DNA of 64,000 bases, taken from positions 1-64,000 of the forward strand of contig PNKH01000023.1 in NCBI GenBank assembly GCA_013822345.1, in the 5' to 3' direction. A program made the translations under genes and the position numbers. Under the pieces are notes generated by a model. That model had not been told where the DNA came from, ran no database searches, and saw only the letters and a program-made list of their open reading frames with translations. This document shows positions 1 through 64,000 of this stretch, in pieces (the stretch's first letter is position 1; each line of letters opens with the position of its first letter). Source of the DNA: Isosphaera sp. (GTDB lineage Bacteria > Planctomycetota > Planctomycetia > Gemmatales > Gemmataceae).

Positions 1-76
1 TGACGGCCGGGATGAGCGGGGCGACCAGCTTCCACTGGGTGTTGGTCAGGTCGCCCGGGTAGGGCTTTCGTGCCAT
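1..76 (-). mobile_element. IS5-family transposase, N-terminal fragment (cut by window edge)
   Basis: Reading leftwards from the ATG at 76, the first 25 codons give MARKPYPGDLTNTQWKLVAP and then LIPAV. This is the standard N-terminus of IS5-group (DUF4096-type) transposases, which begin with a basic start and a short D-L-T-x-x-Q-W segment. The rest of the gene lies outside the window, so intactness cannot be judged. About 40 bases upstream (around 100-118) lies a candidate terminal inverted repeat of the insertion sequence, reading inward as GAGAAACTGTTCC. Its partner would be outside the window. The insertion sits at the edge of a block of mobile-element genes. Confidence 0.8.
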
Positions 77-115
77 TCCGACAGCCTACGACCCCACCCC
101 CTTTGGAACAGTTTC

Positions 116-352
116 TCAGGCCGCGCGCCCACCCAGGGCGCCGGCCGCGGCGTCGAGGAACTCCCGCAGCTCGGCCCGGCTCACCACCCGGGCGTGGCCG
201 ACCCGCCGGGACGGCAGCTTCAGCCGCGAGCCGTCGGCCAGCCGCACCCCGTGGACGATCATGCGGTGGATCGTCATGCGCGTCCGCGTCTTGCCCAGCC
301 GGGCCTCCACCGCCTGCCGCACCTGGCTCGTCGATAGCAAGTCGTCGGCCAT
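116..352 (-). CDS. Small helix-turn-helix / excisionase-like DNA-binding protein
   Basis: A 78-residue basic protein starting MADDLLSTSQVRQAVEAR. It has the layout of small winged-helix or excisionase-type proteins: a helix (STSQVRQAVEARLG), a second helix with basic residues (RTRMTIHRMI), a short wing with D-G-x-R-L-K-L-P, and an ending with a helix (SRAELREFLDAA). Plasmid and prophage excisionases use this fold to bind DNA and direct integrase or repress promoters. The ATG at 352 was chosen because it opens the conserved-looking block; the upstream in-frame extension is antisense to the neighbouring gene. The neighbours are an IS5 fragment and phage-like genes, which supports a mobile-element role. 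The precise family is not recognised. Confidence 0.6.
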   Translation of the reverse strand: MADDLLSTSQVRQAVEARLGKTRTRMTIHRMIVHGVRLADGSRLKLPSRRVGHARVVSRAELREFLDAAAGALGGRAA

Positions 353-482
353 GCCGGTCACCTCCCGCGGGTTCGCACCGCGCCGCCCCGGCGCCTGCTC
401 GACCGGATGATAGCGGTGGTCCCGTGACGGCCGTAACAGCCGCGGCCTCCCGCGCGGGAGGCCGGGGGTACGCGAGTCGCGG

Positions 483-498
483 CCGGTCGCGCGACCGG
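483..498. repeat. 16-bp palindrome CCGGTCGCGCGACCGG, copy 1
   Basis: Perfect palindrome lying 41 bases upstream of the gene that begins at 540. The same 16 bases recur three more times before 1958 and were not seen elsewhere in the window. Confidence 0.85.
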
Positions 499-539
499 GG
501 TGGGTACCATCGGGAGACGCGACACACGGGGGTCCCGAC

Positions 540-1385
540 ATGCCGGCGGACGAGACCGAGAGCAGCGCCGCGAACCCCGCCACCGGGCCGGTCGCGCGAC
601 CGGAAGGGCCGCCCGACCTGTCGGTCCTGGCGGTGTTCGACCACACCAGCGGCGCGCACCAGCTCAGGGTGTTCGCCGCGGAGAAGGACGCCCGCAGCCG
701 GGCCGCCCTGGCGGGGCTGTACGCGGACGCGGCCGCAGCCTGCCGGCGGGAGCTGGAGGCGGTCCGGGCGGCCTTCTTCGCCGGCGGCCCCGGCCGGGAA
801 CTGCGGACCTGGGAGGTGAAGCTGGGGAGCGCCCGGGGCGCCCTGGCCGATGTCGAGCGGGAGCGGGCGGACGTGCAGCGCCGGTGGCGGCAGGCGGTGG
901 CGGACGACGACGAGGCCGGGACGCGGGACCTGGAGCGGCGGCGGGCCGGGCTGGACGCCGACGCCGAGCGGCTCCGCGCCCGCGTGCCGGCGATCCAGGG
1001 CAAGATCGACGAACTGCGCGAGCGGCTCGGCCCGCAACTCGTCGCGGCCGTCCGGGACCGGCTCACCCGGTTCCTGTCCGACGCGGACCGGCAGAAGGCA
1101 GACGCGCTCGCCCGGATCGCTGCGGTCATCCCGGGGCCGTTCCTGGCGTGGTTCGAGGCGTTCGCCCGGCGGAACGGGGCGGCGGCCTTCGAGAGCACGA
1201 ACGCGAAGACGTTCCGGGCGCTGGTGGCGCTGGACGACCAACCGTCGAAGGCGAAGGCGAAGGCCGACCCGCCGGCGCCGGACCCGGCCCGGGCCTTCGC
1301 GTTCGACCGGGGCGACGACTTCCCGGAGCGCCGGCCGGACCCGACTCCCCCGGTCCGCAACCCGTTCGGTCTCCCGACGGACTGA
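540..1385 (+). CDS. Hypothetical coiled-coil protein of the integrated element
   Basis: A 281-residue protein I do not recognise. The N-terminal 30 residues are low complexity. Residues about 45-175 are strongly helical and charged, rich in Ala, Arg and Glu (for example DVERERADVQRRWRQAV and DLERRRAGLDADAERLRAR), as expected for a coiled coil. A short, more globular block follows (PGPFLAWFEAFARRNGAAAF), then a disordered tail rich in Pro and Lys. There is no signal peptide or membrane segment. It is the first of a co-directional series on the plus strand, with palindromes before it and after it and one inside its fifteenth to twentieth codons. A structural or scaffold role on a phage-like element is possible but is only inference. 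Confidence 0.6.
   Translation: MPADETESSAANPATGPVARPEGPPDLSVLAVFDHTSGAHQLRVFAAEKDARSRAALAGLYADAAAACRRELEAVRAAFFAGGPGRELRTWEVKLGSARGALADVERERADVQRRWRQAVADDDEAGTRDLERRRAGLDADAERLRARVPAIQGKIDELRERLGPQLVAAVRDRLTRFLSDADRQKADALARIAAVIPGPFLAWFEAFARRNGAAAFESTNAKTFRALVALDDQPSKAKAKADPPAPDPARAFAFDRGDDFPERRPDPTPPVRNPFGLPTD
588..603. repeat. 16-bp palindrome CCGGTCGCGCGACCGG, copy 2 (inside a gene)
   Basis: Same 16 bases as the copy at 483, here in codons near the start of the gene at 540, encoding part of G-P-V-A-R-P. Confidence 0.8.
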
Positions 1386-1394
1386 CCCCCCGGA

Positions 1395-1410
1395 CCGGTC
1401 GCGCGACCGG
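1395..1410. repeat. 16-bp palindrome CCGGTCGCGCGACCGG, copy 3
   Basis: Begins 10 bases after the stop codon of the gene ending at 1385 and ends 30 bases before the next start at 1441. No T-run follows, so it is not a standard intrinsic terminator. Confidence 0.85.
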
Positions 1411-1440
1411 CGGTTTGCACCACCAAGTGAGGGTTCACCG

Positions 1441-1938
1441 ATGAAGGCGATCGACGCGCGGTTCACCAGCGGCTGGCACGACGAGGGGACCCCGCCGGAC
1501 TCGGTCCGGGACGAGGTTCTGAAGCTCGGCGGCAACCAGGGCCTCGGGGACCCCGCCGGCTCGCCGCGGTTCGTGTCCGTCATGTACCCGGCCGGCGGGG
1601 GCGAGCCGGTCCGGAACGAGATCAATGCGAACGCCCCGGGCGCGGCCTCCCGGCTGCTGGACGAGTTGGCGGACGCGATCGAGCGGGTCGGCGGCGGGAC
1701 CGCCCGCCAGGTGTCGATCACGTTCCTGAACCCGACCTTCACGGCGGTCGCGGTCCGGCACCCGGCGAAGGGGCCGGTGGCGGACCGGCAGTCCCGCCCC
1801 CCGGCACAGGGCCTGGGGCCGGACGGGTTGGCGGCGGTCGGCGCGTGGGCGCGGGCGGTGAACGACTCCATCGACGCCCCCCGGCCGTGGTCGAGCTGCT
1901 CCTGGGCGGCGCTGACCCTGACCGCCGGCGGGGACTGA
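1441..1938 (+). CDS. Hypothetical protein of the integrated element
   Basis: A 165-residue protein beginning MKAIDARFTSGWHDEG. The ATG at 1441 is preceded by a purine-rich AGTGAGGG stretch. No family is recognised. It is soluble, with no signal peptide. Residues about 62-92 look like a helix followed by a beta strand pair (LLDELADAIERV, then RQVSITFLNPTFTAVAVRH). The last 40 residues are Pro/Ala/Ser rich. It lies between two copies of the 16-bp palindrome, in line with the genes at 540 and 1982, so the block is probably one transcription unit carried by the element. Confidence 0.6.
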   Translation: MKAIDARFTSGWHDEGTPPDSVRDEVLKLGGNQGLGDPAGSPRFVSVMYPAGGGEPVRNEINANAPGAASRLLDELADAIERVGGGTARQVSITFLNPTFTAVAVRHPAKGPVADRQSRPPAQGLGPDGLAAVGAWARAVNDSIDAPRPWSSCSWAALTLTAGGD

Positions 1939-1941
1939 CCG

Positions 1942-1957
1942 CCGGTCGCGCGACCGG
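1942..1957. repeat. 16-bp palindrome CCGGTCGCGCGACCGG, copy 4
   Basis: Starts 3 bases after the stop codon ending at 1938 and ends 24 bases before the GTG start at 1982. Confidence 0.85.
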
Positions 1958-1981
1958 CCACACCGAGAGGGGGCGACAGCG

Positions 1982-2278
1982 GTGCGTGTCTACGTCGAGG
2001 ACCGCCCGGTCCCGGACCCGCGGGGCGCCGGCGGGTCGGTCCGCCGCAAGGTCGCGGTCGAGGCGACGGAGGAGGAGGCGGGCTGGGGGCCGCTCCGGGG
2101 CGGGCTGCGGGAGGAGGCGGAGCGGCTGGCCCGGGAGAGGGCCGCGGCCACCCCCGCCCCGCCCGGGTTCGTCGAGGCCGGGGTCACCGTCGAGGCCGAC
2201 ACCGACCGCCCGAAGTTGAAGCTGCTCGTGCTGTGCGTCGAGGAAATCCCCTCCTACTTCCCGAGGGCGACGCGATGA
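1982..2278 (+). CDS. Small hypothetical protein, possible paralogue of its downstream neighbour
   Basis: A 98-residue protein starting with GTG at 1982 after a GAGAGGGGG ribosome-binding stretch. It opens V-E-D-x-P-V (residues 5-10), then has a short basic strand (SVRRKVAVEA), a helix (LREEAERLARERAAA), a P-P-G-F turn and two final strands (VTVEADT, KLLVLCV). The gene at 2275 has the same order of elements (VEDTPV, FVRRTATI, a helix with ALARP, P-A-G-Y, LVIDF), so the two look like diverged tandem paralogues. The stop overlaps the next start as ATGA, implying translational coupling. Function is unknown. Confidence 0.6.
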   Translation: MRVYVEDRPVPDPRGAGGSVRRKVAVEATEEEAGWGPLRGGLREEAERLARERAAATPAPPGFVEAGVTVEADTDRPKLKLLVLCVEEIPSYFPRATR

Positions 2279-2541
2279 CCGTCGAGGTCGAGGACACCCC
2301 GGTCCTGCGGCCGGACTTTATGGGCGAGGTGGAGTTCGTCCGCCGCACGGCGACCATCACCGGGGCGTCCGGCGGGCCTTGGCAGGCGGACGAGTTGGAG
2401 CAAGTCCGGGCGCTGGCCCGGCCGCACGCCGCCCCGCCGGCCGGGTACCGATACGCCTCGTCCCGGTTCGACGTGTCGCCGGCCGTCCGGCGGGCGACCC
2501 TGGTCATCGACTTCCGGCCCGCCCCGGGGGACCACCGGTGA
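2275..2541 (+). CDS. Small hypothetical protein, paralogue-like to the upstream gene
   Basis: An 88-residue protein starting at the ATG at 2275, inside the ATGA overlap with the previous stop. It shares the element order of the gene at 1982 (V-E-D-T-P-V near the start, F-V-R-R, central helix, P-P-A-G-Y, terminal hydrophobic strand). The next gene starts at a GTG overlapping its TGA (2538-2541), so at least three short genes are translationally coupled. No known family is recognised and no membrane or signal segment is seen. Confidence 0.6.
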   Translation: MTVEVEDTPVLRPDFMGEVEFVRRTATITGASGGPWQADELEQVRALARPHAAPPAGYRYASSRFDVSPAVRRATLVIDFRPAPGDHR

Positions 2542-2868
2542 TCGCCTTCATCCGCCGCCTGTTCCGCCGCCCAACCCCCGGGCGTTCGTCTACCACGACG
2601 GCGCCCGGGTGCGGGCGGCGGACCCGGTCGTAATTGCGGAGCGGCTGCTGGCCGTCGGGCCGGGTCTGCTCGACCGTGCGGGGAAGGCCGGCCCCGACCC
2701 CCTGGACGCCGCGATCGAGTTGGGGGTGATCATCGACCGGCTGGGGAGGTGTTCGAGGTCGGGCCGTTTTCCGACCGGGACGGCACCCCCACCGGGCTGA
2801 CCAAGGTCGAGGTCATCGGCCTGCTCCGCGGTTTCGCCGCATACCTCAAGCGCTACCGGAAGGGCTGA
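2538..2868 (+). pseudogene. Small hypothetical gene broken by two frameshifts
   Basis: A coherent protein can be read only by changing frame twice. Frame one starts at the GTG at 2538 (VIAFIRRLFRRP). From about 2573 the sense continues in another frame (AFVYHDGARVRAADPVVIAE, then LLDRAGKAGPDPLDAAIELG). From about 2745 it continues in a third (VFEVGPFSDRDGTPTGLTKV, then a helix ending KRYRKG) to the TGA at 2866-2868. Both shifts behave like loss of one base, the first beside a C run and the second in a G run (CTGGGGAGG, where one more G would restore L-G-E-V). The GTGA overlap upstream and the ATG two bases downstream suggest it was once a normal member of the operon. A sequencing or assembly error is an equally good explanation. 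Confidence 0.6.
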
Positions 2869-2869
2869 C

Positions 2870-3868
2870 ATGGCGACCCCGCAGGGCCTGGACGAGGCGG
2901 TCGAGCGGCTCGACCGGCTGGTGGACTTGTCCGTCATCTCGAACACCCTGGCGGCCACGTCCGGGCAACTCCTCGCCCGGGCCGTGGCGGCCCCGCCCTC
3001 CCCCGCCCCGGTCCCCGTCCCGGTCCCGCCCGCACGCCCGAGCGGGGCCGCTGCGGGTCCTCCCCCGGGCGCCCCGCCGGTTCCGCCCCCCGGTACCCCG
3101 CCCTCCCCCGCCCCGGCCGGCGGGCCGGCACCCGCCCCGGCCCCCACCCCCGACCCGGCGGAGAAGAAGAAGAAGGTCGGGCCGTGGGGGCGGGTGTGGA
3201 AGGGGCTGAAGAAGCGGACCGGCATCAGCGGCCTGATGTCCAGCATCAAGCGGGGCCGGCGGCTCGGGAAGGCGACCGGGGTGGCGGGCGGCGCCCGGGC
3301 CGGCGCGGTCGCCGGCGGGGTGGTCGGCGGGGTCGGCCTCCTGGTGACCGCCTTCAGCCGCCTCAAGGGCGCCGCAGACCAGCTTGCCGACCAGCAGATC
3401 GCGACCGTCCACCGGCTCGCCCAGGTGTCCGGGAGTATGGCGGCGATCGAGGCGGAGATGGAAGTCCGGGATGTCGAAAGGGACATCCGGCGGGGCGAGG
3501 CGACGGCCGGGAGTGCGAAGGAGTTGGCGGACGCCCGGAGCGACCGGAAGGACGCGGAGTCGGAGTTCGACGCCAAGCTCGACAACCTCCTGAACCCGTG
3601 GGCGGCGAGGTGGGAGAACTTCAGGGAGGGCCTGTTCAAGATCGGGTCCGAACTCCTCTCCGCGACCGACAGCATCGACGACCGGGTGAGGGAGATTGTC
3701 GGGAAGATGGAGGCCGGCGGCCCGGACCCGGTCGGGCTGGCGGCGCTGGAGGCGGACGTGCGGCGGGAGGCCGACCGGGTCGAGGCGGCCGGCCGGCGGA
3801 TGATGGATATGGCCCGTGCCGAGGCGTCGGCCCCGGCGGGGGCGGCGCGGCCGGGCATGCTGCCGTAG
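2870..3868 (+). CDS. Tape-measure-like / membrane-associated coiled-coil protein of the element
   Basis: A 332-residue protein starting at the ATG at 2870, two bases after the previous stop. Residues 1-45 are a helix ([12 protein letters not shown]). Residues about 45-100 are almost pure Pro/Ala/Gly/Val. Residues 100-135 are very basic ([25 protein letters not shown]). Residues about 136-165 form a glycine-zipper hydrophobic segment ([18 protein letters not shown]). The rest is long amphipathic helix and coiled coil. A hydrophobic segment followed by long helices is typical of phage tail tape-measure proteins, but those are usually longer, so this is only a suggestion. It is the last gene before the tRNA-His scar. 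Confidence 0.55.
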
Positions 3869-3986
3869 CCCAGTCGTACAGCCTATGTACAGCCAACAGG
3901 CTGGACGGACTGGGACACCCTGGGACGGAGGGTGCGGTTTATAAGCGGGTTTCGAGACACCATAGTACACGGGTGGACAGTACGTT
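3869..3986. other. Junction between element genes and the tRNA scar, possible integrase-binding sequence
   Basis: Noncoding and less GC-rich than its surroundings. It contains two close copies of GTACAGCC (around 3876-3895) and several TAC/GTAC motifs such as the paired GTAC at 3964-3983. Repeated short sites next to an attachment core are where tyrosine integrases bind, so these are candidates for arm sites. This is inference from position only. Confidence 0.3.
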
Positions 3987-4033
3987 GCGGATTGTGGATC
4001 TGGATGTCGCGGGTTCAAATCCCGTCAGTCGCC
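3987..4033 (+). pseudogene. 3' half of tRNA-His(GTG), candidate attachment-site (attR) scar
   Basis: From 3987 the sequence reads as the 3' half of a histidine tRNA. It has an anticodon loop TTGTGGA (anticodon GTG at 3994-3996), a variable region, a T stem-loop GCGGG-TTCAAAT-CCCGT (4011-4025), the acceptor strand CAGTCGC (4026-4032) and a C at 4033, as expected for position 73 of tRNA-His. A matching 5' acceptor strand (GCGACTG) is not found in the preceding 80 bases. The anticodon stem is imperfect on its 5' side. This is the pattern left when an integrase recombines inside a tRNA gene and displaces the 3' half. The intact copy should lie to the left, outside the window. Confidence 0.65.
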
Positions 4034-4040
4034 CTCACCA

Positions 4041-4069
4041 GAAGCCCCCGGTTTCCCCGGGGGCTTCTT
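4041..4069 (+). terminator. Intrinsic terminator behind the tRNA-His remnant
   Basis: An 11-bp perfect GC-rich stem, GAAGCCCCCGG (4041-4051) with its complement at 4057-4067, a five-base loop and a short T tract. It directly follows the tRNA 3' end, so it is most likely the original tRNA terminator, retained at the junction. Confidence 0.8.
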
Positions 4070-4131
4070 CCGTTCTCAGGCCGCGCGGTCGCCTGCCGGG
4101 CGATCGGCGACATCGTCCCGGCACGGAGCCG

Positions 4132-5238
4132 TCACTTCCCGCCGACCGGGGTGACGGCGACCGTCCCGTTGTCGTGCCCGGTCAGCACCACCTTCCCGTC
4201 CTTGCCGAACGCGACGCAGTACCCCGGGTTCTTCACCGCCCGGGTGAACGTCGGCTTGTCCCCGTCGAGCTTCCACACCGTCACCAGGCCGGAGTAGCTG
4301 CACACCGCCAGCGCCTTCGCCTCCGGCGACCACGCCACCGCGAACGGGTCGTCGGCCGTCGGCCCGAGCAGCTTGACCTCGCCCGCCGCCTTCGCGTCCC
4401 GCTTCGGCTCCTCCTTCTTGTCGTCCTTCTTCGGCGGCTCCTTCTTGTCGTCCTTCTTGTCCTTCGGGTCCTTCTTGTCGTCCTTCTTCACGTCCTTCGG
4501 CGGCTCCTTCTTCTCGTCCTTCTTCGGCACCTCCTTGACCGCCTTCACGCTCCACACCCGGATCGTCCGGTCGGTCGAGGCGGTGACAACGGTGTCGGCG
4601 TCCCCGGCGAACGTCACCGCGGTCACCGCGTCCTCGTGCCCCACGAGTTGCTTCAGCTCCTTCCCGCCGGCCACGTCCCACACCTTCGCCAGCTTGTCCG
4701 CCGACGCCGACACCAGGGCCTTCCCGTCCGGCGAGAACGCCACCGCGTACACCGACCCGCCGTGCGCCCCCAGCGCCTTCAGCTCCTTCCCGTCGGCCGG
4801 GCTCCACAGCTTCACCGACTTGTCCACCGACCCGCTGGCGACGGCCTTCCCGTCCGGGGCGAACGCCAGCCCGTGGACGATGTCGGTGTGCCCCTTGAAC
4901 TCGGCCGTCACCTTCCCGTCGGCCAGGCTCCACACCTTCGCCGTCTTGTCCTGGCTCCCGGACACCAGCACCGCGTCCTTCGGGTGGAACACGAGGGCGT
5001 ACACCGGGCCGGTGTGGCCCTTCAGTTCCTTCTTCTCCTTCAGCGTGCCGTCCGGGGCGACGTCCCACAGCTTGATGACGTTGTCGAACCCGCCGGTGGC
5101 GACCGTCTTCCCGTCGGGGGAGACGGCGACCGCGTGGACGAGGGCGGTGTGGGCCTTGACCGGGGCGGGTTGGGCCGCGGCGGCCGGGAGGACGGCCGGC
5201 AGGGCGGCCGCGAACAGGGCGAGCGGGAGGAGGCGCAT
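4132..5238 (-). CDS. Exported WD40-repeat protein with a Lys/Asp-rich linker
   Basis: A 368-residue protein with a signal peptide ([20 protein letters not shown]) and seven to eight WD40 blades. The repeats show the usual pattern, for example [14 protein letters not shown] with IKLWDV and [15 protein letters not shown] with AKVWDV. WD40 propellers are protein-interaction platforms. Residues about 255-305 break the array with a low-complexity linker of K, D, E and P (repeated DKKEPPK units) before the last two blades. The start at 5238 is favoured by the signal peptide and a GGAG about 10 bases upstream. It is divergent from asnS, with a palindrome between them. The partner protein is unknown. 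Confidence 0.85.
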
Positions 5239-5314
5239 CGGTGGGACTCCGTGGGAGGGCACGGCGGACATTGTGCGACACGGGCGGGCGGCCGCAAGGG
5301 GGTTTCCCTGCGGT

Positions 5315-5373
5315 CCGAGCCGGAAGCGTGGGCGACGGAAGACGAAGACCCGTCGCTCACGCTTCCGGCTCGG
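5315..5373. repeat. Palindrome family A, copy 1 (divergent region)
   Basis: Arms of about 24 bases with the core GAGCCGGAAGCGTG, separated by about 11 bases. It lies between the divergent starts of the WD40 gene and asnS, so it cannot serve as a terminator for either. Confidence 0.85.
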
Positions 5374-5418
5374 TCGCATACGATACCACCGTTCCCCGCG
5401 TCCCCAACCAGGTCGAAC

Positions 5419-6810
5419 ATGGACACGATCAGCGTCTCCGACGCCCGCCGGGCCGAGGCGGTCGGCCGCACCGTCCGGCTCCGCGGGTGGGTCCGCACCC
5501 GCCGCGACTCGAAGGGCGGGTTCAGCTTCCTCGAACTCAACGACGGCTCCTGCCAGGGGAACGTCCAGGTCGTCGCCCCGGGCGAGTTGCCGAACTACGA
5601 GGCGGTGGTCAAGCACCTCCACACCGGGGCGAGCGTGGCGGTCGACGGCGAGGTGAAGGCGTCGCCGGCGAAGGGGCAGGCGACCGAGGTGCTGGCGTCG
5701 CGGGTCGAACTCCTCGGGGACGCCGACCCGGAGACGTACCCGCTGCAGAAGAAGGGGCACACGTTCGAGTTCCTCCGGACGATCGCCCACCTCCGCCCGC
5801 GGACGAACACGTTCGGGGCGGTCGCCCGGCTCCGGAACCAGGTCTCGAAGTCGGTCCACGACTTCTTCCAGGAGCGCGGGTTCCTGTACGTCCACACCCC
5901 GATCGTCACGGCGAGCGACTGCGAGGGGGCCGGCGAGCTGTTCCGCGTCACCACCATCGACCCGGACGCCCCGCCGCGGGCCGACGGCAAGGTGGACTAC
6001 TCGAAGGACTTCTTCGGGAAGCCGGCGTTCCTGACGGTGAGCGGGCAGCTGCAGGCGGAGACGTTCGCGTGCGGGCTGGGGAAGGTGTACACGTTCGGGC
6101 CGACGTTCCGGGCCGAGAACTCGAACACCCCGCGGCACCTCGCCGAGTTCTGGATGGTCGAGCCGGAGATGGCGTTCTTCGACCTGACCGACAACATGGA
6201 CCTGGCCGAGGCGTTCCTGAAGCGGGTCATCACCGACGCCCTGGCCCACTGCCACGACGACCTGGAGTTCTTCCGCGACCGGGTCGACAAGGGCGTGTTC
6301 GACCGGCTCCGGGGCGTGCTCGCCAACCCGTTCATGCGGGTGCCGTACACGGCGGCGGTCGACATCCTGCTGAAGAGCGGCAAGACGTGGGAGTACCCGG
6401 TGGCGTGGGGCAAGGACCTCCAGAGCGAGCACGAGCGGTTCCTGGCCGAGCAGCACTTCGACTGCCCGGTCATCCTGTACGACTACCCGCGGACGCTGAA
6501 GCCGTTCTACATGCGGTGCAACGACGACGGGAAGACGGTGCGGGCGATGGACGTGCTGGTGCCGGGCGTCGGCGAGATCATCGGCGGGAGCCAGCGCGAG
6601 GAGCGGCTGGACGTGCTCGAAGGGCGGATGCGCGAGCAGGGGCTGAACCCGGACGGGTACCAGTGGTACCTCGACCTGCGGCGGTACGGGACGGTGCCGC
6701 ACTCCGGGTTCGGGCTCGGGCTGGAGCGGACGGTGCTGTTCCTGAGCGGGATGGCGAACATCCGGGACGTGATCCCGTTCCCACGCACCCCGGGGAACGC
6801 AGAGTTCTGA
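5419..6810 (+). CDS. asnS: Asparaginyl-tRNA synthetase
   Basis: A 463-residue class IIb synthetase that charges tRNA-Asn with asparagine in the cytoplasm. An N-terminal OB-fold anticodon-binding domain (residues about 15-105, [20 protein letters not shown]) is followed by the catalytic domain. Motif 2 is visible as [20 protein letters not shown], and motif 3 as the C-terminal [13 protein letters not shown]. The invariant SGQLQAE segment and the asparagine-type GSQREERLD are also present. The length matches bacterial AsnRS. The ATG at 5419 fits the normal N-terminus. It is convergent with rpsI across a 23-bp hairpin. Confidence 0.97.
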
Positions 6811-6823
6811 ACGCGCAAACGTT

Positions 6824-6873
6824 TAGCCGCGACCCGAAGGGGAGCGCTCGCGCTCCCCTTCGGGTCGCGGCTA
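6824..6873. terminator. Perfect 23-bp hairpin between asnS and rpsI
   Basis: Arms 6824-6846 and 6851-6873 are perfectly complementary around the loop CTCG, beginning TAGCCGCGACCCGAAGGGG. The position between convergent genes fits a bidirectional terminator, although no T tract follows. The design resembles the other palindromes in the window. Confidence 0.75.
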
Positions 6874-6884
6874 CGCGGCGACGA

Positions 6885-7514
6885 TCAGCGCTTCGAGAAC
6901 TGGGTGCCGCGGCGGGCGCCGCGGAGGCCGTACTTCTTCCGCTCCTTCATCCGGGCGTCGCGGGTCAGGTACCCGGAGTCGCGGAGCTTCTTGATCATCC
7001 CGCTCGCCGCGTCGGCCGGCTCGGCGGGGGCGGCCGGGGTGGCGGCGACGGCCCCGGGCGGGATCAGCGGGGCGCCCGGCGGGCGGGCCGGGGCGGCGGG
7101 GGCCGCCGGCCGGACCGGGATCGCCTTGGCCCGCTCCCGGGACTTCTTCTCGTCCTGGTAGCCCTTGATCACCGTGGTCTGGTTGAACGTCCGGACCTTC
7201 TGCTCGTCGGCCGGGCCGAACATGGTCTTCAGCGCCCGGGCCAGCCCCTGGCACGCCGCCCCGGCCTGGCCGGTGGTCCCGCCGCCGGTGCAGTGGACGA
7301 ACACGTCCAGCCGGGTCAGTTGGTCGGTGATCTTCAACGGGCCGAGCACCGCCGCCCGGTCCTTGTCCTCGGCGAAGTACTGCTCGACCGGCCGGTCGTT
7401 GATCAGGACCGTCCCCTTGCCCTCGGTGATCCGCACGCGGGCGACGGCCGTCTTCCGCCGGCCGGTGGCGATGTAGAACGTCCGCGGGGCTTTCGCCGGC
7501 TTCTTCTCGGCCAT
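6885..7514 (-). CDS. rpsI: 30S ribosomal protein S9 with a Pro/Ala-rich insert
   Basis: A 209-residue S9; the bacterial protein is usually about 130. The core is clear: YIATGRRKTAVARVRI near the N-terminus, the G-K-G and L-D-V-F-V-H-C-T-G-G-G segments, and the C-terminal signature GYLTRDARMKERKKYGLRGA ending KR, whose tail reaches the ribosomal P site. Between residues about 108 and 172 lies an extra stretch rich in Pro and Ala (for example AAPAAPARPPGAPLIPPG), at the point where normal S9 runs directly into its final helix. It follows rplM on the minus strand, the standard L13-S9 operon order. Confidence 0.93.
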   Translation of the reverse strand: MAEKKPAKAPRTFYIATGRRKTAVARVRITEGKGTVLINDRPVEQYFAEDKDRAAVLGPLKITDQLTRLDVFVHCTGGGTTGQAGAACQGLARALKTMFGPADEQKVRTFNQTTVIKGYQDEKKSRERAKAIPVRPAAPAAPARPPGAPLIPPGAVAATPAAPAEPADAASGMIKKLRDSGYLTRDARMKERKKYGLRGARRGTQFSKR

Positions 7515-7545
7515 GGTCGGTGGGTCCTGGGGTCACTCGGGGCCG

Positions 7546-7614
7546 GGCGAACCGCGACCGTCAGGGAGCGGGTGTCGCTGGCCGACACCCGCTCCCTGAC
7601 GGTCGCGGTTCGCC
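7546..7614. repeat. Palindrome family B, copy 1 (inside the rplM-rpsI operon)
   Basis: A 69-bp element whose arms of 32 bases begin GGCGAACCGCGACCGTCAGG and enclose a five-base loop. It fills most of the 111-base spacer between the co-transcribed ribosomal protein genes. Related copies are at 14270 and 21523. Confidence 0.9.
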
Positions 7615-7625
7615 GCGCGGTTGGG

Positions 7626-8060
7626 TCAGCCCTTCAGCTTCAGCTCGGCCGGCTGCTGGGCCTGGTGCGGGTGCTGGTTGCCGGCGTAGATCTTGAGCTT
7701 GGTCAGCTGCTTGTACCCGAGCGGGCCGCGGGGCATCATCCGCTTGACCGCCCGGCGGAGGATCTCGCCCGGCTTCTTCGCCAGCATCTCCTTGGCCGGG
7801 GTGATCTTCTGCCCGCCGGCGTAGTGGGAGTAGTCCTGGTACTCCTTCTGCTCCCACTTGTTGCCGGTGAACTGCACCTTCTCGGCGTTCACCACGACCA
7901 CGAAGTCGCCGGTGTCGCAGTGCGGGGTGTACTCCGGCTTGTGCTTGCCGCGGAGGAGGTTGGCGACGGTCACGGCGAGCCGCCCGACCACCAGGTCCGT
8001 CGCGTCGATCAGCACCCACTTCGGGGTGACCGTTGCGGCGTTCATCATCGTCGTGGACAT
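7626..8060 (-). CDS. rplM: 50S ribosomal protein L13
   Basis: A 144-residue L13, normal length, an early-assembly protein of the large subunit. Signature segments are present: WVLIDATDLVVGRLAVTVAN, the K-x-x-Y-T-P-H-C-D-T-G-D-F-V-V-V segment, and MLAKKPGEILRRAVKRMMPR followed by G-P-L-G. It is the first gene of the rplM-rpsI pair. The spacer to rpsI is unusually filled by a palindromic element. Confidence 0.97.
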   Translation of the reverse strand: MSTTMMNAATVTPKWVLIDATDLVVGRLAVTVANLLRGKHKPEYTPHCDTGDFVVVVNAEKVQFTGNKWEQKEYQDYSHYAGGQKITPAKEMLAKKPGEILRRAVKRMMPRGPLGYKQLTKLKIYAGNQHPHQAQQPAELKLKG

Positions 8061-8241
8061 CGTCCCACCGTGTCAGTCGGCCCGCCCGGTCGGCGGGAAT
8101 CAGGAGTGTAATGGTACGTCCCGGCACCGGGCCGTCAACCCCCGCGAACCGGAACGCCCGGCCGGCGTGTCCGTGGGGGAAAAGGTTTGGCCCCGCGGTC
8201 CGAACCCGGTTATAGAAACACCCACCCGCGAGGAGCCCGGC

Positions 8242-8853
8242 ATGTCCGCACCGAGTTACCGGCCCGAAGAGAACACCTACGGGCTCCCGCTGGGGACCGT
8301 CCGCGGGTTCCTGTCGCTGCTGATCTGCTCGTTCTTCTGGCTCTTCCTGCTGCTCCCGGACCCGATGTCCGGGGCCCCGGCGAAGGCCCCGCTCGGCCAC
8401 TTCTTCCTGCTCACGCTCGTGTTCCTGGCGTTCGCCTCGCACCCGATCCAGGAGCTGACCCCGCGGCACGTCCTGCCGTGGCTGATGCGGGTGGTCTTCG
8501 TCGGCGGGACGGTGGCCGTCGTCCTGTTCGTGGCGGCGACCCACCCGGACCGGCTGTCCGACCGGCTCACCCCGGCGAAGGACGACATCGCCCAGTGGCC
8601 GGTGCTGCTCGGGTGCCTGGCCGGCGGGTTCGCCGTGGCCCTGCTCGTCCGCACCGTCCTGGGGCGGCACAACGAGTTCTTCCAGACGTTCCGGGCGTGG
8701 ATCGGGGTGATCGCCGTCCTCCTGCTGCTGTTCGAGACGCTGTTCCAGTTCGCCATCCGGCCGAACATCTCCCCGGTCAGCCAGGACGCGCTGAAGGTGT
8801 GGGAGGGGATCCTGATCGCCGCCGTCGCCGCGTACTTCGGCAGCCGGGCGTAG
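8242..8853 (+). CDS. Hypothetical polytopic membrane protein
   Basis: A 203-residue protein with about six predicted membrane helices, near residues 20-40, 50-66, 80-101, 122-143, 157-175 and 185-200 (for example FLSLLICSFFWLFLLL and AWIGVIAVLLLLFETLF). The N-terminus (about 18 residues) is hydrophilic. No family is recognised. The ATG at 8242 follows a GAGGAGC ribosome-binding site by six bases. It stands alone between the divergent rplM operon and a convergent transporter gene. Confidence 0.75.
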   Translation: MSAPSYRPEENTYGLPLGTVRGFLSLLICSFFWLFLLLPDPMSGAPAKAPLGHFFLLTLVFLAFASHPIQELTPRHVLPWLMRVVFVGGTVAVVLFVAATHPDRLSDRLTPAKDDIAQWPVLLGCLAGGFAVALLVRTVLGRHNEFFQTFRAWIGVIAVLLLLFETLFQFAIRPNISPVSQDALKVWEGILIAAVAAYFGSRA

Positions 8854-8861
8854 CGCGGCTT

Positions 8862-8930
8862 CGGCGAGCCGGGAGCGTGAGCGACCGGAGGAGGGCGGAA
8901 CCTCCGGTCGCTCACGCTCCCGGCTCGCCG
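8862..8930. repeat. Palindrome family A, copy 2 (overlaps a gene end)
   Basis: Arms of about 30 bases with the core GCGAGCCGGGAGCGTGAGCG. It sits between convergent genes; the right arm contains the last codons (E-P-G-A) and the TGA of the DMT transporter gene. Confidence 0.9.
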
Positions 8931-9793
8931 GTCCGCTTCCGCAGCAGCAGCCACGCCGTCGGGGCCACCACCAGGACGGTCCCGGCGGCGGCGGTCGGGT
9001 CGACCACCCGGCCGAACAGCCAGGCGTCGAACGCCAGACCGAAGACGATCTGCGTCAGCCCGACCACCGACACCCCGGCCGGCGCCCCCCGGGCGAACGC
9101 CAGGGTCAGGAACAGTTGCCCGACGAGGGCTGCGACGCACATCCCGACCAGCGTCAGCAAGACCCCCGGCTCCAGCACCCGGGCCGGGTCGTGCTCCCGC
9201 GGGCCGACGAAGAACGCCGCCACGCAGAAGACGGTGGCGACCGCCGAGAAGTGGACGACGATCGCCCGCGGGTCGAGTCCCCGCAGGGCGTGGAGCCCGA
9301 GCATGGCGACGGCGGTGAACCCGGCCGCCGCCAGCGCCGCCGCCACCCCCAGGTTGCCGGTCGCCAGGTGCGGCTGCTCGACCAGCACCACCCCGGCGAC
9401 CCCGACCAGGACTGCCAGCACCATCCCCGGCCGCGGGGCGTGCCCGTACAGCGGCCAGGACAGGACCGCGACCCACACCGGGAAGGTGTTCGTCAGGGTC
9501 AGGACGTCGGCCACCGGGAGGTGGGCGAACGCGTAGAAGGTGCACAGCATCGAGCAGCTGCCGGCGACGCTCCGGACCCACAGCCGCCACGGCCAGAAGA
9601 CGAGGCGGGCCCCGCCGACCCACGCCAGCCCGGCCGCGAACGCCGCCACCAGCCCGGCCCGGAACACGGCGACCGTCTGCCAGTCGCACGCCCGGTCGGC
9701 GGACAGCAGCCGGTGGGCGAGGACCGCCATCAGGGTGAACGAGAAGCTGCCGCAGAGCATCCAGACGTAGGGGCGGGCGTCGGGGTGGGCCAT
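8912..9793 (-). CDS. DMT-superfamily (EamA) transporter
   Basis: A 293-residue integral membrane protein with about ten hydrophobic helices in two homologous halves, the hallmark of EamA/RhaT-type drug and metabolite transporters. The second half contains the typical segment SVVGLTQIVFGLAFDAWLFG and a gain-of-helix motif VVAPTAWLLL near the C-terminus. The substrate cannot be deduced; family members export amino acids, nucleotides or take up metabolites. The final residues and stop codon are supplied by a palindromic repeat, so the ancestral C-terminus may have differed. Confidence 0.85.
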   Translation of the reverse strand: MAHPDARPYVWMLCGSFSFTLMAVLAHRLLSADRACDWQTVAVFRAGLVAAFAAGLAWVGGARLVFWPWRLWVRSVAGSCSMLCTFYAFAHLPVADVLTLTNTFPVWVAVLSWPLYGHAPRPGMVLAVLVGVAGVVLVEQPHLATGNLGVAAALAAAGFTAVAMLGLHALRGLDPRAIVVHFSAVATVFCVAAFFVGPREHDPARVLEPGVLLTLVGMCVAALVGQLFLTLAFARGAPAGVSVVGLTQIVFGLAFDAWLFGRVVDPTAAAGTVLVVAPTAWLLLRKRTGEPGA

Positions 9794-9884
9794 GAGGGAA
9801 CGATACGGGCGCGCCCGCCGATCGACGATCGACGCGGGCCGCGGTTAGCGGCGCGTCGCCGCCGCGTCAACCAGGGAGACGACC

Positions 9885-10229
9885 ATGTACCCGTCGGGCA
9901 AGTGGGAGGGGTTCTGGGTCCAGGAGCACGTGGGCCGGGGGCCGATGACCGAGTTCACCCTCCACTTCGCCGGCGGGCGGGTGCGGGGCGACGGGAAGGA
10001 CATGGTCGGCCGGTTCACCTTCGAGGGGACCTACGACGAGGAGACCGGGGCGGTGCGGATGGTGAAGCAGTACCGGGGCGCCCACCAGGTGCTGTACGAG
10101 GGCCGGCCGGACGGGGAGGGGAGCATCCAGGGGACGTGGACGATCTGGCCGTACGACAGCGGGCCGTTCGTCCTCCGCCCGGCCTTGCCCCGCCCGACCG
10201 GGACTGAGCCGGTCCAGGAAATTTCGTGA
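9885..10229 (+). CDS. Hypothetical small beta-rich protein
   Basis: A 114-residue soluble protein starting MYPSGKWEGFWVQEH, with AGGGAG ahead of the ATG. It has repeated short strands with G-x-x-V-G-R-F-T-F-E-G-T-Y and G-S-I-Q-G-T-W-T-I-W motifs, which suggests a small lipocalin-like barrel (such families begin with a G-x-W-x-G strand). No signal peptide or catalytic motif is seen. It lies just upstream of the Crp-like regulator on the same strand, but with a 123-base gap holding a candidate operator, so co-transcription is uncertain. Confidence 0.65.
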   Translation: MYPSGKWEGFWVQEHVGRGPMTEFTLHFAGGRVRGDGKDMVGRFTFEGTYDEETGAVRMVKQYRGAHQVLYEGRPDGEGSIQGTWTIWPYDSGPFVLRPALPRPTGTEPVQEIS

Positions 10230-10241
10230 CGGGCGTCAACT

Positions 10242-10255
10242 ACCGTACAGACGGT
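10242..10255. promoter_or_regulatory. Candidate operator ACCGT-ACAG-ACGGT
   Basis: An inverted repeat of five-base arms with a four-base spacer, about 98 bases upstream of the Crp-like gene. Crp/Fnr proteins bind inverted repeats of this size. The assignment to this regulator is a guess. Confidence 0.3.
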
Positions 10256-10352
10256 CGAGTCTCGGACCACTACACTTTCTGGGTCAAATTCCTTCGAACG
10301 CGGGCCGGGCCGGTCTCCCACGGCCCGTCCCGCCCCTCCCAGAGGACCACCC

Positions 10353-11069
10353 GTGGCCGACAGCCACGGCGGGTCGGGTGCGCCCGTCGAGAACCGACTC
10401 CTCGCCGCCCTCCCCGCGGCGGACTACGACCGGGTGGTGTCCCGCGCCGAGGACGTGGCGCTGGCGCTGCGGGACACCGTCTACCCGGCGGACGGGCCGA
10501 TCGACGCCGTCTACTTCCTCCGGTCCGGCATCCTGTCGATGGTCGTCACCACCGCCGACGGGCGGACGGCCGAGGTCGGGATGGTCGGGCGGGAGGGCGT
10601 GGCCGGGCTGCCGGCGTTCCTGGGGACCGGGCGGAGCCCGTGCCGGGTGTTCTGCCAGGCCCCGGGGCGGGCGTGGCGGGTCCCGGCCGGGGTCCTCCGG
10701 GAGGAGGCCGGGCGGAGCGACTCGCTCCGGGCCCGGCTCCTGCGGTACACCGAGTACCGGCTGGCCGCGGCGTCCCAGTCGACCGCCTGCGGCCAGCTCC
10801 ACCCGGTCGGCGGGCGGTGCGCCCGGTGGCTGCTCGACACCCACGACCGGGCCGGGGGGGACGAGTTCCCGCTGACCCAAGAATTCCTGTCGATGATGCT
10901 CGGGGTGCGGCGGGCGACGGTGACGGTGGCCGCCGGGCAGCTGCAGAAGCGCGGGGTGATCCGGTACCGCCGCGGGGCGATGCGGGTCCTCAACCGGGTG
11001 AAGTTGGAGGCCGCCGCTTGCGAGTGCTACCGCCTCGTCCGTGACACCCTCGACCGCGCGCTGGCGTGA
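10353..11069 (+). CDS. Crp/Fnr-family transcriptional regulator
   Basis: A 238-residue protein with an N-terminal cyclic-nucleotide-binding jelly roll (residues about 15-130; IDAVYFLRSGILSMVV and EVGMVGREGVAGLPAFLG) and a C-terminal winged helix (residues about 150-225; EFPLTQEFLSMMLGVRRATV with the recognition helix RRATVTVAAGQLQKRG). The G-E-x-A-L motif of cAMP-binding proteins is not preserved, so the ligand is unknown. The GTG at 10353 follows AGAGGA. It resembles the planctomycete and proteobacterial Crp-like proteins that lack a known effector. Targets are unknown. Confidence 0.88.
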   Translation: MADSHGGSGAPVENRLLAALPAADYDRVVSRAEDVALALRDTVYPADGPIDAVYFLRSGILSMVVTTADGRTAEVGMVGREGVAGLPAFLGTGRSPCRVFCQAPGRAWRVPAGVLREEAGRSDSLRARLLRYTEYRLAAASQSTACGQLHPVGGRCARWLLDTHDRAGGDEFPLTQEFLSMMLGVRRATVTVAAGQLQKRGVIRYRRGAMRVLNRVKLEAAACECYRLVRDTLDRALA

Positions 11070-11072
11070 GCG

Positions 11073-11115
11073 CCGCCGCTTGCGGCGTTGCGTTGCGCAA
11101 CGCCGCAAGCGGCGG
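11073..11115. repeat. Palindrome family C, copy 1 (convergent)
   Basis: Perfect 20-bp arms CCGCCGCTTGCGGCGTTGCG around the loop TTG, between the Crp-like gene and rne. The position suits a terminator, but copies at 18355 and 41714 show it is a repeat family. Confidence 0.9.
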
Positions 11116-11130
11116 ACCCGCTCCACACCG

Positions 11131-13917
11131 TCAGTCGTTCCCGTGCCGCCGGTCCCGGTCCCCGCGGCCGCCGAACCGGCCGCCGGCCGGCTTCGGGAGC
11201 GGGGCCGGCGGCAAGAGCCGGACCTCGTTCCCGTTGTGGTCGAAGCACCGGACGTGCAGGGTGTCCGGCGACACCCCGGGCTGCCCGGTGATCTGCAGCT
11301 CCAGCCTCCCCCGCTCCTCCAGCGCCGCCAGCTCCTTCCGCCGCCGGTTCAAGAGGTAGTGGGCCACGTCGATGTGGACCGACACCTGCACGGCGGCGAT
11401 CGCCGGGGTCCGGTGGGCGGCCAGCTGGATCAGCCGCATCGCGTCGATCGACAGGCTCTCGCTGGTCTTGACGTGCCCGCTCCCGCCGCAGTGCGGGCAG
11501 TCCGAGAAGATGCTCCGCTTCAGGCTCGGGCGGATCCGCTGGCGGGTCATCTCGATCAGCCCGAACTGCGAGATCCGGAGGATCTTGGTCCGCGCCCGGT
11601 CCCGCCGCAGGGCGTCCCGGAACGCGTCCTCGACCCGCCGCCGGTGGGCCTCGCTCCGCATGTCGATGAAGTCGTTGACGATCACCCCGCCGAGGTCGCG
11701 CAGCCGCAGCTGCCGGGCGATCTCCTTGGCCGCGTGCAGGTTCATCTGCAGCATCGTCTCGTCGGCGGTCTCCGCCCGGAAGCTGCCGCTGTTCACGTCG
11801 ATCGCCACCAGCGCCTCGGTCTGCTCGATGACCAGGCTCCCGCCGAGCGGCATCTCGATCCGCTTCCGGTGGATCTTCGCGATCTCCTCCTCCACCCCGT
11901 ACTTCTGGAACAGCGGCTCGGAGCTGTCGAAGTGGCGGATGCGGGAGGCGAACTTCGGCATCACGATCTGCAGGAACTCGCTGGCGTGGCCGAACGCGGT
12001 CGCCTCGTCCACCCAGATGGTGTCGATGTCCGAGGTGAACACGTCCCGGATCGTCCGGGTGATCATGTCGGACTCGCGGAAGATCTCGGCCGGCCCGGAC
12101 GGGCGGCGGATCCGCTTCACCACCACCTGCCACAGCTTGAGCAGGTACGCGAGGTCGTTCCGCAGCTCCCGGGCGTCGCGGTCGACGGCGGCGGTCCGGA
12201 CGATGAACCCGACCCCCTTCGGCGGGGTCAGGGTGGACATGATCTCCCGCAGCCGCTTCCGGGCGTCGTGGTCCTCGATCTTCCGCGACACCCCGACCCG
12301 GTTCAGGCTCGGCATCAGCACCAGATACCGGCCGGCGATCGAGATGTAGGTCGACAGCGTCGGCCCCTTCGTCCCGACCGCCTCCTTGATGACCTGGACG
12401 ATCACCTCCTGGCCGCGGCGGAACACCTTCTCGATCGGCGGCTTCGGCAGCCCGCGGTCCCGGCCGCCCTTCGGCCCGCCCTTGAACCCGCCGCCCCCGC
12501 CGCGCGGCCCGCGGTCCCGGTCGCGGCCCGGCCCGCCGCGGTCGCCGCGGTCGCGGTCCCGACCCGGCCCGCCGCGCCCGCCCCGGCCGCCGCGGTCCCG
12601 GTCGCGGTCGCGGTCGCCGCGGCGCGGCGGGCCGCGGTCCTCGAAGTCGTCGTTGAACCCGCGGCCGACACCGGCCGGCTGCGGCTCGTCCTCGGTCCCC
12701 GGGTCGAACGCCTCGGGCTCGGCCTCGGCCGGCTCGGGCTCGTCGGCGTCCGGGGCGAACCCGGACTCCTCCGACTCGTCGCCGGCCGGCTCCGGCGGGG
12801 CGCCGCCGAACCGGTCGTTCGGGGCGTCCGGGTCGTACCCGTCCTCGTCGTCGAAGAACGGGCGGATCTCCGGCTCGTCGTCCCCGGCGGCGGTCCGCCG
12901 CTCCGCCCCGCCCATGTACTTCGGCTTGTCGTCCGGCCCGTCCCCGTCGGCCGCCTCGCCCTCCCCGTCGGCCTTCTTCTTGGGGCGGCGGGCCTTCGGC
13001 CGGGCCTTCCCCTCGGGCGGGTCGGCCGGCTCGGCCGGGGCCTCGGCGGCCGCGTCCTCGGGCTTCGGCTTCGGCTTGCGGGTGCGCGGCTTCTTCTTCG
13101 GCTCGGCGTCCGCCGCGTCCGCCGGTTCGGCGGCCCCGGGCGCGGCCTCCGCCCCCGGGGCGGGGGGGATCGCCACCTCGGTCACGGCGAAGTCGATTCC
13201 GGCGCCGAAGTCGTCCTCCTCGGGCGGGGCGGCGGGCCTGGCGGGTTCGCGCCGCGGTTCGGGCGGGGCGGGGCGGGCCGGGGCTTCGGCCTTGGGCGGG
13301 GTCGGCTCGTCGACCAGCCCGGAGCCGAACCCGTCCTCGTCGTCGTCCGCCGGGCGGGCGGGGCGGGGCGGGGTGCGGGGCGCGGCCGGCTCGGGCCGGC
13401 GGGGCGGGGCCGCGGGCTCCGCCGCGTCCGCCACCTCCTCCGCGACCGGCAGGTTCTCTCCGGCGTCGTCGACCACACCGGCGGCGAACTCGTCGTCGTA
13501 CTCCTCGTCCGGCGGGGCGGGGGTGCGGGCCGCCGGCGGGGCTTGCGGCTCGAGGAACGAGGTCATCGGCCGCGGGCCGCGGTCGCGGTCGTTCCGCCCG
13601 CGGCCCGGGCCGGCCGGGCCGTACTCCCGGTCGAGGTCCGCCTCGTACTCCGCCAGGTCCGCCCGGGACATCAGGTGCTTGTAGTACGCCGGGTCGACGT
13701 CGGAGACGTGGAGGAACCCGTTCCGCCCGATCCCGAAGTCGACGAACGCGGCCTGGATGCCGGACTCGATGTTGACGATCCGCCCCTTGTAGATGTTCCC
13801 GACGTAGCTCTCCTGGCTGCTCCGCTCGACGTACAGCTCCTCCAGCACCCCGTCCTCGACGATCGCGATCCGGCACTCCTCCGGCTGGAGGACGTTGATC
13901 AGCATTTCCTTCTTCAT
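11131..13917 (-). CDS. rne: Ribonuclease E/G with a giant charged insert in the S1 domain
   Basis: A 928-residue Rne/Rng endoribonuclease. The N-terminus (residues 1-80, MKKEMLINVLQPEECRIAIV and YVGNIYKGRIVNIESGIQAA) is the first part of the S1 domain. Residues about 82-490 are an insertion rich in Asp, Glu, Pro and Arg, ending in RDRDRG repeats. The S1 domain then resumes (FRRGQEVIVQVIKEAVGTKG) and the catalytic core follows, with VAIDVNSGSF and DFIDM supplying the metal-binding Asp residues and CPHCGGSG the Zn-link cysteines. RNase E/G starts mRNA decay and matures rRNA. It is last on the minus strand after the DUF2344 gene, a common pairing. Confidence 0.93.
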   Translation of the reverse strand: MKKEMLINVLQPEECRIAIVEDGVLEELYVERSSQESYVGNIYKGRIVNIESGIQAAFVDFGIGRNGFLHVSDVDPAYYKHLMSRADLAEYEADLDREYGPAGPGRGRNDRDRGPRPMTSFLEPQAPPAARTPAPPDEEYDDEFAAGVVDDAGENLPVAEEVADAAEPAAPPRRPEPAAPRTPPRPARPADDDEDGFGSGLVDEPTPPKAEAPARPAPPEPRREPARPAAPPEEDDFGAGIDFAVTEVAIPPAPGAEAAPGAAEPADAADAEPKKKPRTRKPKPKPEDAAAEAPAEPADPPEGKARPKARRPKKKADGEGEAADGDGPDDKPKYMGGAERRTAAGDDEPEIRPFFDDEDGYDPDAPNDRFGGAPPEPAGDESEESGFAPDADEPEPAEAEPEAFDPGTEDEPQPAGVGRGFNDDFEDRGPPRRGDRDRDRDRGGRGGRGGPGRDRDRGDRGGPGRDRDRGPRGGGGGFKGGPKGGRDRGLPKPPIEKVFRRGQEVIVQVIKEAVGTKGPTLSTYISIAGRYLVLMPSLNRVGVSRKIEDHDARKRLREIMSTLTPPKGVGFIVRTAAVDRDARELRNDLAYLLKLWQVVVKRIRRPSGPAEIFRESDMITRTIRDVFTSDIDTIWVDEATAFGHASEFLQIVMPKFASRIRHFDSSEPLFQKYGVEEEIAKIHRKRIEMPLGGSLVIEQTEALVAIDVNSGSFRAETADETMLQMNLHAAKEIARQLRLRDLGGVIVNDFIDMRSEAHRRRVEDAFRDALRRDRARTKILRISQFGLIEMTRQRIRPSLKRSIFSDCPHCGGSGHVKTSESLSIDAMRLIQLAAHRTPAIAAVQVSVHIDVAHYLLNRRRKELAALEERGRLELQITGQPGVSPDTLHVRCFDHNGNEVRLLPPAPLPKPAGGRFGGRGDRDRRHGND

Positions 13918-13968
13918 GACTCGTCCGCTCGGGTAATGAGTGAGTGGCAGTGTGTCAGGGGTGTTCGG

Positions 13969-14823
13969 TTACTCGACCACCGGGCCGGTGTGGGACGGGT
14001 CCCACGCGGCCGCGGCGGGTTGTCGCTCCGCGTCCCGGGCCGCCAGCGCGGCCGCGGCGGCCGGGTCCAGCGGGCGGGTGTCGGCCGGGCCGTCCGGCGG
14101 GCCGTCCGCCGGGTCCGTGGTCGGGGTCTCGTCGCGGACCTCCAGGACGGCCCGGGCGGCCACCGCCCCGGCGTCGAGGAGGTCCGCGACGTTCAGGAGT
14201 TTCAGCAGTTCGTCGGCGCGGGCGGTGCCGGTCTGGGTGACCCAGAGGTCGAGTTCGAGGGTGTGAACGGGCGAACCGCGACCGTCAGGGAGCGGGTGTA
14301 GCCCGTCGGCACCCGCTCCCTGACGGTCGCGGTTCGCCACACCCAGCCCCCGCAGGTACGGGCGGACGTTCAGCCGCTTCGGGGTGGGCTTCAGCCGCTC
14401 GACCCACACCGCCGGTTCCGCCATCACCTCCGCGCAGCGGGCGGCGGCCGCCGCGGCCCGGTCGGGCGGGAGGTCGAGGCGGTAGACGACGCGGCGGGGG
14501 ACGGCGGTCGCCTTCATCGGGACGACCGCGGCGCGGGTGAAGTCGAGTCCGGGGGGTGATTGGGCGCGGAGGGCGGCGAGCGTCTCGTCCGCGTCGACCG
14601 GGCGGGTGAACTCGACCTCCACGACCTCGTCGAGGCCGGCGGCGCCGAGCGGGAGGGGGAGGGCGAAGACGACGCGGGGGCCGGGGTGGAACCCGGCGGT
14701 AGACTTGAACGGGAGGCCGGCCCGGCGGAGGAGGCGCTCGGCGCACCGCATCAGGTCGTGGTGCGACAAGAGCCGGAGGGTGCCGGTCTTGGCGAAGCGG
14801 AGGCGGAGCTTGTCACCGGTCAT
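13969..14823 (-). CDS. DUF2344 (TIGR03936) protein with an in-frame palindrome insertion
   Basis: A 284-residue member of the family usually fused to or beside a radical SAM enzyme and found next to Rne/Rng. The signature is clear: LRLRFAKTGTLRLLSHHDLM, AGLPFKSTAGFHPGPRVVFA and LPLGAAGLDEVVEVEFT. Residues about 163-185 (ANRDRQGAGADGLHPLPDGR then G-S-P) are encoded by a complete 69-bp palindromic element (14270-14338), exactly 23 codons and in frame. Without it, the flanking residues (YLRGLGV and VHTLELDLWV) join as expected for the family. The last 60 residues are a variable Ala/Pro tail. No radical SAM partner is in the window. Confidence 0.85.
   Translation of the reverse strand: MTGDKLRLRFAKTGTLRLLSHHDLMRCAERLLRRAGLPFKSTAGFHPGPRVVFALPLPLGAAGLDEVVEVEFTRPVDADETLAALRAQSPPGLDFTRAAVVPMKATAVPRRVVYRLDLPPDRAAAAAARCAEVMAEPAVWVERLKPTPKRLNVRPYLRGLGVANRDRQGAGADGLHPLPDGRGSPVHTLELDLWVTQTGTARADELLKLLNVADLLDAGAVAARAVLEVRDETPTTDPADGPPDGPADTRPLDPAAAAALAARDAERQPAAAAWDPSHTGPVVE
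14270..14338. repeat. Palindrome family B, copy 2 (in frame inside a coding sequence)
   Basis: 29-base perfect arms GGCGAACCGCGACCGTCAGG...GAGCGGGTG around an 11-base loop; total 69 bases, no stop codon in the reading frame used. It inserts 23 residues into the DUF2344 protein. Confidence 0.92.
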
Positions 14824-14850
14824 CGATCCCGGTCTTCCCGGGAGGCGGAG

Positions 14851-14940
14851 TGGTCAGTGGTCAGTGGTCAGTGGTCAGGCCCGGAGGGCCGGCCAACTTC
14901 GTCCACTGCCCACTATCCACTGCCCACTTCCCACTTCCCT
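14851..14940. repeat. Degenerate direct and inverted GTCAGTG/CCACTG repeats
   Basis: Four tandem copies of GTCAGTG-like units (14851-14877) face several CCACTG/CCCACT units (14903-14937) across a GC-rich centre. It fills most of the 175-base gap between ptsI and the DUF2344 gene. The rest of the gap shows nothing. Confidence 0.6.
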
Positions 14941-14998
14941 GGGGCCGGAGCCGGGGTCCGGGCGGGGTTTGGTGCCCCCCGCGTCGGGACCGCCCGGG

Positions 14999-16774
14999 TC
15001 AGTCGGCCGCCTCGGGGAGGATGCGGCGTAGGTGGTCTCGGAGCAGACTGCCCACCTGGCGGGCGGTCTCCAGCTCGAGGGCGCGGCCGGCCAGGTCCTC
15101 CGCCTCGTCCACCCGCAGCTTGCGGATCACCCGCTTGATCTCGGGGACCTTCCGCGGGGTGGCGCTCAGCTGGCGGAGGCCCAGCCCGACCAGGAGCGGG
15201 ATGTAGAGCGGCTCCCCGCTCATCTCCCCGCACACGTTCACCTCGACCTGTTCCTTCCGGGCCGCCTCCACCACCCGCTTGATCAGCCGCAGCACGGCCG
15301 GGTCGGCGGGGGTGTACAGGTCGGCCACGTTCTCGTTGTTCCGGTCGGCCGCGAGGGTGTACTGGATCAGGTCGTTGGTCCCGACCGAGAAGAAGTCGAC
15401 CTCGCGGGCCAGCACGTCCGCCATCAGGGCGGCGGACGGGACTTCGATCATTGTACCGACCGGGAGGTCCGGCTTGAAGGGGATTCCCTCCTCCTCCAGG
15501 TCCTCCTTCACCTCGTTCAGGAGCGTCTTGCACTGCCGCAGCTCGTCGGCGGTGCTGATCATCGGGAACATGACCCGGACGTCGCCGAGGGCGGCCGCCC
15601 GGAGGATGGCCCGGAGCTGGGTCTTGAACAGGTCCAGGTTCCGCAGGCACAGGCGGACGCTCCGCAGCCCGAGGAACGGGTTCTTCTCCGCCCCGACCGC
15701 CCCGGTCGCCCCGGAGAACTTGTCCGCCCCCAGGTCCAGGGTGCGGATCACCAGCGGGCGGTCCGGGCCGAGCGTCTGGACGACCGACTTGTACGCCTCG
15801 TAGTGCTCCGCCTCGGTCGGGTCGGCGGTCTTGTTCAGGTACAGGAACTCGGTCCGGTACAGCCCGACCCCCTCGGCCCCGCGGTCCAGGCAGTGCCCGG
15901 CCTCCTGGGCCAGCTCGATGTTCCCGAGCAGCCGGACGGTGGCCTTCCCGTCCTCGGTCACCGCCGGCTTGTCCCGGAGCGACTCGTACCGGTCCGCCCG
16001 GGACCGCTCGGCCGCCCGCTTCTCCTCGTACTTCGCGACCGTCCCCGGGTCCGGGTCGATGATCAGGACGCCCTCGCCGCCGTCCACGATCACCGTGTCC
16101 CCGCCGGACACGTCGGTCAGGAACCGGCCGAGGCCGACGACCGCCGGGATCTCCAGGGCCCCGGCCAGGATGGCGGTGTGGCTGGTGTTCCCGCCGCTCT
16201 CGGTGGCGAACGCGTGGACGGTGCGGGAGGAGAAGTCGGCGGTGTCCGACGGCATCAGGTCGGTGGCCAGCACCACGACCGGCTCGGTCAGCCTGCCGAG
16301 CGGCTCGGAGTGCTCCCCGAGGAGTCGGACCAGCACCTGCCGCTCCAGGTCGACGAACTCGGCGGCCCGCCGGCGGACCTCCGCCCGGCTGTGCTCCGGC
16401 ACCTTCTGGGCGGCGTCCTCGAGCCGCTTCACGTAGTCCCGGATGACCCGGCTGACGGCGTACTCGGCGGAGTACGACTGGGCCCGGATCAGGGCCTCGA
16501 TGTTGGTCCGGAGGGCGTGGTCCTCGAACACCGACTCGTGCGCCCCGATGATGTTCCCGAGGGCGGGTCCGAGCTGGATGTTCAGCCGCTGGCGGGTCTC
16601 CCGGGCCTTGGCGGCGGCGTCGGCGAGGGCCTTCCGGAGGCGGAGGATCTCGTCCGGGATCTGGCCGGGGGGGACGGTCCGGTGGGTGATCCGGACGCCC
16701 TCGGTGTCGAGCACCAGGGCCGGCCCGATGGCCACGCCAGGTGAGACCGCGGTGCCGTGGTGCCGGAGTTCCAT
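14999..16774 (-). CDS. ptsI: Phosphoenolpyruvate-protein phosphotransferase (PTS enzyme I)
   Basis: A 591-residue enzyme I, normal length; it takes phosphate from PEP and passes it to HPr. The phospho-histidine motif GGNTSHTAILAGALEIPAVV is at about residue 195. The PEP-binding barrel shows GLYRTEFLYLNKT, SVRLCLRNLDLFKTQLRAIL, VNVCGEMSGEP and the NDLIQYTLAADRNN motif near the end, all with key residues present. The ATG at 16774 fits the family N-terminus (MELRHHGTAVSPGVAIG). It follows the HPr-like gene on the minus strand, completing EIIA, HPr and EI in one cluster without any EIIB or EIIC. Confidence 0.96.
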   Translation of the reverse strand: MELRHHGTAVSPGVAIGPALVLDTEGVRITHRTVPPGQIPDEILRLRKALADAAAKARETRQRLNIQLGPALGNIIGAHESVFEDHALRTNIEALIRAQSYSAEYAVSRVIRDYVKRLEDAAQKVPEHSRAEVRRRAAEFVDLERQVLVRLLGEHSEPLGRLTEPVVVLATDLMPSDTADFSSRTVHAFATESGGNTSHTAILAGALEIPAVVGLGRFLTDVSGGDTVIVDGGEGVLIIDPDPGTVAKYEEKRAAERSRADRYESLRDKPAVTEDGKATVRLLGNIELAQEAGHCLDRGAEGVGLYRTEFLYLNKTADPTEAEHYEAYKSVVQTLGPDRPLVIRTLDLGADKFSGATGAVGAEKNPFLGLRSVRLCLRNLDLFKTQLRAILRAAALGDVRVMFPMISTADELRQCKTLLNEVKEDLEEEGIPFKPDLPVGTMIEVPSAALMADVLAREVDFFSVGTNDLIQYTLAADRNNENVADLYTPADPAVLRLIKRVVEAARKEQVEVNVCGEMSGEPLYIPLLVGLGLRQLSATPRKVPEIKRVIRKLRVDEAEDLAGRALELETARQVGSLLRDHLRRILPEAAD

Positions 16775-16781
16775 TCGCAGG

Positions 16782-16880
16782 GGTCAGGGGTCGGGAGTCA
16801 GGGGTCAGGGGTCAGGGGCCGCAGCGGAAGAGGACGGAGCTCGGGAACCGAGGAGAAAGGCCGGGTTCCGACCCCTGACC
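16782..16880. repeat. Inverted repeat and GGGGTCA tandem units between ptsH and ptsI
   Basis: GGTCAGGGGTCGG (16782-16794) is complementary to CCGACCCCTGACC (16868-16880), with extra AGGGGTC units between. It occupies the 106-base spacer between the two PTS genes. Confidence 0.65.
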
Positions 16881-17255
16881 TCAGATCGTGTAGTCCTCCC
16901 CGCCGGCCGCGGCGAGGATGTCGGCCAGGGCGTCGAGGGCGGCGGCGGCGTCGGCCCCGTCCACCTCGACCACCAGCTCGGCCCCGGGGAGGGCGACGAG
17001 CAGGATCAGGTCGGTCGGGCTCTTCCCGTCGGCCCGGCTCTCCCCGTGCCACACCCGGACGGCGCAGGCGTACCGCTGGGCGGACCGGCTGAACCGCTCG
17101 GCGATCCGCCAGTGGAGGCCGAGCGGGTTGACCACCCGGACGGTCTTGCGGAGCGGCCCGGCGGCCGGCGGCGGGGTGTCCGGGGCCGGGCAACACGGCG
17201 GCGGCGGGACGACGTCCCGCGGCCCCGGCCCGTTCCCGCCCGCCCGGCTGGTCAT
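16881..17255 (-). CDS. HPr-like phosphocarrier protein
   Basis: A 124-residue protein: a Pro/Cys-rich N-terminal extension of about 35 residues, then an HPr fold. The active-site segment is NPLGLHWRIAERF, keeping the phosphorylated His and the Arg two residues later, although the usual G-L-H-A-R-P is altered. The second helix region has DGKSPTDLILLVAL, where a Ser sits near the position of regulatory Ser46. HPr takes phosphate from enzyme I and gives it to EIIA. Neighbours are an EIIA upstream and ptsI downstream. With no sugar permease, a regulatory role is likely. Confidence 0.88.
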   Translation of the reverse strand: MTSRAGGNGPGPRDVVPPPPCCPAPDTPPPAAGPLRKTVRVVNPLGLHWRIAERFSRSAQRYACAVRVWHGESRADGKSPTDLILLVALPGAELVVEVDGADAAAALDALADILAAAGGEDYTI

Positions 17256-17275
17256 GACTGGTCCGCCCTCTCTGC

Positions 17276-17340
17276 GGTGGGGCAGGCATTCCTGCCTGCC
17301 GGGTCTCGGGAGGCCGGCAGGCAGGAATGCCTGCCCCACC
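17276..17340. repeat. Palindrome family F, 27-bp perfect arms (between EIIA and HPr genes)
   Basis: GGTGGGGCAGGCATTCCTGC... (17276-17302) and its exact complement (17314-17340) around an 11-base loop. Each arm also contains a small internal palindrome (GGCAGGCATTCCTGCCTGCC). Confidence 0.9.
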
Positions 17341-17362
17341 CCCAACCACATCACCACCGCCG

Positions 17363-17872
17363 TCACCACCCGGGGGCCGCGCCTTCCAGCAGCGCCCAGA
17401 TCTCGTCCCGGGTCTGGCACCCCCGGAGGCGGCGGACGAACTCCTCGTCCCGCATCGTCCGGACGACCGCCTCCAGCGCCCGCAGGTGGACCCCGGGCTG
17501 GTCCTGAGGGGAGACGAGCAGGACGAAGACGTACGCCGGCTCCCCGTCCAGGCTGCGGAACGGCAGCCCGCCCGGGGCCAGGGCGAGGGTGCCGATCAGC
17601 CGGTCGACGGCCGGGTGGCGGGAGTGCGGGATGGCGATCCCCTGGCCGATCCCGGTGGTCCCGATCCGCTCCCGGCCCATGACCGCCCGGACCACGTCGG
17701 CAGTGTCCGCGTCCCGGAAGCACCCGGCCGCCCGGAGGGCCCCGGCCATCTCGGCGATCACCCCCTCCTTCACCCGGCCGACGGCCTCGGCGTCGTCCGG
17801 GTGGACGCCGGCGGCGGACGCGGCCAGGTGCGGCAGGATCGCGTCGCGGACCAGGAAGTTGGTCAGCCTCAT
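17363..17872 (-). CDS. PTS EIIA domain protein (fructose/nitrogen type)
   Basis: A 169-residue PTS EIIA type 2 protein. The active-site segment GIGQGIAIPHSRHPAVDRLI contains the phosphorylated His in the usual I-P-H-x-R context. The N-terminal helices (LRAAGCFRDADTADVVRAVM) and the terminal VRTMRDEEFVRRL are as in PtsN and FruA A-domains. The ATG at 17872 has GGAG eight bases upstream. The downstream genes are HPr and EI; the upstream gene is a ribosome hibernation factor, the same hpf-ptsN neighbourhood seen in the rpoN region of proteobacteria. A regulatory PtsN-like function is the best guess. Confidence 0.9.
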   Translation of the reverse strand: MRLTNFLVRDAILPHLAASAAGVHPDDAEAVGRVKEGVIAEMAGALRAAGCFRDADTADVVRAVMGRERIGTTGIGQGIAIPHSRHPAVDRLIGTLALAPGGLPFRSLDGEPAYVFVLLVSPQDQPGVHLRALEAVVRTMRDEEFVRRLRGCQTRDEIWALLEGAAPGW

Positions 17873-17926
17873 CCCGGGGTCTCCTCGGCGCGGCGGGCCG
17901 GCGAACGGGTCCACGGCAACCCCCGG

Positions 17927-18256
17927 TCAGGCCCCGCCGTTGTGGGACGGGTCCCGGCGGTGGTCCTGGAGCTTTTCCTTGTAGTGCTTGATCTGCTGCT
18001 TCACCCGGTCGGCGGCCAGCCCGAACGCCCGGCCCGGGTCGGGCGCGCGGTCGGTCGCCACGAACTCGTGCTTGTGCTCGGCGTGGGCCAGGATCTCGAC
18101 CCCGACCGTGTGGTCCCGGTCCGGGTGGAGGTCGACGGTCACGACGATCGCGGTCAGCCGGTCGAAGAAGTGGAGCAACTTCTCGGCCTTGTCCCGGAGG
18201 TCCTTCTGGGTGTCGTCGTCCAGATGCCCGTGCCGGGCGGAGACTGTCACCTGCAC
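17927..18256 (-). CDS. hpf: Ribosome hibernation promoting factor (HPF/YfiA, short form)
   Basis: A 109-residue protein beginning VQVTVSARHGHLDDDTQ, with a beta-alpha-beta-beta-beta-alpha layout and the family signatures LLHFFDRLTAIVVTVDL and DRVKQQIKHYKEKLQDH. It binds the small subunit and blocks the decoding site in stationary phase. The GTG at 18256 has GAGGGG nine bases upstream. It lacks the C-terminal dimerisation domain of long HPF. It is the first gene of the cluster hpf, EIIA, HPr, ptsI on the minus strand, with 54 bases to the next gene. Confidence 0.92.
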   Translation of the reverse strand: MQVTVSARHGHLDDDTQKDLRDKAEKLLHFFDRLTAIVVTVDLHPDRDHTVGVEILAHAEHKHEFVATDRAPDPGRAFGLAADRVKQQIKHYKEKLQDHRRDPSHNGGA

Positions 18257-18354
18257 CGCTGTCCCCTCGCGTTGGGGGTGTCGGGGTCGGGCCCGTCCCG
18301 ATCGGCTGATTGTAGCCCGCCGCGGCGGGGGGAGCAACCGGGTGCGGTGGTGGG

Positions 18355-18430
18355 TCGTGTCTCCGTTCCGCCGCTTGCGGCGTTGCGCCACCCCGAGCGC
18401 AACGCCGCAAGCGGCGGAACGGAGACACGA
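18355..18430. repeat. Palindrome family C, copy 2 (33-bp perfect arms)
   Basis: Arms 18355-18387 and 18398-18430 contain the family C core (CCGCCGCTTGCGGCGTTGCG) extended by TCGTGTCTCCGTT. It lies between the adaptor gene stop and the hpf start, both on the minus strand. Confidence 0.92.
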
Positions 18431-18434
18431 CCGG

Positions 18435-19508
18435 CTATTCCGAACGCCCGACGCGGACCCGCATCCGCTGGCCGACGAGCAGCCCGTCGGGCGGGGTGTC
18501 GAAGGCGAACACGCACTCCACCGTCCGCACGTCGTTCAGCTCCCCGGGCTCGAGCAGCACCATCCGCCGGCGGGCGACCACCTGCCCGACCCGCACCACC
18601 TTGCCCGGCCAAGTCGGGGAGTCGGCCCGGGCGTCGTCCCGGATCGACGCCTTCATCCCCGGCTTCACCCGCCCGAGGAACTCCTGCTCCAGCTCCGCCC
18701 GGACCACCAGCGGCCCGTCCGGGCGGAAGCTGATCGGCGGGTGCGGGGTGCCGGGGGCGACCGCCTCCCCGGCCGACGCCCGGACCTGGAGCACCGTCCC
18801 GGCGGCCGGGGCCGTCAGGACGCAGTCGCGCACCCCCTTCTGGGCCTGCTCCAGGGCGACCGCGGCGACCGCCCGCCGGGCCTCCGCCGCGCGCACCTTC
18901 AGCCCCGGCCGGGTCGCCTCCGCCTCCTTCACCCGCGACCGCTCCACCCCCTCCAACTGCTCGAACTGCCGCACCTCGGCCTCGGCCGCGATGATCTCCG
19001 CGGCGGTCACGGTGCCGAACGCCTTCGCCGCCTTCTTCTCCTCCAGCAGCCGGCGGGCGGCGGCGACCCGGTCGGCGGCGGCGGCCGCGGCCGCCTCCAG
19101 CGTCGCCTTCCGGAGCGGGAACACCTCCACCTCCTGCTTCGCCGCCTCGACCTCCACGTCGGCCGCCGCGACCGCCGCCGCCGCCTCCCGCTCGCGGAGC
19201 CGGAACGCCTCGTCGTCGAGCTTCAGGAGCGGCGCCCCGGCGGCCACCGCCTGGCCCTCGGTCACCAGCACCGCGACCACCCGCCCCGGGACCGACGGCT
19301 CCAGCGACGCGACCGGGTTCAGCCCGTCGACCCGGCCGAGGCAGACCGGTTCGAGGTCGGCGAGGGCCGGCCCGGCCGGGGCGTCGTCGGCCTTCGGCCG
19401 GTACAGCCACCACGTCACCCCGGCGACCGGGAGGATGAGCAGCGCCAGCGACAGGACCGCCCCGGCGGTCGGGAGGCGGCGGCGGGGGGCGTCGTCGTCT
19501 TCGGTCAT
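18435..19508 (-). CDS. HlyD/DevB-type periplasmic adaptor (membrane fusion protein)
   Basis: A 357-residue adaptor: a short cytoplasmic N-terminus, one membrane helix (residues about 15-35, AGAVLSLALLILPVAGVTWW), a lipoyl-like half motif (VPGRVVAVLVTEGQAVAAG), a long alpha-helical hairpin rich in Ala/Glu (residues about 100-225), the returning half motif (LTAPAAGTVLQVRASAGEAV) and a beta-barrel domain. Such proteins link an inner-membrane pump to the outer membrane. The ATG at 19508 has a strong GGAGGA. The permease gene upstream is its natural partner. The ATPase of the system is not in the window. Confidence 0.88.
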   Translation of the reverse strand: MTEDDDAPRRRLPTAGAVLSLALLILPVAGVTWWLYRPKADDAPAGPALADLEPVCLGRVDGLNPVASLEPSVPGRVVAVLVTEGQAVAAGAPLLKLDDEAFRLREREAAAAVAAADVEVEAAKQEVEVFPLRKATLEAAAAAAADRVAAARRLLEEKKAAKAFGTVTAAEIIAAEAEVRQFEQLEGVERSRVKEAEATRPGLKVRAAEARRAVAAVALEQAQKGVRDCVLTAPAAGTVLQVRASAGEAVAPGTPHPPISFRPDGPLVVRAELEQEFLGRVKPGMKASIRDDARADSPTWPGKVVRVGQVVARRRMVLLEPGELNDVRTVECVFAFDTPPDGLLVGQRMRVRVGRSE

Positions 19509-19522
19509 GACTCCTCCTTGGA

Positions 19523-19612
19523 GAGAAGGGGTGAACGGGTGAGGGGGTGAAGGGGTGAGAAAACCGGGGTGGTTTGTCACCCCTTCACCCCCTCACCCGT
19601 TCACCCCTTCTC
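19523..19612. repeat. Palindrome family H (between permease and adaptor genes)
   Basis: Arms of about 36 bases built from GGGGTGAACGGGTGAGGGGG-type units, separated by about 18 bases. It fills the 105-base spacer between two genes that should be co-transcribed, and reaches to within two bases of the permease stop. Confidence 0.9.
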
Positions 19613-19613
19613 T

Positions 19614-20744
19614 TCAGCGAAGGTTGTGCGCCGGGTCCACCCCCTGGACCGACCGCAGGGCGGCCAGGCCGGACCCGACGGCCATCACCATCGTCACCCC
19701 GGCGGCCCCGGCGACCACCAGCGGGTGGAGCCGGACGTCGGTCCCGAGGGCCGCCGCCGCCTCGACCAGCAGCAGGGTGACCGGGGCGGCCACCGCCACC
19801 CCGAACAGCCCGACCCAGAACGACTGGAGCAGGACGCTCGCCTTCAGCCGCCACCGCGGGATCCCCATCGCCCGCAGGGTGGCGTACTCCCGCCGGCTGG
19901 CCGCCGTCGCCGCGTACAGCGTCTGGCTGGTCACCACCGCCCCGACCAGCAGGCCGAGCAGGGCGGTGAACCCGACCGCGATCCCGGCCTTGGTCGTCAG
20001 CAGCCAGTGCATCCGCGACCGGGTCGAGAAGTCCGGACCGGTCAGGGCGGTGAGCTGCGGGTACCCGCTGACCCGCCGGGCGACGGCGGCGGCGTCGGCC
20101 GGGGTGCGGGTCCGGGCGACGAGGTAGGTGACCTGCCCGGGCGGGTACGACAGGGCGGCCCGGGCGGTCTGGGCGGAGCAGAACAGGTACGGCCCGCCGA
20201 GGCTCTTGTACCCCTTCACCAGCCCGACCACCTGGACCCGCACCCCGACCACGTCGGCGTACTCCCCGACCCCGCGGATGCCGAGCCGGCCCAGCTCCGA
20301 CTCGTCCACCGCGACGGCCCCGAACACCCCGAGCTTGGCCAGCAGGTCCGGGTCCGACCGGACCGCCTCCGGGACGGCCAGCCCGTCCGGGGTGAGCCGG
20401 GTGCCGACGACGGTGCACACCTCCGACACGGTCGTCCCGGTCCCCGCCCGGGTCCAGAGCGAGAACCCGAGGACGGCGGTCTCGGCCCGCTCGACCTCCG
20501 GCTGGGCCTCGAGCTTCACCACCCACCGCTCCGGGATCGGCCGGCCGAGGTCGACGCTCCGCACCCCGGGGTAGCCGACCCACACGTCGGCGGACGCCCG
20601 GTCGACCGGGAGGGAGGTCATCGAGATGAGCCCGAGGACGAGGCCCGCCTGGACGGCGACGAGGACGGCGGAGAACGCGACGGCGAGGACGGCCGGGAGG
20701 AACCGCTGCCGCTCGTACCAGAGGGTGGTGAGGGAATAGCCCAC
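19614..20744 (-). CDS. ABC transporter permease, DevC/MacB-FtsX type
   Basis: A 376-residue permease with one N-terminal membrane helix (LPAVLAVAFSAVLVAVQAGL), a large extracytoplasmic domain (residues about 50-255), and three C-terminal helices of the FtsX core (GIAVGFTALLGLLVGAVVTS, SVLLQSFWVGLFGVAVAAPV, AAGVTMVMAVGSGLAAL). The cytoplasmic loop SRREYATLRAMGIPRWRL is typical of the family. It works with an ATPase and a HlyD-type adaptor to export a lipid, peptide or glycolipid. The GTG at 20744 gives the expected short cytoplasmic start. The adaptor gene follows; no ATPase gene is seen. Confidence 0.88.
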   Translation of the reverse strand: MGYSLTTLWYERQRFLPAVLAVAFSAVLVAVQAGLVLGLISMTSLPVDRASADVWVGYPGVRSVDLGRPIPERWVVKLEAQPEVERAETAVLGFSLWTRAGTGTTVSEVCTVVGTRLTPDGLAVPEAVRSDPDLLAKLGVFGAVAVDESELGRLGIRGVGEYADVVGVRVQVVGLVKGYKSLGGPYLFCSAQTARAALSYPPGQVTYLVARTRTPADAAAVARRVSGYPQLTALTGPDFSTRSRMHWLLTTKAGIAVGFTALLGLLVGAVVTSQTLYAATAASRREYATLRAMGIPRWRLKASVLLQSFWVGLFGVAVAAPVTLLLVEAAAALGTDVRLHPLVVAGAAGVTMVMAVGSGLAALRSVQGVDPAHNLR

Positions 20745-20849
20745 GGGGCTTATTGTCCGCGGCCGGCGGCGGGGCGGCCACCGGAAGTGCGCCGCGGGAA
20801 GATCCGCGGAAGGTTTCGGGAAGGGAGACGGGGAGACGCCGCCGGGGTG

Positions 20850-20905
20850 ACTCGGCAGGTGGTTCCCCCTCACCCGGCCGGCCCGGCGAGGCGCGGGGGC
20901 GAGCG
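20850..20905. repeat. Partial copy of repeat family L
   Basis: CTCGGCAGGTGGT followed by CCCTCACCCGGCC matches the start of the longer repeat at 26592. The rest of the 210-base gap 20745-20954 shows nothing else. Confidence 0.55.
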
Positions 20906-20954
20906 CCGACGGAAGACCCGGCGCGCGACCCGGTTCGGAGGCTCCTCGGGTGGG

Positions 20955-21455
20955 TCACTCCTTCTTCGCGGCGGCCGGCGGCGGGGACGCGAGCGCCTTG
21001 GTCACCTTGTCGAGGTCGAGCTTCTTCGCCACCTCGGGCAGTTCCAGTCCGAACCCGCGTTGCTCCACCGTCAGCACCGTGTCGTCGGCCAACACCACGA
21101 CCAGCCGCCGGCTCACCTTCTCCAGGTCGTCGCCGCCGGCCAGCTTGTCCCACAGGTACGCCCGCTTCTTGTTCACCTCCACCGCCTCCGGCGCGGGCTT
21201 CCCCTTCTTCACCGCCTCCGCCGCGTACCTTTCCCTGAACGCCGGGTCGCGGGCCACGGTGACGGTGAGGACCTCGAACCGCCCGCCCAGCCACTCGTAC
21301 TTCGCGGACTGCGACCAGGCGGCCGGCTTCTCACCCTTGGCGACGACGGGCGGGGACACCGCCCGGCTGAAGTTCCCGAGTTCGGGGAACAGGTCCGGCC
21401 ACCCGCCGGGCGTGTCGGCGGCCGCGGCGGCGAACAGCGACAGGGCGGCGAGCAT
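20955..21455 (-). CDS. Hypothetical exported protein
   Basis: A 166-residue protein with a short signal peptide (MLAALSLFAAAAADTPGGWP). It is not recognised. It contains a small beta domain (KYEWLGGRFEVLTVTVARDP, VSRRLVVVLADDTVLTVEQR) and ends in an Ala/Pro/Lys tail. The ATG at 21455 is supported by GGAG upstream and by the signal peptide; a longer reading frame upstream runs through a palindromic repeat and was not used. It lies between an exporter gene pair and an RNase Z-like gene, all on the minus strand, with no clear link. Confidence 0.65.
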   Translation of the reverse strand: MLAALSLFAAAAADTPGGWPDLFPELGNFSRAVSPPVVAKGEKPAAWSQSAKYEWLGGRFEVLTVTVARDPAFRERYAAEAVKKGKPAPEAVEVNKKRAYLWDKLAGGDDLEKVSRRLVVVLADDTVLTVEQRGFGLELPEVAKKLDLDKVTKALASPPPAAAKKE

Positions 21456-21522
21456 GTCGGGCTCCTCGGGGGTCACGGGCGCCTCGATCGTACCACCGTG
21501 ACGTAACGGCCGGGTAACGCCG

Positions 21523-21598
21523 GGCGAACCGCGACCGTCAGGGAGCGGGTGTGGGCGCCCGATGCGCGACACCCGCTCCCTGACGGTCGCGGTTCGCC
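21523..21598. repeat. Palindrome family B, copy 3
   Basis: 76 bases with 30-base arms nearly identical to the copy at 14270 and a longer, different loop of about 16 bases. It lies between two minus-strand genes, 17 bases from the stop of the hydrolase. Confidence 0.9.
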
Positions 21599-21614
21599 CG
21601 GCCGCGGCCGACCG

Positions 21615-22493
21615 TCACACCCACAGCCGCATCCGGGCCTTCAATTCCGGCGGGAGCTTGGTGTCGAGCAGCTTCCGCACCTCGTTCGGGTGGTACCGGG
21701 TGCTGAAGTGGGCGGCCACGATCAGCTCGTTTTTGAACCGCCCGGCCCGCTCCACGAAGTCGTCCAGGTGCATGTGCCCGTACTTGTGGATCTTGTCCCG
21801 CCGGTGGCTCGCCCGGATGAAGCTCATCTCGGTGATCAGCACCTTCGCGTCGAAGCACGCCGGCTCCGCGTCCAGCCCGGCCGGGGCGGTGTCCCCGGTG
21901 TACGCCACCAGCGGCAGCCGCACCTCCCGCGTCACCGCCACCCCGGACAGCCGCAGCTCCTTGATCTTCTCCCCCGGCAGCCCGACGTACTCCTCCTTCA
22001 ACTTGTTCCGCCGCTCCCACACGACGAACCCCCGGCTCGGGATCGTGTGGACCGTGTTGAACACGGTCACCACGTGCTCCCGGCCGAGTTCCACCTCGTC
22101 CCCGGCGGCCAGGCCCTTCACCTCGGCGAGCTGCCGGCCGCGGTCGAGGCGGTGCATGACCGTCATCAGCTTCCGCACGTCGTCGACGCTTTCGGCCGGG
22201 ACGTACACGGTCGGCGGCTCCATTTTCATCATCCGCCGGCGGGCGACGTACACCGGTAGGGCGGCGACGTGGTCGAGGTGGGTGTGCGAGACGAACCAGG
22301 TCGGGGTGCCCATGAAGTCCCACGGCTGGCCGCCGAGGTCGAACCCGACCTTCAGCTCGGGGACGCGCCAGTAGCTCTGGACGGCGGCCCGCGACCACCC
22401 CTCGACCGTCAGCCCGGCGTGGGCCAGCGACTGGTACGGGGCGTTGTCCACGGGCCGGTCGGCGGGGGTCATGCGCAACTCCACGGAAGCCAC
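21615..22493 (-). CDS. RNase Z-like metallo-beta-lactamase-fold hydrolase
   Basis: A 292-residue MBL-fold protein. The metal-binding motif is FVSHTHLDHVAALP at about residue 70, followed by further ligands in TVFNTVHTIPSRG, AYTGDT and the HMHLDD and AAHFSTRYH segments near the C-terminus. This order resembles RNase Z / ElaC-type tRNA 3' processing enzymes, but the exosite arm is not obvious, so another phosphodiesterase activity is possible. A start at 22472 (MTPADRP) is an alternative to 22493. It is divergent from the lipoprotein gene across a double hairpin. Confidence 0.8.
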   Translation of the reverse strand: MASVELRMTPADRPVDNAPYQSLAHAGLTVEGWSRAAVQSYWRVPELKVGFDLGGQPWDFMGTPTWFVSHTHLDHVAALPVYVARRRMMKMEPPTVYVPAESVDDVRKLMTVMHRLDRGRQLAEVKGLAAGDEVELGREHVVTVFNTVHTIPSRGFVVWERRNKLKEEYVGLPGEKIKELRLSGVAVTREVRLPLVAYTGDTAPAGLDAEPACFDAKVLITEMSFIRASHRRDKIHKYGHMHLDDFVERAGRFKNELIVAAHFSTRYHPNEVRKLLDTKLPPELKARMRLWV

Positions 22494-22511
22494 CCGTCCT
22501 CAGTGTACCGC

Positions 22512-22560
22512 TGTAGCCGGGGTCTGTGACCCCGGCCCGGCCTCACAGAGGCCGGCTACA
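22512..22560. repeat. Palindrome family G, two hairpins in inverted order with compensating changes
   Basis: The left arm TGTAGCCGGGGTCTGTGACC and the right arm are inverted copies of each other except for two positions where GG...CC in the left arm is CC...GG in the right. Each arm therefore keeps its own internal hairpin (CCGGGGTC/GACCCCGG and CCGGCCTC/GAGGCCGG). It lies in a divergent region. Confidence 0.85.
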
Positions 22561-22664
22561 CCAGACACCGCCGACCGGCGCCGGGGTTCGTGCGGAACGG
22601 GGGTTGACCCCCGCCCGCCCGGCCGGCATAACCCCGGACTTCCGGGCGCACCGCGAGGGCGAGT

Positions 22665-23267
22665 ATGAGGATCAGACGGGTGCTGTGTGCGGGCGTGCTG
22701 GCGGTCGCCGGGCTGACCTCGCCCGGGTGCGCCCACCTCGACAACACCGAGAAGGGGGCGATCGCCGGCGGGGCGATCGGCACCGGGGTCGGGCTCGGCG
22801 TCGGGGCGCTGACCGGGTCCCCGCGGACCGGGGCGGCGGTCGGCGGGCTGCTCGGGGCCGGGACCGGGGCGATCGTCGGGAACGAGCAGGACCGGCGCGA
22901 CGACCGGGAGCGGGACCGGGCGTTCGCCCAGGCCGGGGTGACGACCCAGCAGCAGCGGCTCGGGATCACCGACGTGATCCGCCTCGCCCAGGACGGACAC
23001 GAGGACGAGGTCATCATCAACCAGATCCGCACCACCGGCAGCACCTTCCCCGCCCTCACCGCGTCCGACCTGAGCTTCCTGAAGACGAACGGGGTGTCCG
23101 GGCGGGTGATCGCGGAGATGCAGACCAGCCGGGCGGTCGCCCCCCGGGTCGTGGTCCGCGAGCCGCGGCCGGTGTTCGTCCACGAACCGCCGCCGGTGGT
23201 GGTCGTCCCGCACCGGTGCTACCCCCCGCGGCCGGTATTCGTCGCCGGCGGATGCTGGCACCACTGA
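22665..23267 (+). CDS. Glycine-zipper outer-membrane lipoprotein
   Basis: A 200-residue protein with a signal peptide ending in a lipobox-like S-P-G-C (Cys at about residue 22). A glycine-zipper domain follows (GAIAGGAIGTGVGLGVGALT, AAVGGLLGAGTGAIVG), a motif known from SlyB/OmpA-associated lipoproteins that insert into membranes. Residues about 85-160 are helical (ITDVIRLAQDGHEDEVIINQ). The tail is Pro/Val rich and ends in G-C-W-H-H. It is likely an envelope structural protein. The ATG at 22665 has GAGGGCGAG upstream. Confidence 0.8.
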   Translation: MRIRRVLCAGVLAVAGLTSPGCAHLDNTEKGAIAGGAIGTGVGLGVGALTGSPRTGAAVGGLLGAGTGAIVGNEQDRRDDRERDRAFAQAGVTTQQQRLGITDVIRLAQDGHEDEVIINQIRTTGSTFPALTASDLSFLKTNGVSGRVIAEMQTSRAVAPRVVVREPRPVFVHEPPPVVVVPHRCYPPRPVFVAGGCWHH

Positions 23268-23426
23268 CGGGCCGCCCGGAAATCGATCCCAACCCCGCCC
23301 GGCCGGGTTACATCCTCCGTGGGTGTGGCCCGCCGGGCGGTTGCGTTCCGCCCGGGCGGTCGTACACTCGACCGGAGCCCCCCCGCGCCCCCCCGCCACG
23401 CCTTCCCACCCCGGAGCCGCTGCCCC

Positions 23427-24722
23427 ATGCCCTTCCGCATTCCGCTCGCCGCGTCTTTCCTCACACTCGCACTCGCACTCACACTCTCGGCCGACGACTG
23501 GCCGACGTTCCGCGGGCCGAACCGGGACGGGGTGAGCAAGGAGACTGGTCTGCTCCAGACCTGGCCGAAGGACGGCCCGCCAAGGGTGTGGACGGCGAAG
23601 AACCTGGGGACCGGGTTCGGCACCCCGACGGTGGCCGCCGGGAAGATCTTCGGCATGGGCACCCGCGGGGGGAAGGACGGCGTCTGGGCGCTGACCGAGG
23701 CGGACGGGAAGGAGCTGTGGTTCACCCCGTTCGACGACCCGCGGGGGAGGGGCCCGAACACCGGCCCGAGCAGCAGCCCGACCTATGACGACGGGAAGGT
23801 GTTCGCGGTCAGCAGCGGCGGCAAGCTCGTCTGCCTGGACGCCGGGAACGGGAAGTCGGCGTGGCAGCGCGACTACCTGGCCGACTTCGGCGGGAAGGTG
23901 CCGGGGTGGGGGTACACCGAATCTGTCCTGGTCGACGGGGACAAGCTGGTCTGCGCCCCGGGCGGCGGGAAGGCGACGGTGGTGGCGCTGGACAAGAAGA
24001 CCGGGAAGGACGTGTGGAAGTGCGAGGTGCCGGGCGGCGGCGGGGGCGGCGGCGGGTACTCGTCGGTGCTGAAGGCGACCCTCGCCGGGGCCCCGATGTA
24101 CGTCGTCCTGCTCGGGGCGTCCGGCGGGGTGGCCGGGGTCTCCCCGGACGGCAAGGTGCTGTGGCAGTACACCGGCCGCCCGGCCGCCGGCGGCACCGCC
24201 CAGATCCCGATCCCGGTCGTGTCCGGGAACCACGTCTGGGTGTCGACCAGCTACGGCGGCGGCTCGGCCCTGCTCGAGATCGTTGCCGCCGGGAAGGACA
24301 AGTTCACCGTCAAGGAGGTGAAGAAGCACGCCAAGCCGGACCTGAACAACCACCACGGCGGGATGGTCAAGGTCGGGGACTACGTGTACTTCGGGCACGA
24401 GCAGAACCAGGGGAACCCGGTCTGCGTCGACCTGAAGACCGGGGAGCCGAAGTGGGGGCCGGTGCGACCGCCGGCCGGAGGGAAGGCCGGGTCCGCGGCC
24501 GTCCTGTACGCCGACAACCGGCTGTACTTCCGGTACCAGAGCACGCACGACGTGTACCTGGTCGAGCCGTCCCCGGAGGGGCTGAAGGTGGTGTCGTCGT
24601 TCAAGGAGCCGGAGCCGAGCGGGAAGGAGAGCTGGGCCCACCCGGTGGTCGCCAACGGGAAGCTGTACCTCCGCGACCAGGACAAGCTCCACTGCTTCAA
24701 CGTCCGGGCGGACAAGAACTGA
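23427..24722 (+). CDS. Exported PQQ-like beta-propeller protein
   Basis: A 431-residue protein with a signal peptide (FRIPLAASFLTLALALTLSA) and the planctomycete-typical opening DWPTFRGPNRDGVSKETGLL. Propeller repeats of the PQQ/BamB type follow (A-L-D-K-K-T-G-K-D-V-W-K, C-V-D-L-K-T-G-E-P-K-W). No catalytic residues for a quinoprotein dehydrogenase are obvious. Proteins of this family are abundant in planctomycetes and of unknown role; binding or scaffolding in the periplasm is plausible. The ATG at 23427 was chosen for the signal peptide. Confidence 0.85.
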   Translation: MPFRIPLAASFLTLALALTLSADDWPTFRGPNRDGVSKETGLLQTWPKDGPPRVWTAKNLGTGFGTPTVAAGKIFGMGTRGGKDGVWALTEADGKELWFTPFDDPRGRGPNTGPSSSPTYDDGKVFAVSSGGKLVCLDAGNGKSAWQRDYLADFGGKVPGWGYTESVLVDGDKLVCAPGGGKATVVALDKKTGKDVWKCEVPGGGGGGGGYSSVLKATLAGAPMYVVLLGASGGVAGVSPDGKVLWQYTGRPAAGGTAQIPIPVVSGNHVWVSTSYGGGSALLEIVAAGKDKFTVKEVKKHAKPDLNNHHGGMVKVGDYVYFGHEQNQGNPVCVDLKTGEPKWGPVRPPAGGKAGSAAVLYADNRLYFRYQSTHDVYLVEPSPEGLKVVSSFKEPEPSGKESWAHPVVANGKLYLRDQDKLHCFNVRADKN

Positions 24723-24742
24723 CCGGCGAGGGTAGTGGTAGT

Positions 24743-24782
24743 GGTAGGGTGGGCCGAAGCGGGCGCTTCGGCCCACCCTACC
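24743..24782. repeat. Palindrome family D, copy 1
   Basis: 19-base arms GGTAGGGTGGGCCGAAGCG around two bases, between two plus-strand genes. Related to 33829 and 42737. Confidence 0.9.
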
Positions 24783-24878
24783 GCCCCACTACGCGTTCCA
24801 CCGCGCTCGCCTTGCATTTCCCGCCCGGGGGGGCTATCGTCCGCGGCTCACCGGAGCTTCCCGGCACAGGGACGTGCC

Positions 24879-25907
24879 ATGCCCCCGCCCCCGACGGAGA
24901 CCGCCCGCCGCGTCCTCCGCGCCGAGGCCGACGCCCTCGCGGCCGTCGCCGACCGGCTCGGACCCGGGTTCGACGCCGTCGCCGCCGCCCTGTTCCGCTG
25001 CCGCGGCCGGGTCGCCGTCGTCGGGGTCGGCAAGTCCGCCGATGTCGGGCAGAAGCTCGTCGGCACCCTCAACTCGACCGGCACCCGCGCCTACGCCCTC
25101 GACGCCACCCGGGCCGTCCACGGCGACCTCGGGATGGTCCACCCGGACGACGTGGCCCTGCTCCTGTCCCACAGCGGTGAGTCGGGCGAGTTGCTGCGGC
25201 TGCTCGGCCCGCTCCGCAAGCTCGCCGCCGGCCTGGTCGCCATCACCGGGAACGCCGCCGGCAGCCTCGCCCGGGCCGCCGACGCGTCCGTGATCTACGG
25301 CCCGGTCGCCGAGTCGTGCCCGCTCGGCCTCGCCCCGAGCACCAGCACGACCGTCATGATCGCGCTCGGCGACGCCCTCGCGTTCACCCTGCTGGAACAG
25401 CGCGGGTTCACGCCTGAGCAGTTCGCCGCGTTCCACCCGGCCGGTAGCCTCGGGCGGAAGCTGGCGACCGTCGCGGAGTGCATGCGGCGCGGCGACGAAC
25501 TGCGGGTCGCCCCCGCCGCCGACACCGTCCGGGAGGTGTTCGCCCGGGTGCGGCACGCCGGCCGGCGGACCGGGGCGGTCATGCTTACCGACGCGGACGG
25601 CCGGCTCGCCGGGCTGTTCACCGACAGCGACCTGGCCCGGCTGATCGAGACGCGGCGGGACGCGGCGCTGGACGGGCCGGTCGGGGCGGTCATGACGCGC
25701 GACCCGGCGGTGACCGGCCCGGGCGAGCGGCTCGGGGACGCGGTCGACCTGATGAGGGGCCGGAAGATCAGCGAGCTGCCGGTGGTCGACGGGGACGGCC
25801 GGCCGGTCGGCATGCTCGACATAACCGACCTGCTCGGCCTCGACCCGGTCCCGGCGGCGGCCGAAACCCGCCCGGTGCTGCGGCTCGCCGACCGGAAGTC
25901 CGCGTAG
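24879..25907 (+). CDS. kdsD: Arabinose 5-phosphate isomerase (KdsD/KpsF)
   Basis: A 342-residue enzyme converting ribulose 5-phosphate to arabinose 5-phosphate, the first step to Kdo for lipopolysaccharide. An SIS domain (residues about 35-170; RVAVVGVGKSADVGQKLVGT, LLSHSGESGELLRLL, LGLAPSTSTTVMIALGDALA) is followed by F-H-P-A-G-S-L-G-R-K-L and two CBS domains (residues about 205-330). All sugar-phosphate-binding motifs of the family are present. The gene downstream is kdsC, and the next is OstA-like, matching the kdsD-kdsC-lptC-lptA order of proteobacteria. Confidence 0.95.
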   Translation: MPPPPTETARRVLRAEADALAAVADRLGPGFDAVAAALFRCRGRVAVVGVGKSADVGQKLVGTLNSTGTRAYALDATRAVHGDLGMVHPDDVALLLSHSGESGELLRLLGPLRKLAAGLVAITGNAAGSLARAADASVIYGPVAESCPLGLAPSTSTTVMIALGDALAFTLLEQRGFTPEQFAAFHPAGSLGRKLATVAECMRRGDELRVAPAADTVREVFARVRHAGRRTGAVMLTDADGRLAGLFTDSDLARLIETRRDAALDGPVGAVMTRDPAVTGPGERLGDAVDLMRGRKISELPVVDGDGRPVGMLDITDLLGLDPVPAAAETRPVLRLADRKSA

Positions 25908-25917
25908 AGTTCTGCGG

Positions 25918-26040
25918 CGGTCTCCTGGACCGCGGCCGTCCCGGCCGCTTCACCCGCACGGGGCCGGTCGCTTCCGGGAGAACCGTCAGCCGCCACGACC
26001 TCGGCAGCAGCGGCCGGGACGGCCGCGGTCCAGGAGACCG
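25918..26040. mobile_element. MITE-like element, family E copy 1 (between kdsD and kdsC)
   Basis: Terminal inverted repeats of 32 bases (25918-25949 and 26009-26040; core GGACCGCGGCCGTCCCGGCC) flank a 59-base core. The core is homologous, in inverse orientation, to that of the element at 46950. The right repeat ends two bases before the kdsC ATG and contains its AGGAG ribosome binding site. Confidence 0.85.
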
Positions 26041-26042
26041 CT

Positions 26043-26567
26043 ATGTCCGACCTCGCCGCCCGCGCCGCCCGGATCGAGCTGCTCCTCCTCGACGTGGACG
26101 GGGTGCTGACCGACGGCGGGATCGTGTACGCCGACGACGGGGCGGAGCTGAAGCGGTTCCACGTCCGGGACGGGTCGGGGTTGAAGCTGTGGCACGGGTT
26201 GGGTAAGCGGACCGCCATCGTCTCGGGTCGGGCGTCGCGGGCGGTCGAGCGGCGGGCGGCGGAGCTGGGGATCGCCCCGGTGCTGCAGGGCCGGTCCGAC
26301 AAGCTGCCGGCGTTCGAGGCGGTGCTGGCCGCAACCGGGCTCTCCGCCGACCAGGTGTGTGCGGTCGGCGACGACCTGCCGGACCTGCCGGTGCTGCGGC
26401 GGGTCGGGCTGGCGGTGGCGGTGGCCGACGCCTGCCCCGAGGTGCGGGCCGGCGCGGACTACGTCACCGCGGTCCCCGGCGGGCGCGGGGCCGTGCGCGA
26501 CACGGTCGAGTGGATGCTGAAGCTCCGCGGCGAGTGGGACCGCGTCGTCGCGGGGTTCGGCGGGTGA
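26043..26567 (+). CDS. kdsC: 3-deoxy-D-manno-octulosonate 8-phosphate phosphatase (KdsC)
   Basis: A 174-residue HAD-superfamily phosphatase that releases Kdo from Kdo-8-phosphate. HAD motif I is LLLDVDGVLTDG (nucleophile Asp and the acid two residues later), motif II is S in AIVSGRAS, and the later motif is VGDDLPDLPVL. The G-x-x-Y-x-x-x-G-x-E pattern after motif I fits KdsC. Length is normal. The AGGAG at 26032-26036 lies inside the stem of a palindromic element, so translation may depend on opening that stem. Confidence 0.94.
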   Translation: MSDLAARAARIELLLLDVDGVLTDGGIVYADDGAELKRFHVRDGSGLKLWHGLGKRTAIVSGRASRAVERRAAELGIAPVLQGRSDKLPAFEAVLAATGLSADQVCAVGDDLPDLPVLRRVGLAVAVADACPEVRAGADYVTAVPGGRGAVRDTVEWMLKLRGEWDRVVAGFGG

Positions 26568-26591
26568 CCCGGGGCGGGGTCCGCTGCCGGT

Positions 26592-26790
26592 GTTCTCGGC
26601 AGGTGGTGCCCCTCACCCGGCCCCGGCGAAGCGCCGGGGCCGACCTCTCCCCAGCGGGGAGAGGTGGGGTGGTGCGGCCTCTTGGTCGGCTGTCGATCCG
26701 GAAAGCTGCCGAGGGGCGGCTTGAGCCCCACCTCTCCCCGCCGGGGAGAGGTCGCCGCCGCGCCCCGCGGCGGCGGGTGAGGGGGCAGAG
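26592..26790. repeat. Repeat family L with nested hairpins
   Basis: It contains a hairpin GGCCCCGGCG-AAG-CGCCGGGGCC, then CCTCTCCCCAGCGGGGAGAGG, and a distal matching CCACCTCTCCCCGCCGGGGA with a further GC-rich hairpin ending GGCGGGTGAGGGG that pairs with CCCCTCACCCGG at the left. This accounts for most of the 293-base gap 26568-26860. Nothing coding is seen. Confidence 0.75.
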
Positions 26791-26860
26791 CTACGGAGCC
26801 GACCGGTGGCCGACCCCGCCCGGGCCGCCCGACCTTGACCCGTTCCCCGCAGGGCACCCC

Positions 26861-29800
26861 ATGACTCCGCGGCGGATCCTGATGCTGGTCGGCGGGCTCT
26901 TGGCGTGCGCCGCCGGGTACGCGGTGTACGCCCGCGTCCTCGGCCGGTTCGACGGCCTGCCGGTCCTCCCGCCCCGGATGCTCGTCCGGTCCGACGGCGA
27001 GTTCCGGCCGCAGCCCCGGGCCACCTCCCCGACCATCGAGCTCCTCCGCCAGGCGTTCGGCGAGAACGCCCCGGAGGCCGACTCGGACGTCTACCGGATC
27101 CAGCTCAAGCGGCCGCTCGACGACCGCGGCGGGTTTCTCGTCCTCGCCTCCGGCCAGCCCCCGGCCAACCCGGGCTCCACCCGCGTCCCGCTCAGCCCGT
27201 TCAGCATCGCGGTGTTCGGCCGGCCCCGCCCGGCCCACCTCCGCCGCCCCGGCGAGGTGCCCGAGGTCACCACCGTCCACGCCGACCGGGCCGTCCTCGA
27301 GTTCGACCGGGTGATCGAGACGGCGGCCGACATGAACGCCGCCAAGATCGTCCGGGTCGAGCTGGTCAGCGACCCCGAGCAGGCCGTCCGCGACGGGCTC
27401 GGCCGCCGCGGCCTCGTCCACCTGACCACCAACCAGCGGTCCGCCGACCCGGACCGGCAGCTCACCGTCCGGACCGTCGGCCCGGTCTTCTACCGCGACC
27501 CGAAGGTGCCGCCCGGGGCCCCGCCGCCGACCGGCCCGGACCTGTGGACCGACGCCCCGGTCGAGATCGTCGACCGCGGCAACCTGCCGCGGTGCCCCGG
27601 CCACCCGGTCGCCGCCGCCCCGGGCGAGGTCCGCACCCCGGCCGCGGTCGCCGCCGTCCTCGCCGGCCAGCGGCTCCCGCCCCCCACCGTCACCGCCGTC
27701 GGCATGCGGGTGTACATGGACGGCGAGAAGCCGAAGGAGCCGGCCGCCAAGAAGGACGGGTCCGCCGGGTTCGGCAGCGTCCGCCGGGTCGAGTTCCTGG
27801 AGCAGGTGGTGATGAACCTGTGGGCCGAGGCCGGGCAAGGCCTGGTCGGGGCCGGCGACCGCGGGCCGGCGGCGCCCGAGGGGCCGGGGCTGGCCGCCGG
27901 CGGCGGCCTCGTCGCCGGGGCCCGGGCCGCCCGCGCCCTCGGCCGCGACCTCGTCCGGGTCGAGACCCGCGGCCCGTTCGCCTACGACGCGGAGAAGAAC
28001 CTCGCCCGGTTCGACGTGCTGCCGGTCGCCGACCCGAACCTGCCGAACGACGTGCAGGTGACCAAGGTGTCGGCCCGGCCCGGGGTGCAGACGCTGTTCA
28101 GCCAGGTGCTGGAGCTGGAGTTCAACGGCCCGCCGCCGGCCCCGAAACCGGGCGACCCGGCCCCGCCCCCCGGCGGGGCGAAGTTCAAGCGGCTCCACGC
28201 CTGGACGTACACCCCCGGCCGGTTCCTCACCCTGTCGTCCGACGCCGACCAGTTGGAGGCCCACGGCCAGGACCTCGTCCGCGACGAGGCGGAGGGCCGG
28301 ACCACGCTGACCGGCGCCCCGCTGTACGCCGTCCAGAAGAAGAACGTGCTCACCGCCGGCGGGGCGAAGAACCCGGCCACCCTCGTGTACGAGCCCGAGC
28401 CGGGGTCGGCCCCGGCCGACCGCCGCACCCGGGCGACGGTCCTCGGCTCCGGGCGGGCGGAGCTGCTCGACCCGGCGTCCGGGTCGAACACCGTCACCGC
28501 CGCGTGGCAGACCTCGCTGGTTCAGACCCGGGAGCGGGCGAACGACCGCGACCTGGAGCTGTACACCCTGACCGACGGGGCGTCGTTCGCCGACGAGAAG
28601 GCCGACTTCTGGCTGAAGGGGCGGGTGCTGAAGCTGTGGCTCGCCCGCCCGGCCCCGGGCGAGCCGGTCCCGGCCGACGGCGGGAGCCGCGCCCGGCCGC
28701 ACCGCCTCCAGGCGGTCGGCGGGGTGACCGGGCACTCGGCCGACCTGGACATCGAGCAGGCCGACCAGCTCAACACCTACTTCCAAGATGTCGCCCCGGC
28801 GTCGGCTCCGCCCGCTCCGGCCCCGGCCGCCGGCCCGCCCGGTCCGCCGGCGGCCGGTCCGGCCCCGCCCGCGGTCGCCCCGCCCGCGCCGAAGGAGCAG
28901 GAAAGGAAGAAGCCGCCGACCCGCCTCCGCGCCCGGACCGTCGACACCACGGTGGACCGCGTCCCGAGGCCGCCGGCCGGCCAGGCCGGCGAGGCGGGCC
29001 TGAAGTACGAGCTGAAGACCGCCCGGTGTGAAGGGATGGTGAATGTCCAGCAGGACCCGGCCGACCCGGCGAAGGGCGGCGGGACGAAGATCCTCGGCAG
29101 CCTGCTCATGGTCGACGGGTCCCCGGAGGGGAACGTGATGACCGTGTTCGGGTGGGACGAGCGGCCCGGGCAGGTGCACAACGACGGGACCTCGCTGATC
29201 GGCCCGAAGGTGGTGCTCGACCAGGTCCACAATTGGGCGGCGGTCGAGGGCCGCGGGGCGCTGACCATCCCGGCGTCGAGCGACCTCGGCGGGGCCCCGC
29301 TCCGGCAGGCCGAGCCGGTGGTCGTTCAGTTCCGGGACGGGATGAAGTTCTCCGGGGCCGAGAAGGTTGCCGACTTCTTCGGCAAGGTGACCGCCACCCA
29401 GGGCGGGTCGTGGGTGATCTGCCACAGGCTCCAGGTGCGGTTCGACCGGCCGGTGTACTTCTCCCCGGCGAACCGCCCGCCGGCCCCGCCCGGGAAGAAG
29501 GACGACCCGGCCGACAAGCCGAAGGTCGACCGGGTGTACTGCTACCCGGCCCCGGCGGACGCCGCCGACCACCCGCGGGAGCGGGAGGTGTGGTACACCC
29601 AGGTGGACCGCGACCCGGAGACCGGCAAGCCGGTCCGCCGGCAGCAGCTCGTGGCGAGCGAGCTGGACCTGAAGGCCCAGGCCCGCGACGCGGACGGGGA
29701 GCCGTACCGGCTCGCCCAGGCGACCGGCCCCGGGGTGTTCCGGGTGTGGCAGCCCGGGGCGAAGGACGACCCGGCCGGCCCGGCCCGCCCGCCCGGGGCG

Positions 29801-30298
29801 GCCCCGACCCCGGCGGAAACGGAGATGAAGCTGACGGTGGTCGAGTTCTCCGGGCGGATGACGGCGAAGGACAAGGGGAGGGCGTACCAGGAGGCGGCGT
29901 TCACCGGCACCGTCCGAGTGGTCCACCTGCCGACCGACGACCCCGACCTGGAGGTCCGTCCGCCGAAGCTGCCGCCGGCGGCGGTGCTGCTGACGTGCAA
30001 CTCGAAGATGGTGGTGTGGACGCACCGGCGGGCCGGGGAGCCGGCCCGGCAGCACCTGGAGGCGCACGGGAACGCGTACCTGCAGAACGACGAGTACGAC
30101 GGGTGGGGGGACACGATCTCCCACGACGGCCGGCGGGTCGTGTTCGAGGCCAAGGGCCAGGTGCAGGCGCAGGTCAAGAGCCGGTTCGGCGGGACCGACC
30201 AGACCGGGCGGCGGATCATCTACGACCGGGCGGCGAACCGGATCGACGTGGAGGGCAGCACCGGCGGCACGTTCGTCTCCCCGCCGCCGAAGAAGTGA
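26861..30298 (+). CDS. Giant OstA/LptA-LptC-like lipopolysaccharide-transport protein
   Basis: A 1145-residue protein with one N-terminal membrane anchor (residues about 5-26, ILMLVGGLLACAAGYAVYAR). The rest is predicted extracytoplasmic and beta-rich, broken by Pro/Ala linkers (for example residues about 646-685). The C-terminus (about 1000-1145) has OstA-like elements: LEAHGNAYLQNDEYDGWGDT, ISHDGRRVVFEAKG and RRIIYDRAANRIDVEGS. LptA and LptC, about 190 residues each in proteobacteria, form the periplasmic bridge carrying LPS to the outer membrane. Its place after kdsD-kdsC is where lptC-lptA normally sit. The fusion of both roles in one long protein is inference. Confidence 0.8.
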   Translation: MTPRRILMLVGGLLACAAGYAVYARVLGRFDGLPVLPPRMLVRSDGEFRPQPRATSPTIELLRQAFGENAPEADSDVYRIQLKRPLDDRGGFLVLASGQPPANPGSTRVPLSPFSIAVFGRPRPAHLRRPGEVPEVTTVHADRAVLEFDRVIETAADMNAAKIVRVELVSDPEQAVRDGLGRRGLVHLTTNQRSADPDRQLTVRTVGPVFYRDPKVPPGAPPPTGPDLWTDAPVEIVDRGNLPRCPGHPVAAAPGEVRTPAAVAAVLAGQRLPPPTVTAVGMRVYMDGEKPKEPAAKKDGSAGFGSVRRVEFLEQVVMNLWAEAGQGLVGAGDRGPAAPEGPGLAAGGGLVAGARAARALGRDLVRVETRGPFAYDAEKNLARFDVLPVADPNLPNDVQVTKVSARPGVQTLFSQVLELEFNGPPPAPKPGDPAPPPGGAKFKRLHAWTYTPGRFLTLSSDADQLEAHGQDLVRDEAEGRTTLTGAPLYAVQKKNVLTAGGAKNPATLVYEPEPGSAPADRRTRATVLGSGRAELLDPASGSNTVTAAWQTSLVQTRERANDRDLELYTLTDGASFADEKADFWLKGRVLKLWLARPAPGEPVPADGGSRARPHRLQAVGGVTGHSADLDIEQADQLNTYFQDVAPASAPPAPAPAAGPPGPPAAGPAPPAVAPPAPKEQERKKPPTRLRARTVDTTVDRVPRPPAGQAGEAGLKYELKTARCEGMVNVQQDPADPAKGGGTKILGSLLMVDGSPEGNVMTVFGWDERPGQVHNDGTSLIGPKVVLDQVHNWAAVEGRGALTIPASSDLGGAPLRQAEPVVVQFRDGMKFSGAEKVADFFGKVTATQGGSWVICHRLQVRFDRPVYFSPANRPPAPPGKKDDPADKPKVDRVYCYPAPADAADHPREREVWYTQVDRDPETGKPVRRQQLVASELDLKAQARDADGEPYRLAQATGPGVFRVWQPGAKDDPAGPARPPGAAPTPAETEMKLTVVEFSGRMTAKDKGRAYQEAAFTGTVRVVHLPTDDPDLEVRPPKLPPAAVLLTCNSKMVVWTHRRAGEPARQHLEAHGNAYLQNDEYDGWGDTISHDGRRVVFEAKGQVQAQVKSRFGGTDQTGRRIIYDRAANRIDVEGSTGGTFVSPPPKK

Positions 30299-30374
30299 GT
30301 GTCCGAGCCGGAAGCGTGAGCGACGGGTTCAGGTGGTCCGTCGCTCACGCTTCCGGCTCGGACACTCACTTCTT
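30290..30374. repeat. Palindrome family A, copy 3 (includes both stop codons)
   Basis: A 36-base-armed palindrome that starts in the last codons (K-K-stop) of the LptA-like gene and ends in the last codons (also K-K-stop) of the convergent lipoprotein gene. The core is GAGCCGGAAGCGTGAGCGAC. Confidence 0.92.
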
Positions 30375-30509
30375 TTCGGGCGGCTTGCCGGGGACCCTGG
30401 GGCGGTCGAGGTCGCTGTTCTTGTCGCGCTCGACGGAGCACCCGCCGCACCCGGGCAGGAAGAGGGTCACGAGAACCAGGCACAGGAGCGACCAGCGGAT
30501 TCGCCGCAC
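30366..30509 (-). CDS. Tiny lipoprotein (47 residues)
   Basis: Starts with GTG at 30509 after GAGGTGG. The protein is VRRIRWSLLCLVLVTLFLPG, then C-G-G-C-S-V-E and a short hydrophilic tail ending P-P-E-K-K. The positively charged start, hydrophobic stretch and L-P-G-C lipobox are those of a lipoprotein of which only about 27 residues would remain after processing. It resembles small lipoproteins that accompany envelope complexes. It is convergent with the LptA-like gene. Function unknown. Confidence 0.7.
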   Translation of the reverse strand: MRRIRWSLLCLVLVTLFLPGCGGCSVERDKNSDLDRPRVPGKPPEKK

Positions 30510-30623
30510 GGACCACCTCAGTCTCGTAGCACAACCGGGGACGGTTGTGCTACGGAAATGCCGCGGGGCCGGCCCCGTCGCCGCGAGGCGATGGCGCCGG
30601 CCCCGACGGAAGACGGTCGGAAC

Positions 30624-30740
30624 TTACTTGGCGGTGCTCGGCGTGGTGACCGGCGGCTTGGTGGTCGGGCTGGTGCTGCCACAGCCGACGACGGCGGAAA
30701 CGGTCAGGGCCAGGACGAACGCCGCGACGATCTTCTTCAT
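30624..30740 (-). CDS. Tiny lipoprotein (38 residues)
   Basis: Starts with ATG at 30740, seven bases after GAGGAG. It reads MKKIVAAFVLALTVSAVVGC and then a short Ser/Thr/Pro tail ending T-A-K. The lipobox is V-V-G-C, leaving about 19 residues on a lipidated Cys. The strong ribosome binding site, textbook signal and clean stop make it real despite its size. It is divergent from the ECF sigma factor gene at 31131 and could belong to the same stress response, though nothing proves this. Confidence 0.75.
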   Translation of the reverse strand: MKKIVAAFVLALTVSAVVGCGSTSPTTKPPVTTPSTAK

Positions 30741-31130
30741 CTGTGTCTCCTCGGGACGGTCACGAAGCGGTTGGACAACAGAGAGGCTTCACGTCGGGAA
30801 CAGGCCCACCCTGCCCCGAACCTTCTGTTCTGTGAGCGAGACCTGGTGCCACCCTCTCTCGCCCGTCTTGTCGATCGCAACCGGCGAACCGGTTGCGGGT
30901 TGCGACGCCACGGACGGGCCAGAGCAGTCACCCGGACCCCACCCCGACGACATTGATACGAGGTCGTCGGAGTTATTCCCGGAATTTCCCACGCGGTGCC
31001 GGAAAAATTCCCGTATCGTGACGGGCTGACCTTCCGGCCGTCGCCCCCCGGGTGAAAATCCCGCCGGCCGCGGAGCGAACCGTCGGGAATAAACCGGACG
31101 GTTCGGGTTCGGGTCTGGTGAGGGTCGGGC
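30741..31130. other. 390-base divergent intergenic region with repeated TTCCCG motifs
   Basis: Noncoding. It is less GC-rich than its surroundings between about 30965 and 31100 and holds several TTCCCG/CGGGAA units (for example TATTCCCGGAATTTCCC near 30971 and GGAAAAATTCCCG near 31003, then CGGGAATAAACCGG near 31083). ECF sigma factors often control their own promoters through GGAA-type -35 boxes, so this is a reasonable place for one, but no -10 partner is clear. Confidence 0.35.
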
Positions 31131-31694
31131 ATGGGGTCGGCCGCCGGCGGACTGCACGGACTGATCGACGCCCACTACGAGGCCCTTTACCGGTACGCCT
31201 ACCGGCTGACCGGGTCGGCGGCGGACGCCGAGGACCTGACGCAGGAGGCGTTCGGGCGGGCGTTCACCCGGCTCGGCCAGCTCCGCGAGCCGGACCGGGC
31301 CAAGGCGTGGCTGTTCCGCATCCTCCGGAACCTGTACCTGCACAAGGTGCGGGACGAGCGGCGGCACCGGGCCGTCCCGCTCGACGCGGTCGGCGACGTG
31401 CCGGCCCGGGAGGCCGAGGCGGGCGGGGCGGTGGATGTCGACCCGGCCCGCCTCCAGCAGGCCCTGGACGAGCTCGACGAGGGGTTCCGGACCCCGCTCA
31501 TCCTGTTCTACTTCGAGGAGTTCAGCTACCGCGACATCGCCGAGCAGATGGGCCTCCCCATCGGCACGGTGATGTCCCGGCTGGCCCGCGGGAAGGCGTA
31601 CCTGAGGGCGAAGCTCGCCCCGCCGGTCCCGGGGGCCGACCGCGAGAAGGGGAGTCCCGACCCCGCCGGCGTCGGCGGGCGGGTTGCCAGGTGA
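31131..31694 (+). CDS. ECF RNA polymerase sigma factor
   Basis: A 187-residue sigma-70 family ECF factor. Region 2 is HYEALYRYAYRLTGSAADAE followed by D-L-T-Q-E-A-F and R-A-F; region 4 is LDEGFRTPLILFYFEEFSYR with a helix-turn-helix (DIAEQMGLPIGTVMSRLARG). It would direct polymerase to a small regulon. The anti-sigma gene starts four bases after its stop, so its activity is probably held by that membrane protein and released by an envelope signal. Confidence 0.95.
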   Translation: MGSAAGGLHGLIDAHYEALYRYAYRLTGSAADAEDLTQEAFGRAFTRLGQLREPDRAKAWLFRILRNLYLHKVRDERRHRAVPLDAVGDVPAREAEAGGAVDVDPARLQQALDELDEGFRTPLILFYFEEFSYRDIAEQMGLPIGTVMSRLARGKAYLRAKLAPPVPGADREKGSPDPAGVGGRVAR

Positions 31695-31698
31695 CGTG

Positions 31699-32451
31699 AT
31701 GCAGTGCCGCGACGCCCAGTTCTACCTCCGACTCCGCCGGCCCGCCGGCGACGAGCTCGGCGCGGACGTGTCGGCCGACCTGGACCGGCACCTCGCCGGG
31801 TGCCCGGGGTGCGCCGCCGACGCCCGGGCGGCCGGCGGGTTCGACGCGGCCGTGGCCGCCGCGGTCCGGGCGGTGCCGGTCCCGGCCGGGCTGCACGACC
31901 GGCTCCGGACGGCCGCGTCCGCCCACGCCGGGGCGGTGATCCGCCGCAGGGCGTACCGGGTCACCGCCCTGGCCGCGTCCCTGCTGCTGGCCGTCGGGCT
32001 CGGGTTCGGGGTGTTCTCAGTCACCCGCCCGCAGATCGACTCGTACGCGGTGGTCGGGCCGGCCGAGGGGCTGGTGAGCGACCCCGACGCGGTGCTCAAG
32101 ACCTGGCTGGCCGAGCGGAAGCTGCCGCCGCAACTCCCGGCCCCGTTCGACCCCGACCTGCTGGTGATGGCCGGGAGCGAGCGGGTGCAGGGGGTGGACG
32201 TGCCGGTCGCCGTGTTCCGCCACCCGGACGACCCGAAGTACTTCGCCCGGCTGTACGCGTTCCGGGCGGACGGCACCCTGAACCTCGACGGCCTGCGGAA
32301 CGACTTCGCGTCCAACACGGCGGTGACCGTCATCCCGACCGACGCCCGGCAGTTCCGCGGGGTCCGGTACGTGGTCGTGACGCGCGTCCGCAACCCCCGG
32401 GAAGACCCCCTCAAGCCGTACCTCCGCACGGCCGGGACCGCCCGCCGGTGA
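31699..32451 (+). CDS. Zinc-finger anti-sigma factor, membrane-anchored
   Basis: A 250-residue protein. The N-terminus has the zf-HC2 pattern H-L-A-G-C-P-G-C (residues about 32-39), which binds ECF sigma factors. One membrane helix follows (residues about 96-116, AASLLLAVGLGFGVFSV). The remaining 130 residues are periplasmic, with a beta-rich block (VDVPVAVFRHPDDPKYFARL). The ATG at 31699 was preferred to the TTG at 31684 because it sits just behind the sigma stop. Together with the upstream gene it forms a standard sigma/anti-sigma pair. Confidence 0.88.
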   Translation: MQCRDAQFYLRLRRPAGDELGADVSADLDRHLAGCPGCAADARAAGGFDAAVAAAVRAVPVPAGLHDRLRTAASAHAGAVIRRRAYRVTALAASLLLAVGLGFGVFSVTRPQIDSYAVVGPAEGLVSDPDAVLKTWLAERKLPPQLPAPFDPDLLVMAGSERVQGVDVPVAVFRHPDDPKYFARLYAFRADGTLNLDGLRNDFASNTAVTVIPTDARQFRGVRYVVVTRVRNPREDPLKPYLRTAGTARR

Positions 32452-32516
32452 CGCCCGCCGCGCTACAATACCCCCGACGCCCGCACCCCGCGGGCGCCTA
32501 CGACCCGGAGGCGGAC

Positions 32517-32744
32517 ATGGACATCCGGCTGGAGTACTGCGCGGCCTGAGGGTACGAGCCGCAGGCCGTCAGTTTGGCGGCCAAGCTCATGACCGGGTTC
32601 AAGACCCGGATGAAGAACCTGACCCTGGTCCCGTCGAAGGGCGGGTGCTTCGAGGTGACCGCGGACGGCGAGTTGGTGTACTCGAAGCTGAAGACCGGTC
32701 TTTTCCCGGACGAGGGCGCGCTGGTCGACCGGCTCGCCGGTTGA
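32517..32744 (+). CDS. Selenoprotein W-like (Rdx family) protein with in-frame TGA as selenocysteine
   Basis: Read with TGA (32547-32549) as Sec, this gives a complete 75-residue Rdx protein: MDIRLEYCAA-U-GYEPQAVSL, then a helix, the strand NLTLVPSKGGCFEVTADGEL and the end LFPDEGALVDRLAG. The redox motif C-A-A-U-G-Y corresponds to C-x-x-U of animal SelW and C-x-x-C of Cys homologues. GGAGG stands six bases before the ATG. Reading stays open for 64 codons after the TGA and matches the family to its end. A SECIS-like hairpin follows the TGA. SelW-type proteins are thioredoxin-fold oxidoreductases. A conventional call would give a 10-residue stub or a truncated protein. Confidence 0.88.
32556..32588 (+). 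promoter_or_regulatory. Bacterial SECIS-like hairpin downstream of the TGA
   Basis: A lower stem GAGC/GCTC (32556-32559 with 32585-32588) and an upper seven-pair stem GGCCGTC/GGCGGCC (32564-32570 with 32576-32582, one G-U pair) close a five-base loop AGTTT. The loop lies 21 bases after the TGA and has G-T at its second and third positions, the feature recognised by SelB in bacterial SECIS elements. Confidence 0.75.
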
Positions 32745-32807
32745 CAGTCCGCCGAACGTTCGGGTATCCTTTCCCGCGGTCACGTCACCCCTCCGCGGGA
32801 ACCCGTC

Positions 32808-33743
32808 ATGCCCTCCCCCCGTCCCGGCCGAACCCCGCGCGGGTTCACGCTCGTCGAGTTGCTCGTCGTCGTGGCGATCATCGCCGTCCTGATCGGGCTG
32901 CTCCTCCCGGCGGTGCAGAAGGTGCGCGAGTCCGCGTCCCGGACGAAGTGCGCCAACAACCTGAAGCAGATCGGCCTGGCCGTCCACACCCACCACGACA
33001 CCCTCGGCCTGCTCCCCGACAGCGGGGAGGTGTACTGGGCCGGGCGGACGATGACGGCCGGCACCCCGGCCGTCACCCCGGCGCAGCACTGGGGGTGGCT
33101 GTACCAGGTGCTGCCGTACCTGGAGCAGAACGCCCTGTGGGCCGACCCCAACAGCGCCGCCGTCCAGGCGTACCCGGTGCCGACGTACTTCTGCCCGTCG
33201 CGCCGGGGGCGGATGGCGTTCGCCGGCCGCGGGACGGAGGTCCGCGGGATGACCGACTACGCCGGCAACGCCGGGACCGACACGACCGGGAACAACGGGT
33301 GGGGGATGCTCGGGAACGGCCGGGACGGGGTGATCGTCCGCCGGCCGAACGGGGCGGCGGACCGGAGCGGGCCGGTGCGGCTGGCGACGATCCCCGACGG
33401 GACGAGCGCGACGCTGTTGGCGGGGGAGAAGTGCCTGAACCGCGGGCTGCTCGGGGTGAGCCAGACGGACGACGACTCCGGGTTCGTGGACGGGTGGGAC
33501 TGGGACAGCGTCCGGTGGGGCTACTTCCAGCCGCAGCCGGACTACAGCGACGGGAACCCGGGGGTGGCGCACAGCGGGAACGTGCCGCGGCACGGGGCGT
33601 TCGGGTCGGCGCACCCCGGGGCGTTCAACGCGGTGCTGGCGGACGGGTCGGTGCGGACGGTCCGGTACGCGGTGCCGCTGGCGACGTTCCGGTCGCTGAC
33701 CTCCCGCAACGACGGGGCGCCGTTCAGCCCGGACGAGCTGTGA
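32808..33743 (+). CDS. DUF1559 prepilin-like protein (type II secretion/pilin signal)
   Basis: A 311-residue protein of a family hugely expanded in planctomycetes. The N-terminus has the prepilin peptidase site and helix [17 protein letters not shown] (cleavage after Gly, conserved Glu at +5). The DUF1559 block follows ([35 protein letters not shown]). The C-terminal [17 protein letters not shown] fits the family's H-x9-D-G motif. Such proteins are thought to form pilus-like or surface structures. It stands alone between the selenoprotein gene and a lipoprotein gene. Confidence 0.95.
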
Positions 33744-33828
33744 CGCGGCCCGGCTGTGGCCGTGGTAGCCGTGGTAGTCCCACCGGGGTTACGTCTGTGG
33801 CCGCAATAGCCGTAGCGGCTGGTGGTGG

Positions 33829-33869
33829 GACTCGCCCGGCGAAGCGCCGGGCTCGGCCCACCCTACCAC
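33829..33869. repeat. Palindrome family D, copy 2 (half-size form)
   Basis: GGGACTCGCCCGGCG-AAG-CGCCGGGCTCGG followed by CCCACCCTACC equals one arm of the longer element at 42737. The rest of the 287-base gap 33744-34030 contains short GTGGTAG/CCGTAGC units and an AT-richer segment (33912-33935) that could hold the promoter of the next gene. Confidence 0.8.
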
Positions 33870-34030
33870 GACCACACGACGGGCGCGGCGGGGTCGCACG
33901 GAGTGACGTTCGACCCCCTGTCACTATGCTAAGCTCGCCCCGCGCAGCCCGCCGGACGCCCGGGGACTGTCTCATCACACCGACGCGGGTCGGCGGGTTC
34001 CGCTGTTCGAGTACCTCGAAGGAGTTCCGG

Positions 34031-34423
34031 ATGTCACGGATCGGGATGGCGTTCGCGCTGGGCGTGCTGGCCGGGGTCGTCGGCTGCGGCTCGTCGAGCC
34101 CCACCGGGGGCGGGCCGAAGGGCAACCCCCTCGTCGGGACCTGGGAGGGGAGTGACCCCGGGCTCAAGGGGATCACCCTGGTGTTCACCTTCGCCGCGGA
34201 CGGGAAGTACACCCAGGAGACGGTGATCGAGGGGCTGCCGAAGGACCCGAACGTCAAGATCGACGGCGGGAAGCAGGAGGGGACGTACAAGCAGGACGAC
34301 AAGTCCCTCACGCTCAGCGCACAGGGCAAGGAGAAGAAGCTCACGCTCAAGGAGCTCACGGCCGCGAAGATGGTGCTCGCCGGCCCGGACGGCAAGGACG
34401 AGATGACCTTCAAGAAGAAGTGA
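34031..34423 (+). CDS. Lipocalin-like lipoprotein
   Basis: A 130-residue protein with a signal peptide and lipobox V-V-G-C (Cys at about residue 19), then a beta-rich domain starting N-P-L-V-G-T-W-E-G. Family features are the opening G-T-W, F-T-F-A-A-D-G-K-Y and a following G-T-Y-K strand, as in small lipocalin-like domains found across planctomycetes. GGAG precedes the ATG by seven bases. No ligand can be deduced. Confidence 0.8.
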   Translation: MSRIGMAFALGVLAGVVGCGSSSPTGGGPKGNPLVGTWEGSDPGLKGITLVFTFAADGKYTQETVIEGLPKDPNVKIDGGKQEGTYKQDDKSLTLSAQGKEKKLTLKELTAAKMVLAGPDGKDEMTFKKK

Positions 34424-34514
34424 CGGCCGCGCCGCCGCCGGCGTGACGCGGGTCGCCCCGGCCGGGGCGACCCGCCGTCCGGACCGCCCCGGGGCGCGGC
34501 CCGCCGGCCCGCGG

Positions 34515-35228
34515 TCAGTTCCGCTGGACCGCCTGGAACAGCTCGCTCATCTTCATCCCCAGGGCCAGGCAGATCCGGTACAGCGTCTCGATCGACGCCG
34601 AGTTCTTCCCCAGCTCGATCTGGCTCAGGTAGCCGAGCGACACGTCGGTCCGCTTCGACAGGTCCGCCAGGGTCAGCCCCAGCGCCTTCCGCCGGGTCCG
34701 GATGGCGGTCCCGAGCGACTCCCGCAGGGCGTCCTCGGTCATCCGCAGCAGGCCCTTGTTCTCCAGGCAGCGGAACACGATCTCCCGCAGTTGCTCCACC
34801 TGGAACGGCTTGGTCAGGTAGTCGTAGGTGCGGGCCCGCAGGCAGTTCAGGGCGCTGTCCACCGACGGGTACCCGGTCACCACCACCACGTTCGCCTCCG
34901 GCTGGTTGTCCCGGATCCAGGCGAACACCTGGTCCGGCTCCAGCCCCGGCAGGACGTAGTCCAGCACGATCAGGTGGTAGTGGTGCGGCGGGCCCAGGGC
35001 CGCCTCCACCTTCTGCGGGTCCGACACCTCCTCGATCACGAAGTCCCGGTTCGACAGGGCCGCCCGGATGACCGCGCAGGTCCCGGGGTCGTCGTCCAGG
35101 ATCAGGATCCGGATGTCCCCGGAGGACTGCAGTTCCCGCACCCCCGGGACGGTCTTCTGGCCGGCCGCGGGCGGGAACCCCCCCGGCTTGGGCGTCTGGG
35201 TCACGCGGTCCTCGAGGTCGAACGACAT
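34515..35228 (-). CDS. Response regulator with an XRE-type helix-turn-helix output
   Basis: A 237-residue protein. After a 38-residue tail comes a REC domain (residues about 38-155; ILILDDDPGTCAVIRAAL with the acidic pair, phosphoacceptor Asp in LIVLDYVLPGLEP, then VVVVTGYPS and the conserved Lys in YLTKPFQ). The C-terminus (about 172-232) is a Cro/C1-type helix-turn-helix (LGTAIRTRRKALGLTLADLS, LGYLSQIELGKNSASIETL). REC domains usually carry winged-helix or Fis outputs, so this combination is uncommon. The histidine kinase gene lies six bases upstream on the same strand and is the likely partner. Confidence 0.9.
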   Translation of the reverse strand: MSFDLEDRVTQTPKPGGFPPAAGQKTVPGVRELQSSGDIRILILDDDPGTCAVIRAALSNRDFVIEEVSDPQKVEAALGPPHHYHLIVLDYVLPGLEPDQVFAWIRDNQPEANVVVVTGYPSVDSALNCLRARTYDYLTKPFQVEQLREIVFRCLENKGLLRMTEDALRESLGTAIRTRRKALGLTLADLSKRTDVSLGYLSQIELGKNSASIETLYRICLALGMKMSELFQAVQRN

Positions 35229-35234
35229 GGGTGG

Positions 35235-36452
35235 TTACCTTCCGGCGGGGGGTTGGCGGACGCCCCCGGCCGCGGCCGGGGGGCGGGCGGCCGCCGTCGG
35301 CAGCACCACCCGGACCAGGGTCCCGGTCCCGGGCGGCGGGACCGGCTCGATCAGCAGCCCGCCGCGGTGCGCGGCCAGGGCCCGGTAGGCGACCGCGAGT
35401 CCGAGCCCGCGGTGCCGCACCTTCGTCGTGGAGAACGGCTCGGCGAACAGCCGGCGGCGGACCTCCGGCGGGATCCCCGGGCCGGCGTCGGTCACGGTCA
35501 CGGCCAGGTGCGGCCCGGCCGCCGCCCGACCCAGGTACCTTTGGGCGTCGGCCTCGGACAGGGTCACGGTCCGGGCGCACACCCGCACCCGCCCGCCGGC
35601 CGGAGACGCCTCGGCGGCGTTCGCCATCAGGTGCCCGAGGACGGTTCGCAGCACCCCGGCGTCGACGGCCGCGGCCGGCAGGTCGGGCGGCAGGTCGGCG
35701 TCGAACCCGACCCCCGACCCGACTTCGGCGGCCAGCCGCTCGGCCTCGGCGGCGACCGCCGCCGCGACCCCGGCCGCCCCGGGCTTCGGCTGCCCGCTGC
35801 GGCTGAACTGGTGCAACTCCTGGACGAACCGGATGCCGCGCTGCCCGACCTTGCCGATCTCGGCCACGAAGTTCGCCGTCGGCGTCCCCGGCTGGAGGGT
35901 CGGCAGGACGAGGTCCGAGAAGCCGATGATCCCGGTCAGGATGTTGTTGAAGTCGTGTCCGATCCGCCCGGCGATCACGGCCGCGTCCCCGAGCCGCTGC
36001 GCCAGCCGGTCCGGGTCGACGGCCGGGCCGGCGACCGCCGCCACCGCCGCGGACCGCCCGATCGTCTTGGCGGCGAGCGCCAGGTACGCCCGGTCGGCGT
36101 CGGCCCAGTCAGTCGCGGCGGCCCGCTCGGCCCACACCACCCCGGCCGGGCGGCCGGGGAGTGGGGCGGTGGCGAACACCCGCCCGCCGGCCGCCGGCAC
36201 AACGTCCCCGCCGCGGAGGCGGCGGAGGATCTCGGCGACCCCGGCCGGGGCCGGCTCGTCGACGAGGGCCCCGGCCCGGACCGTCCGGACGACCGCCGGG
36301 CCGTCGGCCGGCCACGCGAACCCGCACGCCTTCCACCCGGACGCCGCGGCCCACTCGGCGAGCAGTCGGTCGAGGTCCGCCGGGTCGGTGGTCTCCGCCC
36401 ACCAGGCCGGCAGGTGTGCGAGTGCGGCGGCTAGCGTACCCGGGTTCGGCAT
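35235..36452 (-). CDS. Soluble sensor histidine kinase
   Basis: A 405-residue kinase without membrane helices. Residues about 1-150 form a GAF-like sensor region (VRTVRAGALVDEPAPAGVAE, GRVFATAPLPGRPAGVVWAE). The dimerisation helix has the phosphoacceptor in RIGHDFNNILTGIIGFSDLV (about residue 170). The ATPase domain has the N box (MANAAEASPAGG), DAGPGIPPEVRRRLFAEPFS and HRGLGLAVAYRALAAHRGG. It precedes the REC-XRE regulator gene, making a two-component pair. The signal is probably intracellular. Confidence 0.92.
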   Translation of the reverse strand: MPNPGTLAAALAHLPAWWAETTDPADLDRLLAEWAAASGWKACGFAWPADGPAVVRTVRAGALVDEPAPAGVAEILRRLRGGDVVPAAGGRVFATAPLPGRPAGVVWAERAAATDWADADRAYLALAAKTIGRSAAVAAVAGPAVDPDRLAQRLGDAAVIAGRIGHDFNNILTGIIGFSDLVLPTLQPGTPTANFVAEIGKVGQRGIRFVQELHQFSRSGQPKPGAAGVAAAVAAEAERLAAEVGSGVGFDADLPPDLPAAAVDAGVLRTVLGHLMANAAEASPAGGRVRVCARTVTLSEADAQRYLGRAAAGPHLAVTVTDAGPGIPPEVRRRLFAEPFSTTKVRHRGLGLAVAYRALAAHRGGLLIEPVPPPGTGTLVRVVLPTAAARPPAAAGGVRQPPAGR

Positions 36453-36623
36453 CGGCGTCTGGCTGCTCCGGCGGCGGAGTCAGGTCCGGTCGGGTGTGAG
36501 GGCCCGCCTGACGTTCGGAAGATTCATCTTGTACCTAGAACGGTCCGAACCGAAGTCAAATGGAAGCGGCCGGCCTCCCGCCGGTCGCGCTGGGACGTGC
36601 GGGCGCGGACCGCCCCGGGCGAG

Positions 36624-37805
36624 TCACGGGTCCTTCTTCGGCTCCGGCTCCTTCTTCGGCTCCGGCTTCTTCTCGATTTTCCGGATCGCCGCCAAGGCGG
36701 CCTCGCGGACTTTGACGTGCGGGTCGCTCAGCCGGGTCCGCAGGGTCTTGATCGTCGCCTTGTCGTCGTGCAGCTCGTACCCGAGCGCCCCGACCTCGTC
36801 GATCACCGCCATCCGGACCTCGAACTCGGGCTCCTTGTCGAGCAGGTCGAGGAGGTCCTTGACCCGGGCCTTCAGGTCCGGGGCGACGGCCGACCCGAAC
36901 CCGCGGACGGCGTCGATCCGGATGTCCTTGAGCTTGTCGGTCGCGGCGAGCTTGAGGAGGGCGTCGGCGGCCGGGCGGGCGGCCGGGCCGAACGTGCCGA
37001 GGGTGCGGGCGGCCCGGCGGCGGAAGGCCTCGTCCGGGTCGGCCAGGAGCCCGGCCAGGGCGTCGACCACCGCCCCCGACTTCTCCCCGAGCAGCCCGAG
37101 GGAGACGACCAGCTCGGTCCGCAGCTCCGGGTCGTCCTTCTCGGCCGCGAGCATCCCGGCCATCGTCTCGGCGATCGTCGCCGCCCCCTCGGGCGAGATC
37201 CGGCCGAGGGCGACGACGGCCGCCCGGCGGACAGCCCGGTCCTTGTCCGCCAGGAGCGGGGCGAGCTCGCCGGCGGCGCCCTTGCCGTCGGCCCCGGCCA
37301 GGGCCAGGGCCTCGGCGGCGGCTGCCCGGGTCGCCGGCTCGGGGTCCTTCAGGGCGGCGGCGAGGTGGGTCGCGGCGAGCCGGGCGAGGTCCGGGAACCG
37401 GGCGATCGCCTTGGCGACCTCCCGCCGCACCCGGGACTCCTTCTCGGCACCCATCGCGTCAACCAGGTCCTTCGCCCACGCCGCGGCCTTGATGTCCTCC
37501 GCCCGGAGGCCGGCGAGGGCCTGGGCGGCCTGGGACCGGACCGCCGCCGACCCGTCGACCCGCAGGGCCCGGCCGATCTCGGACAGGCCGTCGGCGTGCC
37601 GCTTGTCGGCCCATAGCCGGGCCAGGGCGTCGACGGCCGACGCGCGCTTGCGGGCGGACGGGTCCTCGCGGAGGGTGGTGACCCAGGCGGAGGCGGGCTT
37701 GCCGTCGAACGCGGGGTCCTTGTCGTCCCGGCGGGCGGCGGCGGGGAGGGCGGCGAGGGCGGTGAGGGCGGCCGCCAGCGCGAACCGGGGGATGGGGCGG
37801 GCCAT
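36624..37805 (-). CDS. Exported HEAT-repeat protein
   Basis: A 393-residue protein with a signal peptide (PRFALAAALTALAALPAAA) followed by about nine HEAT-like helical repeats of 35-40 residues, for example VRSQAAQALAGLRAEDIKAA and VRRAAVVALGRISPEGAATI. It ends in a Lys/Glu/Pro tail with K-K-E-P-E-P-K-K. HEAT solenoids mediate protein contacts; in planctomycetes exported ones are common but unexplained. No enzyme motif is present. It is divergent from the zinc-ribbon propeller gene. Confidence 0.85.
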   Translation of the reverse strand: MARPIPRFALAAALTALAALPAAARRDDKDPAFDGKPASAWVTTLREDPSARKRASAVDALARLWADKRHADGLSEIGRALRVDGSAAVRSQAAQALAGLRAEDIKAAAWAKDLVDAMGAEKESRVRREVAKAIARFPDLARLAATHLAAALKDPEPATRAAAAEALALAGADGKGAAGELAPLLADKDRAVRRAAVVALGRISPEGAATIAETMAGMLAAEKDDPELRTELVVSLGLLGEKSGAVVDALAGLLADPDEAFRRRAARTLGTFGPAARPAADALLKLAATDKLKDIRIDAVRGFGSAVAPDLKARVKDLLDLLDKEPEFEVRMAVIDEVGALGYELHDDKATIKTLRTRLSDPHVKVREAALAAIRKIEKKPEPKKEPEPKKDP

Positions 37806-37963
37806 GGTCCGTCTCGGCGGCGAAGTGGTCGGGCTGTACGGCGATGATACGGGAGCGGGCGGCGGGTGGTCAACAGTTTCCCGCGGCGGGTGTTGCGTCC
37901 CCGCCGCCCGGCGTCGGGTATACTGGGCGCGCGACTCCCCCGCCTGCAGGCGTGAGGCCGGCC

Positions 37964-39961
37964 ATGTCCTCCCCCGTCATCTGCCCGGCGTGCGACGCCC
38001 GGCTGAAGATCCCGCCCGGGGTCGCGGCGGCCACCGCCCGCTGCCCGCGCTGCTCCGCCCGGGTCGACCTGGCCGCCGCCCTCGCCGCCCGCGCCTACCA
38101 ACCGGTCGCCGCCGAGTCGCCCGCCGACCCGCCGGCGGCCCCGTCGCGGCAGCCACCCCCGCCGCTGCCGCTGCCCGAACCGGAAGACGACCCGCTGCCG
38201 TATTCCGACCTGAAGGCGGCCGCCCGGCGGCCGACCGACACCCCGACCCCGCCACTGAGCCTCGACGACGACCCGCCCCCGGCGGGCGGCGATCCGACCC
38301 CCGCCGCGGCGCCGTTCCGCCTCCCGGCCCGGGTCACCGCCGACTCGGCCGGGCTGTTCACCGGGCCGTGCGAGGCGGTCCTCGTCCCGCACGGGCTGTT
38401 CCTCGAAAGCGTCCCGTACCGCCCGTTCCTGTACGCCCCGGTCGGGTCGGCCGTCGACACCCCCGGCCGGCGCGACCTGGCCGTCACCCTGGCGGACGGG
38501 CGGGCGGTCACGGTCCGGCTCGCCGGGTGGGCCGGGCGGGTGGCCGCGGACGCCGCCGCGTTCCTGGCCGGGGAGCGCGGCGTGCCGGACCCGGGTGAGT
38601 ACCGCCGCACCCCGCGGTGGCTCCTCGCGGCCGCCCTCGCCCTCGCCGCCGGGCTGGCCGTCGGCCCGGTCGTCCTCGCCCACACCGCCGACCTGGGGGT
38701 CGAGACCGGGCTGCTGGTCGGGGCCGGGTTCGCCGCCGCCGGGCTGCTGGCGAACGCCGCCGTCGTGTTCCTCACCCGGCTGCCGGCGGTCGTGAAGGTC
38801 GGGGCGATGGCCGGGGTCGGCGCCTTGGTCACCGGCGTCTTCCTCCTCGCCGCCGCCGCGTACCTCGCGGGCCGGCGGGACGGGATCGACCTGGCCACCC
38901 CGCCGCCGTCCGACCCGGGTCCGACCGCCCCCGGGCCGCAGCCCAAGGCCCCGCCGAAGCCGCCCGACCCGGCCCGCGACGGGCTGCCGACCGCCATCGA
39001 CGCGGCGTACCAGGACGGGGTGTACCGGTTCGCCGACGGGCCGGACGCGACCGCCGCCGGGGTGACCCCGGACGGGGCGGCCCTGGTGGTCGGGTACAAG
39101 ACCGGGGAGACCCGGGTGTGGCGGTTCGACCAGCTCACCATCGACCCGTTCGCCCCCGGCCCGCGGGCCGACGGCCCGGTCACCGCGGTCCGGTTCGACG
39201 CCACCTCCGCCCTCGTCTACCTGGCGTGCACCGGGGGGACGGTGGCCGCGTTCTGGGCCGACCCGCCGGACGCCCCGGTGAAGATCCCCGGGGAGCCGTT
39301 CGCCGCGTTCACGGCGCCGGCCGGGGAGCGGTTCGCGGCCGCCCGGCCCGGGGCGCTGGCGCTGCGGTCGGTGCCGGTCGCCGCCCTCCGCCGGCGCGAC
39401 CCGAAAGCGAAGGGGTTCACCGTACTGAACCCGAAGGACGAGGCGGTGCCGGCCGACGTGAAGGCCCAGCTCCTGTCGCCGGGCCCGCGGCCGACGTTCC
39501 TGGCGTGGCACCCGACCGGGCAGTTGCTCGCCGGCCAGCCGGACGGGAGCATCCTGTCGTGGGGGGCGAATGGGCCGGGGTACTCGGTGCTGACGCGGGA
39601 GCACAAGGCGCCGGTCCGGGCGTGGGCGGCGTGCCCCGGTACCTGGGACTTCGCCACCGGCGACGAGAAGGGGATGGTCGGCCTCTGGGCGGACAAGGCG
39701 ACGGCCCCGAGAATGTTCACGGCGGCGGCCGGGCCGATCACCCAGTTGTCGTTCAGCCCGTCCGGCCGCGGCCTGGCGGTGCTCGGCGGGGGCGGGGTGG
39801 TCTGGGTCTGGGACCTGGCGGAGATGCGGGCGGTCGTGAAGGCGACCCGGCCGACCCCAATCACGGTGCTGGCGTACGGCCCCCAGGACGACCTGCTGAT
39901 CCTGGGCGACGGCAAGACCCTCGAACTCTGGCACCGCGACGAACTCGCCAAGCAGCCCTGA
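37964..39961 (+). CDS. Zinc-ribbon, membrane-spanning, WD40-like protein
   Basis: A 665-residue protein with three parts. Residues 1-30 are a zinc ribbon (C-P-A-C-D-A-R-L and C-P-R-C). Residues about 45-125 are a Pro-rich linker. A central region has three membrane helices (residues about 222-245, 252-270 and 280-300). From about 335 there is a degenerate WD40 propeller (ATAAGVTPDGAALVVGYKTG, LSFSPSGRGLAVLGGGGVVW then V-W-D-L). With a cytoplasmic zinc ribbon and an outer or inner propeller, it may sense or scaffold across the membrane. I do not recognise it as a named family; related architectures occur in planctomycetes. Confidence 0.75.
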   Translation: MSSPVICPACDARLKIPPGVAAATARCPRCSARVDLAAALAARAYQPVAAESPADPPAAPSRQPPPPLPLPEPEDDPLPYSDLKAAARRPTDTPTPPLSLDDDPPPAGGDPTPAAAPFRLPARVTADSAGLFTGPCEAVLVPHGLFLESVPYRPFLYAPVGSAVDTPGRRDLAVTLADGRAVTVRLAGWAGRVAADAAAFLAGERGVPDPGEYRRTPRWLLAAALALAAGLAVGPVVLAHTADLGVETGLLVGAGFAAAGLLANAAVVFLTRLPAVVKVGAMAGVGALVTGVFLLAAAAYLAGRRDGIDLATPPPSDPGPTAPGPQPKAPPKPPDPARDGLPTAIDAAYQDGVYRFADGPDATAAGVTPDGAALVVGYKTGETRVWRFDQLTIDPFAPGPRADGPVTAVRFDATSALVYLACTGGTVAAFWADPPDAPVKIPGEPFAAFTAPAGERFAAARPGALALRSVPVAALRRRDPKAKGFTVLNPKDEAVPADVKAQLLSPGPRPTFLAWHPTGQLLAGQPDGSILSWGANGPGYSVLTREHKAPVRAWAACPGTWDFATGDEKGMVGLWADKATAPRMFTAAAGPITQLSFSPSGRGLAVLGGGGVVWVWDLAEMRAVVKATRPTPITVLAYGPQDDLLILGDGKTLELWHRDELAKQP

Positions 39962-39978
39962 CGGGTCGCGCGGGCGAT

Positions 39979-40053
39979 GGGGTTGCGCTCCGATCGGCCG
40001 GGTACGCCCGCCAGGGGTGGAGCGAACGGCCCAACGGTCCGGAGCGCAACCCC
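39979..40053. repeat. Inverted repeat GGGGTTGCGCTCCG between two propeller genes
   Basis: 14-base perfect arms 39979-39992 and 40040-40053. Immediately downstream are two direct copies of CCGAACCACCCCGCCAC (40087-40119). Confidence 0.75.
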
Positions 40054-40124
40054 TGGCGGCGCAGACGAAACCCCGGCCAGGCTCACCGAACCACCCCGCC
40101 ACCGAACCACCCCGCCACCCCCCC

Positions 40125-41714
40125 ATGACCCGCACCCTCCTCGCCGCGTCCGCCGTTCTCCTCGCCACCCCCGCCGCGGCCGCGGACGACCCCACCTACT
40201 GGGCCGACGTCCGCCCGATCCTGCGGAAGCACTGCACCGTCTGCCACAGCCAGCGGAAGCTCGCGGACGTGGACGTGTCCGCCGGCCTCGCCCTCGACAC
40301 CCCGGACGCGGTCCGCAAGGGCGGCAAGGTCGCGGTCCTCGCCCCCGGCAAGCCGGACGCGTCGCTCCTCGTCACCCTGCTCACGTCGAAGGACAAGAAG
40401 CGGGCGATGCCACTCGACGCCGACCCGCTCCCCGAGGCCGACGTCGCCACCATCCGGAAGTGGGTCGCGGCGGGGGCGCCGGAGGGGGTGAAGCCGAAGG
40501 ACGACGGCGGGGAGGCGGTCGCGGTCGGCCCGGCGCGGCTCCGCAAGCTCGACGTGGCGTTCCCGACCCGGGTCGTGTTCCCGAAGACCGCGAACCTGGC
40601 CGGGGCGGTCGAGGTGGTGCTGCCGGTCGGGCCGCTGTCCCCGGTCGCCGCCGTCGCCTTCAGCCCGGACGGCAAGCTGCTCGCCGCCGGGTCGTACGGC
40701 CGGGTGACGGTGTGGGACCTGGCCGCGGCGAAGCCGGCGCGGGTGCTGACGAACGTGCTCGGGGCGGTGAACGACCTGAAGTTCTCGCCGGACGGGACGC
40801 TCCTGGCGGTCGCCGGCGGCCAGCCGTCGGCCCGCGGCGACCTGCGGCTGTTCCAGGTGTCCGACGGGAAGCTCGTCCACTCCCTCGGCGGGCACCTCGA
40901 CACCGTTTCCGGGGTGGCCTTCAGCCCGGACGGCGGCAGGCTCGCGTCGGCGAGCTTCGACAAGACGGTGCGGCTGTGGGACGTGAAGACGGGGAAGGTG
41001 GCGCACACCTACGGCGGGCACTCGGACGCGGTGTACGCGGTGGCGTTCGGGCCGGGCGGGGAGTGGTACGCGACGGCGAGCAAGGACCGGACCGGGCGGG
41101 TGGTGGACGCCGCGACCGGGAAGGGGCGGTTCACCCTCAGCGGGATGAACGACGAGGTGCTGACCGTGGCCGTCCAGCCGGGGACCGGGCAGGTGGTCAC
41201 CAGCGGGTACGAGACGGCGCTGAGCTGGTGGGACCCGAAGACGGCCGAGCGGGTGCGGCGGACGGCCGGCCCGGGGCAGGCGACGCACGAGGTCGCGTTC
41301 GACGGGAAGGGGGCGGTGCTGGTGGCCGCCGGCGGGGACGGGAACCTGTCGATGTTCGAGACGAAGGGCGGGACGAACCTGCGGATCGGGGCGGCCGGCG
41401 GGAAGGTGTTCGCCGCGGCCATCGACGCCGACGGGCGGCGGGCGGCCGGCGGCGGGTCGGACGGGACGGTGCGGGTGTGGGCGGTGCCCGGCGGCCAGCA
41501 CCTCGTCACCCTCTGGGCCGGGGCCGACGACAACTGGCTGGCGCTGACCCCCGAGGGGTACTTCGCCGGCGGGGGCCCGGCTCTGGGGAAGGCGGCGTGG
41601 AAGGCCGGCGGGAAGCCGGTGGCCGACGCCGCGCTGCTGGTCCCGCTGCGGGACGCCGGCCAGGTCGGGAAGGCGGCCCGGGGCGAGAAGCTCGCCGACC
41701 CGGTGTGGAAGTAG
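40125..41714 (+). CDS. Planctomycete-type cytochrome c / WD40 fusion protein
   Basis: A 529-residue exported protein. After a signal peptide (LLAASAVLLATPAAAA) comes the planctomycete cytochrome c-like domain (PSCyt type; YWADVRPILRKHCTVCHSQR with the C-x-x-C-H haem site at about residues 36-40, and MPLDADPLPEADVATIRKWV with a possible axial Met). From about residue 165 a WD40 propeller follows ([33 protein letters not shown]). Such proteins are numerous in planctomycetes and may act in periplasmic electron transfer or sugar binding. Function is not established. Confidence 0.88.
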   Translation: MTRTLLAASAVLLATPAAAADDPTYWADVRPILRKHCTVCHSQRKLADVDVSAGLALDTPDAVRKGGKVAVLAPGKPDASLLVTLLTSKDKKRAMPLDADPLPEADVATIRKWVAAGAPEGVKPKDDGGEAVAVGPARLRKLDVAFPTRVVFPKTANLAGAVEVVLPVGPLSPVAAVAFSPDGKLLAAGSYGRVTVWDLAAAKPARVLTNVLGAVNDLKFSPDGTLLAVAGGQPSARGDLRLFQVSDGKLVHSLGGHLDTVSGVAFSPDGGRLASASFDKTVRLWDVKTGKVAHTYGGHSDAVYAVAFGPGGEWYATASKDRTGRVVDAATGKGRFTLSGMNDEVLTVAVQPGTGQVVTSGYETALSWWDPKTAERVRRTAGPGQATHEVAFDGKGAVLVAAGGDGNLSMFETKGGTNLRIGAAGGKVFAAAIDADGRRAAGGGSDGTVRVWAVPGGQHLVTLWAGADDNWLALTPEGYFAGGGPALGKAAWKAGGKPVADAALLVPLRDAGQVGKAARGEKLADPVWK

Positions 41715-41760
41715 CCGCCGCTTGCGGCGTTGCGGGCGACGCAACGCCGCAAGCGGCGGC
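41714..41760. repeat. Palindrome family C, copy 3 (convergent)
   Basis: 21-base perfect arms GCCGCCGCTTGCGGCGTTGC... around a five-base loop. The first base is also the last base of the TAG stop of the preceding gene. Confidence 0.92.
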
Positions 41761-41762
41761 GC

Positions 41763-42524
41763 TCACCCCGGGTCGCCCGGCAGCCGCTTCGGCAGCTTCA
41801 GGGTGAACGTCGACCCCTTCCCGGCGACGCTCTCCACCCGGATCCGGCCGTGGTGCTGCTCGACGATCTGCCGGCACACGCTCAGTCCCAGCCCGGTCCC
41901 GCCGCGGCCGTACTCGTCCGGCTGCTTCGTGGTGAAGAACGGCTCGAAGATCAGCCGCAGCTGGTCCGGCGGGATGCCGACCCCGGTGTCCGCCACCTTC
42001 ACCTCGACCGTCTCCCCGTCCGGCGACTCCCGCACCTCGAGCCGCAGCCGGCCGCCGCCGGGCATCGCCTGCCGGGCGTTGATCACCAGGTTCACCAGGA
42101 TCTGCTCGACCTGCCCCGGCACGGCCCACGCCCGCGGGCGGGAGTGGAACCGGGTGTCCACCTGCACCCGGTGCTTGGACAGGTCCTTCTCGGTCAGGAC
42201 GAGCACCTCCTCGACGAGCCGGGCGACATCGCAGTGCTGGCGGTGGGTGCCGCCCTTGCGGGCGAACCCGAGCATCCCGCCGGCGATCACCGCGGCCCGC
42301 TGCCCGGCCTTGACCACCCGGTCGAACGCCGCCTGCTTCTCCCCCGGGTCCGGGTTCCGCTGCCCGAGCTTGGCCGAGTTGATGATGGTGGTGAGGATGT
42401 TGTTGAACTCGTGGGCGATGCTCGACGCCAGCTCCCCGACGCTGCTCAGCCGCTGGGCCTGGAGCAGCTGCTGCCGCAGGGCGTCGGCCTCGCTGGCCGG
42501 GGCCAGGACCTCTTCGCCGGTCAT
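41763..42524 (-). CDS. Histidine kinase lacking a sensor domain
   Basis: A 253-residue minimal kinase. After 20 residues comes the dimerisation helix LSSVGELASSIAHEFNNILT (phosphoacceptor His in H-E-F-N-N), then an ATPase domain with N box NLVINARQAMPGGG, DTGVGIPPDQLRLIFEPFFT and GTGLGLSVCRQIVEQHHGRI. There is no membrane, PAS or GAF region, so input must come from a partner protein. No response regulator is adjacent. The ATG at 42524 was chosen over an Arg-rich upstream extension. Confidence 0.88.
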   Translation of the reverse strand: MTGEEVLAPASEADALRQQLLQAQRLSSVGELASSIAHEFNNILTTIINSAKLGQRNPDPGEKQAAFDRVVKAGQRAAVIAGGMLGFARKGGTHRQHCDVARLVEEVLVLTEKDLSKHRVQVDTRFHSRPRAWAVPGQVEQILVNLVINARQAMPGGGRLRLEVRESPDGETVEVKVADTGVGIPPDQLRLIFEPFFTTKQPDEYGRGGTGLGLSVCRQIVEQHHGRIRVESVAGKGSTFTLKLPKRLPGDPG

Positions 42525-42921
42525 AACGTTCCCCCGTGCCCGGGCCGCGGGTGGCCGCCGGAGTCCCGTCCGGCGCCCCCGGGAAGGTCGCCCCCGGAGC
42601 ACGAGAGGGGTATCGTCTGCCCCGCGACGGGCACTTCATCCGAACCGCACAATCGGAACCGTCGATGCGGGGTCGGACGAGGTTCACCGGATTCGGGTTA
42701 AAGCCGCGGGGAGAAGTGGGCTTGACGCGGGGTCTCGTAGGGTGGGCCGAGCCCGGCGCTTCGCCGGGCGAGTCCCACCACCGCCTCGCCCGGTGGGACT
42801 CGCCCGGCGAAGCGCCGGACTCGGCCCACCCTACAAACGCCGGCATTTGTCTGTCGCGTCGGCCGCCGGGGTTCGGTATCCTGATCGTAGCCCGCCTGCC
42901 ACCCCGCCCGCCGCACCCGCC
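42525..42921. other. 397-base divergent intergenic region
   Basis: It contains the 98-base family D palindrome (42737-42834) and otherwise GC-rich noncoding sequence. An AT-richer stretch around 42640-42665 and one at 42875-42890 are candidate promoter positions. No small gene is supported. Confidence 0.6.
42737..42834. repeat. Palindrome family D, copy 3 (full-size, nested hairpins)
   Basis: 43-base arms beginning GTAGGGTGGGCCGAGCCCGG. Each arm also contains its own hairpin (CCCGGCG-CTT-CGCCGGG), so it can fold as a long stem or as two side hairpins. Confidence 0.92.
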
Positions 42922-44322
42922 ATGCTCACCCTCCTTTCCAACTCCGCCGCCCGGGACTGCGCCGGGAACACCCGCCGCGACTTCCTCCGGGCCGGGTCGC
43001 TGGCCCTCGGCGGGCTGTCGCTGCCGTGGCTCCTCGAAGCGAAGGCCCGGGCCGCCGCGGCCGGCGAGGCGTTCGTCAAGGACAGGGCCGTCGTGGTGGT
43101 GTTCCTCGGCGGCGGGGCGAGCCACATCGAGACGTTCAACCCGAACATGGACGGCCCGGACCAGTCCCGGAGCGTCACCGGCGAGGTGCAGACCACCGTC
43201 CCGGGGCTGACGTTCGGCGGCACCTTCCCCGAACTCGCCCGGTTCGCCGACCGCGCCGTCATCGTGCGGTCCTTCAAGCACCCGATCGGGAACCACGAGC
43301 AGGCGATCAGCCACGTGCTGACCGGCGGGACCGACCCGAACGGCCAGGCGAAGGACGGGCAGAGCCTCGGGGCGATGTACGCCCGCATCCGCGGGGCGAA
43401 CCACCCGGAGACCGGCCTGCCGACCTACGCCCTCTTGTCCGACGCCCACAAGGACCCGCAGTACAGCCGGGAGATGAACCGGGTGGCGGTCGGGTCGCGG
43501 GCCGGGTCGCTCGGGGCGGCGTTCGAGCCGTTCGTCCCGACCGGGAAGGGGCCGGCGCTGGAGAACATGCAGCTCCGCGTCCCGGCCGACCGGCTCGACG
43601 ACCGCCGCGCCCTCGTCGGCCAGCTCGACGCCCTGAAGAAGGCCGTGGACGACCGGGACGCGGCCGTCGGGCTGGGGCAGTTCGACCGGCAGGCGGCCGA
43701 CCTCCTGACCCGCGGGGCCGGCCAGGCGTTCGACATCTCCAAGGAGCCGAAGGCGGTCCGGGACCGGTACGACACGTCGTCGTTCAAGACCGGGAAGAAG
43801 ACGTTCGAGCCGTCGTCGCTCGGCAAGCAGTTCCTGATGGCCCGGCGCCTCCTGGAGGCGGGGTGCGGGTTCGTGACGGTGCAGAGCGCCGGGTGGGACA
43901 TGCACGCGGACGGGAACAACCCGCCGGTGAAGGAGGGGATGGAGATGCTCGGCCGGCCGCTCGACAAGGGCCTGTCGGTGTTCCTGGCCGACCTTCAGGA
44001 CCGGGGGCTGCTGGAGAAGACGTTGGTGATCGTGACCGGGGACTTCGGGCGGACGCCGAAGATCAACAAGAACGGCGGGCGCGACCACTGGGCGAACCTG
44101 TGTACCCTGGCGCTGTTCGGCGGCGGGCTGAAGCCGGGGGTGGTGGGGAAGTCGGCGCGGGACAACGGCACCCCGGCGGCCGACCCGGTCACGACCGGGC
44201 ACCTGTTCGGGACGGTGATGCACCACCTGTTCGACGTGGGGCTGGTCCGCGTCGCCCGGAACCTGCCGACGAACCTCGTCAACCTGGTGACGAACAACCC
44301 CCCGCTCCCGGGCGTGTTCTGA
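42922..44322 (+). CDS. DUF1501 protein with Tat-type signal
   Basis: A 466-residue protein of the DUF1501 family, alkaline-phosphatase/sulfatase-like fold. A twin-arginine signal is seen (T-R-R-D-F-L-R-A-G-S-L-A-L-G-G). Core segments are VVVVFLGGGASHIETFNPNM, PIGNHEQAISHVLTGG, MHADGNNPPVK and VIVTGDFGRTPKINKNGGRD followed by H-W, where Asp/His residues resemble metal-binding positions of sulfatases. In planctomycetes DUF1501 genes usually stand beside DUF1553/DUF1800 cytochrome genes; here the partner is absent, and a cytochrome-WD40 gene lies two genes upstream. The reaction is unknown. Confidence 0.93.
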   Translation: MLTLLSNSAARDCAGNTRRDFLRAGSLALGGLSLPWLLEAKARAAAAGEAFVKDRAVVVVFLGGGASHIETFNPNMDGPDQSRSVTGEVQTTVPGLTFGGTFPELARFADRAVIVRSFKHPIGNHEQAISHVLTGGTDPNGQAKDGQSLGAMYARIRGANHPETGLPTYALLSDAHKDPQYSREMNRVAVGSRAGSLGAAFEPFVPTGKGPALENMQLRVPADRLDDRRALVGQLDALKKAVDDRDAAVGLGQFDRQAADLLTRGAGQAFDISKEPKAVRDRYDTSSFKTGKKTFEPSSLGKQFLMARRLLEAGCGFVTVQSAGWDMHADGNNPPVKEGMEMLGRPLDKGLSVFLADLQDRGLLEKTLVIVTGDFGRTPKINKNGGRDHWANLCTLALFGGGLKPGVVGKSARDNGTPAADPVTTGHLFGTVMHHLFDVGLVRVARNLPTNLVNLVTNNPPLPGVF

Positions 44323-44330
44323 GCGCCATC

Positions 44331-44392
44331 CGTCCGAGCCCGAGCGCCAGCGAGGGTTGAGGTGGTCCCTCGCTGGCGCTCCGGCTCGGACG
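44331..44392. repeat. Palindrome family A, copy 4 (convergent)
   Basis: 26-base arms starting CGTCCGAGCC with the variant core GAGCGCCAGCGAGGG, between the convergent DUF1501 and comEC genes. Confidence 0.88.
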
Positions 44393-44399
44393 ACTCCCC

Positions 44400-46940
44400 T
44401 CACCGCCCGCGGCGCACCACCCGCACCTCGCCGCTCCGGAACGCCTCCGCCACCACCCCCGTCTTGTGACACCGGATTGTCACCGCCCCGGCGGTCGGCG
44501 TGTCCCACACGGCTCCGGGGGCGTACGCCGCGGCGAGGTGGTCGGTCGGGCCGGGCCGCTGGCTCGACACCACCAGCCCCGGCCGCGCCCACGCGGCCAT
44601 CAGCCCGGGGAGCGGGTCGCCGGCCGGGCCGCGGCGCGGGGCGTTCGCCGACTTCCCGCCGTGGTGCGGGGCGAGCATCACGTCGACCGGCGGCAGCGGC
44701 CGCTCCCGCACCATCGCCTGGCCGGGCTCCTCCAGGTCGCCGGTGAGCAGGACGGTCGCGTCCCCGTACCGGACGAGGAGCACCAGGCTCCGGGCGTTCT
44801 CGTTCCCCGGCGGCCCCTCCGCCGGCGGGTGGAGCACGTCCAGGGTCACGTCGCCGGCCCGGAACCGGTCGCCGACCGCCGCCGTCCGCCGCTCCACCCC
44901 GTGCCGGTCAAGCGCCCCCAACACCGCTTCGACCCCCGGTGTCGACTTGTCCGGGAACGACGGGGTGAGGGTGACCCGGCCGACCGGGAACCGCTTCAGC
45001 AGCTCCGGCAGGCCGTTGAAGTGGTCGAGGTCGGCGTGGGAGACGAACAGCTCGTCGATCCGCGAGATCCCGCGGTGCCACAGGTACGGGGCGATCACCC
45101 GGCGGACGGCGTCCGGGCCGGCGGTCGTGCCGGCGTCGTACAGCAGGGCGCGGCCGTCCGGCGTTTCGAGCACGACACACCCACCATGTCCCACGGCGAG
45201 GAACGTGACCCGGAGTTCGTCCGCGGCGCGCGGCGGGGACGTGACCGCCAGCCCGGCGAACACCCACACCGCGAGCGCGACCGCGGCCCGCCGCGGCCAC
45301 GGGGCCGGCACCAGCACCACGGCGGCCACCCCGAGGTAGAACCCGACCACCCACCACCCGGCGGGTGCCGGCGCGTACACCCACGCCCCGGGGACGTGGT
45401 CCGCCGCCCGCACCAGCGCCTCGCACCCGGCCAGGCTCCACTCCGTCACCCGGGCGAACGGCCACCCGGCCCACGCCCCCAGCGGCGACACGATCAGCAG
45501 AAGGAAGCCGGCGACGAGGGCGACCGAGGTGAGGAGGACGAGCGGCGGGCCGAGGACGAGCCCGACCGGCGACGCGAGGTTCTGCCACGCCAGCACCAGC
45601 GGGGCGTTCGCCACCCCGAGGATCAGACTCACCGCGAACGCCACGGCGACGACGCGGCCGACCGCCCGGACGAGCTTCTCCGTCGGCGTGCGGCTCTCTT
45701 CGATGAGTTGCTCCACGGGGGTGAGTGGCCGCGGGGCGAGCCACCGGGCCGCGCCCCACACCAGCACGAACACCGACAGGAACGACAACTGGCAGCCGGC
45801 GGTGAACGGGTCGGCCGGGTTGAGGGCGACGACGACGAGCCACGCCAGGGCGAACGCGTTCGCCGGTGTCACCGGGCGGCGCAGCACGACCGCCAGGCAG
45901 ACGACGCACACCATCACCGTCGCCCGCACCGCCGACGGCCGCGCCCCGGTCAGCAGGGTGTACCCGATCATCACCCCGGCGACCGCCCACGCCCCGTGCC
46001 GCCGCCGCACCCCGAACACCTTCAGCACCAGCCACGCGAACGCCGCGAGGATGACGAGGTGCTGCCCGGAGATCGCCAGGACGTGGACCACCCCGGTCCG
46101 CACGAACGCGTCCCACTCGTCCCGATCGAGCGCGGCCGTGTCGCCGAGGAGTAGCGCCGCCGCCAGGCCCGACTCGTCGGCCGGCAAGGCGTCCCGCAGC
46201 GTCCGCGTGCCCCAGCCGCGGACCACCCCGACCCACCCGAACAGCGACGCCCGCCAGCCCTCGTCGAGCCGCACCACCCCGGCCGCCGACCCCTCGACCC
46301 GCAGCACTGCGGTCACCCGCTGGTCGCGCAGGGCGGCGCGGGCGTCGCGCTCGCCGGGGTTGGCGGCCCGCGGCGGCAGCGACAACCGCCCGGCCACCTC
46401 GACCACGTCCCCGGCGTGCAAGCCGTCGAGCCGACCCTCGACCGTCAGCCGCGCCCGGCCCGACGCGCTCACCCGCCCGCCGCGTGCCTCCACGGCCCGG
46501 ACCGCGAGGACGGTCGAACTCGTCTCCGGGCGCGGCTCGGTGACGAGCGGGTCCGGCTTCCCCGGGCGGGAGTAGACGGGTTCGTCGGCCAGCGTCCCGC
46601 GGACCCGCGCCGGCGTCGGGGTGTCGGTGGCGAACGCGGCGATGTCGTCCGGGTCGAACCGGTGGCGGTGGGCGTGGTGGTGGGCGGCCGCCAGCCCGCC
46701 GGCGGCGACCGCCAGCCACGCCGGGGCGGACGGCCGGTCCCGCCCGACGACCCACGCCAGCAGCCCGCCGAGCCCGACCGCCAGGCCCGCTGTCGGCGGC
46801 ACGTCCGCGTACCGGTCGGCGAGCAGCCCGAGGGTGGCGGCGACCGCGACCGGCACCAGCGGGGCGCGGGCGAACGCGCGCCACACCGGCTCCGGCGGCT
46901 TCGCGGGCGGGTCGTCGTCCGGGGGCGGGGCGGGCGTCAT
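44400..46940 (-). CDS. comEC: ComEC/Rec2-type DNA uptake channel
   Basis: An 846-residue protein with the full three-domain layout: DUF4131 and OB-like N-terminal part (residues about 25-210), the multi-helix Competence domain (about 235-530; VHVLAISGQHLVILAAFAWL, ARPSAVRATVMVCVVCLAVV) and a C-terminal MBL-fold domain (about 575-830; DELFVSHADLDHFNGLPELL, DVMLAPHHGGKSANAP). It forms the inner-membrane channel for transforming DNA. The metal ligands of the MBL domain are present. The ATG at 46940 was chosen because the upstream in-frame extension is encoded by a repeat element. Other competence genes are not in the window. Confidence 0.93.
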   Translation of the reverse strand: MTPAPPPDDDPPAKPPEPVWRAFARAPLVPVAVAATLGLLADRYADVPPTAGLAVGLGGLLAWVVGRDRPSAPAWLAVAAGGLAAAHHHAHRHRFDPDDIAAFATDTPTPARVRGTLADEPVYSRPGKPDPLVTEPRPETSSTVLAVRAVEARGGRVSASGRARLTVEGRLDGLHAGDVVEVAGRLSLPPRAANPGERDARAALRDQRVTAVLRVEGSAAGVVRLDEGWRASLFGWVGVVRGWGTRTLRDALPADESGLAAALLLGDTAALDRDEWDAFVRTGVVHVLAISGQHLVILAAFAWLVLKVFGVRRRHGAWAVAGVMIGYTLLTGARPSAVRATVMVCVVCLAVVLRRPVTPANAFALAWLVVVALNPADPFTAGCQLSFLSVFVLVWGAARWLAPRPLTPVEQLIEESRTPTEKLVRAVGRVVAVAFAVSLILGVANAPLVLAWQNLASPVGLVLGPPLVLLTSVALVAGFLLLIVSPLGAWAGWPFARVTEWSLAGCEALVRAADHVPGAWVYAPAPAGWWVVGFYLGVAAVVLVPAPWPRRAAVALAVWVFAGLAVTSPPRAADELRVTFLAVGHGGCVVLETPDGRALLYDAGTTAGPDAVRRVIAPYLWHRGISRIDELFVSHADLDHFNGLPELLKRFPVGRVTLTPSFPDKSTPGVEAVLGALDRHGVERRTAAVGDRFRAGDVTLDVLHPPAEGPPGNENARSLVLLVRYGDATVLLTGDLEEPGQAMVRERPLPPVDVMLAPHHGGKSANAPRRGPAGDPLPGLMAAWARPGLVVSSQRPGPTDHLAAAYAPGAVWDTPTAGAVTIRCHKTGVVAEAFRSGEVRVVRRGR

Positions 46941-46949
46941 GGGCGTGCC

Positions 46950-47058
46950 CTGGAGCGCGGCCGTCCCGGCCGCTGCTGCCGAGGTCGTGGCGGCCGGCGG
47001 GTTTCCCCGGAGCAACTCGCCCCGTGCGGGTGGAGCGGCCGGGACGGCCGCGCTCCAG
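46950..47058. mobile_element. MITE-like element, family E copy 2 (between comEC and aroB)
   Basis: 25-base terminal inverted repeats (46950-46974 and 47034-47058; core GAGCGCGGCCGTCCCGGCC) around a 59-base core. The core, read on the opposite strand, matches that of the copy at 25918 (shared GCTGCCGAGGTCGTGGCGGC and CCCCGTGCGGGTG). Confidence 0.85.
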
Positions 47059-47100
47059 AATACACTGGGCGAACCCGTCCGCTTCCCCTGAAATGCCGGC

Positions 47101-48186
47101 ATGCGCACCGTCCGCGTGAACCTCGGCCCGCGGTCCTACGACATCGCGTTGTCATCCGCCGGCCCGGCCGGCGCCGGGCCGTTCGCCCGGGCGGCCCTGC
47201 CGAAGGCGCAGCTCGCCCTCGTCGTCGCCGACGCGAACACCGCCGCCCACGCCCGGGCCGTCGCGGCGGCCCTGACCGCCGCCGGGTTCCGCACCGGGTT
47301 CGTGACCGTCCCGGCCGGGGAGGGCTCGAAGTCGCCGGCCGAGCTGTCCCGCCTGTACGACGCGCTGTACGACCTGGCGGCCGACCGCGGGACGGCGGTC
47401 GTGGCGGTCGGCGGCGGGGTGGTCGGCGACCTCGCCGGGTTCGCGGCGGCGACGTACAACCGCGGGCTGCCGCTCCTGATGGTCCCGACCACGCTGCTCG
47501 CGATGGTCGACTCGGCGGTCGGCGGCAAGACCGGGATCAACCACCCGCGCGGGAAGAACCTGATCGGGGCGTTCCACCAGCCGGCCGGCGTCTGGATCGA
47601 CACCGCCCACCTCGACACCCTCCCCGACCGCGAGTTCAAGAGCGGCCTCGCCGAGGTGGTGAAGTACGGCGTCATCCTCGACGCCGACTTCTTCGCGTGG
47701 CAGGAGGTGAACGCCGCGGCGGTCCTGGCCCGCGCCCCCGCGGCACTCGTCCACGTCGTCGAGCGGTCGTGCCGGCTCAAGGCGGATGTCGTGGAGAAGG
47801 ACGAGCGGGAGGAGACCGGGCTGCGGGCGGTGCTGAACTACGGGCACACCTTCGCCCACGCGTTCGAGACAGTCGGCGGGTACGGGGCCTGGCTGCACGG
47901 CGAGGCGGTCGCCGCCGGGATGTGCTGCGCCAGCCGGCTCGCAGAGAAGCTCGGGATGATCGACCCCGACGTGACCCGCCGCCAGGTGCGGCTGCTCGCC
48001 TCGTTCGGGCTGCCGACCGCCCCCCGACCCGGGTGGGCGACTGACGACCTCCTCGCGGTCATGCGGCGCGACAAGAAGGCCGCCGCGGGGAAGCTGCGGT
48101 TCGTGCTCCCCGAACGCCTCGGCTCCGTCAAGCTGGTCGGCGACGTGCCGGAAGACCTCGTCCGCGACGTGCTGGAGGGGCGATGA
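47101..48186 (+). CDS. aroB: 3-dehydroquinate synthase
   Basis: A 361-residue enzyme of the shikimate pathway that turns DAHP into 3-dehydroquinate using NAD and Zn. Motifs are intact: GEGSKSPAELSRLYDAL, AVGGGVVGDLAGFAAATYNR, PTTLLAMVDSAVGGKTGINH, NYGHTFAHAFE and HGEAVAAGM with the metal-binding His and Glu residues. Length is normal. It is overlapped by the next gene (ATGA at 48183). No other shikimate genes are nearby, and the following genes act on cyclitols and sugars, so a dedicated role is possible. Confidence 0.95.
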   Translation: MRTVRVNLGPRSYDIALSSAGPAGAGPFARAALPKAQLALVVADANTAAHARAVAAALTAAGFRTGFVTVPAGEGSKSPAELSRLYDALYDLAADRGTAVVAVGGGVVGDLAGFAAATYNRGLPLLMVPTTLLAMVDSAVGGKTGINHPRGKNLIGAFHQPAGVWIDTAHLDTLPDREFKSGLAEVVKYGVILDADFFAWQEVNAAAVLARAPAALVHVVERSCRLKADVVEKDEREETGLRAVLNYGHTFAHAFETVGGYGAWLHGEAVAAGMCCASRLAEKLGMIDPDVTRRQVRLLASFGLPTAPRPGWATDDLLAVMRRDKKAAAGKLRFVLPERLGSVKLVGDVPEDLVRDVLEGR

Positions 48187-49448
48187 CATACGCCGGGACG
48201 GCGGAGTGGCTGCGGCCGCGGCTCCCGTTCGGGTTCGTCCTCGGGGCGGTCGCGTGGGCGGTGTGGGTCGGGAACCTCGCCCTCGGCGGGTGGTACAAGG
48301 ACAACGAGGGGACGCTGATCGGCGGCGACCACCTCGCGTTCTACACCCCGGCCCGCCTGATCCGCGACGGCGAGCCCGGCCGGATGTACGACTACGACGC
48401 CGCCCTCCACGCGTACCAGCAGCGGCTGATCGGCTGGGAGTGGAGCGGGTTCGAGGCGTACCGCAACCCGCCATTCTACGCCCTCCTGTACGTCCCGACC
48501 GCCGGCCTGTCGTACTACGCCAGCCTCGGCGTCTGGACCGCGGTCGGCCTGCTCGCCCTCGTCGCCGCGGTCTACCTGCTGAGGCCGGCGCGGCCGGGGC
48601 GGGTGCTCCTCTGGGCGGTCGCGTTCTACCCCGTCTTCGCGACCGTCAGCTTCGGGCAGAACACGCTGCTGAGCCTCCTCGTGTTCGCCGCCGTCTACCG
48701 CCTGGCGGACGCCGGCCGGCCGGTCGCCGCCGGGCTGGTCGCCGGGCTGCTGTGGTTCAAGCCGCCGCTGCTGATCGGGCTGTTCGTGTGGTGGGGGCTC
48801 GCCCCGCGGCGGCACGCCGGTTGCTTGCTCGGGGTCGGTGTCACCGGGTTGTCACTGGCGGCGGTGTCCTGGGCGGCGGTCCCGGACGCGGCCCGGGCGT
48901 TCGTCGCCTCGCTCGGGCGAAACGTCGGGTTCGGCGGCGAGGGGATGTGGAACAAGCACACCCCGCGGGCGTTCGCCGACATGCTCGTCCCGGGCGTCCC
49001 GGCGGCGGGGCTGGCGGCGTGGGGGGTCGCGGCGGCCGCCGGCGTGGCCGTGGCGTGGTGGGTCCGCCGGCGGACCGGCGGGCCGGTCGCGGTGATGTTC
49101 CCGGTGGCGGTGTTCCTGTCGCTGTGGGCGTCGCCGCACGCCCTGATCTACGAGTGGGCGCTGCTGGTCGCGGCCGGGGTGGTGCTGTGGGAGCGCGTCC
49201 CGCGGTCGCGGGACGCGTGGGTGTGCCTGTTCGCGCTGGCGTGGGTCGGCCTAGCGGTCGGCACCCCGCTGGCGCTGGTGCAGATCAAGTACCTCGCACT
49301 CCCGGCGGTGGTCCAGGTGAGCGTGCCGGTGCTCGGGCTGGTCGGGTGGCTCGCGGCCCGGGAGTTGGCCGCCGCGGGCGCAGGCGTGGGCAATCCGTGG
49401 CCGGCGGGTGAGGCCGCGGGCGGTCGGCCGTCGCACCCGGGCGGATAA
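48183..49448 (+). CDS. Membrane glycosyltransferase, GT87 (DUF2029) family
   Basis: A 421-residue polytopic protein with about ten to eleven membrane helices. The first extracytoplasmic loop has GGDHLAFYTPARLIRDGEPG and Y-R-N-P-P-F-Y, the acidic residue and N-P-P motif of GT87 enzymes, which transfer mannose or other sugars from polyprenyl-phosphate donors to lipid acceptors. Typical later segments are SFGQNTLLSLLVFAAVYRLA and GLLWFKPPLLIGLFVWWGL. Its start overlaps the aroB stop. The next gene makes inositol phosphate, so a glycolipid built on a cyclitol is conceivable, but this is inference. Confidence 0.85.
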   Translation: MTYAGTAEWLRPRLPFGFVLGAVAWAVWVGNLALGGWYKDNEGTLIGGDHLAFYTPARLIRDGEPGRMYDYDAALHAYQQRLIGWEWSGFEAYRNPPFYALLYVPTAGLSYYASLGVWTAVGLLALVAAVYLLRPARPGRVLLWAVAFYPVFATVSFGQNTLLSLLVFAAVYRLADAGRPVAAGLVAGLLWFKPPLLIGLFVWWGLAPRRHAGCLLGVGVTGLSLAAVSWAAVPDAARAFVASLGRNVGFGGEGMWNKHTPRAFADMLVPGVPAAGLAAWGVAAAAGVAVAWWVRRRTGGPVAVMFPVAVFLSLWASPHALIYEWALLVAAGVVLWERVPRSRDAWVCLFALAWVGLAVGTPLALVQIKYLALPAVVQVSVPVLGLVGWLAARELAAAGAGVGNPWPAGEAAGGRPSHPGG

Positions 49449-49532
49449 CTTGACCCGGTGGGCGGGTGGGTCGAGAATGAACGGGGACCCGCACCCCCGC
49501 CCCGGCCTCACCCCTCGACGGACAACCCTGTC

Positions 49533-50747
49533 ATGCCCGAACGCCGCGTCGGCCTGTGGTTCATCGGCGCCGGCGGGGGGGTGGCGAGCACGTCCGCCCT
49601 CGGGCTGGCGGCCCTGGCCCGCGGCCTCACCCCCCGGACCGGCCTGGTCACCGCCCTGCCGGCGCTCGCCGGCCTCGACCTGGACGACCCGGCGGACTTC
49701 GTCCTCGGCGGGCACGACATCCGGCAGGCGGACTTCGCCACCGGGGTCGGCGAGCTGCACGCCCGCAGCGGGGTGTTCGACACGGCCACCCTGCAGGCCT
49801 GCGCCGAGGACCTGAAGCGGTGGTCGCGGAACGTCCGGCCGGGGGTGGTGTACAACCCGAACCCGGCGATCACCGCCCTGTCCGACCGGGACGACATCCG
49901 CCACGCCCGCACCCCGCGGGAGGCGGCCGACCTCGTCCAGGCCGACCTGCGGGCGTTCCAGACCGCCCACCGGCTCGACCAGGTCGTGGTGGCGAACGCC
50001 GCCTCGACCGAGCCGCCGTTCCAGCCGGCCGACGAGCACCGGTCGCTGGAGCAACTCCTCCCCGCCCTCGGCCGGGCGGCCCCGGCCGCGCTGCCGGCGA
50101 GCAGCGTGTACGCGTTCGCCGCCCTCGACGCCGGGTTCCCGTACGTCAACCTGACGCCGAGCCGCGGGGCGACGCTCCCGGCGCTGGAGGAGTTGGCCCG
50201 CCGCCGGGGGGTGCCGCACGCCGGGCAGGACCTGAAGACCGGGGAGACGCTGCTGAAGTCGGTACTCGCCCCGCTGTTCGCCCGGCGGAACCTGCGGGTG
50301 CTGAGCTGGGTCGGGCACAACATCCTGGGGAACCGCGACGGGCTGGTGCTGGCCGACCCGGAGAACAAGGCGTCGAAGGTGAAGAGCAAGGACGCGCTCC
50401 TGGCGGAGTTGCTCGGGTACCGGCCGCAGTCGCTGGTGACGATCGAGTACGTGGAGTCGCTGGACGACTGGAAGACGGCGTGGGACCACGTCCACTTCGA
50501 GGGGTTCCTGGGGACGAAGATGACGCTGCAGTTCACCTGGCAGGGGTGCGACTCGGTCCTGGCGGCCCCGCTGGTGATCGACCTCGCCCGGCTCGCGGCC
50601 CTGGCCCAGCGCCGCGGCGAGAGCGGCCACCTGCCGCACCTGGCGTGCTTCTTCAAGAGCCCGGTCGGGGTGACCGAGCACGACTTCGGCAAGCAGTTCG
50701 CGATGCTCGAGGAATACACCAGGCAGGCCACGGATGGACACGGATGA
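49533..50747 (+). CDS. Inositol-3-phosphate synthase
   Basis: A 404-residue enzyme converting glucose 6-phosphate to myo-inositol 3-phosphate with NAD. The Rossmann motif is WFIGAGGGVASTSALGLAAL. Family residues include VVVANAASTEPP, AGQDLKTGETLLKSVLAPLF, SWVGHNILGNRDGLVL and the Lys pair in NKASKVKSKD. The last residues (R-Q-A-T-D-G-H-G) and the stop are encoded by a palindromic repeat, so the natural C-terminus was probably shorter or different. It belongs with the GT87 gene upstream and the TIM-barrel gene downstream. Confidence 0.92.
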   Translation: MPERRVGLWFIGAGGGVASTSALGLAALARGLTPRTGLVTALPALAGLDLDDPADFVLGGHDIRQADFATGVGELHARSGVFDTATLQACAEDLKRWSRNVRPGVVYNPNPAITALSDRDDIRHARTPREAADLVQADLRAFQTAHRLDQVVVANAASTEPPFQPADEHRSLEQLLPALGRAAPAALPASSVYAFAALDAGFPYVNLTPSRGATLPALEELARRRGVPHAGQDLKTGETLLKSVLAPLFARRNLRVLSWVGHNILGNRDGLVLADPENKASKVKSKDALLAELLGYRPQSLVTIEYVESLDDWKTAWDHVHFEGFLGTKMTLQFTWQGCDSVLAAPLVIDLARLAALAQRRGESGHLPHLACFFKSPVGVTEHDFGKQFAMLEEYTRQATDGHG

Positions 50748-50809
50748 AACACGGATGAAGAGAAGAATTGTCTTCATCCGTGTTCCATCCGTGTCCATCC
50801 GTGGCCTGC
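50723..50809. repeat. Palindrome family I (contains the stop of the inositol synthase gene)
   Basis: 39-base arms GCAGGCCACGGATGGACACG... nearly perfect, around about nine bases. It is built from CACGGATG units. The gene's final codons and TGA (50745-50747) fall in the left arm. Confidence 0.92.
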
Positions 50810-50828
50810 TTTCTGACGGGATGTTGAG

Positions 50829-51686
50829 ATGCAACTGGCCTTCTCGACCAACGCCTACCTCCACCACCCGTTCGCGGACGCGGTCGGCCGGCTGGCCGCG
50901 ATGGGCTACCGCGGCGTCGAGGTGATGGCCGACGTGCCGCACGCCTGGCCGGCGTACCTCCTCCCGCAGCAGAAGCAGGCCCTCCGCGACGCCCTCGCCG
51001 CCAACCGCCTCCGCATCTCGAACGTCAACGCCTTCATGATGCACGCGGTCAACGACCACCGGCAGAAGTACCTCCACCCGTCGTGGATCGAGCCGGACGC
51101 GAACTACCGCCGCGTCCGCGTCGACCACACCCGCCGGGCGCTCACCCTGGCGAAGGAGCTCGGGGCGGCGTGCATCACGACCGAGCCGGGCGGGCCGGTC
51201 GAGGGCCGGCCGTGGGGCGAATGCCTGAACCTGTTCGTCGAGATGCTGAAGCCGGTGGTCGAGCACGCGGAAAAGGAAGGGGTGATGCTGCTGATCGAGC
51301 CGGAGCCGGAGTTGCTGATCGAGCGGGCCGACCAGTACCTCGAGTTCGCCGGCCGGCTGTCGTCGCCGTTCCTCGGGCTGAACTTCGACATCGGCCACTC
51401 GTTCTGCGTGAAGGACGACCCGGCCGACACGATCCGCCGGCTCGGCAAGTTGATCCGGCACGTCCACCTGGAGGACATCGCGGCGACGCGGGTCCACCAC
51501 CACCTGATCCCCGGCGAGGGGGTGATCGACTTCGGGGCGGCCCTGCGGGCGCTGACCGAGGTGGGCTACGACGGGTGGGTGACGATCGAGCTGTACACCT
51601 GCCACGAGAACCCGGACCAGGCGGCGAAGGTCGCCCGGGAGCGGGTGCTGAAGATCGCCAAGGATGTCGGGGTGGAGTTAAGTTAG
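50829..51686 (+). CDS. Sugar phosphate isomerase/epimerase (xylose-isomerase-like TIM barrel)
   Basis: A 285-residue TIM barrel of the AP endonuclease 2 / xylose isomerase-like superfamily. It begins QLAFSTNAYLHHPFADAVGR. Metal-binding residues expected of the fold are seen in LLIEPEPELLIE, NFDIGHSFCVKDDPAD, IRHVHLEDIAATRVHHHLIP (His/Glu/Asp cluster) and V-T-I-E-L-Y-T. Members isomerise or epimerise sugars and inositol derivatives (for example inosose isomerases). Its place behind inositol synthase suggests a cyclitol substrate. The stop TAG is the first part of a palindrome. Confidence 0.87.
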   Translation: MQLAFSTNAYLHHPFADAVGRLAAMGYRGVEVMADVPHAWPAYLLPQQKQALRDALAANRLRISNVNAFMMHAVNDHRQKYLHPSWIEPDANYRRVRVDHTRRALTLAKELGAACITTEPGGPVEGRPWGECLNLFVEMLKPVVEHAEKEGVMLLIEPEPELLIERADQYLEFAGRLSSPFLGLNFDIGHSFCVKDDPADTIRRLGKLIRHVHLEDIAATRVHHHLIPGEGVIDFGAALRALTEVGYDGWVTIELYTCHENPDQAAKVARERVLKIAKDVGVELS

Positions 51687-51776
51687 TAGGGTGCCGTCGA
51701 GGCCCGCTTCGGGCCGACGACGCACCTGGGGCGCCGGTGCGTCGTCGGCCCGAAGCGGGCCTCGACGGCACCCTAC
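51686..51776. repeat. Palindrome family J, perfect 41-bp arms (supplies both stop codons)
   Basis: Arms 51686-51726 and 51736-51776 (GTAGGGTGCCGTCGAGGCCC...) are exact complements around nine bases. The TAG stop of the left gene overlaps the first base, and the TAG of the right gene lies wholly inside the right arm. Confidence 0.95.
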
Positions 51777-52792
51777 ATCTTCCCGCAGACCGCCTCGGTG
51801 AACGCGGTCGTCGTCGCCGTCCCGCCGAGGTCGCGGGTCCGCACCTTCCCGTCGGTCAGCACCGCCTCCACCGCCGCCCGGATCCGCCCGGCCGCCGGGT
51901 CCCCGAAGTCCTTCAGCATCTCCAGCGCCGGCAGGATCAGCGGGAGCGGGTTGGCGGTGTCCGGCGGGACCGCCTCGTGCGTCGCCCCGTACACCGCCTC
52001 GTACACCGTCACCCCGGACCCGTGGTTCGCCGCCGCCGTGCAGCTCACCCCGCCGACCAGGCCGGCCCCGAGGTCCGACAGCAGGTCGCCGTACAGGTTC
52101 CCGGCCGCCACCACCTCGAACTGCTGCGGCCGGCTCACGAACTGCATGCACGCGTTGTCGACGATCATCTCCTTCGGGGCGATCTCCGGGAAGGCGGCGG
52201 CGACCGACCGGAAGCAGTCGAGGAACAGGCCGTCGGCCATCTTCAGGATGTTCGCCTTGTGGACGCAGTGGACCGTCTTCCGACCGAGGTTCCGGGCGAG
52301 GTCGAAGGCGAACCCGAAGAACCGCCGGCAGGCGGCCTCGGTCACGATCTTGAAGCTCTGCACCACGCCGGGCACGATCTCGTGCTCGCTGGCGGTGTAC
52401 AGGTCCTCGGTGATCTCGCGGACGAGGTGGAAGTCGACGCCGGTGAACCGGCTCGGGACGCCGGCCAGGTTGTGGACCGGGCGGACGGACGCGAACAGCC
52501 CCAGCCCGCGGCGGAAGGCGACGTTGTAGTTGGTCGGGACGGTCGGGCCGTGGGCGGTCGGGGTGCCGGCCCCGCGCGGCTGGAGGAGCTTGGTCTTCAG
52601 GGCGACGCCGGCGGCCTTGACGGCGTCGAAGGTGTCGCGGGGGAGGGCGTCGCGGGCCAGGTCGAGGGCGGCCCGGCCGGCGACGTGGGTGTCGAACGCG
52701 ACCGCCGCCCCGGCCGCCTCGAACAGCCGGCGGACGGCCGCCTCCTGGTCGAGCCCGACCCCGCCGCCCTGGACGAACACGACCTTCCGCAT
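51773..52792 (-). CDS. Divergent isocitrate/isopropylmalate dehydrogenase-family protein
   Basis: A 339-residue beta-decarboxylating dehydrogenase-like protein. The family pattern is clear (LFASVRPVHNLAGVPSRFTG, REITEDLYTASEHEIVPGVV, RKTVHCVHKANILKMADGLF, QFEVVAAGNLYGDLLSDLGA, GLVGGVSCTAAANHGSG). The N-terminal G-D-G-I-G-P-E motif is changed to G-G-G-V-G-L-D-Q-E and the substrate loop (KLLQPRGAGTP) is altered. Catalytic Arg, Tyr, Lys and Asp positions appear kept. A second, orthodox member is at 62854, so this one probably acts on another 2-hydroxyacid. It is convergent with the TIM-barrel gene. Confidence 0.87.
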   Translation of the reverse strand: MRKVVFVQGGGVGLDQEAAVRRLFEAAGAAVAFDTHVAGRAALDLARDALPRDTFDAVKAAGVALKTKLLQPRGAGTPTAHGPTVPTNYNVAFRRGLGLFASVRPVHNLAGVPSRFTGVDFHLVREITEDLYTASEHEIVPGVVQSFKIVTEAACRRFFGFAFDLARNLGRKTVHCVHKANILKMADGLFLDCFRSVAAAFPEIAPKEMIVDNACMQFVSRPQQFEVVAAGNLYGDLLSDLGAGLVGGVSCTAAANHGSGVTVYEAVYGATHEAVPPDTANPLPLILPALEMLKDFGDPAAGRIRAAVEAVLTDGKVRTRDLGGTATTTAFTEAVCGKM

Positions 52793-52849
52793 GCCGCCGG
52801 CCTCCGCGCCTCGGGACGCGGGAATCTTATGGCCGCCGGCGGGGGCGGC

Positions 52850-55159
52850 TCACTTCTTCTCCGGCTCCTTCTTCACCGGGTCCGGAGTGAGGACCGTGAA
52901 CTTCGCCGCGACGAGCAGGTGCTCCGCCGGGGTGCCGTAGACCAGGATCTCGTCCGTCTTCGGCAGTGTGACGACGCGAACCTCCGGGTAGGTCGTTGTG
53001 ATGGCCTTGGCGACCGCGTCGGCGGTGCCGCGGGGGACCGAATACTTCCGCAACTCCGCGTCGGCCACGACGAAGACGGGCTGCCCCGGGTATTGCGGTT
53101 TGTCGCTCTCCTCGATGATCCGCCTGGTCAGGGCGATCTTCTCCGGCGGGGCGGTGACGGTGACCGAGTTGTTCTTCGCGTCCACGGTGATCGCCACCGA
53201 CTTCGCCCGCCGGGCCGCGTCGTAGTACCCAGGCGGTGTCCCGGCCACGGTCACGGACGTGTCCTTGTCGGTCAGGAGGGTCTTGAGTCGCTCCGCCTCC
53301 TCGGCCGCCTTGCGGTACACGAACTTGTGGGTCAGGGTGTCGCCTCCGACCGGCACCTCCTCCACCTTCTGGAGGGTGAGGACGATCCGCTGGACGTTAC
53401 CCGCCGTGTCCGTGACGATCAGGGTGTTCATCTTCCGGAGCGCGGACACCGAGCCGAACGGGGTCAGCATCTTCCGGACCTCCGGCTCGACGTCCTCGAC
53501 GAGAAGAGTCTTCAGCGGGACGAGTACCTGCACGAGTTCGGTCGACCCGCGCCTGACGACTTCCGACAACTCGATCCGCGGCACGGCGCCCGGCTCGATC
53601 TTCTCGTCGGCCGGGATGATGGTGAACGTCACCCGGCGGCGGACGAGGAGGAACTTCTGCGTCATCATCGCGTCGTTGATGAGGTCGGTGACCTCCGCCA
53701 TCGTGAGCTTCCGGTCCTGGGGCGCCCGCAGGGTAACGGTTCCCGTCGGCTTGACGCTGTAGATCGGCGTCAGCCCGGACTCGGCGGCGTACCAGGCGAG
53801 CACGTCGGCCCACGGGACGTTGCGGAAGTTCACCGCGAACGTCTTTTCCGCGGCGGGCTCCGGCGCCGGGCCCGGCCCCCGCCCGACCAACTTCTCGGCG
53901 AGCAGCTTCTCGACGGTCAGCAGGTCGACCGGGCTGCCGTACACGAGCAGGGCGTTCGCGTCGGCGAGCGCCACGGCCGTGACCCGCCGGCCGCCCTTCC
54001 CGCCCGGGCCGTTGAAGATCTCGTTCAGCTCCCGGGCGACGGCGGGGGCGGCCGCCCCGTCGAGGCGGAATACCCGCGGCGGGGGCGGGGTCGCCTCGCC
54101 GAGCTTCAGCAGCACCGCCCGCACCTCGGCGACGACCTTCTCGTCGGCGTAAACGAGCAGCAGCCGCTCGTCCGGGACCCCGACGACGGTCACGCCCTTC
54201 CCCTTGAACCCGTCCGCGACGACCTTCGCGGTCGCCTCGGGGTCGAGCGTCTTCAGCGGAATGACGGTCAGCCCGCGGCCGTCGGCCGGCGGAGCTGCCG
54301 CGGCTTTCTCGCCTTTCGCGACAGGCGGGGGAGCCGGGTCGGGGCCGGCGGTGGCGGCCCGGTAGGCGCCCGCGACCACGAGGCCGGCGGTCAGTGCGAC
54401 GGCCGCGGCGGCCCGGAGCTTGTTGGCGAACATGGCCGTGAGCACCCCTTGGGAAAGTTCCGCGACCCGGGCCGACGCCGCCCCGCCCGCCGCCAGCCGC
54501 ACCGCCCCCGCGACCAGGCCCGGGGTCGCCGACGCGCCCGGCACCACGACCACCACGCCGGCGGCCGGGGCGACGCCCCGCGCCGCCAGCCGGTCCGCCA
54601 ACAACTTCCGGGCCCGCGCCAGCCGGCCCGCGACCGTCCCCTCCGGCCACCCGAGTCGCACCGCCGCCTCTCGCCGCGTCGCCCCTTCCAGGTCGCACAG
54701 CACGACCGGCACCCGATACCGGTCCGGGAGCCGCGACAGCTCCTCGTCCAACACCGCGAGCAGTTCGTCCCGGTCATCGCTCACGGCCGCGGCCGGCTCG
54801 GCGACCCCCGCGAGCGGCGTCTCACGCCCGGCCCGCCGTCGGTTCGCCCGGCGGAGCTTGCGGGCCGTGTTGAACGCGACGCGGTGGAGGAACCCGGCGA
54901 GCAGTTCCCGCGAACCGAGGGCGCCGGCCCGGCGGGCGAGCACCAGGAACGCGGCCTGGAAGGCGTCGTCCGCGTCGGCCCCGTTCCGCAGCACCCGCCG
55001 GCAGACCCCGAGCACCATCGGCCCGTGCCGCCGGACCAGCGCCGCGAACGCCGCCTCGTCCCGGCCGCGGACGAACGCCCCCAGGAGCTGGCCGTCGGTG
55101 CGGTCGGCCCGGTCGAGGTCGGCGAGGGTGGTGAGGACGCGAGCGGCGGTGTTGGTCAC
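52850..55159 (-). CDS. ECF sigma factor fused to a membrane helix and secretin-N-like domains
   Basis: A 769-residue protein. Residues about 20-185 are an ECF sigma factor (region 2: FAALVRRHGPMVLGVCRRVL with ADADDAFQAAFL; region 4: LSRLPDRYRVPVVLCDLEGA with REAAVRLGWPEGTVAGRLAR). A membrane helix follows at about residues 248-268 (AAAAVALTAGLVVAGAYRAA). The rest contains several repeats of the secretin N-domain kind (VIPLKTLDPEATAKVVADGF, LVPLKTLLVEDVEPEVRKML) and an STN/N0-like block (FAVNFRNVPWADVLAWYAAE). The secretin pore domain is absent. The GTG at 55159 opens the sigma part. Extended ECFs are known in planctomycetes. Confidence 0.88.
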   Translation of the reverse strand: MTNTAARVLTTLADLDRADRTDGQLLGAFVRGRDEAAFAALVRRHGPMVLGVCRRVLRNGADADDAFQAAFLVLARRAGALGSRELLAGFLHRVAFNTARKLRRANRRRAGRETPLAGVAEPAAAVSDDRDELLAVLDEELSRLPDRYRVPVVLCDLEGATRREAAVRLGWPEGTVAGRLARARKLLADRLAARGVAPAAGVVVVVPGASATPGLVAGAVRLAAGGAASARVAELSQGVLTAMFANKLRAAAAVALTAGLVVAGAYRAATAGPDPAPPPVAKGEKAAAAPPADGRGLTVIPLKTLDPEATAKVVADGFKGKGVTVVGVPDERLLLVYADEKVVAEVRAVLLKLGEATPPPPRVFRLDGAAAPAVARELNEIFNGPGGKGGRRVTAVALADANALLVYGSPVDLLTVEKLLAEKLVGRGPGPAPEPAAEKTFAVNFRNVPWADVLAWYAAESGLTPIYSVKPTGTVTLRAPQDRKLTMAEVTDLINDAMMTQKFLLVRRRVTFTIIPADEKIEPGAVPRIELSEVVRRGSTELVQVLVPLKTLLVEDVEPEVRKMLTPFGSVSALRKMNTLIVTDTAGNVQRIVLTLQKVEEVPVGGDTLTHKFVYRKAAEEAERLKTLLTDKDTSVTVAGTPPGYYDAARRAKSVAITVDAKNNSVTVTAPPEKIALTRRIIEESDKPQYPGQPVFVVADAELRKYSVPRGTADAVAKAITTTYPEVRVVTLPKTDEILVYGTPAEHLLVAAKFTVLTPDPVKKEPEKK

Positions 55160-55267
55160 GCGGTCCCCGGTGTGGTGTGCGCCGGCCGTCACCTGTACCT
55201 TCCCGGCCGACGCCCGGTTGATACACCGCCGCGCGTGAAAACGGCGTGAGCCGGGGGGCAACGGCCG

Positions 55268-55327
55268 GGGAGGGCGAGGTTCCTGCCGAGCCGGATGTCC
55301 GCGGCTCGGCAGGAGCCTCGCCCTCCC
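55268..55327. repeat. Palindrome family K, copy 1
   Basis: 26-base arms GGGAGGGCGAGGTTCCTGCC... with core GCCGAGCCG, one mismatch. It lies between the tryptophan dioxygenase stop and the sigma-secretin start, both on the minus strand. Confidence 0.9.
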
Positions 55328-55343
55328 AACCCGCCCGCGGCGG

Positions 55344-56126
55344 TCACAGCCGGTGGCGGATCGCCCACAGGTCCGGGAACACCGGGTGGAACAGCGACCG
55401 CTTCAGGAACTCCACCCCGAGCGACCCGCCGGTCCCCTTCTTGCCCCCGATCGTCCGCTCCACCAGCTTGATGTGCCGGTACCGCCACTCCTGCAGCCCC
55501 TCGTCGAAGTCGGTCATCAGCTCGAACAGGATCTCCAGGTTCGGCTCCGTCTTGTACAAGTGCAGCAGGCCGTCCTCGACGGTCTCGTCCGGGGCCGTCG
55601 GCAGAGTCCGGTCGCGGGTCAGGAGGTGTTCCGGCACCGTGACGCCGTGGTGCCCGAGGAAGGCGTAGAAGGCGTCGACCACGGACGGCTCGTTCAGCCG
55701 CCGGACCAGGCGGGCGTGGGCCGGGGTGTCGGGCGGGAAGTACCGCAGCATCTCGGCCCGCTTGTACCCCAGGACGAACTCGACCTCCCGGAACTGCGCC
55801 GACTGGAACCCGGACGCGGTGTCGAGCCGGTCGCGGAAGCTCGCGAACGACATCGGGGTGAGGGTCTCGACGATGTCCACCTGCTCGACCGCCACCTTGA
55901 CGACCGTGCGCACCCGCTTGAACGTGCTGACCGCCGGGTACAAGCGGCCGGCGACGAAGTCGGCCTTGATCTTGTCCAGCTCGTGCAGCAGCAGCTTGAA
56001 CCACAGCTCGTACGCCTGGTGGACGACGATGAACAGCGTCTCGTCGTGCTCCGGCGGGTCGGACCGCGGGGTCTGGAGGGCGAGCAGTTGGTCGACGTGC
56101 AGGTAGTCGGCGTAGGTCAGGTTCAC
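55344..56126 (-). CDS. kynA: Tryptophan 2,3-dioxygenase
   Basis: A 260-residue haem enzyme opening the indole ring of tryptophan to N-formylkynurenine, the first step of kynurenine breakdown or NAD synthesis. Family features are TYADYLHVDQLLALQ, ETLFIVVHQAYELWFKLLLH (distal His), SGFQSAQFREVEFVLG (substrate-binding Arg), WRYRHIKLVERTIG (proximal His) and GTGGSLGVEFL. The GTG at 56126 is the family start. No other kynurenine genes are near. It is flanked by two copies of palindrome family K, one on each side. Confidence 0.95.
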   Translation of the reverse strand: MNLTYADYLHVDQLLALQTPRSDPPEHDETLFIVVHQAYELWFKLLLHELDKIKADFVAGRLYPAVSTFKRVRTVVKVAVEQVDIVETLTPMSFASFRDRLDTASGFQSAQFREVEFVLGYKRAEMLRYFPPDTPAHARLVRRLNEPSVVDAFYAFLGHHGVTVPEHLLTRDRTLPTAPDETVEDGLLHLYKTEPNLEILFELMTDFDEGLQEWRYRHIKLVERTIGGKKGTGGSLGVEFLKRSLFHPVFPDLWAIRHRL

Positions 56127-56150
56127 GGCGGCACCCCGGAGGTCGGGTGT

Positions 56151-56210
56151 GGGAGGGCGAGGCGCCTGCCGAGCCGGAGCGACGCGGCTCGGCAGGCGCC
56201 TCGCCCTCCC
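56151..56210. repeat. Palindrome family K, copy 2 (divergent)
   Basis: Perfect 26-base arms GGGAGGGCGAGGCGCCTGCC... around eight bases, between the divergent dioxygenase and ECF genes. Confidence 0.92.
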
Positions 56211-56313
56211 GGACGGCCGCGCGGCGGAGCGGCGCGCTCTACTGTACCCGGCGGCGGCCGCGTTTTCCGCGTGCGCCGCGGCCCGGGTCGTCGTCTTGGT
56301 GTGTGGAGGCCGC

Positions 56314-56880
56314 ATGACCGACACCGACGCCGGACTGGCCGGGCGGGCCCGCTCCGGGGACCGCGGGGCGTTCGAGGAGCTCGTCCGCCGGACGGCCCGG
56401 CTCGTGTACGCGCGCCTGTACCTGGACACCGGCCGGGCCGACCGGGCCGAGGACCTGGTGCAGGAAACGTTCCTCCGCGCCTTCCGGTCGGTCGGCGGAC
56501 TGGCCGACCCGGCCGGGTTCCGCCCGTGGCTGCTGGCCGTCGCCCGGACCGTCCTGCTCGACGACGCCCGCCGGGCCGCCCGGCGGAAGCGGCTCGCCCC
56601 CGTCCCGGCCGAGGTGCCGGTGTCCGCGCTGGTCGACGGCGGCCCCGGGCCGGACGAGGACGCGGAGCGGGAGGAGCTGCGCGAGCGGGTGCTGGCCGTG
56701 CTCCGGTCCCTGCCGGAAGAATACCGCCTGCCGCTCACCCTCCGGTACCTCGGCGGGGTCGAGACGGACGACATCGGCTCCCAGCTCGGACTGACGAACG
56801 GGGCGGTCCGCGGCCGCCTGCACCGCGGGCTGAAGCTCCTCCGCGACCGCCTCCCGCCGGACCTCGTCCCAGACGCCTGA
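56314..56880 (+). CDS. ECF RNA polymerase sigma factor
   Basis: A 188-residue ECF factor. Region 2 is AFEELVRRTARLVYARLYLD with AEDLVQETFLRAFR; region 4 is LPEEYRLPLTLRYLGGVETD with the helix-turn-helix DIGSQLGLTNGAVRGRLHRG. The ATG at 56314 has GGAGG seven bases upstream. Twenty-one bases downstream starts a membrane protein with a zinc-finger anti-sigma N-terminus, which is the likely partner. Confidence 0.95.
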   Translation: MTDTDAGLAGRARSGDRGAFEELVRRTARLVYARLYLDTGRADRAEDLVQETFLRAFRSVGGLADPAGFRPWLLAVARTVLLDDARRAARRKRLAPVPAEVPVSALVDGGPGPDEDAEREELRERVLAVLRSLPEEYRLPLTLRYLGGVETDDIGSQLGLTNGAVRGRLHRGLKLLRDRLPPDLVPDA

Positions 56881-56901
56881 ACCACTCACCGAGACGCCGC
56901 C

Positions 56902-59838
56902 ATGACCGACCACGACTGGGCCGAGGAGCACGTCGCCGCGCACGTCGCCGGGGCGCTGACCCCGAAGGAGGCGAAGCGGCTGGAGGCCCACGCCCGCGAC
57001 TGCCCGGGGTGCGCCGCCGCCCTGGCCGAGACCCGCGCCCTCGACCGCCGGCTGTCCGACCTGTTCGCCGGCGAGCGGCCCGGCCCGGACCTGGAAGACC
57101 AGGCCGTCGAACGGGTCCGGGTCGAGCCGGCGGTGGCGCGGAAGCCGGCCCCGGGGCGGAAGCTGCTGGTCGCCGCCGCGGCGGTCGTCGCCCTCGGCGC
57201 CTGCGGGGCGCTGATCCAGAACATCGACCTTTCAGGGAACCGGGAGACGTTCGCCTTCGTCGGGTCGAGCGTCAAGCCGACCACAACGCCGGACGAACGG
57301 GCGTACCGGAGTGCACCGCGTGCGCCGGCCGCCGGCCCGACTGGGGGCGGGGGGCCGGATAAAGACCTCACGAACGAAGACCCCGGGATCGTGTCGGAGA
57401 TCCCGACATCGGGCCCGAACCGCAGAGGGTATACGGGGTCGGTCCAGGCGGAGGAGACGAAGAACCGACTCGGGCAGCCGGACGGCCCGAACACCGACGT
57501 GACCGCCATCTCCCCGCCGCCGTTCGGCATGCCGGCGCCCGCGCTCGGCCCGTCTCCGCCCAAGCCGGACGCGGGGGCCGTTCCCGGGGGAGTTCCGGCC
57601 CCCCCTCCGGCGGACGGCTTCTTCCAGCCGGGCAGCGGCCGACCGGCCGTCCCGACGCCCGTGGTGCCTGCGGGCGGCGAAGGGCCGATGATGCCGATGG
57701 GCGGCATGGGCCAGCCGAAGCCGGAGCCGGCGGCCCCCGCGCCGCAGCCGAAGGACGCTCCGCCCAAGGTCGACCTGCCGAAGATCGACCCGCCGGCCAA
57801 CCCGGAGCCGGTCCGGCGGATCATCCTCCGGTCCGGCGAGATCGAGTTCGAGGTCCCGTCGTTCGACGCCGCGTCCGCCGCCGTCACCAAGCTGGTGACC
57901 GGAATCAAGGGGGCGTTCATCTCCAACGCCGGCAGCGACAAGCTGCCGAACGGCAAGGTCAAGGGGTCGATCACCGTCCGCTGCCCGCCCGAGTTCCTCG
58001 ACGGCCTCGTCCTCGACCTCCGCAAGGAGATCGGCGCGACCGGCGAGCTGAAGGGCGTCAAGCTGGTCAGCCAGGACGTGACCAAGCAGTTCACCGACAC
58101 GGAGAGCAAGCTCCGGGCGGCCCGGGCGATGGAGGGCCGCCTGATCCAGATGATCAAGGAGGGTAAGGGCGAGATCAAGCAGCTGCTGGAGGCGGAGCGC
58201 GAGCTGGGGGTGTGGCGGACGAAGATCGAGGAGTACGAGGGCGAGATCCGGTACTTCTCCAACCTGGCGTCGCTCAGCACCCTGACCATCACCCTGACCG
58301 AGAAGGAGATCCGGGCCGCGGCCGCGCTGACCGAGAGCGAGCGGGTGCAGGCCGGGGTCGAGGTCGAGGACGTGGACAAGGCGTACCAGGAGTTCACCAA
58401 GGCGGTCGCCGACGCGAAGGGCCGGATCCTGAAGTCCGAGGTCCGGCAGTTGTCGGCCGGGCAGTTCAACGCGTCGCTGCACTTCGAGGTCGCCCCGGAG
58501 GCGAGCGGCATCCTCCGCGACCGCCTCCGGCAGCTCGGCCGGGTCGCCCGGCTGGAGATCGACCGCGTCACCCAGGTCGTCGGCGGGACCCTGCCGACGG
58601 ACGCCAAGACGAAGCGCGGGGACACGGTGTTCCTGGTCCAGATCTACAACCTCGCGGCCGTCGCCCCGCGGGAGATCACCACCCTTCAACTGGCGGTGCA
58701 GGACGTGCCGGCGGCGTACCAGGCGCTCCGCGACGCGGCCGCCAAGGTGACGTCGGCCGGGGCCGGGCGGGTGCTCGCGGCGGCGCTGAACGAGCAGGAC
58801 AAGCGGAACGTCACCGCCCAGTTCGACTTCGAGGTCCGGCGGGCCGACGAGGGGGCGTTCCAGGCGGCCCTGGCGGTGGCCGGGGAGGTCATCTCCCGGC
58901 AGGTGAACCGGTCGGCCGAGAGCGACAACGTGACCGACGCGAAGGTGCTGTACCGGGCGACCCTGCTGTCCACCGTCCCGCCGCGGGAGACGGCGGTCCT
59001 GACGGTGGCCGCGGCGGATGTGCCGGCGGCGTACCAGGCGCTGCGGGACGCGGCCGCCAAGACGGCCGGGCGGGTGCTGACCGCGACGCTCGACGAGAAG
59101 GACCGGAAGAACGTGTCGGCGCAGTTCGACTACGAGGTGCGGCGGACGGACGAGGCGGCGTTCCGGGCGGCGCTGGACGCGGCCGGGGAGGTGCTGGCGC
59201 GGCAGGTGAGCCGGCTGCCGGAGGGCGGGGTGACGGACGCGAAGGTGCTGTACCGGGCGACGCTGGTGACGGCGAACCGGCTGCGGCCGCGGCAGACGAC
59301 GAGCCTGACGGTGGAGGTGGCGGACGTGGACGGGTCGGCGGCGCTGTTCGCCGAGAAGGTGCGGGAGGCGGGCGGCCGGCCGGTGGACGCGAAGTCGAAG
59401 CGAGACTTGGGCGGGAAGGCGACGGCGGATCTGGTGTTCGAGGTGCCGCTGGCGGCGGCGGACGGGCTGGTGGCGCAGTTCAAGGCGGCCGGGGTGGTGC
59501 GGGCGCACAATTCGTCGCGGGACCCGCAGGCCCCGGACGGGCGGCTGGCGGTGGCCCGGCTGGAGGTGTCGCTGAACAGCCCGGACGCGATCGTGGCGGA
59601 GGGCGACGGGCTGTGGCCGCAGGTCCGGAAGGGGCTGTCGTACAGCGCGTCGGTGCTCCTGCGGAGCGTGACGTGGGTGGTGTTCGGGCTGTGCGTGGTG
59701 CTGCCGTGGGCGCTGGTCGGGTACGGCGGGTACTGGGCGGTGAGCCGGGCGGTGCGGACCGCCCCGCTGGCCGCCGCGGCGGAACCAGCGCCGGCGGCCC
59801 CGGCCGCGCCGTTGACCCCTCCCCCGCCGGCCGGGTAA
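56902..59838 (+). CDS. Zinc-finger anti-sigma / DUF4349 membrane protein with internal repeats
   Basis: A 978-residue protein. Residues 1-50 carry the zf-HC2 motif (H-A-R-D-C-P-G-C) that holds an ECF sigma. A membrane helix follows (about 88-105, LLVAAAAVVALGACGAL). A disordered Pro/Gly region runs to about 300. DUF4349 occupies about 308-475 (ILRSGEIEFEVPSFDAASAA, then a coiled coil QLLEAERELGVWRTKIEEYE). Three related blocks of about 100 residues follow, each with VPAAYQALRDAAAK or a variant and a Q-F-D-F/Y-E-V-R-R strand. A terminal membrane helix (about 920-950) ends it. It probably passes an envelope signal to the upstream sigma. Confidence 0.88.
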   Translation: MTDHDWAEEHVAAHVAGALTPKEAKRLEAHARDCPGCAAALAETRALDRRLSDLFAGERPGPDLEDQAVERVRVEPAVARKPAPGRKLLVAAAAVVALGACGALIQNIDLSGNRETFAFVGSSVKPTTTPDERAYRSAPRAPAAGPTGGGGPDKDLTNEDPGIVSEIPTSGPNRRGYTGSVQAEETKNRLGQPDGPNTDVTAISPPPFGMPAPALGPSPPKPDAGAVPGGVPAPPPADGFFQPGSGRPAVPTPVVPAGGEGPMMPMGGMGQPKPEPAAPAPQPKDAPPKVDLPKIDPPANPEPVRRIILRSGEIEFEVPSFDAASAAVTKLVTGIKGAFISNAGSDKLPNGKVKGSITVRCPPEFLDGLVLDLRKEIGATGELKGVKLVSQDVTKQFTDTESKLRAARAMEGRLIQMIKEGKGEIKQLLEAERELGVWRTKIEEYEGEIRYFSNLASLSTLTITLTEKEIRAAAALTESERVQAGVEVEDVDKAYQEFTKAVADAKGRILKSEVRQLSAGQFNASLHFEVAPEASGILRDRLRQLGRVARLEIDRVTQVVGGTLPTDAKTKRGDTVFLVQIYNLAAVAPREITTLQLAVQDVPAAYQALRDAAAKVTSAGAGRVLAAALNEQDKRNVTAQFDFEVRRADEGAFQAALAVAGEVISRQVNRSAESDNVTDAKVLYRATLLSTVPPRETAVLTVAAADVPAAYQALRDAAAKTAGRVLTATLDEKDRKNVSAQFDYEVRRTDEAAFRAALDAAGEVLARQVSRLPEGGVTDAKVLYRATLVTANRLRPRQTTSLTVEVADVDGSAALFAEKVREAGGRPVDAKSKRDLGGKATADLVFEVPLAAADGLVAQFKAAGVVRAHNSSRDPQAPDGRLAVARLEVSLNSPDAIVAEGDGLWPQVRKGLSYSASVLLRSVTWVVFGLCVVLPWALVGYGGYWAVSRAVRTAPLAAAAEPAPAAPAAPLTPPPPAG

Positions 59839-59847
59839 GGTGGTGCC
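59801..59847 (+). repeat. Direct repeat, left copy, at the 3' end of the DUF4349 gene
   Basis: CGGCCGCGCCGTTGACCCC onward encodes the C-terminus A-A-P-L-T-P-P-P-P-A-G-stop. A second copy with three changes and one inserted base is at 60494. The two flank the toxin-antitoxin genes. Confidence 0.85.
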
Positions 59848-59858
59848 GGGAGGTCCGC

Positions 59859-60158
59859 ATGACGATCACGCTGCCGGACGACCTGCGGGACAAGCTGGAG
59901 AGCGAGGCGAAGGCCGGCGGGTTCGCCACCGTGGACGAGTACGTCCACGGCCTGGTCGCAGCGGAACTGGCCGGGGGCGGCGAGATGCCGGACGTGCCGG
60001 TGTCGCCCCTGACCCCGCGGAACCGCGCCGAACTCGAGGCGATGTTGCTCGAAGGGATGAACTCCGACGGGGACGTGGTGGCCGACGAGGCGTTCTGGGC
60101 CGAGCGGCGCCGCGTGCTGCTGGAGAAGATCGCGAGGAAGAACGGGGCGGCCCCGTGA
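59859..60158 (+). CDS. ParD/CopG-like antitoxin
   Basis: A 99-residue protein. The N-terminus TITLPDDLRDKLESEAKAGG is a ribbon-helix-helix start as in ParD-type antitoxins, with V-D-E-Y-V-H in the second helix. The C-terminal half (LEAMLLEGMNSDGDVVADEA) has the G-x-x-S-G/D-type segment that wraps ParE toxins. The ATG follows GGGAGG by five bases. The stop overlaps the toxin's GTG start, as is usual for toxin-antitoxin pairs. It would bind both DNA and toxin. Confidence 0.87.
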   Translation: MTITLPDDLRDKLESEAKAGGFATVDEYVHGLVAAELAGGGEMPDVPVSPLTPRNRAELEAMLLEGMNSDGDVVADEAFWAERRRVLLEKIARKNGAAP

Positions 60159-60493
60159 GCGTCGTCATCTCCGCCGCCGCCCGGGCGGACATCGACGCCG
60201 CGGAGGAGGAACTTTCGGACGCCCACGGGCCGGCCGTCGCCCTCGCCTTCCAGACCCGGCTGAACGACACGCTCCGTCGCCTCGAACAGCACCCGTTGTC
60301 GGTCGCACCCGTCGACCCGCCGTACCCGAGTTACCCCGGTCTGCGGGTGCGACCGGTGGTCAAGTTCCCGGCCAGGCCCGTCTACTTCGTCGCCACACCG
60401 GATGGCATCCGGGTCGTCCGGGTGATCCACTCGGGCCGGCACGCAGACACGATCTCCGGCCCCGACCCGCCTCTGCCCCCGGACTCCCCGTGA
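60155..60493 (+). CDS. RelE/ParE-family toxin
   Basis: A 112-residue protein starting VSVVISAAARADIDAAEEEL, the typical opening helix pair of ParE toxins, followed by A-F-Q-T-R-L-N-D-T-L-R-R-L-E-Q-H-P and a strand region ending VRPVVKFPARPVYFVATPDG and VRVIHSGRHAD, the conserved terminal strands. ParE toxins poison gyrase, while RelE relatives cut mRNA; the family line here fits ParE better. The GTG at 60155 overlaps the antitoxin stop (GTGA). The last dozen residues are Pro-rich and may be acquired. Confidence 0.88.
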   Translation: MSVVISAAARADIDAAEEELSDAHGPAVALAFQTRLNDTLRRLEQHPLSVAPVDPPYPSYPGLRVRPVVKFPARPVYFVATPDGIRVVRVIHSGRHADTISGPDPPLPPDSP

Positions 60494-60538
60494 CGGCCGC
60501 GCCGTTGACCCCGTCCCCACCGGCCGGGTAGGGTGGTC
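60494..60538 (+). repeat. Direct repeat, right copy: duplicated 3' end of the DUF4349 gene
   Basis: In the right frame it would read A-A-P-L-T-P-S-P-P-A-G-stop, the same C-terminus as the gene ending at 59838. It starts just after the toxin stop. The following bases to 60686 show nothing further. Confidence 0.85.
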
Positions 60539-60686
60539 CCCCGGCGCGCCGCCGCAGGGCGACCCCAGCGGCGCCGCCCGTCTCCAGCTCCCGGGTTCCG
60601 GGACCCCTCTGACCCGACCGCGGCATTACCTCGAAAGTTCTTCCCGCGCGGCGGGGAGCCCGTCGGGGTGATGCCGAGGCCGTGTC

Positions 60687-62828
60687 ATGTGCAAGCTGCT
60701 CCCGCTCCTCCTGGCCCCGGTGGTGTTGGCCGCCGGCGGAGCCGGGGCCCGTGCCGCCGGCCCCGCGGTCGTGAAGTCCGCGAAGTCCGGGAGCTGGTCG
60801 GACCCCGCGACGTGGGACTCCGGCAGGGTGCCCGCGGCCGGCGAGGTCGTGCTCGTCCGCGGCCCGCACGTCGTCACCTACGACATCGATTCCGACCGCG
60901 TCATCCGGGCCGTCCACGTCGCCGGGACGCTGACGTTCGCCCACGACCGGAACACCCGCTTGGACGTGGGCCTGGTCCGCGTCACCCCGGCCGAGAACAC
61001 CACCGAGGACGGGTTCGGGTGCGACCACTCCGGCGGCAAGCCGGCGGGGCCGGCCGACCCGGCGTTCGCCCTGCCCGGCTTCACCGCCCCCTGCCGCTGC
61101 TGCGACGACAAGGCCGCCCTGCTCGTCGGCACGCCGGAGCAGCCGATCGGCGCCCGGCACACCGCCGTCATCCGGCTCCATTACGTCGACGGGATGGACA
61201 AGGAGTCGTGCCCGGCGGTCGTCTGCTGCGGCGGGCGGATGGACTTCCACGGCCGGCCGATGAGCCGCACCTGGGTCAAGCTCGGGGCGACCGCCGAGGC
61301 CGGGGCGACCGAGGTCGTGCTGGCCGAGGAGGTGACCGGGTGGAACGCCGGGGACCGGGTGATCGTGACGGCCACCGAGAAGGTGTACGCGAACGAGAAC
61401 GAGGAGGCCGCGGCCCAGAAGCGCGGGTCGTTCACGCTCCGCCCCGGCAACGGGTTCACCCCCGGGACCGAGGAGCGGGTGGTCAAGGCCGTCGCCGGCA
61501 CCCGGGTGACCCTGGACCGGCCGCTGAAGTTCCGGCACGCCGGCGACGGGCACTACCGGGGCGAGGTCGCCAACCTGACCCGGAACGTGGTGGTCGAGTC
61601 CGCCGACCCCGCCGGCGTCCGCGGCCACACCATGTACCACAAGGGGTCGGCCGGGTCGGTCTCCTACGCCGAGTTCCGGCACCTCGGCAAGGAGGGGGTG
61701 CTCGGGAAGTACGCCCTCCACTTCCACCTGTGCCGGGACACCATGCGCGGCAGCTCCGTGGTCGGGGCGAGCGTCTGGGACAGCCACAACCGGTGGGTCA
61801 CCGTCCACGGGACCGAGTACCTGGTGGTCCGGGACTGCGTCGGGTACAAGTCGGTCGGGCACGGGTTCTTCCTCGAAGACGGGACCGAGGTGTACAACGT
61901 GTTCGACCGCAACCTGGCCATCCAGGCGTACGACGGGAAGCCGCTGCCGAAGCAGGTGCTCCCGTTCGACCCGAACGACGGGGCCGCGTTCTGGTGGGCG
62001 AACTCGCTGAACACCTTCACCCGGAACGTCGCGGTCGAGTACGACACGCACGGGTTCCGGTTCCACGCCCAGCCGCGCGACGCCCCCCCGGTCAAGGGGA
62101 AGCCGGCCGGCGGGGCGTTCGACCTGAGGCTCCCGGTCCGGCAGCCGGACGGCACCCGCCGGGCGGTCGACGTCCGGACGCTCCCGTTCGTCCGGTTCGA
62201 GGGGAACGAGGCCCACTCCTGCCTCCGCCCGGCCCAGCCGCAGTGGGGGCTGAACATGGGGATGGGGAACGACGGGGTCGGGCCGGACAGGGACCACCCG
62301 TTCGTGGTCCGGGACCTGAAGGTCTGGAACGTGTTCGGGGCGATGGCCGTCCAGACCCCGTGCGTGCTGTTCGACGGGCTCCGGGTCGGGAAGGCGGGGT
62401 ACGTGTTCCGCGACACCCAGTTCGTGTCCCTCGACTACCGCGACCTCGCCCTCGACGGGGTGATGAGGCGCCGGTTCCCGGGCGAGGCCGTCACCCGCCG
62501 GTTCGACGGCATCCCGCCCTACTCCGGCCCGCAGGAGCGGGCCGAGCTGAAGCCGGCCGATGACCTCCCGCCGGCCACCGTCGTCACCCACGTCGCGCGG
62601 CTGCCGGGCGACCGGCTCCGGGTCCGCGGGACCACGTCGGACAACGGCACGGTGGCGAAGGTGGTGGTGAACGGCCGGGAGGCCGCGGCGACGGCCGCCA
62701 ACTTCGCGGAGTGGGAAGTCGTCCTGGACGGGGTGAAGGCGGGCGAGCGGAAGGTGGCGGCCCGCGCGGCGGACGACAAGGGGAACGCGGAGGCCACCGG
62801 GCACGAGCTGACGGTGGTCGTGCGCTGA
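60687..62828 (+). CDS. Exported G8-domain, right-handed beta-helix protein (CEMIP-like)
   Basis: A 713-residue protein with a signal peptide (LLPLLLAPVVLAAGGAGARA). A G8 domain follows (residues about 30-150; GSWSDPATWDSGRVPAAGEV, then VAGTLTFAHDRNTRLDVG), then a parallel beta-helix (about 200-620; HTMYHKGSAGSVSYAEFRHL, GKYALHFHLC, NRWVTVHGTEYLVVRDCVGY, VGHGFFLEDGTEVYNVFDRN). The same order occurs in animal CEMIP and TMEM2, linked to hyaluronan breakdown. The last 90 residues are an Ig-like domain. A secreted polysaccharide-binding or -cleaving protein is likely. It is convergent with the isocitrate dehydrogenase gene. Confidence 0.88.
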   Translation: MCKLLPLLLAPVVLAAGGAGARAAGPAVVKSAKSGSWSDPATWDSGRVPAAGEVVLVRGPHVVTYDIDSDRVIRAVHVAGTLTFAHDRNTRLDVGLVRVTPAENTTEDGFGCDHSGGKPAGPADPAFALPGFTAPCRCCDDKAALLVGTPEQPIGARHTAVIRLHYVDGMDKESCPAVVCCGGRMDFHGRPMSRTWVKLGATAEAGATEVVLAEEVTGWNAGDRVIVTATEKVYANENEEAAAQKRGSFTLRPGNGFTPGTEERVVKAVAGTRVTLDRPLKFRHAGDGHYRGEVANLTRNVVVESADPAGVRGHTMYHKGSAGSVSYAEFRHLGKEGVLGKYALHFHLCRDTMRGSSVVGASVWDSHNRWVTVHGTEYLVVRDCVGYKSVGHGFFLEDGTEVYNVFDRNLAIQAYDGKPLPKQVLPFDPNDGAAFWWANSLNTFTRNVAVEYDTHGFRFHAQPRDAPPVKGKPAGGAFDLRLPVRQPDGTRRAVDVRTLPFVRFEGNEAHSCLRPAQPQWGLNMGMGNDGVGPDRDHPFVVRDLKVWNVFGAMAVQTPCVLFDGLRVGKAGYVFRDTQFVSLDYRDLALDGVMRRRFPGEAVTRRFDGIPPYSGPQERAELKPADDLPPATVVTHVARLPGDRLRVRGTTSDNGTVAKVVVNGREAAATAANFAEWEVVLDGVKAGERKVAARAADDKGNAEATGHELTVVVR

Positions 62829-62853
62829 CCCGGCGGCCGCCCGGGGGCGCCGC

Positions 62854-63852
62854 CTACGCCCCCAGGTTCTTGATGATCTGCTCGGTGATCGTCGCGGTCG
62901 TCCCGTCCCCGCCGAGGTCCCGCGTCAGCCCCACCCCCTTCTCCAGCGTCGACACCACCGCCCGCTCGATCGCCTCCCCCGCCGGCCGGTGGCCGACGTG
63001 ACCCAGCATCATCGCCGCGCTCCGCACCACCGCCACCGGGTTCGCCAGCCCCTTCCCGGCGATGTCCGGGGCCGACCCGTGCACCGCCTCGAACACCGCC
63101 GACCGCGACCCCAGGTTCGCCCCCGGCACCAGCCCCAGCCCGCCCACCAGCCCCGCCGCCAGGTCCGAGATCACGTCCCCGAACAGGTTCTCCATCACCA
63201 GCACGTCGAACCCCGACGGGTCCAGCGCCAGCTCCAGGCAGACGTTGTCGATCGTCTTCTCCTCGAACCGGATGAACGGGTACTCGTCCGCCACCGCCCG
63301 GGCGCACTCCAGGAACAGCCCGTCACTCAATCGCATCACGTCCGCCTTGTGGCAGAACGTGACCAGCCGCCGGCCGGCGTGCCGGGCGTGCTCGAACGCG
63401 TACCGGACGATCCGCTCGGCCGCCGCCCGCGTCACCAGCCGGACGCTCTCCACCACCCCCGGCACCACCTGGTGCTCCAGCCCCGAGTACAGCCCCTCGG
63501 TGTTCTCCCGCACCACCACCAGGTCGACCTGCTCGTAGGGCGTCTTCACCCCCGGCAGGGTGCGGACCGGGCGGACGCTGGCGTACAGGTCCAGCCCCTG
63601 CCGGAGCCGCACGTTGATCGACCGGTACCCCTTCCCGACCGGGGTCGTGCACGGCCCCTTCAAGGCCACCCGGTAGCGGCGGATCATCTCCAGCGTCTGT
63701 TCCGGCAGCGGCTCCCCGAGCTGCTCCGCCGCCTGCGCCCCGGCCGGGGCCTTCACCCAGTCGATCCGCACCCCGGCGGCCGCCACCACCCGGCACGCCG
63801 CCCCGGTCACCTCCGGCCCGATCCCGTCGCCCTCGATCAGCACGATCTGCAT
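62854..63852 (-). CDS. NAD-dependent isocitrate dehydrogenase
   Basis: A 332-residue beta-decarboxylating dehydrogenase. It has the orthodox start IVLIEGDGIGPEVTGAACRV, substrate loop LKGPCTTPVGKGYRSINVRL (the Ser/Asn pattern of isocitrate rather than isopropylmalate enzymes), LYASVRPVRTLPGVKTPYEQ, VVRENTEGLYSGLEHQVVPG, TFCHKADVMRLSDGLFLECA and AVFEAVHGSAPDIAGKG. It oxidises isocitrate to 2-oxoglutarate in the TCA cycle. The lack of the phosphorylation-loop insertions of the large NADP enzyme and its length suit the NAD type. The ATG at 63852 was chosen over a longer Arg-rich start. Bases 63853-64000 show nothing recognisable. Confidence 0.9.
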   Translation of the reverse strand: MQIVLIEGDGIGPEVTGAACRVVAAAGVRIDWVKAPAGAQAAEQLGEPLPEQTLEMIRRYRVALKGPCTTPVGKGYRSINVRLRQGLDLYASVRPVRTLPGVKTPYEQVDLVVVRENTEGLYSGLEHQVVPGVVESVRLVTRAAAERIVRYAFEHARHAGRRLVTFCHKADVMRLSDGLFLECARAVADEYPFIRFEEKTIDNVCLELALDPSGFDVLVMENLFGDVISDLAAGLVGGLGLVPGANLGSRSAVFEAVHGSAPDIAGKGLANPVAVVRSAAMMLGHVGHRPAGEAIERAVVSTLEKGVGLTRDLGGDGTTATITEQIIKNLGA

Positions 63853-64000
63853 GGACGCCCCCGCTCCGGTGATGCGGTCAGGATGCCGACCCTGTACGCC
63901 CCCGGCAACCCGGCGCGACATTTCCGCGCCCCGGCAGAAGTCGGCCGGGGGTTTCGGCGCGGCTCCCGGGAACTCCGTCAGCTACAATTCAGTCTGAACC

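Follow-up and report, generated by a model that had tools for sequence, protein, structure and literature searches.

Selenoprotein W in bacteria

The redox motif of mouse SelW is CxxU. In the Sargasso and GOS sequence sets, SelW-like proteins were the most abundant bacterial selenoproteins, and the consulted sections of both reports describe the same family as is found here, with a CxxU motif and a bacterial SECIS element right after the UGA codon (PMC1088965, PMC2398784). The gene studied here, selW, lies in a 64,000-nucleotide stretch of DNA (the window). It shows no essential difference from the SelW-like genes described in those sections; its particular features are a planctomycete-type genome and an ECF sigma / anti-sigma neighbourhood. 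The eukaryotic SECIS is located in the 3' UTR (PMC1088965), whereas the predicted SECIS of the window selW is located inside the coding region. Selenocysteine (Sec) systems have been described in the planctomycetes P1, P2, Gemmata obscuriglobus and Isosphaera pallida, which like the window genome have full sel gene sets, with a Sec-containing fmdB in P2; the term 'selw' is absent from the main text of that paper, supplementary tables aside (PMC4807772).

The window selW is a sound further example of a known and common bacterial selenoprotein. It represents no new class, since SelW-like CxxU proteins are already among the commonest bacterial selenoproteins. Two features go beyond the known type: the ECF sigma / anti-sigma setting, and a bacterial UxxU form found in relatives. 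We hold with high confidence that the window gene encodes a SelW-like protein with a predicted UGA-encoded selenocysteine and a bacterial SECIS, because the Sec machinery, the conservation of the TGA, selection on the hairpin and a second selenoprotein candidate all support this reading. That confidence covers the Sec-SelW reading itself and is separate from the regulatory proposals made below. A prediction from raw sequence was thus borne out; an ordinary gene caller could be expected to overlook or shorten this gene.

The selW gene and its predicted product

The selW gene occupies positions 32517 to 32744 of the plus strand, stop codon included, and encodes a SelW-like (Rdx) protein of 75 residues. 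Translation begins at the ATG at 32517 and runs through ten codons (MDIRLEYCAA) to a TGA at 32547–32549, after which 64 sense codons lead to a natural TGA stop at 32742–32744. A Shine-Dalgarno sequence, GGAGG, is present at 32507–32511, 5 nt upstream of the ATG, and purine-rich stretches are visible by eye before the same start in many relatives. The first-pass annotation of this DNA had described the gene in these terms, and its account proved correct on re-reading. The predicted product is MDIRLEYCAA-U-GYEPQAVSLAAKLMTGFKTRMKNLTLVPSKGGCFEVTADGELVYSKLKTGLFPDEGALVDRLAG, in which the internal TGA provides U11 of a C8-A-A-U11 motif, the second redox position as had been proposed. Assignment of this TGA as a selenocysteine codon draws on its conserved column and on the sel machinery.

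Profile searches were run with Cys in place of U. The protein matches Pfam PF10262 (Rdx) over residues 3–73 with an E-value of 9.3e-20 (71.1 bits against a cut-off of 22.6) and TIGR02174 (CXXU_selWTH) at 61.6 bits against a cut-off of 34.2. With this E-value and a TIGR02174 score above the cut-off, the match is far beyond chance, and the Rdx assignment of the first-pass annotation holds in both curated families. The narrower equivalog NF041051 (SelTWH_Campy) scores 77 bits, below its cut-off of 88, and the protein is not a member of it. An AlphaFold2 model built from 40 aligned sequences has a mean pLDDT of 90.7 and a pTM of 0.77. The model predicts a thioredoxin-like fold with a strand at residues 2–8 followed by the redox motif C8-x-x-U11. 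The closest PDB chains are the SelW-related 2obk and 2fa8 (E 1e-7). Mouse SelW (2npb) also matches the model (E 2e-4) and is similar in fold, but its sequence is only distantly related (profile E 1.4e-6).

Conservation of the TGA codon among relatives

A match to SelW is present in 57 of 99 genomes, the window genome included, and contains a TGA in 54 of them; the other three comprise a Gly form in one genome and distant Cys forms in two. We read 110 SelW loci in full (101 distinct), made up of 30 of the 62 match rows from the 99-genome set plus the 80 best of 137 relatives, and all 110 have TGA at the Sec column; these loci are therefore the nearest homologues rather than a random draw. A phylum-wide draw gave SelW matches in 142 of 392 genomes. 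One in-frame TGA occurs in 136 of the 139 best matches listed, a tally made by reading the table, with the Sec column itself read in the fetched loci. Nearly all planctomycete SelW homologues found here therefore bear an in-frame TGA. Among 19 genomes of the same genus, 7 gave no SelW match.

These data bear on the alternative that selW is a pseudogene, namely a Cys-containing SelW whose Cys11 codon mutated to a real stop. TGC or TGT becomes TGA in one step, and a few relatives do carry another residue in place of Sec or have an interrupted frame. Against this, the TGA codon is the same across the loci and matches counted above, and the sequence downstream of it evolves as coding sequence. The 29 other loci read from the 99-genome set are 53–63% identical to the window protein, with the TGA aligned. 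Over 29 relatives, substitutions after the TGA number 551, 313 and 828 at the first, second and third codon positions relative to the window selW. We rejected the pseudogene reading, which we consider extremely improbable, on the conservation of the frame. Random stops and frameshifts after the TGA in close relatives, named in the first-pass annotation as the pattern that would speak against a selenoprotein, are not what these loci show.

Several homologues depart from the common form. G023 (L165) has Gly, encoded by GGT, at the Sec position, and five further loci (L194 and L196–L199) have Gly encoded by GGC or GGA. In L167 (G049), selW is split over two frames by either a genomic frameshift or an assembly error. 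L172 (G036:C30) and similar matches represent a second, divergent SelW paralogue that also has a TGA; by eye, an AGTTT hairpin follows in the L172 paralogue at roughly the usual distance.

A conserved hairpin downstream of the UGA

The putative bacterial SECIS hairpin lies at 32564–32582 of the plus strand. It consists of a 7-bp stem (32564–32570 paired with 32576–32582), including one G-U pair, and the loop AGTTT (32571–32575). The stem begins 14 nt and the loop 21 nt after the TGA. These are the coordinates of the seven-pair stem first proposed, and its core is conserved. Published bSECIS rules call for a loop of 3–9 nt with G at position 1 or 2, an upper stem of 4–16 bp, a loop located 16–37 nt after the UGA and a minimum free energy of at most -7.5 (PMC13188914, sections consulted). 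The window hairpin falls within all of these limits, with the loop AGUUU, G at position 2, 7 bp, 21 nt and -21.6 kcal/mol. Folding of the 54 nt from the UGA, a check suggested in the first-pass annotation, did recover the hairpin, but the energy is only mildly better than that of shuffled sequences (z -1.67; 13 of 200 shuffles as good). The fold alone is consequently weak evidence, and it is conservation that makes the case for the hairpin strong.

Codon usage in the loop is strongly skewed. Of 99 loci with Ser at the loop codon (U+8), 93 use AGT and 6 use AGC, and two more loci have Gly (GGT). Among the 398 Ser codons further along these selW genes, by contrast, AGT accounts for 25. Third-position differences between the window selW and 29 relatives amount to 6/145 from U+6 to U+10, against 76/145 from U+1 to U+5 and 743/1392 from U+13 to U+60. 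Across 96 distinct sequences, the four core pairs are formed in 95.3% of cells and double changes occur at three of the four; none of 500 shuffles reaches this or the level of pairing. The number of further pair types at the core pairs is reached by 66 of 500 shuffles and shows no clear excess. With the core helix shifted by +3, pairing is 66.1% and there are 18 double-change cells, compared with 12 in the core register, but the covariation score is lower, at 0.190 compared with 0.251. RNAalifold, applied to a 101-sequence alignment, returned a weak structure in another register without double changes; the register of the first-pass annotation is better in pair counts.

More distant loci show the same behaviour of the stem. 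Eleven TGA-bearing matches were chosen from the phylum, and L200 and L201 were set aside as repeats of the AGC type. In the remaining nine, the compensatory exchanges G-C/U-A, C-G/G-C/A-U and G-C/A-U/C-G occur at three stem pairs. The loop provides no evidence in these nine, because the search expression required a loop of the form [AG]GT[CT]T. An uninterrupted stem of at least 5 bp obeying the G-in-loop rule is present in 96 of 101 TGA loci (102/110 with the nine distant loci). Of the 12 homologues lacking the TGA, two pass, by another loop. The loop word is at its place in 95 of 101 TGA loci (104/110 with the nine) and in one of the 12 non-TGA homologues (G023). Taken at the level of sequence comparison, these patterns indicate that the hairpin is selected as RNA beyond its protein-coding role.

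In six loci (L104, L112, L120, L130, L133 and L150), GTG AGC CTG replaces GTC AGT TTG. A shifted hairpin, CAGGC-CGUGA-GCCUG, is the minimum free energy structure in L104, L120, L133 and L150, but not in L112 and L130, and its CGUGA loop is about 4 nt nearer to the UGA. These six loci without the AGT loop seem to use another or a shifted hairpin.

The first-pass annotation had added an outer stem, GAGC (32556–32559) with GCTC (32585–32588) on the plus strand. The stem pairs in the window but is poorly conserved, being paired in 56.5% of cells across the 96 distinct sequences and in three of the nine distant loci at each of its four pairs. It is probably non-functional. A scan of the window genome with RF00031 gave no match. 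This family, which we take to be the eukaryotic SECIS, was silent in the control genomes as well, so the miss is uninformative.

Selenocysteine machinery and a second selenoprotein candidate

The window genome (G000) is 7.47 Mb in 226 contigs and 95.2% complete. The first-pass annotation had called for a search for selA, selB, selD and selC, and all four were found. In profile searches, selA on contig C2 scores 553.7 bits and selD on C92 scores 384 bits; a full-length selB on C152 scores 365 bits, and 367 bits in a second search. A tRNA-Sec on C15 scores 79.6 bits, the best of the 99 genomes, and is identified by ARAGORN as SeC with anticodon TCA (UCA). Together with the second candidate described below, this set supports the earlier inference that the organism makes selenocysteine.

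The sel genes are distributed with TGA-containing SelW. With kinship uncorrected, selA is present in 51 of the 54 genomes with TGA-SelW and in 20 of the 45 without (Fisher 2e-8), selB in 48/54 and 17/45, selD in 52/54 and 14/45, and selC at 60 bits or more in 49/54 and 17/45, respectively. The 60-bit line for selC was our choice; the next matches, taken for other tRNAs, reach 56.1 bits. RF01852 matched all 14 control genomes, in five above the cut-off. All four sel genes occur in 44 of the 54 TGA-SelW genomes and in 13 of the 45 others, and none of the four in 0 and 24, respectively. Three TGA-SelW genomes (G018, G034 and G056) have no selA above the cut-off. At least one of the four genes is missing from 10 of the 54, all multi-contig assemblies that are 65–96% complete.

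A second alternative is that TGA is generally reassigned or suppressed in this organism, for example as Trp or Cys through a normal tRNA. The selW frame would indeed be open with TGA read as any residue. However, selW in the window and in many relatives itself ends at TGA, and the internal TGA stands where Rdx proteins have their redox Cys, in a genome with a complete Sec system and upstream of a hairpin under selection. General reassignment was rejected because TGA serves as a stop, and we assign it a negligible probability. For the Sec-SelW reading, established knowledge of bacterial Sec insertion suggests how decoding would proceed. At the UGA at 32547, SelB carrying Sec-tRNA(Sec), itself made by SelA and SelD, would bind the AGUUU hairpin 21 nt downstream of the ribosome-occupied codon. 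Selenocysteine would then be inserted instead of termination, giving a thioredoxin-fold CxxU protein with a presumed thiol/selenol redox role.

Two further observations concern the machinery genes. SelD of the window genome (L164, 1871–3256, minus strand) has Cys in the motif RAGCAAKHPPG, at a site that in the selD of many of the family's other genera is an in-frame TGA. The tRNA-Sec gene (approximately L163, 2019–2112) is located at two phage-integrase-family ORFs (748–1917 and 1978–3549), one of which overlaps it in antisense, and an element has possibly integrated at selC.

The second candidate, formylmethanofuran dehydrogenase subunit B (FwdB), begins at position 37241 of contig C56 (L187, 742–2055); the encoded stretch comprises 437 residues. 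It scores 483 bits against TIGR03129 (NCBIfam), and a Pfam search at E 0.001 gave no match. An in-frame TGA occurs in a U-H-G-P motif and is followed by the hairpin CCGCTC-AGTT-GAGCGG; both this TGA and a comparable hairpin recur in the three same-genus genomes read. FwdB with a UHxP motif is listed as a verified selenoprotein family (PMC13188914, sections consulted). The FwdB homologue of G. obscuriglobus contains glycine according to the consulted text of PMC4807772, whereas TGA is present in the four genomes read here. A TIGR01591 scan of the window genome found no full FdhA match bearing TGA; the sole TGA-bearing match was rejected as FdhA, being FwdB.

The sigma / anti-sigma neighbourhood

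Two genes precede selW on the plus strand. The first, at 31131–31694, encodes an ECF-type sigma factor (Sigma70_r2, 3.5e-17; Sigma70_r4_2, 8.2e-15). The second, at 31684–32451 with a likely true start at the ATG at 31699, encodes an anti-sigma-like protein with one membrane stretch visible by eye and the sequence HLAGCPGC. This fits HxxxCxxC, which we take to be the motif of zinc anti-sigma (ZAS) proteins. The protein falls below Pfam cut-offs (zf-HC2, 18 against 22.2 bits; the best, DUF3379, 27.8 against 33.2 bits), and because of the zf-HC2 score the anti-sigma label is given on position and motif.

Sigma and anti-sigma genes are both found near selW in 9 of 113 SelW loci (tblastn, with some places counted twice). 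These nine comprise L021 of another genus and eight of the ten loci fetched from the 12 same-genus genomes with selW. The two exceptions in the genus are L002, whose upstream sequence is limited to 233 nt, and L003, with 1080 nt and no match. The HxxxCxxC motif is present in eight of the nine loci; for L004, the ORF list holds no intact anti-sigma frame. A selD match occurs in the flank of 42 of the 113 SelW loci instead, often with its own TGA. From the gene orders across the 113 loci, selW next to selD looks like a common and older arrangement, and selW behind the sigma and anti-sigma genes like a more recent one in this genus.

It is gene order that suggests a regulatory role for this arrangement. 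The anti-sigma-like protein may bind zinc, sense redox state and control selW. The selW gene would be co-transcribed with the upstream pair, and SelW would perhaps be made when the anti-sigma factor senses a redox or envelope stress. The alternative is that the Sec-encoding selW has no functional tie to the pair, and for this regulatory part of the interpretation we rate that just short of an even chance. The frequent position of selW beside selD in other genera is consistent with such independence, as are the 65 nt that separate the anti-sigma-like gene from selW here and the 74–119 nt in seven other loci. The recurrence of the sigma, anti-sigma, selW order within the genus, and once outside it, argues for a link. 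The setting offers a testable lead on the function of bacterial SelW, which is called unclear in the consulted text of PMC1088965.

UxxU forms in relatives

TGA is present at both redox positions (Y-U-x-M-U-G-Y) in SelW at L108/L173, L110/L174 and L175. The genomes are G103 and G104 of one genus and G031 of another, or 3 of 95 genomes of the family. These loci keep a normal frame and a single hairpin. In the consulted sections, PMC13188914 lists SELENOW-like proteins as CxxU with one Sec, and PMC7539508 describes UxxU SELENOW in amphioxus and Ostreococcus. Those proteins are like the UxxU SelW of the three relatives, but they are eukaryotic, and the window SelW is CxxU. Within the open literature searched, we found no report of a bacterial UxxU SelW. 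With the bacterial form, CxxU and UxxU chemistry could be compared in naturally occurring proteins.

A broader scenario, speculative and in our judgement rather unlikely, would combine these observations. Within the genus of the window genome, Sec-SelW would have moved from selD into an operon with the ECF sigma factor and HxxxCxxC anti-sigma factor, and would serve this circuit as a selenol redox arm, being its target and perhaps the resetter of the thiol switch. In sister genera, the same protein would have developed further into a bacterial diselenide (UxxU) form served by one SECIS.

A DNA pattern for UxxU gave 16 matches in 14 of 397 genomes of the class, compared with 18 for a reversed-pattern control. 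Among the 12 matches for which the locus was read, three were SelW.
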